From contig JASJDV010000006.1 in NCBI GenBank assembly GCA_030064985.1, forward strand, positions 1 through 35,257: DNA of 35,257 nt. The letters are read 5' to 3'. The stretch comes from Simkaniaceae bacterium. GTDB taxonomy: Bacteria > Chlamydiota > Chlamydiia > Chlamydiales > Simkaniaceae. Made by a program: the position numbers and the translations under genes. The notes under the pieces are model-generated. The model searched no databases. It saw only the letters and a program-made list of their open reading frames with translations, and was not told the DNA's origin. Shown one piece after another: positions 1 to 35,257 of this stretch (the stretch's first letter is position 1; the number at the start of each line of letters is the position of its first letter).

Positions 1-598
1 AGTCCAGCATATGGAGCTGTTTCACCCTTTTTCGCTTTAGGAAATGCCGCTTGCTTTGAGGATAGTAAAGTTTGATGAAGCAAAAAGGCTCTTTAACAGA
101 GGAAGGGTTAACATTTGAAACTTTTCCTAGGGTAACAATTAGATATTTTAATGCTGAAAAATTTTCTCAGATTTCACAAGAAGTTTTGCAGGTTTGGCAA
201 CAAACTCTTGGAATCAAAGTCACTTTATCCCCAGTCAGACTGGCCTGCCCATATCGCTGCAATTTAACAGAAAGACGATCAGATCGCAAGCGTAGCGCTT
301 GCTTTTAAGTATAGATCCTATCTACGTACTCCAATTTTTTAAACATAAGGATAGCACGGTGAATCTGGTCAATTGGAAGTCCCAAAAGTACATCGATCTA
401 CTCGAAGCTTCAAATGATGAAGCGGATCTTAAGAAGCGGAAGGCAATTCTTATTGCAGCTGAAAAAGTTCTAATGAATGAGATGCCCATCATCCCTATCT
501 ATTACAACACAGTAGAAATTTCTAAAAAACCACAGCTTACTGGAGTTGTTTTCTCGAAAGGAGATGTAGACTTTAGGTTTGCTCGTTTTTCCCCATAG
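1..598 (+). pseudogene. OppA-type oligopeptide ABC transporter substrate-binding protein, decayed 3' end
   Basis: This is the 3' part of a periplasmic peptide-binding protein (SBP family 5) broken by several frameshifts. The family signal moves between frames: frame 1 reads PAYGAVSPFFALGN and ends at the TGA at 73; frame 2 briefly gives DEAKRLFNR; frame 3 gives TFETFPRVTIRYFNAEKFSQ to about 238; frame 1 resumes with DWPAHIAAI, hits TAA at 265 and continues QKDDQIASVALAFKYR; frame 2 finishes with DPIYVLQFFKHKDSTVNLVN and EMPIIPIYYNT to the TAG at 596-598. The final segment (SDPIY, NWKSQKYIDLL, MPIIPIYY) matches the usual C-terminal pattern of OppA proteins. The gene begins outside the window. 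At least four lesions make a functional product very unlikely. Its tail overlaps the convergent gene at 573-1109 by 26 bases. Confidence 0.82.
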
Positions 599-1109
599 AG
601 GAAAGCGCTTCTTCGGTATCGATCACTTCGGAAAGATAGTATTTTAAGAGTCTCAACACAAATTTTGGAGTGTTATAAACACCCTTTGTTGAAAAAACGA
701 TCTCGAGATGAGGATCCCCGTTTGTGATGAGCGAAATCATGACGATTGTTGTAGGATGATCATCGACAACTTTGGGAACAACCCAAATTGCAAATTGGTG
801 ATTGAATAACGTAACCTTATCAGAGGTTTCTATCACATGAAAATAGTGGGGCAGTTGCTCTTGGTTTTTATCCTCTTCAAAAGAGTCATGAGTTAGAAGA
901 CCTGTCTTTTCTAAAAGTGCCATATCCACTTCTATAATCCCTTCAGGAATCCAACTCGGAAGACTTGAGATGAACTGATTGTAGGCTTGATCCAATTGTA
1001 TGGGATTCATAAATGATCCGCTAGCTCCTTCATTATCTTTCTGAGAGTCGAACCTGCGAAATTCAAAACTCAGCTTTACCAAGCATTCTATGCTTATTTT
1101 TTTCTTCAT
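573..1109 (-). CDS. conserved hypothetical protein (chlamydial)
   Basis: A 178-residue soluble protein that I do not recognise as a named family. It has no signal peptide and no membrane segment. It is acidic and has a plausible alpha/beta body (SWIPEGIIEVDMALLEKTGL, HQFAIWVVPKVV, LEIVFSTKG, FVLRLLKYYLSEVID). The start is uncertain: ATG at 1109 is used here, but ATG at 1010 (MNPIQLDQAYNQF) would remove a basic stretch of 33 residues and has GGAG about 14 bases upstream. In Chlamydia a small hypothetical gene (CT550) lies beside dacF (CT551), so this may be its counterpart; that is a memory-based synteny inference. Its 3' end runs into the decaying oppA remnant on the other strand. Confidence 0.6.
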   Translation of the reverse strand: MKKKISIECLVKLSFEFRRFDSQKDNEGASGSFMNPIQLDQAYNQFISSLPSWIPEGIIEVDMALLEKTGLLTHDSFEEDKNQEQLPHYFHVIETSDKVTLFNHQFAIWVVPKVVDDHPTTIVMISLITNGDPHLEIVFSTKGVYNTPKFVLRLLKYYLSEVIDTEEALSSMGKNEQT

Positions 1110-1202
1110 AGGGACACTTTTCTTTTTTTTAAAGTAGTGATTTATTTTTAATTTTTATTTTCATTTAAACATCTAATATTTAAAATATTTAGCAGGTTTG
1201 TT

Positions 1203-1232
1203 TTGTTGTAACTTTCTTCTAATTGATAAATT
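1203..1232 (+). promoter_or_regulatory. candidate sigma-66/sigma-70-type promoter of dacF
   Basis: TTGTTG at 1203-1208 and TAAATT at 1227-1232 are separated by 18 bases, in an AT-rich leader 33 bases before the chosen dacF start at 1265. The match to TTGACA/TATAAT is partial. It supports ATG 1265 rather than the in-frame TTG at 1223, which would lie inside this element. Confidence 0.3.
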
Positions 1233-1264
1233 TGTTAGAACTAGAAGCAACTCTGGGATTAAAA

Positions 1265-2578
1265 ATGCGGCTACTTTTTCTTTTTTTGTTTCTTTCGGTT
1301 GCATCGCAAGCTTTTTGCAAATCTCTTGATGTGACTGTTTCTGCAAATTCGGCGATCTTAATCAATGCTGAAACAGGAGCCGTTCTTTATGAAAAGAAAG
1401 CTGATGATCGTGCGTATCCTGCGAGTCTTACAAAAATTGCTACCTGTCTCTATTCAATAAAAAAGCATAAGAAAAATCTTAATGAAGTTGTGGCCTGTCC
1501 CCAGCACTGCCTTCGACGCATGAGTAAGTCAGTGAAAGTTGCTCGTGAGTATAAAGATCCAGCTTATCTGTTAGAACCTGATGGTTCTCATTACATGATT
1601 AAAAAAGGGGAAAAACTCCAATTTCTAGAACTTTTGTACGGCCTTATGGTTTCGTCAGGAAACGATGCGGCAAATTATCTTGCCTATTATCTGGGAGGAA
1701 GTATTCCAAAGTTTGTTGAAGGAATGAATGAGTATCTTACAGAGATTGGATGTGAAAATACGCACTTTTCAAATCCCCATGGGTTGCACCATCCTAAGCA
1801 TTATTCCACAGCTCGAGATATCGCTTGTATAGCAAGAGAAGCTTTACAAGTTGATCTGATTCGTTCCATTGTCTCAACCAAAGAACATCAGCGGCTTGAA
1901 ACAAACCTTCAAACAGCAAAAAGAGTTCAAAATAAGAACCTTTTAATCCAACCTGGTAAATTCTTCTATCCTCAAGCTATTGGAATGAAAACAGGCTATC
2001 ACTCAGAGGCAGGCTACACGTACGCAGGGGTAGCAAAAGATCGTGGAAGAACAGTAATAGCCATTCTTTTAGGGTGTGCTGCCTCCTATAATCAATGTTT
2101 CCGAGATGCCATTCGCCTATTTGATGCAGCTTTTGCAGAAGAAAAAGAAGAGAGGCTCCTGTTCAATAAAGAAGAAAATATCTTTAGTCGTGAGATAAAG
2201 CAGGCGAGAGGCTCTTTAAAGGCAACCCTTACAGAAGATGTTGCAATTTCGTATTATCCTGCTGAAGAGCCTGAGATCACGATCGAACTTAATTGGGACT
2301 ACAGAGTGGCTCCGATTGAAAAGGGAAGCTTTGTTGGCTGCATTAACATTCTTGATAAACAGGGAAACCTTGTCAGTACCTCTCCGCTTGTGGCTACAGA
2401 AAATGTGGATCGCGCTTTTACAGCTCTTCTTGTAGATGCGATGAGAGGAGATTGGGTTTGCCCTGATAAAGTTCAACAGATTCTCATCTTCTTCTTAAGT
2501 ATGGCAGTAGGATTGAGTTTGTTTGGTCTTTTTAGAATTGAGACTGTGAAAAAGCGTCGAAAAGTCCACAAGCGTTAA
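1265..2578 (+). CDS. dacF: D-alanyl-D-alanine carboxypeptidase (DacF, penicillin-binding protein 5/6 family)
   Basis: This is a serine D,D-carboxypeptidase that trims the terminal D-Ala of peptidoglycan stem peptides at the outer face of the inner membrane. Counted from ATG 1265 (437 aa), the three active-site motifs are in order: SLTK (S54, K57), SGN (132-134) and KTG (243-245). Residues 1-18 form a signal peptide (RLLFLFLFLSVASQAFC). The C terminus has a hydrophobic helix (ILIFFLSMAVGLSLFGLF) followed by a basic tail, which suggests a membrane anchor in place of the amphipathic anchor usual for PBP5. The ATG is preferred over the upstream TTG at 1223 because it begins the signal peptide and has GGGA six bases upstream. 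The last 84 bases overlap the convergent ksgA. Chlamydiae make only a thin septal peptidoglycan, so the enzyme probably acts at division. Confidence 0.93.
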   Translation: MRLLFLFLFLSVASQAFCKSLDVTVSANSAILINAETGAVLYEKKADDRAYPASLTKIATCLYSIKKHKKNLNEVVACPQHCLRRMSKSVKVAREYKDPAYLLEPDGSHYMIKKGEKLQFLELLYGLMVSSGNDAANYLAYYLGGSIPKFVEGMNEYLTEIGCENTHFSNPHGLHHPKHYSTARDIACIAREALQVDLIRSIVSTKEHQRLETNLQTAKRVQNKNLLIQPGKFFYPQAIGMKTGYHSEAGYTYAGVAKDRGRTVIAILLGCAASYNQCFRDAIRLFDAAFAEEKEERLLFNKEENIFSREIKQARGSLKATLTEDVAISYYPAEEPEITIELNWDYRVAPIEKGSFVGCINILDKQGNLVSTSPLVATENVDRAFTALLVDAMRGDWVCPDKVQQILIFFLSMAVGLSLFGLFRIETVKKRRKVHKR

Positions 2579-3355
2579 CTCTTGAGGGCGCGCACTTTTA
2601 GTCAGTCCTATAGTTTCTAAAGCTGCTTCTATAGCTATTGGAGGAGCCATTTCCTTGAGTGAAGCGCGGAGCATTTTCCGGCGCTTTTGAAAAGCGATAC
2701 GAATCATCTTAAAAAGTTTTTCATAAGGCGTGTCCACTGGAGGTTTTTTGAGATTTAACTGAAGAACGGCAGAATCTACTTTTGGTTTCGGATAAAAACA
2801 TGTTTTAGGAACAGTAAAGAGGAGTTTTGCGTCCGCATGGTAATTGGTAAACACTGTAAATGAGCTGTAATTTTTTGTTTTAATATCTGCGGTGCATCGT
2901 TTTGCGACTTCTTTTTGAACCATCAGATGAATCGATGTAATAAGATCTTGTTTGGGGAGAAGCTCTTGAAGGATGATTCCCGTGAGGCTATAGGGAATAT
3001 TAGCGATGACTTTTACTTTTTGCTCTCCCTTCAATAGGCGTTTAAAAAGAACATTCCTAAAGTCGTCGACTAAGATTTGAAGTTTCCCATTTTGAAGACG
3101 CTTTAAATAGTGGGCCAATTTTTCATCTTTTTCAATCGCAATAACGAAAGCTCCTCTATCTAAGAGTGCCTCAGTTAAAACTCCAGGTCCTGGACCAATT
3201 TCAACAACCGCATCGTCTTCTTGAAGATCTGCTGCTTTAATCATTTTTTTTAAGATATTTCCATCGACAAGAAAATTTTGAGAAAGCCCTTTTTTGGGCT
3301 TAATCTCCATTTTCTTTAGAAACGAATGGAGATCTGAAGGTTTATACAAAGCCAT
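2495..3355 (-). CDS. ksgA: 16S rRNA (adenine1518/1519-N6)-dimethyltransferase RsmA/KsgA
   Basis: This SAM-dependent enzyme dimethylates the two adjacent adenines in the helix 45 loop of 16S rRNA during late 30S assembly. Over 286 residues the hallmarks are QNFLVD (26-31), motif I EIGPGPGVLTEALL (52-65), the acidic post-I residue in AIEKDE, DDFRN, and the catalytic NIPY (119-122, the NLPY motif of the family), followed by KVDSAVLQL and the small C-terminal helical domain (KRRKMLRASL). It is the last gene of the leftward rsmB - SurA-like - ksgA group, 16 bases after the preceding stop. The final 28 codons lie antisense to the end of dacF. The C-terminal KKTKQTQSYCHT tail, beyond the usual end near LVDF, is therefore probably a product of this overlap. 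Confidence 0.95.
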   Translation of the reverse strand: MALYKPSDLHSFLKKMEIKPKKGLSQNFLVDGNILKKMIKAADLQEDDAVVEIGPGPGVLTEALLDRGAFVIAIEKDEKLAHYLKRLQNGKLQILVDDFRNVLFKRLLKGEQKVKVIANIPYSLTGIILQELLPKQDLITSIHLMVQKEVAKRCTADIKTKNYSSFTVFTNYHADAKLLFTVPKTCFYPKPKVDSAVLQLNLKKPPVDTPYEKLFKMIRIAFQKRRKMLRASLKEMAPPIAIEAALETIGLTKSARPQELTLVDFSTLFHSLNSKKTKQTQSYCHT

Positions 3356-3371
3356 GAGATTTTTTTACTAA

Positions 3372-4424
3372 TCAAGGCATAGCAAAGGGTTGATAATCTT
3401 CAGAAAGCTCGCATTTAGGGTTATAGTTTTCGTAACCAAATCGTTTTTTCAAAGATTGAATGTAAGCAGCTTTTTCCTTATCCGAAGTTTCATAGAGGAG
3501 ATCATTTTTGAGCTTATCGTGCATTTGCTCAAAAGTTTCAGGAAGATTTTCGATGATTTCTTTTAAGTAGAAAATGCGCATCACTGTGCTGTTATCAGAG
3601 CGACTCACTTGCGAAACAGGAAGGCTATAAGAATGCGGAGACAAAGCTTTAATCACATCGAAGTGCATTTTTGAAAGCTTTTGTGGTCCACCGCTATAAT
3701 CATCGGATAAACTGATTGTGACCCCAGTTTCTTCGAGCATCGAAGGGAGCTTTTCAATGGGTTGTTCTTCCTTTTTTAGAAGGTTGTAAGCTCTCTTAGC
3801 GACACCCGCGCACTGCTCTTCATCTTTTCCACGGATCGATAATACTTGATATTTCCATTCTTCTTTAGGAGGGTTTTCCTGTAGATATTTTTCATAAGCC
3901 ATTTTAATGACTTGAGGGGTTGTTGTTTGAAATACTTTAGAGTGAACTTTTATTCCAATAAGTTGTTGAATGGTCAGTTCTTGGCGGATCATAGCGCGCG
4001 CTTCTTCATAGTCATAGTTCATTTTATGGAGGTTAGACATAATATTTGGTCCAAACCGTTCTTCTAATTTTTCCCGGACTTCGCCGTCGCTAATTTTGAT
4101 TTCCTTTTGCTGAGCATCTAAGAGGATGAGCTCATCGTGAATCATATCGTCAAGAGTGGGTTGCCATCGGATCAGATAGAATTGATACTTTTCCACGGGC
4201 GATAGATTGAGGTGCGGATAATATTCGAAAAGGAAAAGATCCATTTTTTTTACAACATCATAAAGAGAAATGACCTTTCCATTGATTTTTGCTAGAGGGC
4301 GGTTGTTGATCATCAACCCTGACTGACTCGAAGGTCCCTGAGAGGGTTGTTCCGTTTCATAATCGGCAAACCCTAAAGAAAAAACCGCTGTTAATAAAAA
4401 AATTAAAGAATAGGCTTTTTGCAT
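3372..4424 (-). CDS. SurA-like periplasmic chaperone / peptidyl-prolyl isomerase-like protein
   Basis: A secreted 350-residue protein with the N-terminal SurA-type chaperone fold. Residues 1-20 (MQKAYSLIFLLTAVFSLGFA) are a clear signal peptide. Next come PLAKINGKVISLYDVVKKMD (the usual 'NGEVITxxDV' start), a helical region with DELILLDAQQKEIKISDGEVREKLEERFG, and EEARAMIRQELTIQQLI, a standard SurA_N layout. The following 120 residues sit where a parvulin domain would be, but I see no clear parvulin active site, so isomerase activity is doubtful. ATG 4424 has AAGGA seven bases upstream; an in-frame TTG at 4445, overlapping the rsmB stop, is less likely. In Chlamydia a hypothetical gene sits next to ksgA (CT355/CT354), consistent with this pair. 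The likely role is outer-membrane protein folding. Confidence 0.75.
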   Translation of the reverse strand: MQKAYSLIFLLTAVFSLGFADYETEQPSQGPSSQSGLMINNRPLAKINGKVISLYDVVKKMDLFLFEYYPHLNLSPVEKYQFYLIRWQPTLDDMIHDELILLDAQQKEIKISDGEVREKLEERFGPNIMSNLHKMNYDYEEARAMIRQELTIQQLIGIKVHSKVFQTTTPQVIKMAYEKYLQENPPKEEWKYQVLSIRGKDEEQCAGVAKRAYNLLKKEEQPIEKLPSMLEETGVTISLSDDYSGGPQKLSKMHFDVIKALSPHSYSLPVSQVSRSDNSTVMRIFYLKEIIENLPETFEQMHDKLKNDLLYETSDKEKAAYIQSLKKRFGYENYNPKCELSEDYQPFAMP

Positions 4425-4441
4425 CTCAATCCTTTTAAGTT

Positions 4442-5578
4442 TCAAGTGTTTTGTATTCTACTCAAAACCGCACAATAAAAGCCATCCATCTCTCCATCTT
4501 TTGGAAAAGATTGAAAGGGCTTATCGCTGAGCTTGAGTTGGTATTTATCCATAAAGTAGCTGATTTGTCTCTCATTTTCTCTAGGAAAAATACTGCATGT
4601 TGCATAGACAATTTTTCCATTATGCCTTAAAAACTTCAAGACTTTATCAAAAATTTTACGCTGTTCTTCAATGAGTTGTTCGAGCTTTTCTGGTGTAAAC
4701 TTCCATTTTATATCAGGATTGCGACGGAGCGTTCCACTTCCTGAACAAGGAACATCGAGGAGAATCCAGTCCATCCGGTTTAGAAGGCCTCTTTTCTTTA
4801 ATTTCTCTTCATCCAGAATTTGGGCATTTTGGATTCCCGCGCGCTTCAAACGTTTTTTGGCCTCTACTAAAGCGTGAGGTCGAACATCATAGAGATAAAC
4901 CTGTCCTTTATCCTTCATAAGTGGGGCAAAACCAAGAGTTTTTCCCCCTGATCCTGCACAAAAATCGAGGATATGGTCATTGGGACGGGCTTTGACGTGA
5001 TTGGCAATAAGTTGACTTCCTTCATCTTGCATTTCAAAGAGTCCTTCTTTGAATTCAGGAAGAGCAAAAAAGTTCATCCGCTTTGGAAAAACGATCCCTA
5101 ATTTGGAGTATTTGCAAGGGAAGACCGAGAACAAAGGCTTCCATTTCTTCAAAAGAGCGTCTCGTGTTGTTTTCAAAGGGTTAATGCGAACTGTAGTCGG
5201 GGCTTGTTGATTGGAGTTCAAACAAAGTTCCAGGGCTCTTTTTTCTCCATACGCTTCTTGCAGATAGGTAAAGAAAAACTTTGGAAAACTGACTTGAATG
5301 TGAGGTGGATAATCTTGGCGGCTGTCATGCTGAGAACTTGAGTAGGCTTCAATCCGGTCCTCCCAATTGACCGGCTTTTTGCATCTTGCATCTAAAAGAC
5401 CCTTGCAGCGGATGATTCCGTAAAAGGTTGCACAGATTTCTGCTCGATCTTTTGACCCAACAGCTTTGTGCTTTCTAAAATAATTCCTTAGAAATACATC
5501 CAAAGGAAGAGGGGTTTTCTCTGACTCTCTTAAACTATTTAGTAAGTGATGTTTTCTAAAAGGTTTCATGCGAAACAT
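4442..5578 (-). CDS. rsmB: RsmB/Sun-family rRNA (cytosine-C5)-methyltransferase
   Basis: This is an RNA m5C methyltransferase (NOL1/NOP2/Sun family, called Fmu in Chlamydia), 378 residues. Visible motifs are the SAM-binding DFCAGSGGKT (205-214), the acidic YDVRP (230-234), motif IV LLDVPCSGSGTLRRNPD with PC (C278), and motif VI YATCSIFPRENE with the nucleophile C328. The N-terminal region resembles the NusB-like RNA-binding domain in short form (LDVFLRNYFRKHKAVGSKDR, VSFPKFFFTYL). The likely target is C967 of 16S rRNA, by family. It is first in the leftward operon, so both flanking methyltransferases (RsmB and KsgA) belong to one rRNA-maturation unit around the SurA-like gene. The start could also be the ATG three codons downstream. 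Confidence 0.9.
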   Translation of the reverse strand: MFRMKPFRKHHLLNSLRESEKTPLPLDVFLRNYFRKHKAVGSKDRAEICATFYGIIRCKGLLDARCKKPVNWEDRIEAYSSSQHDSRQDYPPHIQVSFPKFFFTYLQEAYGEKRALELCLNSNQQAPTTVRINPLKTTRDALLKKWKPLFSVFPCKYSKLGIVFPKRMNFFALPEFKEGLFEMQDEGSQLIANHVKARPNDHILDFCAGSGGKTLGFAPLMKDKGQVYLYDVRPHALVEAKKRLKRAGIQNAQILDEEKLKKRGLLNRMDWILLDVPCSGSGTLRRNPDIKWKFTPEKLEQLIEEQRKIFDKVLKFLRHNGKIVYATCSIFPRENERQISYFMDKYQLKLSDKPFQSFPKDGEMDGFYCAVLSRIQNT

Positions 5579-5709
5579 GATAGCAGGAACCTACCCCCAA
5601 ACTCAAATGTCTTTTTTCTTTCTTAAAATCTTTCCTTGTCTTAGGGAGAAACTTCATTGCTATCTCTTTAGATCTTTGGTCTTTTTAAAAGAGAGAAAAG
5701 AGAATTCCC

Positions 5710-5738
5710 TTGATGAAAAACGCTCAGTGACTTAAGCT
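5710..5738 (+). promoter_or_regulatory. candidate promoter upstream of lpxC
   Basis: TTGATG (5710-5715) and TAAGCT (5733-5738) are spaced by 17 bases in the 210-base divergent interval between rsmB and lpxC. The -10 match is weak. It is the best candidate I found for the lpxC-fmt operon. Confidence 0.22.
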
Positions 5739-5771
5739 AGGAGAAAACATTTTTTCACTCAAATTCAACTG

Positions 5772-5782
5772 CCCAAATTGGG
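5772..5782. promoter_or_regulatory. CCCAAATTGGG palindrome just before the lpxC start
   Basis: This perfect palindrome has five-base arms around a central A and lies six bases before the lpxC ATG. It contains the only G-rich (Shine-Dalgarno-like) bases available to lpxC. It could sequester the ribosome-binding site or serve as a small operator; nothing else in the sequence supports either role. Confidence 0.2.
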
Positions 5783-5788
5783 TTTTAC

Positions 5789-6676
5789 ATGTATCCAACT
5801 GACAAATTTTCAACATCTAGAAGACATCAACGCTCTCTTAAAAATGCTGTCTCTTTATGTGGAACAGGTCTTTTTACAGGAATGAGATCAGAGATTAAGC
5901 TGCGCTCTTCTCCTGAAGGGACGGGGATAATTTTTCAACGGATGGATCTTCCAGATAAACCAAAACTTTCAGCTCTTGTTGAACATGTTCAGGAGACTCC
6001 AAGATGTACGATACTAGGCTCTGGAAACTTTCAAATTCAAACCGTTGAACATATTCTTTCTGCAATCAAAGCTTATGAAATTGACAACCTTCTTATTGAA
6101 ATCGAAGGGTCAGAAATTCCAATTTGTGATGGCAGCTCTATGCCCTTTGTGGAGCTTATTGAAAAAGGAGGAATTCTCACACAAAGTCAAACAAAAAAAA
6201 TTCATCACCTTGAAGCTCCTATTTTTTGGTCGAGAGGAGATGTCCATCTAGTGGCTCTTCCTTCAGAAGAATTTCGTATCAGTTACACCTTGAACTATCC
6301 AAATAGCGATCTTTTAAAATCCCAGTTTTACACCGTCCATGTTGACGAAGAAACTTACAAAACTGAAATAGCTCCCGCCCGCACCTTTTCTCTCTATGAA
6401 GAGATTGTTCCTTTGATTGAAAAGGGGAACATCAAGGGAGGGCGTCTTGACAATGCTGTGATTATTAAAGGGGATGCAATTTTAAATCCAGAAGGGGTGC
6501 GTTATAAAGATGAAATGGTTCGACATAAGATATTAGATCTGATTGGAGATCTTTGTCTTGTAGGGCAGTCATTTATTGCTCACGTGATTGCGATTCGTTC
6601 AGGCCATTTCTCAAACACTTCATTTGCTAAAGAGCTCGTCAGTAATTTCACGATGGAGACCGCGAATGTCAGCTGA
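5789..6676 (+). CDS. lpxC: UDP-3-O-acyl-N-acetylglucosamine deacetylase LpxC
   Basis: This zinc amidase catalyses the first committed step of lipid A synthesis, removing the acetyl group from UDP-3-O-acyl-GlcNAc in the cytoplasm. The 295 residues are close to the usual length. Zinc ligands are H88 (TVEHILSAI), H246 and D250 (RHKILDLIGDL). The catalytic His lies in RSGHFSN (H273), and the active-site loop EIPICDGSS is present. The start is the ATG at 5789, giving MYPTDKFSTSRRHQRSL, which leads into the typical 'QRTLKxxVxxxGxGLHxG' pattern (here SLKNAVSLCGTGLFTG; the family histidine is F). It overlaps fabZ by 11 bases. The order lpxC-fabZ-lpxA-fmt is the same as in Chlamydia (CT533-CT530, from memory). 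Confidence 0.96.
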   Translation: MYPTDKFSTSRRHQRSLKNAVSLCGTGLFTGMRSEIKLRSSPEGTGIIFQRMDLPDKPKLSALVEHVQETPRCTILGSGNFQIQTVEHILSAIKAYEIDNLLIEIEGSEIPICDGSSMPFVELIEKGGILTQSQTKKIHHLEAPIFWSRGDVHLVALPSEEFRISYTLNYPNSDLLKSQFYTVHVDEETYKTEIAPARTFSLYEEIVPLIEKGNIKGGRLDNAVIIKGDAILNPEGVRYKDEMVRHKILDLIGDLCLVGQSFIAHVIAIRSGHFSNTSFAKELVSNFTMETANVS

Positions 6677-7133
6677 TGGTTCAAAAGAAAAAGTCATTTT
6701 ACATACAAAACAGATCCGAGATATTCTCCCACACCGTTACCCTTTTTTATTAGTAGACCGTGTGATTGAAATCGATGTAGAAAATAATCATATTGTCGCA
6801 ACAAAATGTGTGACAATTAATGAAGAATTTTTCCAAGGACATTTTCCCCAAGCACCGATTATGCCGGGCGTTCTTATTTTAGAAGCGTTAGCGCAAACCG
6901 GTGGAATCTTGATTCATGAAAAAGGGTTTGTCGATACAACAGCAGTATTACTCAGTGTAAATAATGCCAAGTTTCGTCGCCCCGCTTTTCCTGGAGATGT
7001 GCTTGTTATGCATGTTTATGGCACCCACCTTAGTTCTAAAGGTGGAAAGATCCAAGCAAAAGCGATGATTGATAACAGGCTAGCAGTAGAAGCTGTTATC
7101 GGCTTTGTCTTCAGAGGATTTGAACAGATTTAG
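6666..7133 (+). CDS. fabZ: (3R)-hydroxyacyl-ACP dehydratase FabZ
   Basis: This hot-dog-fold enzyme dehydrates 3-hydroxyacyl-ACP in fatty acid elongation and competes with LpxA for the same hydroxyacyl-ACP pool. It has 155 residues from ATG 6666. The start is supported by GGAG seven bases upstream and by the beginning of the family pattern (DILPHRYPFLLVDRV at 19-33). Catalytic residues are H59 in GHFPQAPIMPGVL and E73 in ILEALAQ. The gene starts inside the end of lpxC and is followed by lpxA after 10 bases, so the three are almost certainly translated from one message. This pairing balances phospholipid against lipid A synthesis. Confidence 0.96.
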   Translation: MSADGSKEKVILHTKQIRDILPHRYPFLLVDRVIEIDVENNHIVATKCVTINEEFFQGHFPQAPIMPGVLILEALAQTGGILIHEKGFVDTTAVLLSVNNAKFRRPAFPGDVLVMHVYGTHLSSKGGKIQAKAMIDNRLAVEAVIGFVFRGFEQI

Positions 7134-7143
7134 GAAGTATTTA

Positions 7144-7974
7144 ATGTCTACTATTCACACCGGAGCGATTATCGAAGACGGAGCCCAGATTGGAAAAAAT
7201 GTAACGATCGAACCTTATGCAATCATCAAAGAGAATGTCATTCTTGGGGATAATGTAACCATTAAGTCTCACGCCTATCTCGACGGTTATACTACGATTG
7301 GCGACGGAACAATCGTTTATCCTTCCACAGTGATTGGGACAAAAACACAAGCCAAAAATTATCATGGCGAGCAAACCTTTGTTAAAATTGGAAAAAATTG
7401 TGAAATCCGAGAGTTTGTAACTATCAATTCTTCGTGTGGAAAAGGGTCAACAGTTGAGGTTGGCAATGAGTGCTTAATTATGGCCTATTGCCATATTGCT
7501 CACCACTGCAAAATTGGAAATCACGTCATCATGGCGAATGGAGCGATGCTAGCAGGTCATGTTGAAATTGAAGAGTATGCAATCATTGGCGGAATGACTC
7601 CTGTCCATCAATTTGTCCGCATTGGAGCTTACGCAATGATTGGGGGATTGAGTCGTATTACTCACGATGTTCCTCCTTACACGTTGGGCGCTGGAAGCCC
7701 TTATCGAGTTGCGGGGCTGAATCTTGTCGGTCTAAAACGGCATAGTTTTTCCCTTGAGCTCCGCAAGTCTCTAACAAAAGCGTTTAAACTCACCTATCGT
7801 TCAGGAATACAATTTACAGAAGCGCTGCAGCAGATCGAAAGCGAAATTAAGAAAAATCCGCCGATCAATCATTGGGTAGACTTTTGTAAAACCTCAAAAA
7901 GAGGGCTTATTGGTCTTCAACCCTTTGGAGCCGCTGATGAGTTTACCGATATAAAAGACGTTCTTGAAGAATGA
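7144..7974 (+). CDS. lpxA: UDP-N-acetylglucosamine acyltransferase LpxA
   Basis: LpxA transfers a 3-hydroxyacyl chain from ACP to the 3-OH of UDP-GlcNAc, the first reaction of lipid A synthesis. The 276-residue protein begins at ATG 7144 (AGGA eight bases upstream). It is built of hexapeptide left-handed beta-helix repeats (GAIIEDGAQIGKNVTIEPYA and so on), interrupted by the loop with NYHGE. The catalytic histidine is H120 in YCHIAHHCKIG, equivalent to E. coli H125. GGMTPVHQFVRIG follows, and the C-terminal helical domain carries the end. Its stop overlaps the fmt start as ATGA (7971-7974), so fmt is translationally coupled. Confidence 0.96.
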   Translation: MSTIHTGAIIEDGAQIGKNVTIEPYAIIKENVILGDNVTIKSHAYLDGYTTIGDGTIVYPSTVIGTKTQAKNYHGEQTFVKIGKNCEIREFVTINSSCGKGSTVEVGNECLIMAYCHIAHHCKIGNHVIMANGAMLAGHVEIEEYAIIGGMTPVHQFVRIGAYAMIGGLSRITHDVPPYTLGAGSPYRVAGLNLVGLKRHSFSLELRKSLTKAFKLTYRSGIQFTEALQQIESEIKKNPPINHWVDFCKTSKRGLIGLQPFGAADEFTDIKDVLEE

Positions 7975-8906
7975 GAATTGTCTATTTTGGAACTCCATCT
8001 TTTGCTGCTGAAGTTCTGAAATTTTTAATGGAAAGTGGCATCGAAGTGGCAGCAATTGTTACAAAACCCGATCGCCCACGAGGACGGAGTGGAAAACCAG
8101 CTTTTTCCGCTGTTAAAGAACTAGTCGCAAGAAATTACCCCGCTATTGCTCTTTACCAACCCGATAAAGCCTCGACTGCTTCTTTTGAAAAAGAGCTTCG
8201 CCGCTTTGATGCAGACCTATTTGTTGTCGTTGCCTATGGGGAAATTGTAAAGCAAGAACTCCTAGACCTTCCCAGGCAAGGGTGCATTAACCTTCACGCC
8301 TCCTTGCTACCAAAATACCGCGGAGCTGCACCTATTCCATTTGCCCTTCTTGACGGAGCAAAAAAGACCGGGATCACTGTGATCGAAATGGTTGCTAAAA
8401 TGGATGCAGGAGATATCCTTGCCCAGGAGCAAATTTTCATACCAACAGCGATGAATGGGATGGAGCTTGAAGAAAAGCTTTGCATCTTAGGTAAAAAAAC
8501 CCTTCTACGCGTCATTGGAAACTTTTCTCATTATTATTCTCAAAAAAAGCCGCAAGATCCTAAACAGGCCACTTATGTTCAAAAAATTGATCCGTCGATG
8601 GCAAGGATTGATTGGAATCAAGATGCCAAAACCATTCACAATCAAATCCGCGCTTTTAGCCCCCGCCCAGGAGCCTGGGCAGAGGTTGAACGCAATGGAC
8701 AATGGAAAAGAATGAAAATTTATAAAAGTCAAGTTGTCCAAGGAGAGGGTGCCGTAGGATCTTCTCTTTCTTTTTCACAAAAAGAATGGGTTGTTGCCTG
8801 TGGCAAAAAAGCGCTCTCCATTATTGAAGTCCAACTGGAAGGAAAAAAGCGCTTACCCTGTAGAGATTTTGCTTTAGGTTTCAATCAGCCGTTGCAATTG
8901 AAATAA
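7971..8906 (+). CDS. fmt: methionyl-tRNA formyltransferase
   Basis: Fmt formylates initiator Met-tRNA using 10-formyl-tetrahydrofolate. Over 311 residues the N-terminal Rossmann part starts MRIVYFGTPSFAAEVL. The catalytic triad is N107, H109 (INLHASLLPKYRGAAPI) and D145 (KMDAGDIL). The C-terminal OB-like domain contains RIDWNQDAKTIHNQIRAFSPRPGAW. It is the last gene of the lpxC operon, joined to lpxA by a four-base overlap. In Chlamydia the next gene is CT529 (Cap1) and then rplC; here a sulfotransferase occupies that slot. Confidence 0.96.
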   Translation: MRIVYFGTPSFAAEVLKFLMESGIEVAAIVTKPDRPRGRSGKPAFSAVKELVARNYPAIALYQPDKASTASFEKELRRFDADLFVVVAYGEIVKQELLDLPRQGCINLHASLLPKYRGAAPIPFALLDGAKKTGITVIEMVAKMDAGDILAQEQIFIPTAMNGMELEEKLCILGKKTLLRVIGNFSHYYSQKKPQDPKQATYVQKIDPSMARIDWNQDAKTIHNQIRAFSPRPGAWAEVERNGQWKRMKIYKSQVVQGEGAVGSSLSFSQKEWVVACGKKALSIIEVQLEGKKRLPCRDFALGFNQPLQLK

Positions 8907-9107
8907 AATATATCTTGCGTCAATTTTCTTGCGCTGCTCTTCCATTTTTAAAACTTAATCTGTATACGTTGTATATAAAAAGCACAGCCAAAATAAAAAA
9001 CCCGCAGTTTTTTTTTGCTTGCTTAAGTCAGGTGCACGACACACACACGATAAAGAAGTCGTATCACTTATGAATGCCAGTATTGAAATTTATTAGAGTG
9101 GGTTTTG

Positions 9108-10088
9108 ATGCTCAGAGGAATCATACTGTTTATCATTTTCATTTCTTCTGCTTATTGTTTTGATTGTAAAGATCATAAAAAATTGGTGGTTGTACTTGGG
9201 ATGCACCGTTCTGGTACAAGCTTACTTTCCAAAGGGTTGCAAGTATTAGGTGTAGACTTTGGAGACCATTTATTGGCAGGAGCTGAAGATAATGCTCTAG
9301 GATTTTATGAAGATATCGATATAGGTTCCTACAATGAAACGCTACTTTATCTATCGAAATTGTCTTGTGATTCGATAAAAAATTATCCAACAGATATTTC
9401 TAACAGAGAGGGTTTGATCAAATATGGAGTCTGTTTGCTAAAGAATAAGATGAGCAACAAACCATTTTTTGGTTTCAAGGATCCTAGGACAGCAAGAAAT
9501 ATAAATTTGTGGAAGGAGATTTTCCTAGATCTTTCAGACATAAAAGTAAAGGTTGTGATTATTTTTAGAAATCCTATTAGTGTTGCTCAATCGCTATATA
9601 GTAGGAATAAAATCAATCCAGTCCGATCCTATTATTTATGGCTGCACTATTATATTTCTGCTCTATCAATTGCCAATGATTTCGATACTTGTTTTATCAG
9701 TTATGAGAATTTGATGAAAAATCCTTATTTGGAAATGGACCGTTTAGGGAAGACGTTGGGCCTCCCATTCAATAATTATTCAACAGCTCATCTTAAAAGT
9801 TTTGCTAGAAATTATGTAAATTTACCTATGCAGCACCATCAATCTTCTATAGAAGAAATCAATCTGCAAAAAAATATTCCTCCTGAAGTGAATGTATTAT
9901 ACAAAGAAATTTTAAAGGTGGGTGACAGAGAGTCAAATCAATCAAAGCTTTTAAAGATAAGCAAAAAAATCAATCAAAGACTTATAGAATTAGATCCTTT
10001 ATTAAGGATGGTAGATGAAATAGAAAAAATTGGAGAAAGTAAAGACTACCGTTTTTTTGAACTTATTGAAGAATTACTAGATAATTGA
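9108..10088 (+). CDS. P-loop sulfotransferase-family protein with N-terminal export signal
   Basis: The 326-residue protein belongs to the PAPS-dependent sulfotransferase superfamily. The 5'-phosphosulfate loop is GMHRSGTSLL (31-40), the bacterial KDPR motif is at 124-127, and the 3'-phosphate-binding segment is IIFRNPISVAQSLYSR (151-166, R154 and S158). Residues 1-18 (MLRGIILFIIFISSAYCF) form a hydrophobic signal peptide or signal anchor. This is odd because PAPS is cytosolic in bacteria; secretory-pathway sulfotransferases of eukaryotes have such anchors. There are no neighbouring glycan or PAPS-synthesis genes. Intergenic stretches on both sides (201 and about 460 bases) suggest it is transcribed alone. 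It occupies the position of Cap1 in Chlamydiaceae. The acceptor (carbohydrate, lipid or host protein) cannot be read from the sequence. The start is ATG 9108; there is no strong ribosome-binding site. Confidence 0.8.
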   Translation: MLRGIILFIIFISSAYCFDCKDHKKLVVVLGMHRSGTSLLSKGLQVLGVDFGDHLLAGAEDNALGFYEDIDIGSYNETLLYLSKLSCDSIKNYPTDISNREGLIKYGVCLLKNKMSNKPFFGFKDPRTARNINLWKEIFLDLSDIKVKVVIIFRNPISVAQSLYSRNKINPVRSYYLWLHYYISALSIANDFDTCFISYENLMKNPYLEMDRLGKTLGLPFNNYSTAHLKSFARNYVNLPMQHHQSSIEEINLQKNIPPEVNVLYKEILKVGDRESNQSKLLKISKKINQRLIELDPLLRMVDEIEKIGESKDYRFFELIEELLDN

Positions 10089-10261
10089 ATCGGATGATGA
10101 TTTATAAAAAAGTTATCGTTAAAGAGAAAGAATTTTTCCGGGATGTGGTAGAACCTATTCCGAATGAAAGATATTTTTTAGTCCACACTTTTTGTCTTTG
10201 TTTTCATTGCTTCTGACTATGAGAGAATAGACTTTTAACACTTAAAGAGGATGAGTATTTA

Positions 10262-10399
10262 TTGCTTCTAGTAAGAGAGCGACTCGCTATTACACTTTTC
10301 ATTACAATCCTTGGATTGTTAATCACGATTGCATGGATCACGCGGGAAACGATTGACCCTGAAATAGAAAGTAAAGTTTTCATTGAAATAGAAAGTTAG
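10262..10399 (+). CDS. possible 45-residue single-pass membrane protein
   Basis: A short open frame with TTG start at 10262 has GAGG 11 bases upstream. The product would be a basic N terminus (LLLVRERL), one strong membrane helix (AITLFITILGLLITIAWI) and an acidic tail (DPEIESKVFIEIES). The tail comes from a direct repeat of GAAATAGAAAGT (two copies 24 bases apart). No ATG is available in frame after the TGA upstream. It could be a genuine small membrane protein or the remnant of a larger one. It lies in the gap that corresponds to the Cap1 locus of Chlamydia. Confidence 0.28.
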   Translation: MLLVRERLAITLFITILGLLITIAWITRETIDPEIESKVFIEIES

Positions 10400-10416
10400 A
10401 CTTCTAGAAATTTTCA

Positions 10417-10446
10417 TTGTACAAAATATCCATCCTTTGATAGAAT
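10417..10446 (+). promoter_or_regulatory. candidate promoter P1 of the ribosomal superoperon
   Basis: TTGTAC (10417-10422) is followed after 18 bases by TAGAAT (10441-10446), about 105 bases before the rplC start. Both hexamers are good matches to the housekeeping consensus. Confidence 0.45.
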
Positions 10447-10480
10447 TTCCGCTTTAGCCATGACTAGTGTGGTATCAATT

Positions 10481-10509
10481 TTGATGACTCCACTACCGCT
10501 CAATAGTGT
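10481..10509 (+). promoter_or_regulatory. candidate promoter P2 of the ribosomal superoperon
   Basis: TTGATG (10481-10486) and TAGTGT (10504-10509) are spaced by 17 bases, about 42 bases before the rplC start. It is weaker than P1; a tandem arrangement would be reasonable for a growth-regulated operon. Confidence 0.3.
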
Positions 10510-10551
10510 AAAAGTAAGCGCAAGCTGAAAATCGATAAATAAAGGAAAACT

Positions 10552-11205
10552 ATGTCACTAAAGCTGATGGGGAAAAAAAAAGGAATGACACGCATCTACG
10601 ACGAGAAAGGAAATCTGATCGTCTGCACTGTTATTGCTGCTGAGCCCAATGTCATCGTCCAAGTAAAAGATAAAGACAAAGATGGCTATCAAGCGGTTCA
10701 GCTTGGAGCTATCAAGGTTCCTGAAAGTAAAAAGAAAAATCTCTCAAAACCCTTAGTGGGTCACTTTGCAAAAGCAAAAGTTGAGCCAAGACGTCATTTA
10801 CTCGAATCTCGCGTTGAAAATGCTGAAGAGTTTCAACTCGGTCAAGAAATTGGAATCGACTATTTTTCCGAGACTAGGTTCGTAGATGTTTGCGGGACTT
10901 CAAAAGGAAAAGGATTTCAAGGGGTGATGAAGCGTCACAATTTTGGCGGTGGACCAAGGTCGCATGGATCAGGCTTCCATAGAACAGCAGGATCTACTGG
11001 GATGCGTAGCACTCCAGGGCGCAGTTTGCCAGGAATAAAGAAGGCGGGACAAATGGGATCCCAGAAAGTCACAACTGAAAACCTAAAAGTGATTCGTGTC
11101 GATGCAGAAAAACAAATAATTTTAGTCAAAGGGGCTGTTCCAGGTGCAAAAAGCAGTCTTCTTTATATCCGGAAATCGATAAAGAAAACCTCTGCAAAAA
11201 AATAG
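10552..11205 (+). CDS. rplC: 50S ribosomal protein L3 (uL3)
   Basis: L3 (217 aa) nucleates 50S assembly near the 3' end of 23S rRNA. The start SLKLMGKKKGMTRIYDEKGN and the long central loop (KGFQGVMKRHNFGGGPRSHG, then GSTGMRSTPGRSLPG and KKAGQMGSQKVT) are diagnostic. AGGAAA precedes the ATG. It is the first gene of the operon: no rpsJ is found upstream, as in Chlamydia, where rpsJ is elsewhere. Confidence 0.97.
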   Translation: MSLKLMGKKKGMTRIYDEKGNLIVCTVIAAEPNVIVQVKDKDKDGYQAVQLGAIKVPESKKKNLSKPLVGHFAKAKVEPRRHLLESRVENAEEFQLGQEIGIDYFSETRFVDVCGTSKGKGFQGVMKRHNFGGGPRSHGSGFHRTAGSTGMRSTPGRSLPGIKKAGQMGSQKVTTENLKVIRVDAEKQIILVKGAVPGAKSSLLYIRKSIKKTSAKK

Positions 11206-11208
11206 GAA

Positions 11209-11868
11209 ATGGCCGCAGTGAAACTGAAGAAATATGATTTAGAAGGAAAAGAGCTTGAAGAAATCACTATTGACGAGAATCTTCTCAAGGTCTCTGTCAA
11301 TCATCAGCTGATCAAAGATTATGTTGTTGCTGTGCGGAAAAACGGGCGCCAGTGGAGCGCTAACACTAAAGGTCGCTCTGAAATTGCTTTATCAAACAGT
11401 AAGCCCCACCCTCAGAAAGGGACAGGTCGTGCAAGGCAAGGGTGTGTCAAGACGTCGCACTATAGAAAAGGTGCGGTTGTTTTTGGACCCAAGCCAAAGT
11501 TTGATCAACATGTTAAAATTAACAGAAAAGAACGCCGCGCAGCTATTCACTACCTGCTTGCACGGAAAGTAATCGATGGAAATATTCGTTTGTTGAAGCT
11601 CCAACGGTTTGAAGAACCTAAAACAAAAGCAGTTTGCAGGTTTCTAGAGGCTGCCGGATTGAAAGATAACAAAGTTCTCTTCCTTTGTGATGATGGAGAG
11701 AAAACGCAAAAACAACGCTGTAATTTCTACCTAAGTATGCGTAATATCCTTGGAGCTCGATTCATGCCGATCAACAACATCAGTGGCTATGACTTGATGC
11801 GCATCCAAGAAGTTGTTGTCATTGATTCGGCCCAAAAAGACCTAATACGAGCTATGGGGGGTAAATAG
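11209..11868 (+). CDS. rplD: 50S ribosomal protein L4 (uL4)
   Basis: L4 (219 aa) lines the peptide exit tunnel. The extended loop is recognisable as GRSEIALSNSKPHPQKGTGRARQGC, with the family's KGTGRARQG, followed by HYRKGAVVFGPKPKFD and the globular C-terminal part (ISGYDLMRIQEVVVIDSA). It starts three bases after rplC. In E. coli L4 also represses its operon, but no equivalent leader structure is evident here. Confidence 0.96.
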   Translation: MAAVKLKKYDLEGKELEEITIDENLLKVSVNHQLIKDYVVAVRKNGRQWSANTKGRSEIALSNSKPHPQKGTGRARQGCVKTSHYRKGAVVFGPKPKFDQHVKINRKERRAAIHYLLARKVIDGNIRLLKLQRFEEPKTKAVCRFLEAAGLKDNKVLFLCDDGEKTQKQRCNFYLSMRNILGARFMPINNISGYDLMRIQEVVVIDSAQKDLIRAMGGK

Positions 11869-12206
11869 TGAAAGGTAAAAACCCATTTCACGTGATAAAA
11901 TCACGACATATTACAGAAAAATCGACAATTCTAGAAGGACTTCAACATAGTACGAGCAATAAGTGCACAGCAAAGTGTGCTACTCCCAAGTATGTCTTTA
12001 TTGTAGATAAAAGAGCAAACAAAGTGGAAATCGCTCAGGCTATTGAGTCAATCTATGCCGAAAAAAAAATTAAAGTAGAAGCGGTGAACACTCTAAATAT
12101 GAAGCCAAAGAAACGACGTGTACGTGGCTACAAAGGGTTTCGCCCGGCAGTTAAAAAAGCAATCGTTACTCTTGAGAGTGGCGATTCAATTAACGAAGCC
12201 GTTTAG
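11868..12206 (+). CDS. rplW: 50S ribosomal protein L23 (uL23)
   Basis: L23 (112 aa) sits at the tunnel exit and binds trigger factor and SRP. It starts with GTG at 11868, sharing one base with the rplD stop; a run of six G lies six bases upstream and fixes this start. Family signals are the ITEKST start and [19 protein letters not shown], then [31 protein letters not shown]. There is a short Cys/Lys-rich insert ([11 protein letters not shown]) between them that I do not expect in most L23 proteins. Confidence 0.95.
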
Positions 12207-12214
12207 GAGAAATA

Positions 12215-13057
12215 ATGGTTAAGAAATTTCGACCGACAACACCGGGACAGAGAAAGCTTATTTTGCCAAGCTTTGGGCAATTGACGCGCAGCCCTGGGAA
12301 ACGTCAAACAATGAATCCGACGAAATCCTTACTTGTTTCTAAGAAAAGAACAAATGGAAGAAACCACCACGGTCGTATCACTTGTCGTCATCGTGGTGGG
12401 GGGCATAAGCGATCTTACCGGCTCATTGATTTTAAAAGGGATAAAGATGGAATTGAAGCAAAGGTTGTCTCGGTTGAGTATGATCCTAACCGTTCCGCTC
12501 ATATTGCTCTTTTAAGTTATCTTGATGGAGAAAAGCGTTACATCCTTGCTCCAGCAGGCATCAAGAAAGGAGATATCTTACTTTCCGGTGACAACGCTCC
12601 GTTCAAACGTGGTTGCGCAATGGAATTTAAAAGAATGCCTCTAGGTTCTACAGTCCATAACATTGAAATGTATCCTGGTCGTGGTGGAAAGCTTGTTAGA
12701 AGCGCAGGACTTTCCGCTCAACTTATGGCAAGAAGTGGTGGATATGCCACCATTAAAATGCCATCGGGAGAAGTTCGGATGGTTAGAGAGAATTGTCGTG
12801 CAACTTTTGGCATTGTTTCGAACGCGGAAAACGCCCTTCGAGTCGAGGGAAAAGCTGGGAGAACACGATGGAAAGGGTTTCGTCCAACAGTTCGTGGAAC
12901 GGCAATGAACCCTGTTGATCACCCCCATGGTGGTGGAGAAGGACGTCACAATGGTTATATTCCTCAAACACCTTGGGGAATGCAGACTAAGGGACTTCGC
13001 ACACGCTCGAAGAAGAAATCGAAGAAGTTGATTGTCAAAGATCGAAGGAAGAAATAA
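12215..13057 (+). CDS. rplB: 50S ribosomal protein L2 (uL2)
   Basis: L2 (280 aa) is needed for subunit association and peptidyl transfer. Motifs: [26 protein letters not shown] near the N terminus, [19 protein letters not shown] in the middle, and the nearly invariant [11 protein letters not shown] toward the end (family histidine at the peptidyl-transferase centre). The basic C-terminal tail ([17 protein letters not shown]) is complete. It overlaps rpsS by one base. Confidence 0.97.
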
Positions 13058-13320
13058 TGGGCAGAAGTTTACGTAAAGGTCCTTTTGTGGACCACCACCT
13101 ATTGAAAAAAATAGTAAAGCAAAGCGATGAAGGTTCAAAGAAACCCATTAGAACTTGGTCGAGAAGGTCAATGATCACTCCAGAAATGATCGGTCACACG
13201 TTTGAAGTCCATAATGGAAAAAAATTTATCTCAGTATTTATCTCTGAGAATATGGTTGGTCACCGTTTGGGAGAATTTTCTCCAACACGGTTATTTAAAG
13301 GTCACCCGGTTAAGAAATAA
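13057..13320 (+). CDS. rpsS: 30S ribosomal protein S19 (uS19)
   Basis: S19 (87 aa) binds 16S rRNA in the 30S head with S13. It is identified by [44 protein letters not shown] and [12 protein letters not shown]. The start shares one base with the rplB stop (TAATG). Confidence 0.97.
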
Positions 13321-13332
13321 AGGAAAACAACA

Positions 13333-13671
13333 ATGCGAGAAGCGACAGCTAAAACGAAACACGTGCGCATCAGCCCAAGGAAAGCTCGCTTTGCCGCTGA
13401 TTTGATTCGTGGTAAAGGGGTTGAAGATGCTCTTTTACAACTCCTTTATAGTAACTTGAAGGGAGGACGTCTTTTGAAGAAGACTCTAGATAGCGCGATT
13501 GCAAATGCAGAAACGCTCCACAGTGTTCAAAGACGAGACCTTAAAGTTAGAGAAGTACGTGTTGATACGGGCCCCACGATCAAACGGGCTAAGTCAAAAA
13601 GTCGAGGAGGCCGCGTACCTATCTTGAAACGAACGTCACATTTTACGGTCGTTGTTGGAATGGAAAGCTAA
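13333..13671 (+). CDS. rplV: 50S ribosomal protein L22 (uL22)
   Basis: L22 (112 aa) reaches into the exit tunnel with a beta hairpin. Signals are the start [30 protein letters not shown], and the hairpin with [32 protein letters not shown] lies seven bases upstream. It is followed by rpsC after eight bases. Confidence 0.96.
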
Positions 13672-13679
13672 GAGGAAGC

Positions 13680-14309
13680 ATGGGACAAAAAACATCGCCA
13701 ATCGGATTTAGACTAGCCCTAAAGAAAAAGTGGAAATCCCTATGGTTTGCAAATAAGAAAGAGTTCGGAAAACACCTTTTTGAAGACAAGTTAATGCGTG
13801 ATTTTTTGCAGAAGAAACCTTGTTGCGTAGGAACTGCAGAAATTATGATCAAGAGGATGAGCGAAAAAATTGAAGTAACGCTTCATACAGCGCGTCCAGG
13901 CCTTGTTATTGGGAAAAAAGGGGCTGAAATCGAAATCATGAAGCAAGAGCTCAAGAGATTAACGGGAAAAGACGTTTGGATTGAAGTTGCTGAAATCAAA
14001 CGTCCTGATCTCGACGCTAAGCTTGTCGCTGAAGCAATCGCAAAACAATTAGAAAGACGTGTTGCTTTTAGGCGAGTCCTTAAGAAATCTATTCAAGCCA
14101 CAATGGATGCTGGTGCAGCTGGAATTAAAGTTCAGATTTCAGGTCGTATTGGTGGTTCAGAAATTGCTCGCACTGAGTGGTATAAAGAAGGACAGATTCC
14201 TCTTCACACCCTCCGCGCAAATATTCAATATGCAACAGCGCGCGCTGAAACAACTTATGGCTCAATTGGGGTCAAAGTCTGGATCAATAAGGGCGAACAA
14301 CACGGATAA
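13680..14309 (+). CDS. rpsC: 30S ribosomal protein S3 (uS3)
   Basis: S3 (209 aa) is at the mRNA entry site and has helicase-related function. MGQKTSPIGFRLAL begins it. The KH domain carries RPGLVIGKKGAEIE, and the C-terminal domain has GRIGGSEIARTEWYKEGQIPLHTLRANIQYA and YGSIGVKVWI. The length is normal for a short form without the C-terminal extension seen in E. coli. Confidence 0.97.
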   Translation: MGQKTSPIGFRLALKKKWKSLWFANKKEFGKHLFEDKLMRDFLQKKPCCVGTAEIMIKRMSEKIEVTLHTARPGLVIGKKGAEIEIMKQELKRLTGKDVWIEVAEIKRPDLDAKLVAEAIAKQLERRVAFRRVLKKSIQATMDAGAAGIKVQISGRIGGSEIARTEWYKEGQIPLHTLRANIQYATARAETTYGSIGVKVWINKGEQHG

Positions 14310-14329
14310 GGAAGTAGGAGAAACGCAAA

Positions 14330-14749
14330 ATGGCATTGATACCATCTCGACCTAAGTATCGAAAGCAGATGAAAGGCTCGATGAGCGGAAAAGCGAAAGG
14401 CGGACAGTTTGTTGAGTTTGGTGACTATGGAATGCAAATTCTAGACCGTGGTCGCATCACGAATCAGCAAATTGAAGCCTGTCGCGTGGCAATCACCCGC
14501 TATTTTAGTCGTAAAGGCAAGGTTTGGATTCGAATTTCTCCTGATAAGCCGATTACAAAAAAACCTGCTGAAACCCGCATGGGTAAAGGAAAAGGGGGAA
14601 CAGACCACTGGGTTGCTGTAGCAAGACCAGGAAGAATCCTTTTTGAAGTTGCAAATGTATCTAAGGACGAAGCAAAGAAAGCTTTGTTAAAGGCAGCTGC
14701 CAAGCTTCCTTATAGAACACGGTTTGTCGAACGCGTTGAAAAAGTTTAA
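14330..14749 (+). CDS. rplP: 50S ribosomal protein L16 (uL16)
   Basis: L16 (139 aa) contacts the A- and P-site tRNAs. It is recognised by [51 protein letters not shown] and [14 protein letters not shown] precedes the ATG by eight bases. Confidence 0.97.
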
Positions 14750-14760
14750 GGACAGGAGTG

Positions 14761-14967
14761 ATGTTGAAAGCACGTGAATTAATCAATCAATCGAACGAAG
14801 AGCTTGAAGCACAATATGAAGATATTTGTCGCGACATTTTTGAACTAACGAATGAACTCCGCGTTTCAAGAAAGCTTGAGAAGCCTCACGAGTTGAAAGA
14901 GAAAAAAAAAGATCGGGCGCGAATCCTAACAGTTTTGCGTCAAAAGAAAAGTAAAGGATCAGCGTAA
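14761..14967 (+). CDS. rpmC: 50S ribosomal protein L29 (uL29)
   Basis: L29 (68 aa) is a two-helix protein near the tunnel exit: MLKARELINQSNEELEAQYE, then LFELTNELRVSRKLEKP-type sequence (here IFELTNELRVSRKLEKP) and RARILTVLRQK. ATG 14761 is chosen over the GTG immediately before it, because AAGGA is then eight bases away. Confidence 0.93.
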   Translation: MLKARELINQSNEELEAQYEDICRDIFELTNELRVSRKLEKPHELKEKKKDRARILTVLRQKKSKGSA

Positions 14968-14973
14968 GAAAAG

Positions 14974-15222
14974 ATGAAAGCACAAGGTAGAAGAAAAATT
15001 AAAGATGGGATTGTTGTTTCGGCAAAAATGAACAAAACAGCTGTGATCAATGTGGAAAGAACAATACTTCATCCGCGCTACAAGAAAGTTGTTAAGCGTA
15101 GTAAAAAATACTACGCGCACAATGAGAAAGCCGACTTAAAAGAAGGCCAGCGCGTTCGAATTGAAGAAACGCGCCCTCTTTCTAAGTTAAAACGCTGGAT
15201 TGTAGTGGACGTGCTTTCCTAA
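14974..15222 (+). CDS. rpsQ: 30S ribosomal protein S17 (uS17)
   Basis: S17 (82 aa) is an OB-fold protein needed early in 30S assembly. Signals: [40 protein letters not shown] and [21 protein letters not shown]. It begins six bases after rpmC. Confidence 0.96.
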
Positions 15223-15247
15223 AATAACACATGAGAGTTAAAAGACA

Positions 15248-15616
15248 ATGATTCAACAAGAAACAGAATTAGAAGTAGCGGATAATAGCGGGGCCAAGCG
15301 CGTTAAGTGTTTCAAGGTTCTTCGTGGAACGCGAAGACGGTATGCACAGGTTGGTGATATTGTTGTCTGCTCAGTCAAAGAAGCAGATCCAAAGTCAAGT
15401 GTAAAAAAAGGTGCAGTTATTAAAGCAGTCATCGTTAGAACGAAAAGTTATATTCGTAGAGAGGATGGATCTATGATCCGTTTTTACGATAACAGCTGCG
15501 TCATGATCGATGATAAGCAAAACCCTAAGGGAACACGAATCTTTGGCCCAGTTGCTAGAGAAGTTCGAGACAGGGGATTTATTAAAATTAGTTCACTTGC
15601 TCCAGAAGTGATTTAA
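15248..15616 (+). CDS. rplN: 50S ribosomal protein L14 (uL14)
   Basis: L14 (122 aa) is a 23S rRNA-binding protein at the subunit interface. [34 protein letters not shown] and [13 protein letters not shown] are conserved family segments, and the C terminus [10 protein letters not shown] is the normal end. Confidence 0.97.
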
Positions 15617-15630
15617 AGAGGAATCAATAC

Positions 15631-15972
15631 ATGAAGCAGAAATGGATCAAAAAAGGTGATAAAGTCCTGGTTATCAGTGGCAACTATCGAGGAAAAGTGG
15701 GCGAAGTCCTAGCTAAAAAAGATTCTCAAATTCTTGTGCAAGGTATAAATGTACGCAAAAGACACATGAAAGCACGGCAACAAGAGCAGAAGTCGGAAAT
15801 CATTAGCATGGAAAAGCCGATTCATATCTCAAATGTTGCTTTATGCAGCGTTGATGGGAAGAAACTCAAGCTTAAAACCAAGCTTGGGAAAGATGGATCT
15901 AAAGATCTTGTCTATCTCGATAACGAAAAGGAAGTGAGTTATCGAACCTTAAGAAAACCGATTAAGTCGTAA
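15631..15972 (+). CDS. rplX: 50S ribosomal protein L24 (uL24)
   Basis: L24 (113 aa) starts 50S assembly at the 5' end of 23S rRNA. The KOW motif is [37 protein letters not shown] is the usual 'HxSNVxLxD' segment. AGAGGAA precedes the start by eight bases. Confidence 0.96.
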
Positions 15973-15985
15973 GAGCAAAAAAAGA

Positions 15986-16522
15986 ATGTCTAGATTAAAA
16001 AAGAGATACCAGGAAGAAATTAAAGGCGAACTCCAAAAAAAGTTCACTTATTCAAATCCAATGAAAATTCCTGCATTGAAGAAAGTTGTGATTAGTATGG
16101 GAGTTGCAGAGGCGATTAAGGATAAAAATGTCATGCAGGATTGTGCGCAGCAACTTGCTTTGATTTCTGGACAAAAACCTCTTATCACCAGAGCTAAAAA
16201 ATCTATTGCTAACTTCAAGCTAAGAGAAGGACAAGCGATAGGTTTAAAGGTAACGCTCCGCGGAAAAAGAATGTACGATTTTTTTGATCGATTCTGCAAT
16301 ATTGTTTGTCCAAGGATCCGTGATTTCCGTGGATTCAATAAAAATGGCGACAAAAGAGGGAGTTATTCTCTAGGGCTAGCGGAACAACAAGCATTCCCAG
16401 AACTCAACCTTGATACAGTGAAAAAAGAGCAGGGAATGAACGTTACATTTGTTACATCAGCAGAAAACGATGAAGAAAGTTTAGAACTATTAACACAGCT
16501 TGGGCTTCCATTTAAGCACTAA
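15986..16522 (+). CDS. rplE: 50S ribosomal protein L5 (uL5)
   Basis: L5 (178 aa) binds 5S rRNA and the P-site tRNA. Family segments are [57 protein letters not shown] and [23 protein letters not shown]. The next gene is rpsH directly: rpsN, which follows rplE in most bacteria, is absent here. Confidence 0.97.
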
Positions 16523-16538
16523 ACGTAAAGAGGATAGA

Positions 16539-16934
16539 ATGGCAACTAGCGATACAATCGCAGATCTACTCACAAGAATTAGAAATGCAAAAGACGCGAA
16601 GCATAAATATGTTGATGTCAAGCTTTCAAAGCTGAATCAATCAATTATCGATGTTCTTAAGCAACAAGGGTATGTCACAAGCTTTCTAGTGAATGAAAAA
16701 AAACGACAAATCCGTATTTTCTTGAAGTACATCAAAAATTCAAGGGATAGCGTTATCCATGGATTAAAAAGAGTTTCTAAGCCTGGGCTTAGAAGTTATG
16801 TTGGTTATCAAGATATTCCTAGAGTATTTAGTAGCCTTGGGATTGCAATTCTTTCAACACCTGCAGGTGTGGTTGAAGGAGAAAAAGCGAGAGAATTGAA
16901 AATAGGTGGAGAACTTCTCTGTTTAGTTTGGTAA
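16539..16934 (+). CDS. rpsH: 30S ribosomal protein S8 (uS8)
   Basis: S8 (131 aa) binds the central domain of 16S rRNA. ATG 16539 starts SDTIADLLTRIRNAKDAKHKYVDVKLS-type sequence (preceded by AGAGGA at seven bases). The C-terminal part has the strong signature GIAILSTPAGVVEGEKARELKIGGELLC. An open frame continues further upstream into rplE but has no family sequence there. Confidence 0.96.
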   Translation: MATSDTIADLLTRIRNAKDAKHKYVDVKLSKLNQSIIDVLKQQGYVTSFLVNEKKRQIRIFLKYIKNSRDSVIHGLKRVSKPGLRSYVGYQDIPRVFSSLGIAILSTPAGVVEGEKARELKIGGELLCLVW

Positions 16935-16951
16935 AATTAGGAAAATAAAGA

Positions 16952-17494
16952 ATGTCGCGATTAGGTAAAGCACCCATTCCTCTTCCAAAAGAGGTAGAAG
17001 TCAAAGGATGCAAAGGAGAAATTGAAATTAAAGGTCCCAAAGGAACCATTAAAAAATGTTTCCCTAAAGGAATAGCCATAAAAGTTGAAGAATCACAAGT
17101 GATCGTTGAGTTTGATGAGAAATCAGGACTTGCAAAACCTATGTTTGGTCTTTGTCGATCGTTGCTCAGCAATGCAATTGTTGGTGTTAGTGAAGGATTC
17201 AAAAAGCAACTGAGCTTAGTTGGAGTGGGGTATAGAGCAGCTTTAAAGGGAAATGCACTTGATCTACAACTCGGTTTTTCCCATCCGTCACAACTAGATA
17301 TTCCTAGTGACATTCAAGTGGCTGTTGAAAAAAGCACACTGATTACAATTCGCGGAATTGACAAGCAAGTTATTGGACAATTTGCAGCGAATATCCGCGC
17401 GCTTCGACCCCCTGAACCTTACAAAGGCAAAGGGGTTCGCTATGTCGATGAATATGTCCGCAAGAAAGCGGGTAAATCAGCTAAAGGGAAGTAA
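16952..17494 (+). CDS. rplF: 50S ribosomal protein L6 (uL6)
   Basis: L6 (180 aa) is a duplicated domain protein near the factor-binding site. [16 protein letters not shown] starts it. [22 protein letters not shown] lies in the middle and the end has [27 protein letters not shown], the almost invariant C-terminal motif. Confidence 0.97.
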
Positions 17495-17498
17495 AAAA

Positions 17499-17861
17499 AT
17501 GCATCGCAATCTAACAAAGAGAAATAAAGTTCGAAAAACAAGAGTGATGCGCGTCCGGAAAAAACTTCGAGGCAACGCAGAAAAACCCCGCCTCTCTGTT
17601 TTTAAGTCACTCAATCATCTTAATGTTCAACTGATTAATGATGAAAAAGGGGTGACTCTTGCAAGCTTTAGTACCCTATCAAAAGAGCTGAAGGGAAAAA
17701 AAGTATCAAAAGAAAGTGCAAAGCTTGTGGGCGCTAAGATCGCAGAGCTTGCTAAGGAAAAGAAAATTGATCGGGTTGTTTTCGATCGTGGTCGATATAA
17801 ATATCATGGAATCATTGCTGAAGTGGCAAATAGCGCTCGCGATAATGGAATTAAATTTTAG
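17499..17861 (+). CDS. rplR: 50S ribosomal protein L18 (uL18)
   Basis: L18 (120 aa) binds 5S rRNA. ATG 17499 begins MHRNLTKRNKVRKTRVMRVR; GGGAAG lies seven bases upstream in the end of rplF. RPRLSVFKS-type sequence (here KPRLSVFKSLNHLNVQLI) and FDRGRYKYHGIIAEVANSARDNGIKF complete the family pattern. Confidence 0.96.
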   Translation: MHRNLTKRNKVRKTRVMRVRKKLRGNAEKPRLSVFKSLNHLNVQLINDEKGVTLASFSTLSKELKGKKVSKESAKLVGAKIAELAKEKKIDRVVFDRGRYKYHGIIAEVANSARDNGIKF

Positions 17862-17869
17862 GAAAATTC

Positions 17870-18367
17870 ATGGCTAAGAAAGGGACAAAAGAAGAAGATT
17901 TTGAAACGGAGTTTGAAGAGAAAGTTCTCTACATTAACCGTTGTTCAAAAGTGGTCAAGGGTGGACGTAAGTTCAGCTTTTCTGCTCTGGTTGTTATTGG
18001 AGATGGAAATGGCCGCATTGGTGTTGGTTTTGCTAAGGCCAATGAGGTTGCAGATGCTATTCGAAAGGGTGGTGAGGCCGCTAGAAAGAATGTTCTCACC
18101 TTTGAACTTGAAGGAACAACAATTCCTCATGAAATTGTCTCAGACTGGGATGGAGCACGTGTGATGCTAAAGCCTGCTAAAGAAGGGACAGGAATTGTTG
18201 CTGGATCAAAACCTCGAGCCGTTCTTGAAGTAAGTGGAATTAAAGATGTGATTGCTAAGAGCCTTGGTTCAAACAACCCGCTAAATCAGGTGCGCGCAAC
18301 ATTTAAAGCTCTTGCTGATCTCAGAAACAGACAAGTGACATTTGATGCAAGAGGAGCCATCGCATGA
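17870..18367 (+). CDS. rpsE: 30S ribosomal protein S5 (uS5)
   Basis: S5 (165 aa) contributes to translational fidelity. Visible: EKVLYINRCSKVVKGGRKFSFSALVVIGDGNGRIGVGFAKANEV and the C-terminal domain with KPAKEGTGIVAG, VLEVSGIKDVIAKSLGSNNPLN. Its stop overlaps the rplO start as ATGA, so rpmD, usually between them, is absent. Confidence 0.97.
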   Translation: MAKKGTKEEDFETEFEEKVLYINRCSKVVKGGRKFSFSALVVIGDGNGRIGVGFAKANEVADAIRKGGEAARKNVLTFELEGTTIPHEIVSDWDGARVMLKPAKEGTGIVAGSKPRAVLEVSGIKDVIAKSLGSNNPLNQVRATFKALADLRNRQVTFDARGAIA

Positions 18368-18810
18368 AATTATCAGAATTGAAAAACACACAACGTAAAA
18401 AAAGAGCGAAGCGGGTCGGTAGAGGTCCGGGTTCAAAAATGGGAAAAACTTCCTGTCGAGGTCACAAAGGTGATAAATCTCGTTCCGGTTATAAAAGACG
18501 CGGTGGAAAAGAAGGTGGACAGCTCCCACTCTTCCAAAAATTGCCCCACCGTGGATTTTCTAATAAACGCTTTAAAGTCTCTGTTTATGAGATTAATCTA
18601 GGAAGACTTAACGAACACTTTGATGACGGAGAAACCATCAATAAAGAAACGCTGATGCAAAAAGGATTTCCAATGCGTCGGATGAACGGCGGATTTAAGG
18701 TTCTTGCTGGTGGTGAACTGACAAAGAAAGTTGTGATTGAAGCAAATCGCTTTTCTAAAAACGCAGGTATCAAGCTTGAAAAGCAAGGCATTGAATTTAA
18801 AACGATCTAG
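18364..18810 (+). CDS. rplO: 50S ribosomal protein L15 (uL15)
   Basis: L15 (148 aa): glycine-rich N-terminal extension RVGRGPGSKMGKTSCRGHKGDKSRSG and GGKEGGQLPLFQKLPHRGFSN, followed by the globular domain ending AGIKLEKQGIEFKTI. It is coupled to rpsE by a four-base overlap and followed by secY after five bases. Confidence 0.96.
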   Translation: MKLSELKNTQRKKRAKRVGRGPGSKMGKTSCRGHKGDKSRSGYKRRGGKEGGQLPLFQKLPHRGFSNKRFKVSVYEINLGRLNEHFDDGETINKETLMQKGFPMRRMNGGFKVLAGGELTKKVVIEANRFSKNAGIKLEKQGIEFKTI

Positions 18811-18815
18811 GTTAT

Positions 18816-20189
18816 ATGCTCCAGGCACTTAAAAGAATATTTTCTACCCAGGAAATCAAGACAAAAATTTTCTTTACCCTATCGATGCTTTTGATTTGCC
18901 GCATTGGAGCATACATTCCAGTTCCTGGTATCAACGGAGATGCTGTTGTTCAAATTTTTCGTCAACTAACCGGCGGGTCTCAAAACCTCTTTCAACTCGT
19001 TGACATCTTTTCTGGAGGTGCATTTGCGCAGATGACTGTGGTTGCGCTTGGCGTTATGCCTTATATTTCGGCTTCAATCATCATGCAGATACTTGTCGCT
19101 GTTATTCCTTCTCTTCAACGTGAAATGAGAGAAAATGGGGATGCGGGCAGAAGAAAAATGGGTAAAGGGATTCGAATGATGACGATTATTTTGGCCTTAT
19201 TTCAATCGGCTCTTTTTGCGAAGTATGCTCTTAGTTTAAACCTCTCTCACCCTGAAATTATTTCGAGTCAAATCCTCTCTACCCAACTTTTTGGATTTTC
19301 ATGGCTTTTTTACCTTGTTGTTATGACAACAATGAGCACGGGAACCCTCTTCTTGATGTGGATCGGAGAACAAATTACTGAAAGAGGACTTGGAAATGGA
19401 ATTAGCTTAATCATTTCGATTGGGATTCTCTCATCCCTTCCACGTACAATGGGGGTAATTTTGAGGCAGCTGAATCTTGATTCTCAAGAACCTGGTCAGC
19501 TAACGTTTTCTCTTATTGTTGTTTTATCCATTATCTTTGTAATGATCATCTTGGGAACAATTATGATTATTCAAGGGACAAGGAAAATTCCTTTGCAGTA
19601 TGCAAGACGTGTTGTGGGACGCAGAGAAAGCCAAGGCGGAACCTCTTATATTCCACTCAAGATCAATTATGCTGGCGTAATACCAGTTATTTTTGCCTCA
19701 TCTCTTTTGATGTTTCCAGCAACAATTGCTCAGTTTCTAAGTAAGGGGACATGGCTAACATCGGTTGTGCAATCCCTTGCTCCTGGAAACTGGATTTACA
19801 CTGCTTTACTTGTCGTTCTTATCCTCTTCTTTACTTATTTTTGGACGGCAACACAGTTTCACCCCGAACAGATTGCTTCGGATATGAAAAAAAATGGAGC
19901 TTTCATTCCAGGAATCAGACAAGGTCGTCCCACTCAAGAATTTTTGGAGTCGACCATGAATCGGATTACTTTGGCAGGGGCTGTTTTTCTAGCACTTATT
20001 GCTGTTTTACCTACACTAGTAGGTAAAATTTTAAGTATAGATGCCTCGATCAGTCATTTTTTTGGGGGAACTTCTTTGCTCATTTTAGTAGGGGTTGTCC
20101 TAGATACAACGAAACAGATCGAATCTCATCTTCTTATGAAGCGCTATGATGGCTTTATGAAGAAGGGACGAATTACAGGTAGGATATAA
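18816..20189 (+). CDS. secY: protein translocase subunit SecY
   Basis: SecY (457 aa) is the pore of the Sec translocon in the inner membrane. The first helix segment (FFTLSMLLICRIGAYIPVPGI) and the plug region (FSGGAFAQMTVVALGVMPYISASIIMQIL) are clear. About ten membrane segments follow, with the cytosolic loop RKIPLQYARRVVGRRESQGGTSYIPLKINYAGVIPVIFASSLL and the C-terminal loop FNPEQIA-like sequence (FHPEQIASDMKKNGAFIPGIRQGRPT) that contacts SecA and ribosomes. Its position after rplO is standard; adk, map and infA, which often follow, are absent. Confidence 0.97.
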   Translation: MLQALKRIFSTQEIKTKIFFTLSMLLICRIGAYIPVPGINGDAVVQIFRQLTGGSQNLFQLVDIFSGGAFAQMTVVALGVMPYISASIIMQILVAVIPSLQREMRENGDAGRRKMGKGIRMMTIILALFQSALFAKYALSLNLSHPEIISSQILSTQLFGFSWLFYLVVMTTMSTGTLFLMWIGEQITERGLGNGISLIISIGILSSLPRTMGVILRQLNLDSQEPGQLTFSLIVVLSIIFVMIILGTIMIIQGTRKIPLQYARRVVGRRESQGGTSYIPLKINYAGVIPVIFASSLLMFPATIAQFLSKGTWLTSVVQSLAPGNWIYTALLVVLILFFTYFWTATQFHPEQIASDMKKNGAFIPGIRQGRPTQEFLESTMNRITLAGAVFLALIAVLPTLVGKILSIDASISHFFGGTSLLILVGVVLDTTKQIESHLLMKRYDGFMKKGRITGRI

Positions 20190-20195
20190 AGAGCG

Positions 20196-20224
20196 TTGAA
20201 TTCATATTCTGAGTCTGCTAACAT
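20196..20224 (+). promoter_or_regulatory. candidate internal promoter before rpsM
   Basis: TTGAAT (20196-20201) and TAACAT (20219-20224) are spaced by 17 bases in the 74-base secY-rpsM gap, the largest gap within the ribosomal block. It would drive rpsM-rpsK-rpoA-rplQ separately from the upstream genes. Confidence 0.35.
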
Positions 20225-20263
20225 TTTATCCACAACTAATGAATCAAAGAAGGAATTTAACTC

Positions 20264-20638
20264 ATGCCCCGTGTGATTGGAATTGACATTCCTGGAAATA
20301 AGCGTCTAGTGATCAGCCTCACTTATATCTATGGAATGGGAAAAGCCGTTTCTCAAGAAGTTATAGAAAAACTAGGACTAGATCCGAATATGCGCGCTCA
20401 CAACCTTTCTGATGAGGATGTGTCAAAGCTAAATGCAATGCTTACATCTCAGTACGTTGTTGAAGGGGACTTGAGACGACAAGTTCAAAACAATATTAAA
20501 AGACTGATTAGCATAAGTTCTTATCGTGGAATGAGACACCGCGTCGGTCTACCGACTCGTGGACAAAGAACGCGTACAAATGCCCGCATTCGGAAGGGAA
20601 AAAAGAAAACCGTTGCAGGGAAGAAAAAGGCCGTCTAA
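20264..20638 (+). CDS. rpsM: 30S ribosomal protein S13 (uS13)
   Basis: S13 (124 aa) bridges the 30S head to the 50S subunit. PRVIGIDIPGNKRLVISLTYIYGMG opens it, LRRQVQNNIKRLISISSYRGMRHRVGLPTRGQRTRTNAR is the C-terminal signature, and a lysine tail ends it. AAGGAA lies nine bases before the ATG. Confidence 0.97.
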   Translation: MPRVIGIDIPGNKRLVISLTYIYGMGKAVSQEVIEKLGLDPNMRAHNLSDEDVSKLNAMLTSQYVVEGDLRRQVQNNIKRLISISSYRGMRHRVGLPTRGQRTRTNARIRKGKKKTVAGKKKAV

Positions 20639-20667
20639 TCGGGCATAAGTGAAATAGGAGTTAAGAA

Positions 20668-21078
20668 TTGGCTAAGCAAGAAAAAGTTGTTAAAAAGACC
20701 TCTGCAAAAGCAAAAAAGAAAACGACCAGAACTGTTCCTAGTGGAACTGCACATGTAAAAGCGACCTTTAACAACACGATAGTTTCGATTACTGATCCTT
20801 CAGGAAATGTGATTGCATGGGCAAGTGCTGGCAAAACAAGCTTTTCTGGTTCAAGAAAATCTTCAGCATTTGCCGCTTCTGTTGCTGCGCAGGATGCTGG
20901 GAAAATTGCAATGAACCATGGAATGAAAGAAATTGAAGTCTGTTTGAAAGGACCTGGAGCAGGGCGAGAATCTGCTGTTCGAGGACTTCAAAGTGCAGGA
21001 CTCATCATCACACTTATTAAAGACAAGACTCCCATCCCCCATAATGGATGTCGTCCTAGAAAAAGACGCCGCGTATAA
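20668..21078 (+). CDS. rpsK: 30S ribosomal protein S11 (uS11)
   Basis: S11 (136 aa) forms the 30S platform near the E site. It starts with TTG at 20668; AGGAG seven bases upstream and the absence of a nearby in-frame ATG settle this. Family sequence: [63 protein letters not shown] and the end [18 protein letters not shown]. rpsD, often next, is absent. Confidence 0.96.
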
Positions 21079-21093
21079 GAAGAGGAATAACCT

Positions 21094-22194
21094 ATGACTG
21101 TTAAGTATGGCAAATTTGAATTGCCGATGAACATCAAAATTGAAGAAGCAACCAAAACTGAAACGTATTCCCGTTTCATTGCAGAAGCTTTTGAAAGGGG
21201 GTTTGGACATACAGTTGGGAATGCTCTCAGACGTATTATGCTCAACTCTCTTGAGGCACCAGCCTTTGTCTCTGTTAGGATTGAAGGAGTTCCTCACGAA
21301 TATACCGCTATTGAAGGAATCATTGAGGATATGACTCATATTATCCTTAACTTCAAAGAAGCTCTTCTTAGAAAGCTCCCTCTCGAAGAGAATAGGGATA
21401 CTCGTAGACCGAGAGTTGTTTCTAAAACTCTTGATGTGACTCAAGACATACTGGATGCAGGTGGTGGACAATATGCTGTTACATTTAAAGATGTGATGGG
21501 TGAGTCTGACTTTGAAATGGTCAATCCTGACCATTACCTATTCACGGTTACAAAGCCAATGAAAAAGCGTATCGACCTTAAAATTGCGATTGGAAGAGGG
21601 TACGTCCCTTCTGAGCGTCATAACATTCAAGATAAAGTTGTTGATGAAATTGTTATTGACTCAGCTTTTTCTCCTGTACGTCTTGTGAATTACTTCGTTG
21701 AGAACACACGTGTAGGACAAGATACCGATTATGATCGTCTCATTCTTGAAGTGACAACAGATGGAAGGGTGAAACCTCAAGAAGCTTTAACATTTGCTAC
21801 CCAGATTGGTGTCCTTCATCTTGGCGTTTTTGACACCCTTAAATTCCAGGACCTCTCATTTGATCATGAAGAAATGGAATCTAACAGCGATCGGGATGAA
21901 CTTTTGAGTAAGTTGGCTCTACGTATTAATGAAATTGAGCTTTCAGTTCGCTCAACGAACTGTTTGGCGCAAGCAAATATTGACACCATTGCTGAACTCG
22001 TCATCATGCCTGAGCCAGAGATGTTACAGTTCCGAAACTTTGGTAAAAAATCTCTCAATGAGATTAAAGCAAAACTAGAAGATATGGAGCTTTATCTTGG
22101 AATGGACCTTTCCCGTTATGGAATCACACGAGATAATGTTTGCCAGATCATTGATGAATACCTAAAAGAAAAATCAGGACAAGAAACATCATGA
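21094..22194 (+). CDS. rpoA: DNA-directed RNA polymerase subunit alpha
   Basis: Alpha (366 aa) dimerises to start RNA polymerase assembly. The N-terminal domain shows FERGFGHTVGNALRRIMLNSLEAPA (dimer and beta/beta' contact region), EDMTHIILNFKE and YVPSERHN. After a linker the C-terminal domain has LSVRSTNCLAQANIDTIAELV and RNFGKKSLNEIKAKLEDMELYLGM, the two helix-hairpin-helix segments that contact UP elements and activators. The linker and the C-terminal 30 residues make it somewhat longer than the E. coli protein (329 aa). It overlaps rplQ as ATGA. Confidence 0.97.
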   Translation: MTVKYGKFELPMNIKIEEATKTETYSRFIAEAFERGFGHTVGNALRRIMLNSLEAPAFVSVRIEGVPHEYTAIEGIIEDMTHIILNFKEALLRKLPLEENRDTRRPRVVSKTLDVTQDILDAGGGQYAVTFKDVMGESDFEMVNPDHYLFTVTKPMKKRIDLKIAIGRGYVPSERHNIQDKVVDEIVIDSAFSPVRLVNYFVENTRVGQDTDYDRLILEVTTDGRVKPQEALTFATQIGVLHLGVFDTLKFQDLSFDHEEMESNSDRDELLSKLALRINEIELSVRSTNCLAQANIDTIAELVIMPEPEMLQFRNFGKKSLNEIKAKLEDMELYLGMDLSRYGITRDNVCQIIDEYLKEKSGQETS

Positions 22195-22616
22195 GACACC
22201 AGAAACGGACTGTAAAACTCAATCGGGACTCTTCTCATCGCAGAGCTTTAGTAGCGAACATGCTAAAATCTCTAGTAGAACATGGACGTATAGAAACAAC
22301 TGTTCCTAAAGCGAAAGAGCTTAGAAGACATGCGGATCGCCTCATCACTCTTGCTAAGAAAAACACATTAGCAAGTCGTCGTGCAGCGATTTCAAAAATG
22401 ATGATTAGTTATAATGCACTTTCTCCAAAGCAAGTGCGCTCTGCAAAGAAAGGAGAGACTTCGCCTTACAACACCGATAGAAATGCTATAGGAAAGCTCT
22501 TTAATGAGCTTAGTGGACGGTATGCTGCCCGCGATGGAGGGTATACACGTATCATTCGTAAGGAAAACCGTCAAGGTGATGGTTGCTCTCTTTGCATCAT
22601 CGAGTATGTCCAGTAA
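22191..22616 (+). CDS. rplQ: 50S ribosomal protein L17 (bL17)
   Basis: L17 (141 aa): MRHQKRTVKLNRDSSHRRALVANMLKSLVEHGRIETTVPKAKELRRHADRLITLAKK-type start is unmistakable, and the usual end RYAARDGGYTRIIRKENRQGDGCSLCIIEYV is intact. It is the last gene of the ribosomal block and is translationally coupled to rpoA. Confidence 0.97.
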   Translation: MRHQKRTVKLNRDSSHRRALVANMLKSLVEHGRIETTVPKAKELRRHADRLITLAKKNTLASRRAAISKMMISYNALSPKQVRSAKKGETSPYNTDRNAIGKLFNELSGRYAARDGGYTRIIRKENRQGDGCSLCIIEYVQ

Positions 22617-22750
22617 AAAAAAATTATGCTGCAAACTATAGCCAATCCATCCAAAAAGCGGTCTACTTTCTAAAAAAGCCGCTTTCTAATTTCCCATCTA
22701 AAAGAAACAAACCACCCACGGCGATGATAGTAAAGAATTTTAGGACGCAA

Positions 22751-22777
22751 CCCTATCTTAGGAAAAGGAAGATAGGG
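22751..22777 (+). terminator. hairpin between rplQ and gapA, possible terminator
   Basis: A perfect 9-bp stem (CCCTATCTT at 22751-22759 with AAGATAGGG at 22769-22777) encloses a 9-base loop and is followed by ATTTAATTTT. The T tract is interrupted, so termination may be partial; a processing site is the alternative. It separates the ribosomal block from the gapA promoter. Confidence 0.45.
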
Positions 22778-22832
22778 ATTTAATTTTAGCTCTCTTGTTT
22801 GAAGCTTTGGCGCTATTTCATACATCCAATCG

Positions 22833-22861
22833 TTGCTCTTTACATCTTCATCGATTACAAT
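22833..22861 (+). promoter_or_regulatory. candidate gapA promoter
   Basis: TTGCTC (22833-22838) and TACAAT (22856-22861) are spaced by 17 bases, ending 28 bases before the gapA ATG. The -10 is a strong match. Confidence 0.42.
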
Positions 22862-22889
22862 CAAAAGAAATCTTACATAAGGATTGATC

Positions 22890-23906
22890 ATGGGAATACG
22901 TATAGGTATCAATGGTTTTGGTCGTATTGGCCGCTCTGTATTAAGACTTGCTTTTGAGAAATTTGACGGTATTGAAATTGTAGCAGTGAATGACCTTGTG
23001 CCTGCTTCTAACCTTGCTTATTTAGTCAAATATGACACGGTTCATGGGCGTTTTTCTCTACCGATCCAATCGAATGATGAAGCATTTATCATCGATGATA
23101 AACATACCGTTCATGTTCTTGCTGAAACAGATCCTTTAAAGCTTCCCTGGAAAGACCTTAACGTTGATTATGTGATTGAATCGACAGGTCTTTTTGTAGA
23201 GAAAGATAAAGCAGCAAAGCACTTAGAAGCAGGAGCCAAGAGAGTTGTTATTTCAGCCCCAGGAAAAGGAACTGTTTCAACTTATGTCATGGGAGTCAAC
23301 CATGAAAAGTATAATCCGGAAACAGATACTGTTATTTCAAATGCTTCTTGTACAACCAATTGTTTAGCACCGATCACAAAAGTTCTCCTCGATCAATTCG
23401 GAATCGAAGAGGGATTAATGACAACTGTTCATGCTTTAACTCCCACTCAACCCGTGCACGATGGTCCTTCAAAAAAAGACTTACGTGGAGGACGCTCTAG
23501 CCCCTATAATATTATTCCCGCCTCGACAGGAGCTGCAAAGGCAGTGAGCCTATGCCTTCCTGAAGTTCAAGGGAAACTCACAGGGATGTCTTTTCGGGTT
23601 CCTGTTGCTAACGTTTCTGTTGTCGATTTAACAGTAAAGCTGACGAAATCGACCGACTATGATACACTATGCGCGAAGATGAAATCAGAAGCGAATGCAA
23701 ATTTAAAAGGAATCCTTGGATTTACGGATGAAGAGGTAGTTTCCTCAGATTTTATTGGAGATACTCGCTCGTCAATTTTCGATGCTCATGCCGGCATCGC
23801 CCTAAACGACAATTTTTTTAAGATCATCTCCTGGTATGATAACGAAATAGGCTATTCCTGTCGTTTGCTCGATCTCATCTGCTATATAGCGACTAAAGAG
23901 GCGTGA
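22890..23906 (+). CDS. gapA: glyceraldehyde-3-phosphate dehydrogenase
   Basis: GapA (338 aa) oxidises glyceraldehyde-3-phosphate with NAD and phosphate in glycolysis. The Rossmann fold start is [17 protein letters not shown]; the catalytic cysteine is C154 in [12 protein letters not shown] and the base is H181 in [10 protein letters not shown]; the S-loop and [16 protein letters not shown] end are intact. The ATG at 22890 is preceded by AAGGA at six bases. The same order, rplQ-gapA, occurs in Chlamydia (CT506-CT505, from memory). Confidence 0.96.
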
Positions 23907-23952
23907 AATAAAGCGCACGTTAAAGAAAAACCCTTAACCCGGAACAAGATCA

Positions 23953-24639
23953 GTGGATTTTACACGAGAGCCATTAGTTGAAACTGTTATTACTCCAAAA
24001 GAAGGATTTACACTCATCATCCGCGCAACAAACGGAACGACTCAAGAAGAACATGCGGTTGGAGCCGTAGAGGTTGTCTCATTTGGCAACTGCTATTTTT
24101 TCCGTTCTTTAGAAAAGCCCGAGGCTTTTCTCCTGCCAATGACTAAATATGCGGTTGTTGAATCTCGCGAGACGCGAACCATTCTTAAAAACCCTCAAAT
24201 GGAAAAGTCTATAAAAATTGGTGGTAAGCAAAAACCTGCTGCTAAGAAGGAAAATGAAGAAGCTCCAAAAGAAGAACCTAAAAAGCGTGAGAAAAAACGG
24301 ATACGGAAAAAGCGTTCTTCTAAAGAAGAACACGTTGAAGTTTCAAGAGAAAAAAAGGAAGCTCCCGCCGAAAAAATTGAGGAAGAAGTTCTGCAACGAA
24401 GACGTACCCTCCTTCCTCCTCCAACAAGTCTGATTTCAGATCAAATCGATCGTTATAAAAATTACCTTGTTGAGCAAAGTGCGCTTCTTCCAGAGGAAAT
24501 GGCAGGTAGAGAAGAGAAGATCGAAGAAATTCCAAAAATAGAGGATGATAAACCACTTCCAGAAGAGACTCTACTTAATGAAAAAGTCGTCGATATCCAT
24601 GAAGAGGCGCACGTTCCATCGGAAAATGAAGAGCCTTGA
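23953..24639 (+). CDS. chlamydial conserved hypothetical protein with charged C-terminal half (CT504-like)
   Basis: A 228-residue protein starting with GTG at 23953. Residues 1-90 look like a compact beta-rich domain (PLVETVITPKEGFTLIIRAT, VGAVEVVSFGNCYFFRSLEKPEAFLLPMTKYAVVE). Residues about 95-228 are highly charged, Lys/Arg/Glu-rich low-complexity sequence (KEEPKKREKKRIRKKRSSKE, later acidic EEMAGREEKIEEIPKIEDD). A short conserved-looking patch RRRTLLPPPTSLISDQIDRY sits inside it. No signal peptide or membrane segment. In Chlamydia the gene after gapA is the hypothetical CT504, so I infer the same family. The layout of a small folded domain plus a disordered arm suggests an RNA- or ribosome-associated protein, but that is only an impression. 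Confidence 0.7.
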   Translation: MDFTREPLVETVITPKEGFTLIIRATNGTTQEEHAVGAVEVVSFGNCYFFRSLEKPEAFLLPMTKYAVVESRETRTILKNPQMEKSIKIGGKQKPAAKKENEEAPKEEPKKREKKRIRKKRSSKEEHVEVSREKKEAPAEKIEEEVLQRRRTLLPPPTSLISDQIDRYKNYLVEQSALLPEEMAGREEKIEEIPKIEDDKPLPEETLLNEKVVDIHEEAHVPSENEEP

Positions 24640-24651
24640 TTCTTAAGAGAG

Positions 24652-24676
24652 GAAAAGGATATAGTCTATCCTTTTC
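24652..24676 (+). terminator. hairpin between the hypothetical gene and tRNA-Leu
   Basis: GAAAAGGATA (24652-24661) pairs perfectly with TATCCTTTTC (24667-24676) around a 5-base loop; one G-T pair extends the stem. No long T run follows, but TCACTCTCAT is pyrimidine-rich. It lies 12 bases before the tRNA, so it may end the gapA transcript or mark processing of a joint transcript. Confidence 0.4.
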
Positions 24677-24688
24677 TCACTCTCATAG

Positions 24689-24772
24689 GCTCGGGTGGTG
24701 GAATTGGTAGACACAAGGGACTTAAAATCCCTTGGACCTTGGTCCGTGCGGGTTCGAGTCCCGCCCCGAGCA
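24689..24772 (+). tRNA. tRNA-Leu (anticodon UAA)
   Basis: The acceptor stem GCTCGGG (24689-24695) pairs with CCCGAGC (24765-24771), followed by discriminator A; CCA is not encoded. The anticodon stem AGGGA/TCCCT holds the 7-base loop CTTAAAA with anticodon TAA at 24723-24725. The long variable arm GGACC-TT-GGTCC is typical of leucine tRNA (class II). The T arm is GCGGGTTCGAGTCCCGC. It reads UUA (and UUG by wobble). It marks the left edge of the accessory region. Confidence 0.97.
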
Positions 24773-24786
24773 TTTATCTCCTAAAT

Positions 24787-25028
24787 TGCGTAAAAAGGAA
24801 CTTCTTCAAAAATCACCCACCAAACCCAGATTTCCGCAGTTTTTACGCACTAGATCAGACAAAACCAGCGCAAAACTAATTCTACCTTTCTCATTTCTTC
24901 TATTTTTTGTTTGTGACATTCGTGACTTCTGTGACTCATAGACCAATCCTGTCTCGACCCACTTTTTGATGCTGTGACGTTTTGGTTTTTACTCTTAAAC
25001 TTTTCTTAAGTGCGTAAGAATTGCGTAA
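24787..25028. repeat. four TGCGTAA sites downstream of tRNA-Leu
   Basis: TGCGTAAAAA at 24787-24796 has a perfect inverted copy TTTTTACGCA at 24840-24849, and two further direct copies TGCGTAA at 25011-25017 and 25022-25028 are spaced by 11 bases (one helical turn). They lie within 260 bases of a tRNA 3' end, where integrase arm or core sites are often found. No integrase gene is present in the window. Their function is not known to me. Confidence 0.45.
24913..24978. repeat. GTGAC repeats with a 9-base period
   Basis: GTGAC occurs at 24913, 24922 and 24931, giving three tandem 9-base units ([T/C]GTGAC plus a variable triplet), and again at 24974. They fall between the TGCGTAA sites in sequence with no convincing gene. 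They may be protein-binding iterons or chance in a short repeat. Confidence 0.3.
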
Positions 25029-25070
25029 CCATAGAAATTAACAATTTTTAATCAACTGTTGGTAAGTTAG

Positions 25071-25601
25071 ATGAATATAAAATATCAAGGGATTACATAT
25101 CCCTTTGTTGTCATTATTGTTCTTGATAGGGGAGAGGTTATGGTGTATGAAAATCCAGATTATTCCAAAGTAGGGCCTCATCACTCTAGAAACTTGCAGT
25201 GGATAAAATGTAACGATAGAGAGCGGGTTTTTGCTGTAGCTAATGTTCATGGCTTATGGAATGGAAAAGGAAAGGGTGATACTCCTGAGAGAATTTTTCA
25301 ATCGCGCAATATAAAAAAAACGATCAATAATTTACATATGCCTCACATACTTTGTGGAGACCTTAACCTAACGCTTCAAACAAGAAGCCTTCGAATTTTA
25401 GATTCAGATATGAGAAACTGTATCACTGAATATGGGGTAAGATCCACTAGAACGCGATACTATGAAAAAGAAGAAAAGTACGCAGATTATATGATCTTAT
25501 CCAAAGGAATTAAAATTAATAAATTTAAAGTTTTACCTGACGAAGTGTCGGATCACTCTCCATTGTTTTTAGATTTTGATTTAGAAGAAGAAAGTATCTA
25601 A
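25071..25601 (+). CDS. endonuclease/exonuclease/phosphatase-family protein, N-terminally truncated
   Basis: A 176-residue frame corresponding to the C-terminal two-thirds of an EEP (DNase I-like) domain. Visible family segments: VYENPDYSKVGPHHSRNLQW, the strand with ANVHGLWNGKGK, the metal/phosphate motif CGDLN (Asp and Asn), KYADYMILSKG, and the terminal SDHSPLFLDF with the catalytic SDH. The N-terminal portion that normally carries the first Asn and the metal-binding Glu (LQE) is absent; an in-frame TAG lies directly before the ATG at 25071 and there is no good ribosome-binding site. A catalytically complete enzyme is therefore unlikely, and the gene is probably a remnant. Its stop overlaps the convergent fusion gene by four bases. 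Confidence 0.6.
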   Translation: MNIKYQGITYPFVVIIVLDRGEVMVYENPDYSKVGPHHSRNLQWIKCNDRERVFAVANVHGLWNGKGKGDTPERIFQSRNIKKTINNLHMPHILCGDLNLTLQTRSLRILDSDMRNCITEYGVRSTRTRYYEKEEKYADYMILSKGIKINKFKVLPDEVSDHSPLFLDFDLEEESI

Positions 25602-26518
25602 GAGATTTGTTGCACCATTTGACTGTAAAAACACCTTATATCTACATTTACATCCATTTCTTGCAACATAATCCCTAACTGTTCTGGCAAGATATGATAG
25701 TTTGAGATAGCTGATAAAGGACACCAAACAAATTTAATAAATGGTTCAGAAGATTGAGGAGGTGCATTTAAAGATAGATTTGGAATACTTACAAGGTAGA
25801 TTAGATTAATTTCATGATATAGACTCCCTTTCTTGTTCCAGCTACACTCTAGCGCGCCCATAAATTTTAGCTCTTTTGCTTGCAATCCCATCTCTTCCAA
25901 AATCTCTCTTTCTAGAGCTGAGGTTGCTGGCTCATTGTAGTCAACATGTCCGCCCGGAAGAAAATATAGATCCTTAGCAAATTCTTTGTTATGTTGAGTT
26001 GTTGTAGAAAGGAGAATATGATCGTTACAGGTTATGATGCCACGAACGATTAAATTAACTCCCTGATCAGAGTGAATTGTAGCAACTGTTTTAAGCTTTT
26101 CAATGGCTTTTTTATATTTAGTTGGTTCAAAAGATGTACTGATAAAAATGTCTAAACAGGATTTTGCCTGATCTATAGGTAGATTTTTACTTCCTAAGCA
26201 AAGGACGTTAGCATTTAATTTTTTACGAACAGCTTCTGCATCTTTTTTAGAACCGCATAATGCGGCACGGATGTAGTTATACTTATTTGCAGCCATTGTA
26301 ACGCCATGGCCATCATTACAAATCAAGAGGCCACAGATATTCGAGGAAGTAAGCTTGAGTGCCAGCTGTTTAGTAATATCTACGAAATCAAGTGGGGATC
26401 CTTCAAATATTCCAATGTCTTCTATACACAGATTTAGGCCAGTTGCATATTCTAAGAGTTTTTTTCTTAAACCAATACCCTTAAAATCACTTGCGAAAAT
26501 AATTTTGCTAAATTTCAT
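25598..26518 (-). CDS. RpiB/LacA-like domain fused to a Nudix hydrolase domain
   Basis: A 306-residue two-domain protein. Residues 1-142 match the RpiB/LacA/LacB sugar-phosphate isomerase fold: IIFASDFKGIGLRKKL, LDFVDITKQLALKL, the loop GLLICNDGHGVTMAANKY (C67 equals E. coli RpiB C66) and ANVLCLGSKNLP. The RpiB histidines are replaced: H10 by F12 and H99 by K100. Residues 143-306 are a Nudix domain with a perfect box GX5EX7REUXEEXGU at 190-212 (G190, E196, R204, E205, E208, E209, G211). Nudix enzymes cleave nucleoside diphosphate-X compounds. The combination suggests a hydrolase steered by a sugar-phosphate-binding domain; isomerase activity is doubtful. It follows the LRR gene on the same strand after two bases, with no clear ribosome-binding site, so coupling is likely. 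Confidence 0.88.
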   Translation of the reverse strand: MKFSKIIFASDFKGIGLRKKLLEYATGLNLCIEDIGIFEGSPLDFVDITKQLALKLTSSNICGLLICNDGHGVTMAANKYNYIRAALCGSKKDAEAVRKKLNANVLCLGSKNLPIDQAKSCLDIFISTSFEPTKYKKAIEKLKTVATIHSDQGVNLIVRGIITCNDHILLSTTTQHNKEFAKDLYFLPGGHVDYNEPATSALEREILEEMGLQAKELKFMGALECSWNKKGSLYHEINLIYLVSIPNLSLNAPPQSSEPFIKFVWCPLSAISNYHILPEQLGIMLQEMDVNVDIRCFYSQMVQQIS

Positions 26519-26520
26519 AG

Positions 26521-27486
26521 CTAATACTGTTTTACAAGTATTTCATTTTTTCTAAGGCAATTGAGAGATTTCTCTGTAATATTGGTTGAATTAAACAGAA
26601 TTATTTTTTTGAGGTTACTGCATAATTCTGAAAGTTTCATTAAAGAAATATCTGTTAAGTTTATGCAACCACTGAAGTCTGCTGATTGAAACTCTTTACA
26701 GTTTTGGGCAATCGCGATAAGGGTTTCATCATTAAGATAGGAATGCCAGGCAAAATCAACCTGCTCAATTTGAGGGCACCCTTTGATCAACATTTGAATT
26801 CCAGCATTAGTCAAATTATCTTGCCCGTTAATCGATTTGGGGCGGTAACATCCTCGCAAGTTCAGCTTCCTTAAGTTTTGGCAGTTACTAGCAATTACTT
26901 CAAGGACTTCATCTGTTACAGCGTCGCATCTTTTAAAATGAATAGATCTTAAGCTGGGGTGAGACCTGATGATCCTAATCATACCTTGACTAGATACTTT
27001 CTCACAACCACGGATATCAATATTTTCAAGCTGAGGAGCCATGTTTTCTATCGCCGAGGCTGTTACATCAGTTACGCTCTTACACCATTGTAAAGAGATT
27101 GAGAGTAAATGAGGGCAATTAGCTATGAGAGCTTCTAAACAGCGATCTGTAACATAGCAGCTTCTAAAACCCACTTTTCTTAACTCAGGACAATGTTTAG
27201 CAAGCGAGAAAATGGCTTGCTCAGAAATATCACACCAACTTAAGTCAATATCCTCAAGCCTTGGACAGCTTTCAGCAAGAAAAGAGATGGCTCTATCTGA
27301 AAGCGTCGTACATGATTTTAAATTGATTCTTCTCAACTGTGGGCAATTCTTTGCTAAACTTATTATTCCTTCATCCGTTATTTTATTGTAAGATTCTAAA
27401 TTTATCTCAAGATTTGGAAGAGTATTAAATAACCCCCTGAAAGCAGAGTTTTCTGAAAATAAACCATTTAAATATTGATTTGTCAC
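26521..27486 (-). CDS. leucine-rich repeat protein (cysteine-containing, AMN1/F-box type LRR)
   Basis: The whole 321-residue frame consists of about eleven LRR_CC repeats of roughly 26 residues: units such as NCPQLRRINLKSCTTLSDRAIS, SCPRLEDIDLSWCDISEQAIFSLAKH, NCQNLRKLNLRGC and IEQVDFAWHSYLNDETL. This repeat class is typical of eukaryotic SCF-type F-box proteins and is rare in bacteria outside host-associated lineages. No F-box, signal peptide or membrane segment is visible. A type III effector acting in host ubiquitin or signalling pathways is a reasonable guess, not shown by the sequence. The frame here opens at GTG 27486 without a ribosome-binding site. The same frame continues upstream through one TAG to an ATG at 27648 with a strong AAGGAG, so the gene probably once began there (see the leader entry). 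Confidence 0.82.
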   Translation of the reverse strand: MTNQYLNGLFSENSAFRGLFNTLPNLEINLESYNKITDEGIISLAKNCPQLRRINLKSCTTLSDRAISFLAESCPRLEDIDLSWCDISEQAIFSLAKHCPELRKVGFRSCYVTDRCLEALIANCPHLLSISLQWCKSVTDVTASAIENMAPQLENIDIRGCEKVSSQGMIRIIRSHPSLRSIHFKRCDAVTDEVLEVIASNCQNLRKLNLRGCYRPKSINGQDNLTNAGIQMLIKGCPQIEQVDFAWHSYLNDETLIAIAQNCKEFQSADFSGCINLTDISLMKLSELCSNLKKIILFNSTNITEKSLNCLRKNEILVKQY

Positions 27487-27537
27487 GCTTCGGTTAAGAA
27501 AAACTTTGCCTTCTTTTTGAGCAATCTCCCCTCTTAG

Positions 27538-27648
27538 CTAATCTAAATCCAACTTTCCATCATTAGAATTTTTAAAATGATCCACAACTTCAGTCAAATC
27601 GATCTGATCATTTGAGGATAACGCATTCTCTTTAAAAACACCTTTCAT
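27538..27648 (-). CDS. 36-codon leader in frame with the LRR gene, ended by amber TAG
   Basis: ATG 27648 with AAGGAG nine bases upstream opens MKGVFKENALSSNDQIDL and continues TEVVDHFKNSNDGKLDLD to a TAG at 27540-27538. Without the stop, 17 more in-frame codons (LRGEIAQKEGKVFLNRS) lead straight into the LRR protein at 27486. This reads as the original N terminus of the LRR gene interrupted by a nonsense mutation. Alternatives are a separate small protein coupled to the LRR gene, or readthrough. Confidence 0.6.
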   Translation of the reverse strand: MKGVFKENALSSNDQIDLTEVVDHFKNSNDGKLDLD

Positions 27649-27661
27649 ATTCAACGTCTCC

Positions 27662-27847
27662 TTACTTATTAATCATTTGAAAAAATAATGCGTTATCGAG
27701 CTCTTTAAGCAGCTTTTCTCCCAGGAAAAGTTTTTGTGTTCCCATTTCAGATAGTGTAGTGAAAGCGTCGCCTCTCTTAAAATGGGGTTTGTTTATCCCC
27801 AAACATTGCGTCTGCCGACTAAATGAAGAGTCAGCGGATTGGGACAA
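27662..27847 (-). CDS. small hypothetical frame upstream of the LRR gene
   Basis: A 61-residue frame with TTG start and no good ribosome-binding site. The product (SSFSRQTQCLGINKPHFKRG, then GTQKLFLGEKLLKELDNALF) is not recognised. It is open seven codons further upstream to a TGA, with no ATG. Its stop lies at the Shine-Dalgarno of the LRR leader, as in an operon. It may be the tail of a decayed gene. Confidence 0.25.
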   Translation of the reverse strand: MSQSADSSFSRQTQCLGINKPHFKRGDAFTTLSEMGTQKLFLGEKLLKELDNALFFQMINK

Positions 27848-28113
27848 GTCGCCTAAAATCTCACTAATTCAATACTAGTTAAAAAATTACCTCTAGAAAG
27901 AGATAGGGAAATGATGGTACGCTAATGCGAATGGCAAAAAAAATAATTGATTGGGTAGGCTGAAGCAAACCAAGGAGTCAGATTGTGACAAAATTACGAG
28001 TAAAGAACAATTAGAGAAAAGAAAAGAGAAAGCAAAAAAGAATGGGTTAAAGCTTGCACTAGACAAACAGCGAATATCTACTCCAATATAGATGAAAACT
28101 TGCTTCAACAAAA
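27848..28113. other. interval without a supported gene
   Basis: About 270 bases between the small frame and the terminator. On the plus strand a 46-codon Lys-rich frame (27951-28091, TTG start) is present but has no ribosome-binding site or recognisable content. I see no other structure. Confidence 0.4.
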
Positions 28114-28141
28114 TTTTCCCCGTGGCTTACCGCGGGGAAAA
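28114..28141 (-). terminator. strong intrinsic terminator of the 430-residue orphan gene
   Basis: TTTTCCCCGTGG (28114-28125) pairs with CCGCGGGGAAAA (28130-28141) in a 12-bp stem with one G-U pair and a 4-base loop. On the minus strand it is followed by TTTTGTTG. It lies 24 bases after the stop of the gene ending at 28166. Confidence 0.8.
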
Positions 28142-28165
28142 GTAGAAATGATCATCATACCGGTA

Positions 28166-29458
28166 TCACGGTTGTGAGTTGATTTTTTCATCATCCAGCA
28201 ATAACTGCATAGGAACTTCATTGATGCAAAGTTTAGGCATAGTGGCTTCTATATACTTGTCTATTTTAGGGATTAGTTCTCTTGTTATACCTTCACTATC
28301 CGACAACAATGCCTGTTGCATGCTGTCTACTATTGCACTTTCGTGATTGCGAGCTCTCTTTATCAAAAAACACTGCCTATGACTTTGCATCCACATTGCA
28401 TGTTCAGTGTATAACCTCTCAGCTAATGTTTCCATGTAATTCACAGCTCCCGCGATTCCGTTTTGTCGAATTCTTCCTATTACGCTAGTTGGCTCAGATG
28501 AATTTATCTGAGTTTGGATTGCTTTGATCTGTATTTTTGCTTTTGCTATTTTATCCTGAACTTTACTCCTTATTTCGTGAATTGGAAAAATTGCTATCGC
28601 TAAGGGTTTAGAAGCTTTTGCTAAATCCTCTGCCGAGCAAACGAGTTTTGATAGGCAAGGTTCAATTTTATCAATAAAGAGAGTAGCACTTTCTTGAATC
28701 GCTCTATGCAAAGCAATGGTCTTATTCGCTTCTTTATTAACGATTTCAGCGCAGGTTTTTAGAAATTTTTCTGATGGATGAAGGGCATCATATCCTTCAT
28801 TTTCAATCAAATTTTTTAGTTGATTCAGCGACTCTGTTGAAGATTTTGCATGTGCTAAAATGTGTAACTTGCAACTTCTGTTGAAAGTTTCTTGCACTTC
28901 ATATAAGCCATTAGCCTCCTGATGTAGATCAATAAGAGTACTAAATATGTCAGAATTTTGATGCAAAAGTGCTGCTGTTCGCAATAAACTGATATTTGCG
29001 CGATAACTTCCTTGGAGGCTATCTACAAAATCACTTCCAAAGATTGTATTCATTTGCATTTGGGTCTGTTCGCGATAGGATCGTGTTTTAGGAGATGAAT
29101 CCGTAAGGGCTTGCAAAATACCAATACCTGTTTGGATATCTGATAATAAAGGTAACTGTTGGTTAAGTACCCGAATTTGACTGCGGAGCGAGGCAGTTTG
29201 TTCAGTGATAGTGCAGTCTATTTTGTAAAATTGCCCAGGCCCTCTTCTAATCGTAACAGTTTCAGGGGGTAAATGAGGAGCAGAATACAATTCATCTAAT
29301 TGCTCTACTTCTTTGTGACTTCTTGGGCTCAAGGCTTCCACGCCTAGTTCATGTACTAAAATATTTAATCTTTCAGCTCCTTGATCTGGAGAGAGAATGG
29401 GTCTGCCTAAATTAAAGGTAGCTGTGTTTCGTAAATCAAGATTCATTGGGTTGGTCAT
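28166..29458 (-). CDS. hypothetical, mostly helical protein of 430 residues
   Basis: I do not recognise a family. The start is good: GAGGA eight bases before ATG 29458. The N terminus (MTNPMNLDLRNTATFNLGRP) is polar and rich in Asn/Thr with no signal peptide, a composition often seen in type III secreted proteins. From about residue 75 the sequence is predicted by eye to be helical with heptad-like stretches (ASLRSQIRVLNQQLPLLSDI, NQLKNLIENEG, IRSKVQDKIAKAKIQIKAIQTQI). There are no membrane segments and no catalytic motifs. It has its own terminator and stands as a single transcription unit inside the accessory region, near the LRR gene and transposon remnants. A secreted effector or inclusion-associated protein is possible but unproven. 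Confidence 0.6.
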   Translation of the reverse strand: MTNPMNLDLRNTATFNLGRPILSPDQGAERLNILVHELGVEALSPRSHKEVEQLDELYSAPHLPPETVTIRRGPGQFYKIDCTITEQTASLRSQIRVLNQQLPLLSDIQTGIGILQALTDSSPKTRSYREQTQMQMNTIFGSDFVDSLQGSYRANISLLRTAALLHQNSDIFSTLIDLHQEANGLYEVQETFNRSCKLHILAHAKSSTESLNQLKNLIENEGYDALHPSEKFLKTCAEIVNKEANKTIALHRAIQESATLFIDKIEPCLSKLVCSAEDLAKASKPLAIAIFPIHEIRSKVQDKIAKAKIQIKAIQTQINSSEPTSVIGRIRQNGIAGAVNYMETLAERLYTEHAMWMQSHRQCFLIKRARNHESAIVDSMQQALLSDSEGITRELIPKIDKYIEATMPKLCINEVPMQLLLDDEKINSQP

Positions 29459-29615
29459 GATTTTTTTCCTCTTATAAAATTTGCATAAGTCTAAAATTGA
29501 CTATTTTCGAGGCAAACCATCGGGGAATTTCGTGAATTTCCTGACTGGGATGGTCGAGCTGTTAAATAGATAAGCAAGTATATAATGAATTTTTTTTTGT
29601 AAATAAATTTCGTAA

Positions 29616-29974
29616 GGTTCTGTTGCAAACATCCGAGGAACAGAGAACTGCCGCTTAAAAAAGCTGCTATTATAAAATTATGGTTTTGCCTTTCGTCACC
29701 CAGTACCCAACTATGAGCAAAGATTCCGAAGAACACCCTCTTTTAAATCGCAATAAATCTTTTGTAAAAATCCGTACTGTAACCTTTTCAAGTCAAAGGG
29801 AGACACTATTCATCAGAGATCATTTTGGTATGCGTAAGACGGTATTTACAGTACTGTCTAGGCTATAGAAACTTGGAAAAAAGGATCAATGACTATGGAT
29901 CGAAGCTCGATCACACCACGATTTATCGATGGGTGCAGCTTTACGGAGCGGAAACGCTTAGATCTACTACTTAG
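29616..29974 (+). mobile_element. IS6-family insertion sequence remnant (left end and transposase N terminus)
   Basis: The terminal inverted repeat GGTTCTGTTGCAAA (29616-29629) matches the end of IS257/IS431-type IS6 elements as I remember it. Downstream, frame 2 from 29783 to the TAG at 29974 encodes the IS6 transposase N-terminal domain: VKGRHYSSEIILVCVRRYLQ, then GYRNLEKRINDYGSKLDHTT and IYRWVQLYGAE, the HTH segment. The preceding part (MSKDSEEHPLLNRNK, from ATG 29713) is in another frame, so at least one frameshift exists. The catalytic DDE domain and the right end are missing; the sequence stops where a second transposase fragment begins. Confidence 0.75.
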
Positions 29975-30352
29975 TCCCTACAAGAAAGGCCTTCTCCAAG
30001 TGATTGTAAGCATTTTTCAACGAACACTTAAGCCTATATTTCTCTTCCATTAGTCGGGCACGTCCCTACCAGTTATGCATCCCCCTTTGCGATTTTTTTG
30101 TAGATCTAAAATTGCTGAACGAAAAGCTTCTTATTCATTGTTTAGGATTAAAGGCTTTTTTTCCCTTCCTCTTTGCTCACAAAGTCCATCAATCCCTGTC
30201 GTTTGAACACTTCTTTTCCATCTTTGAAGAGTATCTCGATTCACTTTAGCGATAGTAGCCACTCCTAAAAGACCTTTTCCTTTTTTAAGATGAATAAAGG
30301 CTAGGAATCTTAATTTCTCTTTTGGAGTAAGAGGTTTCTTGAAATAATTTTG
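29967..30352 (-). pseudogene. IS630-like transposase N-terminal fragment, frameshifted
   Basis: On the minus strand, 30352 down to the TAA at 30131 reads KKPLTPKEKLRFLAFIHLKK, then GVATIAKVNRDTLQRWKRSV and TGIDGLCEQRGREKKP, a helix-turn-helix transposase start with the 'GxxGL..RGR.P' signature. After the stop the same frame gives EAFRSAILDLQKNRKGGCIT and then shifts to MEEKYRLKCSLKNAYNHLEK (30050 to TAG 29967), which resembles the winged-helix part of IS630-type transposases. The catalytic domain is missing. It abuts the IS6 remnant head to head at about 29970. Confidence 0.6.
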
Positions 30353-30457
30353 TCAAGTTATGTTCTTTTACTTAGTAGTAGAGAAATTAACCTTAGACCC
30401 CTCAAGAATCAAGTTAAACCCACCTTGGCTTCTATTGACGTGAGTTAGGAGCGGTAA

Positions 30458-33400
30458 TTAGGTATCATCAGGAGTTTTAACAAGCTCAAGTCCTGCATCA
30501 AAATCTTCTGCGCTTGTTTGAGAGCGATAGATATCTTCTTGCCTGTCTGTGATCTCTTTATAAGTGTCGAAGGATTTGATGATATGGGGCCGCACAAAGA
30601 TCACGAGGTTAGAGACATTTTGATTCTTTTCGTTATCACTAAATGCTGCGCCGATGAGTGGAAGTCCTCCTAAGCAAGGGACTCCTGTGCGGTGATATGT
30701 TTTAGAATCTTGCATTGAACCACTGATGACAAGAAAGCTTTTATTAGGAACGCTTACCACAGTTTTTGTACTCGACTTATTGGTTGTAATCCCTTGGACT
30801 TGGACATTACTGACTGAGGATGTTGAGTTCAACTGATTTAATTGTTCAGAAATATCTTCCTCAATCATTAAGGTGATGACATCATTATTTCCCACCATAG
30901 GAGTAATGCTTAAACTCACCCCCACATCGCGGTATTCGAGGTTTGCTGTTGTTGTTGTCGTTTGGGATTGGTTGGTGACGAATGAGCCTGTGTAAGGAAT
31001 ATTTTGCCCCACAAAGATTGTCGACATTTTATTGTCTTGTGTGATGATTTTTTGATTCATCACAATCACAGAATCACCTTCATCCCTTAGGGCATTAATC
31101 AATGAACCAAGAGCAAAATAGGATTGCCCTTTGTGAAGGATGATATCGCCGATGATTCCAAGGTCACCACCAGCTGTAAAAGGGATGAAAGACCCTGTAG
31201 GTGTGTTCGAAGCTGTAATGTTTGCAAGATTTGATTGAAATGAACTAAGAGGATCAGTCACTCCACCAACGGTACCTGGGAAAACCCCTGTACCATAAGC
31301 AAACTTGTTTCGATACACGCCTTGTGATCCCCAACGCAAACCAAATTGCAGGTTATTGCTCAGTGTGGTTTCGATCACGAGGATTTCAACAAAGACCTGC
31401 TTAAGAGGAATATCAATGCTTTTGATAAGCTCTTTAAGTTTTCCTAAAGCATCTGCTTGCCCTGTTGCAATTAAGGAATTGGTGACTTCAATCCATTGCA
31501 GCGTATTGATCGCATCAACGAGATTGTGATTCACTTTGGTCTTAGATTTACCAAAATCAATGCCTATGAGTTTAATCGCATCTTGAATTTCAGATCCGCT
31601 GTGGTATTGCAACTTGTAAATAAGAAAGCTCATATCAGCAACGGTTTCGATTCCAGTTTCTCCTTCTGCACCTCCAGCAGTGGGAATATCAAAGCGCTCT
31701 AGTAAGCCGCAAACTTTGCTCGTATCCTCTTCATCGCCTGAGACAAGAATAGAGAAAGTTTTTTCCATCCATTTTAGGTTGTTGATCACATCGAAAAGCT
31801 TTTTATCAGCAACACCAGAAGTCACGAGATTTTGCTCGAAGTCTTTCAAGATATGAATTAAGTCCAGTCCTGAAACGTATTTAGGTTTGTAAATTTTATA
31901 TCCCGATGGGGTTCTTCTAGGAGCTTCCTTAGCAAGTCCAGGTATATCGAATTTTTGCGCTAAGGAAAGTGCTTCTTGAATAATTGTAGGAGTTCCGGTA
32001 AAGATGATAGAATTTGTGTCTTGAACATAACGCATGTTGTTCAAAGTTGTGATTAAATTATCTTGTGTAGACCCCGCCCGTTTTAAATCAGAGGCTAGGT
32101 TTCTCAAGTACCCCATGAGTGCGGGGCCAGAGAGATATTTGATCTTATAAATCTCAAAAGTTGTTTTTCCAACCTGTTTAACTTGGCCTTCAGATGGAGT
32201 GTCAAGAGAGGGAAGAAGTTCCTGAATTTTTGCAATGAAACCTTGCGTTCCTGTAAAAAGAACGGCTTGTCCTTTTGATACTAACTTAGTAGTTGTAAGG
32301 GTATTAATTAGACTCTTGTCTGCAAATCCCGAAGCTTCCATATCTTCTGCAACTATGCGAGCATGTCTTCTTAAATCATCTGCGGAAATATAGAGGGGTT
32401 TATAGATATAAAACTCATTCGCTTGAGGCGTTGATTCGACAGGAATATCGAAGGTTGGAACAATTTCCTTGACTCTATCCATTGCATCTTTTGTTCCTGT
32501 AAAGAGAACGCTTGTTCCTTTCGAAACAACAGATGCTGAGTTTAAAGATGCAATCAGGTTGGGGTCTTTAAGCCCTTTGTCTTTCATTTCAGCTGCAGCG
32601 TGGTTCGCTTGTTTAATAATTGTTTTGGGGCTTTGATACTCTGGTTTAAAAATATAGTACTCAGAAGCTTGAGATTCTTTTTCTTGATTATCCAGGGAAC
32701 GAACCATCACTTTAATTTTTTCAATCGCAGCAGCTGTTCCTGTAAAGGTGACGCGGTTTTTATCTTCTGTTAAGCGGGCAGAGTTCATTGCACTGATTAA
32801 ATCGTGATCTTGTAGACCAGAACGATCGAGTTGCTTTCCTGAACGTTTGATATTAGTAATCAATTTGTCGGCGCTTATGGACGCGGGTTTGTAAATATAA
32901 AATTCAGATTTTTTAGGGCTTTTGGGTGTATCAAAAGTTGAGATCATGCCTTTTAATTTTTCAATTCCCTTTGGGGTTCCTGTAAACATGACAGCAGTAT
33001 CATTTGAAACAAGAGACGCTGATTTTAAGGTATTGATGAGGGGTAGGTCTTCTAGCCCTGCCGCCACCATTTCCTTGGCAGCAGAAAGAACCTTATTTCT
33101 TAGATCCTTGGCACTTTCGCCGATGGGTTCGTAGACGTAAAATGCTGATGGTTGAGCTCCTTCAGGGGTGTCGTGGTGACTGATCATCACTTTAATCCGA
33201 TCAATGACATTAGAGAAACCTGTGATCACAAGAGAATTATTTGATGGAATCCATTTAATGTTATGGATTGAGTGAATCAATGCTTGATCTTTAGCGTCAG
33301 ATTGTTTGAGTGTCTTAGCTGTTTCCTCTAATTGTTTAAGAACAAGATTTCCTCGGACATTTTGAAGTGCGTAGACAAAATAGGTCAGCTTCGATGCGCC

Positions 33401-35254
33401 GGCGACTTCAGCATTGTCTATTGTCGGAAGAATGCCTTTGATTTGATCGATTGTGTTATTTGGTCCTCTAAAGACAAAAGAACTCGACTGAGAAACATAT
33501 CTCATATGATCAACGGTTTTAGTGAGATCGTGATCAAAAGGAAGGGACTTAGCAATCTTTTGCAGTCCTTTTTCGACAGTACCAGGATCGACAAATTGGA
33601 GGCGATAGATGTAAGTGGACATGAGATCTTTGCCATGATCTAACATTGAAATAAGTGCGCGAACTCTAGTGAGGGAGTCTGCGTCGCCTATAAAAGTGAT
33701 GGTCCCTTGGGATGGGGAGATTTTAGCCGAGCTTAATGCTTTTAAGAAAGCTGCGTCTGATAAGTGCGCGTTTTTTAAGCCTTTGTAAGTGTCTTGAATT
33801 TGTTTGAGTAGAGCTTCAGGTGGTTCATTTTTAGGTGTGTAGATGAAAAAATCATTACTCAATGGCATGTTTGATCCTTCATGTTCTGCAACATCAAAAA
33901 TAGGGAGAATCTCTTTAAGGCGATTTAAAGAGCGTTGATCGCCAGTAAACGTTAACGTATGACTGGGCTTATTGTATTTCATTGTACTGATGGTTTTGAT
34001 CAAGTCTTGAGAGTAAGAGAGCTTTTTTAGGTTTTGGACAAAGTTATCGAGTGATCGGGCAATGAGCTCTTCATTTCCGTTTTTAATTTGATAAATGTAA
34101 AAACCCCCATGAATAGACTCTAGCTCTTGTTCTGTAGTAGAAATATCCAAGCTATCCAGGATCCCTGCAGTCTCTGTCAAGGACTGAGCATCCCCTATAA
34201 ATAGAAGAGAATGACTTTGCTGGATATATTTCATACTATTTAAGGCTTGGACGAGATTTTGTGAGGAAGGACCTAGGTGAGAAAGATTTGTTCCGATATC
34301 TTTAATAGCAGATTCAAGTAGATGAGGAGGTTTGTTTTTGATATGATAAATTAGAATGTTGTCTGCAGAAAGGGGTCCCCTGATTCCTGTTGAAAATGGG
34401 GGAGGAGAGTCTAGGTCTTCTAAAATAGCTATTGATTTTTCAATAAGGAAGGGAGTGGTAACAATATAAATGCTATTTGTCGATGGTTGTGGGACGAAAA
34501 TGAGTGGGTTCCCTTCAGAAATTGGGAGTAAAATCTGATGCGCAAGAGAAACCAAGTTTTCGGGAGGATTGTTTACCGCAGTGTAAGAATCGATTTCTAA
34601 AGCAGCTCTGGGAATATCTATGCTGTAGAAAAGCTTATGAATCTCTTCGATATTTTGTGTAATATCTGTAATGATAATGTGCCTTGTCGATTCAGACACT
34701 TCAATCATTGCATTTGAAGAAAGAAATGGGCCGATGATACCTGCAAGAGTTGTTGGGTTAGCATTTTTGACTCGAAAAACCCGAGTCATGATAGGAGGAA
34801 TTGTTTTTCCTTCTAGAGGAACTTCAGGAGAAACGACCGTTGCGATTTGCCTGAGACCACTCTCTTTTGCGATCACAAGATTGTTTCCCTGTTCGATTAA
34901 ATCAAGGCCATTCAATCTTAAGATTTGAATGAAAGCAGCCATCACATGAACAAGCGCTGTGGGTTCTTCTGAGACAATTGTGACCCTAAAATTTAGATCT
35001 TCCTCGTTATAAACAAAATTGACGTTTCCGATCTTACCAATGAACTTTATGAGTTCTAAAATAGGAACGTTGTCAAAGTTTATTGTATAGCCTTCGCCAG
35101 TTTCTTTAGGAATTAAGCTAGCGTCGGGAGACGTTTTTTCTTCGAGGAATTTTTCACTTTTTGGAGCTGTATGGAGGAGGGATGAAGAAATACATAAGAG
35201 TGTAAGAAGAAAGATGCTTATAGATTTTCTACTTTTCATCGTGTATTTTATCAT
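30458..35254 (-). CDS. gspD: giant outer-membrane secretin (GspD-like) with twelve extra N1/N2-like modules
   Basis: A 1598-residue secretin, more than twice the usual 650-750. Residues 9-30 are a signal peptide. N0 (about 55-130: YTINFDNVPILELIKFIGKI) is followed by N1 (about 160-225) and N2 (about 226-285). Twelve repeated modules of 70-80 residues follow (about 300-1292). The secretin pore domain is 1293-1565: VFVEILVIETTLSNNLQFGL, DNKMSTIFVGQNIPYTG, YRDVGVSLSITPMV, VPNKSFLVISGSM, VPCLGGLPLIGAAF and NLVIFVRPHII. A short acidic tail ends it. Secretins form 12-16-fold rings that let substrates cross the outer membrane. GspD of type II secretion is favoured by the N0-N1-N2 order and end motif; a type III SctC is the alternative. 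ATG 35254 is used; ATG 35239 is equally possible because the leader lies at the window edge. Confidence 0.9.
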   Translation of the reverse strand: MIKYTMKSRKSISIFLLTLLCISSSLLHTAPKSEKFLEEKTSPDASLIPKETGEGYTINFDNVPILELIKFIGKIGNVNFVYNEEDLNFRVTIVSEEPTALVHVMAAFIQILRLNGLDLIEQGNNLVIAKESGLRQIATVVSPEVPLEGKTIPPIMTRVFRVKNANPTTLAGIIGPFLSSNAMIEVSESTRHIIITDITQNIEEIHKLFYSIDIPRAALEIDSYTAVNNPPENLVSLAHQILLPISEGNPLIFVPQPSTNSIYIVTTPFLIEKSIAILEDLDSPPPFSTGIRGPLSADNILIYHIKNKPPHLLESAIKDIGTNLSHLGPSSQNLVQALNSMKYIQQSHSLLFIGDAQSLTETAGILDSLDISTTEQELESIHGGFYIYQIKNGNEELIARSLDNFVQNLKKLSYSQDLIKTISTMKYNKPSHTLTFTGDQRSLNRLKEILPIFDVAEHEGSNMPLSNDFFIYTPKNEPPEALLKQIQDTYKGLKNAHLSDAAFLKALSSAKISPSQGTITFIGDADSLTRVRALISMLDHGKDLMSTYIYRLQFVDPGTVEKGLQKIAKSLPFDHDLTKTVDHMRYVSQSSSFVFRGPNNTIDQIKGILPTIDNAEVAGASKLTYFVYALQNVRGNLVLKQLEETAKTLKQSDAKDQALIHSIHNIKWIPSNNSLVITGFSNVIDRIKVMISHHDTPEGAQPSAFYVYEPIGESAKDLRNKVLSAAKEMVAAGLEDLPLINTLKSASLVSNDTAVMFTGTPKGIEKLKGMISTFDTPKSPKKSEFYIYKPASISADKLITNIKRSGKQLDRSGLQDHDLISAMNSARLTEDKNRVTFTGTAAAIEKIKVMVRSLDNQEKESQASEYYIFKPEYQSPKTIIKQANHAAAEMKDKGLKDPNLIASLNSASVVSKGTSVLFTGTKDAMDRVKEIVPTFDIPVESTPQANEFYIYKPLYISADDLRRHARIVAEDMEASGFADKSLINTLTTTKLVSKGQAVLFTGTQGFIAKIQELLPSLDTPSEGQVKQVGKTTFEIYKIKYLSGPALMGYLRNLASDLKRAGSTQDNLITTLNNMRYVQDTNSIIFTGTPTIIQEALSLAQKFDIPGLAKEAPRRTPSGYKIYKPKYVSGLDLIHILKDFEQNLVTSGVADKKLFDVINNLKWMEKTFSILVSGDEEDTSKVCGLLERFDIPTAGGAEGETGIETVADMSFLIYKLQYHSGSEIQDAIKLIGIDFGKSKTKVNHNLVDAINTLQWIEVTNSLIATGQADALGKLKELIKSIDIPLKQVFVEILVIETTLSNNLQFGLRWGSQGVYRNKFAYGTGVFPGTVGGVTDPLSSFQSNLANITASNTPTGSFIPFTAGGDLGIIGDIILHKGQSYFALGSLINALRDEGDSVIVMNQKIITQDNKMSTIFVGQNIPYTGSFVTNQSQTTTTTANLEYRDVGVSLSITPMVGNNDVITLMIEEDISEQLNQLNSTSSVSNVQVQGITTNKSSTKTVVSVPNKSFLVISGSMQDSKTYHRTGVPCLGGLPLIGAAFSDNEKNQNVSNLVIFVRPHIIKSFDTYKEITDRQEDIYRSQTSAEDFDAGLELVKTPDDT
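31379..34357 (-). repeat. twelve tandem protein-coding modules in the secretin gene
   Basis: Each module has the pattern F-Y-I-Y-x-x-K/P at its first strand, a long helix (LxxxAxxLxxxGLxDxxLI), a second strand, FTGT or FxGD at the third strand, then IxxIKxxLxxFDxP. Starts fall near residues 300, 384, 468, 547, 633, 713, 793, 874, 956, 1042, 1128 and 1218. Modules 6 to 9 resemble each other most (SASLVS, SASVVS and TKLVS before FTGT). This is the beta-alpha-beta-beta-alpha plan of secretin N1/N2 domains with a lengthened first helix. The repeats are diverged at DNA level, so they are not a recent expansion overall. Confidence 0.85.
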
Positions 35255-35257
35255 TGT

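Follow-up and report, generated by a model that had tools for sequence, protein, structure and literature searches.

A type III secretin with multiplied N3-type domains in Simkaniaceae and two further chlamydial families

A trans-envelope machine has to be matched to the depth it crosses. In known systems the N0-N1-N2 base of the secretin docks on the inner-membrane ring, and SctP/YscP proteins act as needle rulers. The type II secretins GspD/PulD consist of N0-N3 and a pore, and PulD reaches about 20 nm into the periplasm (excerpts of PMC6882859). PilQ of Thermus thermophilus, a type IV pilus protein, bridges most of a wide periplasm with a 350 A stack of six rings (N0-N5), a ring number called unusual in the excerpts of PMC5745081. 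Chlamydial SctC derives from a type II secretin that was recruited to the type III secretion system (T3SS; PMC3459982). The C. trachomatis protein, CdsC, has 921 aa and the order N0-N1-N2-N3-secretin; the basal body measures 34 nm, and 29-31 nm upon host contact, with participation of the secretin (excerpts of PMC4682100). The C. trachomatis periplasm is 28.6 nm deep at the T3SS pole versus 13.8 nm at the opposite side (excerpts of PMC4336559).

The window analysed here, a stretch of DNA of 35,257 nucleotides, holds on its minus strand (30458-35257) a 1598-codon frame free of internal stops, which gives 1598 aa counted from the first ATG and which we assign to CdsC (SctC), homologous to the C. 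trachomatis protein by tree and locus. The order N0-N1-N2-N3-secretin is kept, and N2 is separated from N3 by eleven extra modules of the N3 type. Module borders were set by a recurring pattern, giving 14 modules of 66-90 aa each between N0 and the pore, and the features are as follows.

30458..35254, minus strand: cdsC/sctC, assigned as type III secretin, 1598 aa, N0 + 14 N modules + pore (frame, Pfam, tree, locus)
35165..35254, minus strand: signal-peptide-like start, residues 2-31 (sequence read by eye)
34868..35092, minus strand: N0 domain, residues 56-130 (Pfam PF21305 at 59-127)
34595..34792, minus strand: M1 = N1 (recurring pattern; Secretin_N 2e-8)
34364..34594, minus strand: M2 = N2 (recurring pattern; Secretin_N search)
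34112..34363, minus strand: M3, extra N3-type module (no individual Pfam match; N3 profile 48.1 bits)
33857..34111, minus strand: M4, extra N3-type module (recurring pattern; N3 profile)
33620..33856, minus strand: M5, extra N3-type module (recurring pattern; N3 profile)
33386..33619, minus strand: M6, extra N3-type module (recurring pattern; N3 profile)
33146..33385, minus strand: M7, extra N3-type module (recurring pattern; N3 profile)
32906..33145, minus strand: M8, extra N3-type module (weak Pfam match, 0.18; N3 profile 29.6 bits)
32663..32905, minus strand: M9, extra N3-type module (recurring pattern; N3 profile)
32417..32662, minus strand: M10, extra N3-type module (two copies in G093 and G037)
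32165..32416, minus strand: M11, extra N3-type module (recurring pattern; N3 profile)
31904..32164, minus strand: M12, extra N3-type module (recurring pattern; N3 profile)
31634..31903, minus strand: M13, extra N3-type module (recurring pattern; N3 profile)
31403..31633, minus strand: M14 = canonical N3, adjoining the pore (47-93% identical in 41 aligned relatives)
30461..31402, minus strand: secretin (pore) region and C-terminus (PF00263 at residues 1389-1561)

In the full protein, Pfam placed N0 at residues 59-127 (PF21305), Secretin_N on 12 stretches (E 1.1e-57, each stretch counted up to E 10) and Secretin (PF00263) at residues 1389-1561. A search of each module, cut singly, against Secretin_N, the check suggested with the original prediction, succeeded for 12 of the 14 modules at E<0.03, including 9 of the 11 extra modules, while M8 matched weakly (0.18) and M3 had no match at E<=1; both M3 and M8 match the chlamydial N3 profile described below (48.1 and 29.6 bits, respectively). 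The predicted distinct architecture, a secretin with about fifteen N-type domains, is thereby confirmed as N0, fourteen Secretin_N-type modules and a pore. Its figure of about twelve extra modules was exact for the number between N2 and the pore, one of which is the ordinary N3, so that eleven are extra.

Since contig G000:C50 of the window's genome (G000) stops at position 35257, the secretin gene touches the contig end, which speaks for an assembly or annotation artefact in which several genes were fused into one frame. In the single-contig genome G037 (CP073763.1), the homologous frame opens one codon ahead of the matching MIKY.MKSRK, and therefore little of the N-terminus can be missing. 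Relatives that are 64-65% identical and 1615-1617 aa long were found whole in three complete or near-complete genomes (G023, G025 and G027, the last a single contig, CP073762.1), and all modules are under purifying selection, with dN/dS values against the nearest relative, G093, of 0.03-0.28 across the 14 modules. Against these observations the probability of a fused frame is negligible, and the assembly join of several genes, named with the original prediction as the finding that would overturn it, is ruled out. A tandem artefact at the DNA level is ruled out as well, because the modules are diverged (9-41% pairwise identity); the gene contains no array, just short diverged direct repeats. 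The multi-module secretin is thus a real, conserved and evolving feature.

The type of secretion system was judged from a tree and from gene order. In a tree of M14 plus the secretin domain (93 rows; a quick search under LG+G4, with SH-aLRT and no bootstrap, and with long-branch warnings), one clade (SH-aLRT 99) unites 41 multi-module CdsCs with 12 short secretins, and outside it fall 30 three-module CdsCs and 10 GspDs, the GspDs being one side of a branch (SH-aLRT 98). Two proteins, L070 and L090, were first taken as possible CdsCs and relabelled GspD for want of a module match, and the branch of L090 is very long. Gene names were transferred from family f3, which we take to be the Chlamydiaceae, by phmmer and gene order. 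Upstream of the long secretin and in the same orientation, pkn5 is found 4 to 6917 bases away in 27 of the 42 multi-module loci; in 25 of these 27, cdsQ is also upstream, and further upstream follow cdsO, cdsN and others where the sequence stretch reaches. Among the 15 loci without pkn5, 13 have less than 4 kb of upstream sequence, and in G022 and G058 no pkn5 was found in 8.5 and 10.4 kb upstream of cdsC, so the locus is split there. In the window's genome, which also encodes FHIPEP (SctV/FlhA), some 655 bases lie between the end of pkn5 and a contig end, and the start of the secretin falls at the end of another contig, a join that is not seen in the assembly. As tree and locus place the 1598-aa protein with chlamydial CdsC, we identify it from its sequence as SctC/CdsC, the chlamydial T3SS secretin, which would form the outer-membrane ring of the injectisome.

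The alternative that the protein is the type II secretin GspD draws on the NCBIfam model TIGR02517 (GspD), whose cut-off of 351.35 the window protein exceeds with 376.6. The same model passes both multi-module CdsCs tested (376.6, and 370.7 for the 1767-aa CdsC of G036, which is presumably Simkania negevensis and carries 16 modules) and fails on both three-module CdsCs tested (309.1, 315.4), on the short secretin (222.4) and on three GspDs of this family (154.4 for a cut gene, 153.2 and 167.7); among the proteins tested it thus passes solely multi-module CdsCs and none of the GspDs. The window's genome holds three secretins, namely the 1598-aa CdsC, a GspD with an 803-residue frame and a short secretin of 561 aa, and it is the GspD that adjoins a gspE-like ATPase (best model TIGR02533, 576.9 bits, gene cut at the locus end), while no gsp genes were found beside the long secretin in G037 or G036. 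The long protein shares with GspD/PulD the N0-N3 and pore plan, and matches solved GspD structures in sequence, but differs in clade, in locus and from the four N domains of the latter. Grouped with CdsC by tree and locus, outside the GspD clade and away from gsp genes, it is very improbably a GspD, and we reject that identity. The model of the YscC-type SctC, TIGR02516, gives the window protein 90.5 bits, under its curated 238.45, and is likewise failed by two three-module CdsCs (88.9, 91.4). Because the TIGR02517 cut-off is passed, automatic annotation will misname multi-module CdsCs as GspD, an automatic family model calling this type III secretin type II.

The extra modules had been described as of the N1/N2 type. 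We compared them with N0, N1, N2 and N3 profiles, which were seeded with the domains of the window protein and then rebuilt on 30 three-module CdsCs belonging to other families. In 42 proteins (a set that includes G120 and G083, whose frames are cut), each of the 355 extra modules scored best with N3, at median bits of 52.4 for N3, 7.2 for N1, 1.4 for N2 and 0 for N0. An N1/N2 origin is therefore rejected, and by these profile scores the extra modules are copies of the pore-adjacent N3 domain. When 72 extra modules of seven genomes were combined into a profile, it matched solved GspD structures (best whole-sequence E 1.2e-10), with single stretches being weak (best 0.016) and unrelated chains appearing from E 0.0026 on; we take three successive stretches of its alignments on GspD as N1, N2 and N3. 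The pooled module alignment has only three nearly invariant columns.

A scan of the phylum found a secretin in 114 of 116 genomes; the only two without a match at E<=0.001, G028 and G044 of family f2, are 98-99% complete. Multiplied modules were seen in three of 13 families examined, f1 (the GTDB family Simkaniaceae, 19 tree rows), f8 (17) and f5 (5), where 7-16 modules were detected by the profile, or 8-16 when missed N1 domains are added; the profile missed N1 in G099, G081, G064, G094 and G073, and Pfam shows N1 in G081. Thirty proteins of the ten other families (f2, f3, f4, f6, f7, f10, f11, f13, f14 and f15) carry N1-N3 only, so that the architecture, which according to the original prediction could be tied to the chlamydial envelope, belongs to part of the phylum. 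The survey covered these 13 families, to the exclusion of f9, f12, f16, f17, several f5 and f8 genomes and G123, in which no whole cdsC was found, and its listing gives proteins from overlapping loci more than once. In secretins of the multi-module clade, ring-type domains are three to four times as numerous as usual. Three-module chlamydial CdsCs mostly have a long stretch before N0, which starts at residue 57-992 in the 30 proteins (between 100 and 310 in 26 of them), whereas in f1, f5 and f8 proteins whose frames are uncut at the start it begins at residue 24-129, and about 5-13 extra N3 copies follow; no protein in the sample combines extra modules with more than 129 residues before N0. 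A full-text search of the open-access literature returned no report of multiplied N domains in this chlamydial clade. Two other arrangements were noted among three-module families: in two f4 genomes (G016 and G060; L072 and L073) two CdsC-type genes lie about 4 kb apart, and the CdsC of G079 (f14; L042:6788-12001, minus strand) has at least 990 residues before N0 in a frame that is open at the contig end.

Whole N3 units are gained and lost in the middle of the protein, and base and top are more conserved. In the genus of the window's genome, module counts in 10 of 11 genomes with a whole cdsC are 10 (two genomes), 13 (one), 14 (five, the window's included) and 15 (two), and the tree requires at least 4 changes of module number among the ten genus rows, 10 among the 19 f1 rows and 21 among all 41. 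There are no half modules, since protein length tracks module number (78 aa per module, r 0.97) and the unmatched gap between modules never exceeds 31 aa in the 42 proteins; their spacing is regular, with a median period of 81-87 aa. Relative to the window protein, that of G093 has a single in-frame insertion of 82 aa, a second copy of M10, and that of G072 has one 80-aa unit fewer. The second M10 copy is common to G093 and G037, where modules 10 and 11 are alike at 63 and 73%, respectively, and module 10 of G093 is 88% alike to module 10 of G037. More recent duplicates, 78-86% alike, occur in f8 (G083, G096 and G099). In a module-by-module alignment, for which the gap cost is arbitrary, species mostly resemble one another more closely in M1, M2, M13 and M14 than in the middle modules, and f5 keeps only M14 and, less so, M2. 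The inner-membrane ring does not change with module number, as the CdsD (SctD) frames of eight f1/f8 genomes with uncut CdsD are 573-598 aa long at module numbers of 9-16.

We consider it probable that this CdsC has a periplasmic column lengthened by stacked rings of tandem-duplicated N3. In the ancestor of the clade (f1, f5 and f8 as sampled), the pore-adjacent N3 would have been duplicated in tandem, leaving a row of copies bounded on one side by the conserved N0-N1-N2 base and on the other by a conserved top made up of the pore and the last two modules. With every module gained, the barrel that surrounds the needle in the periplasm would most likely grow by one ring, so that the length of the secretin, and hence the gap spanned by the injectisome, would shift in whole-ring steps. 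That each module forms a ring, that the rings stack straight and that the basal body is longer are inferences; PilQ would be the parallel, with extra N rings lengthening the periplasmic part, although it belongs to type IV pili and has six N rings as against fifteen N domains in the window CdsC. Extrapolating from PilQ (35 nm for six rings) and PulD, we estimate that a straight fifteen-ring stack might measure roughly 50-70 nm, far more than the 28.6 nm of the C. trachomatis T3SS pole, which counts against stacking; at that length either a locally deep periplasm would be needed or the modules are not straight rings. A literature search on tomography of Simkania gave no measurement for the multi-module clade. 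Also counting against stacked rings are the short SctP-like ruler candidate of the window's genome (374 aa for 14 modules) and the cdsC genes of G022 and G058, which lack the expected T3SS neighbours. A broader and more tentative proposal, to which we give about one chance in three, is a length-tunable injectisome whose secretin, a column of up to some seventeen N rings (N0 and sixteen more), would through repeated N3 duplication be two to three times as long in residues as ordinary T3SS secretins and would vary in whole-ring steps, with SctP co-adjusted in Simkaniaceae and the inner-membrane ring fixed.

Among other readings of the extra modules, the one with most in its favour, still unlikely in our judgement, holds that the N3 copies are arranged like beads on a string, as a flexible or folded sleeve or an elastic tether that gives the injectisome a long compressible stroke. 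The shortening on host contact of the basal body in C. trachomatis (29-31 nm, otherwise 34 nm), with the secretin involved (excerpts of PMC4682100), and the shift of PilQ rings relative to one another in the excerpted source would suit such a sleeve, as would the strong divergence of the middle modules and a straight stack that seems too long for a normal periplasm, but the N3 type is kept in all 355 extra modules and the spacing is regular throughout the 42 proteins. The fast divergence of the middle modules is also compatible with modules that serve not as length but as a surface binding or filtering partners or substrates in the periplasm, and N domains do bind partners elsewhere (GspC HR on N0; excerpts of PMC6882859); variation in whole, regularly spaced units argues against this idea, and we hold it improbable.

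The same low probability applies to an envelope that is deep everywhere in the clade and that the secretin merely follows, as PilQ rings match the wide Thermus periplasm (excerpts of PMC5745081). The original prediction had raised such a deep periplasm, and it is disfavoured because the GspDs of the same or related genomes are not extended: that of the window's genome (721 of 803 residues present) has two Secretin_N matches, and the whole GspDs of G036 (803 aa) and G037 (787 aa) have one and two. Module number moreover spans 10 to 15 inside one genus, and in C. trachomatis depth varies locally, 28.6 nm versus 13.8 nm (excerpts of PMC4336559). The close relatives with 10, 13, 14 or 15 modules provide a natural series in which secretin length becomes measurable against basal-body length, periplasm depth and needle length.

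An ORF at the cdsP position resembles SctP/YscP rulers in having a variable part of low complexity and a conserved C-terminal end; two such ORFs searched against Pfam and one searched against NCBIfam gave no match. Across 27 genomes, the length of this ORF or of its homologue follows module number (r 0.79 on raw values; with contrasts, r 0.54 and p 0.003 at a slope of 30 aa per module), a post hoc correlation in that the pattern was noticed before the test. Contrasts gave r 0.57 (p 0.018) for the 17 f1 genomes, r 0.71 (p 0.002) for the 16 that remain when the window's genome is removed and r 0.09 for eight f8 genomes, with a slope of about 24-32 aa per module in Simkaniaceae. The control gene pkn5 correlates too, both in 20 genomes (r 0.67, p 0.001, slope 4 aa) and in ten f1 genomes (r 0.83, p 0.003, above the cdsP value), while cdsQ gave r 0.40 (p 0.08). 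The main outlier is the window's genome, with an ORF of 374 aa at 14 modules. Since pkn5 correlates and the window's own ORF contradicts the trend, the scaling of the needle-ruler candidate with module number is suggestive only, a lead. The candidate of the window's genome (L184:1495-2619, minus strand) is without about 200 low-complexity middle residues of its G037 counterpart (L176:1498-3252, minus strand, 584 aa).

ORF lengths in this comparison were stop-to-stop frames for f1 and ATG/GTG/TTG-to-stop for f8 and f5, and one N1 was added to the module counts of G099, G081 and G064. The set comprises 8 of 17 f8 and 2 of 5 f5 tree rows and excludes G120 (14 modules and a 531-aa frame, with the cdsC frame cut), G122 (unclear cdsP), G076 and G074 (no cdsP match), G090, G116, G118, G119, G123 and G125 (cdsC cut or not seen whole) and G034 and G048 (genes divided between two stretches). 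The cdsP homologue lies away from cdsC in some genomes, e.g., G023, G022 and G121.

The short secretin of the window's genome (G000:C30; L002:1312-2997, minus strand) and its relatives (L126-L135), found in f1 and f8, consist of N0, one N3-type module and the pore. The 12 examined nest within the multi-module CdsC clade, and the short secretin therefore looks like a CdsC copy that lost the other modules; in both G000 and G037 the neighbouring next gene encodes an MFS transporter. In G027, the T3SS ATPase cdsN stands at the end of a 2078-codon open frame (L146:1-6234, plus strand), the first ~1600 residues of which match no Pfam family at E<=0.1. The minus strand of the window near the secretin also encodes an adjoining 430-aa protein with no family match above cut-off (28166-29458), a leucine-rich-repeat protein weakly like, and far below cut-off for, the LRR of a plant-pathogen effector family (26521-27486), and a fusion of a ribose-5-phosphate isomerase B-like part with a Nudix domain (25598-26518).
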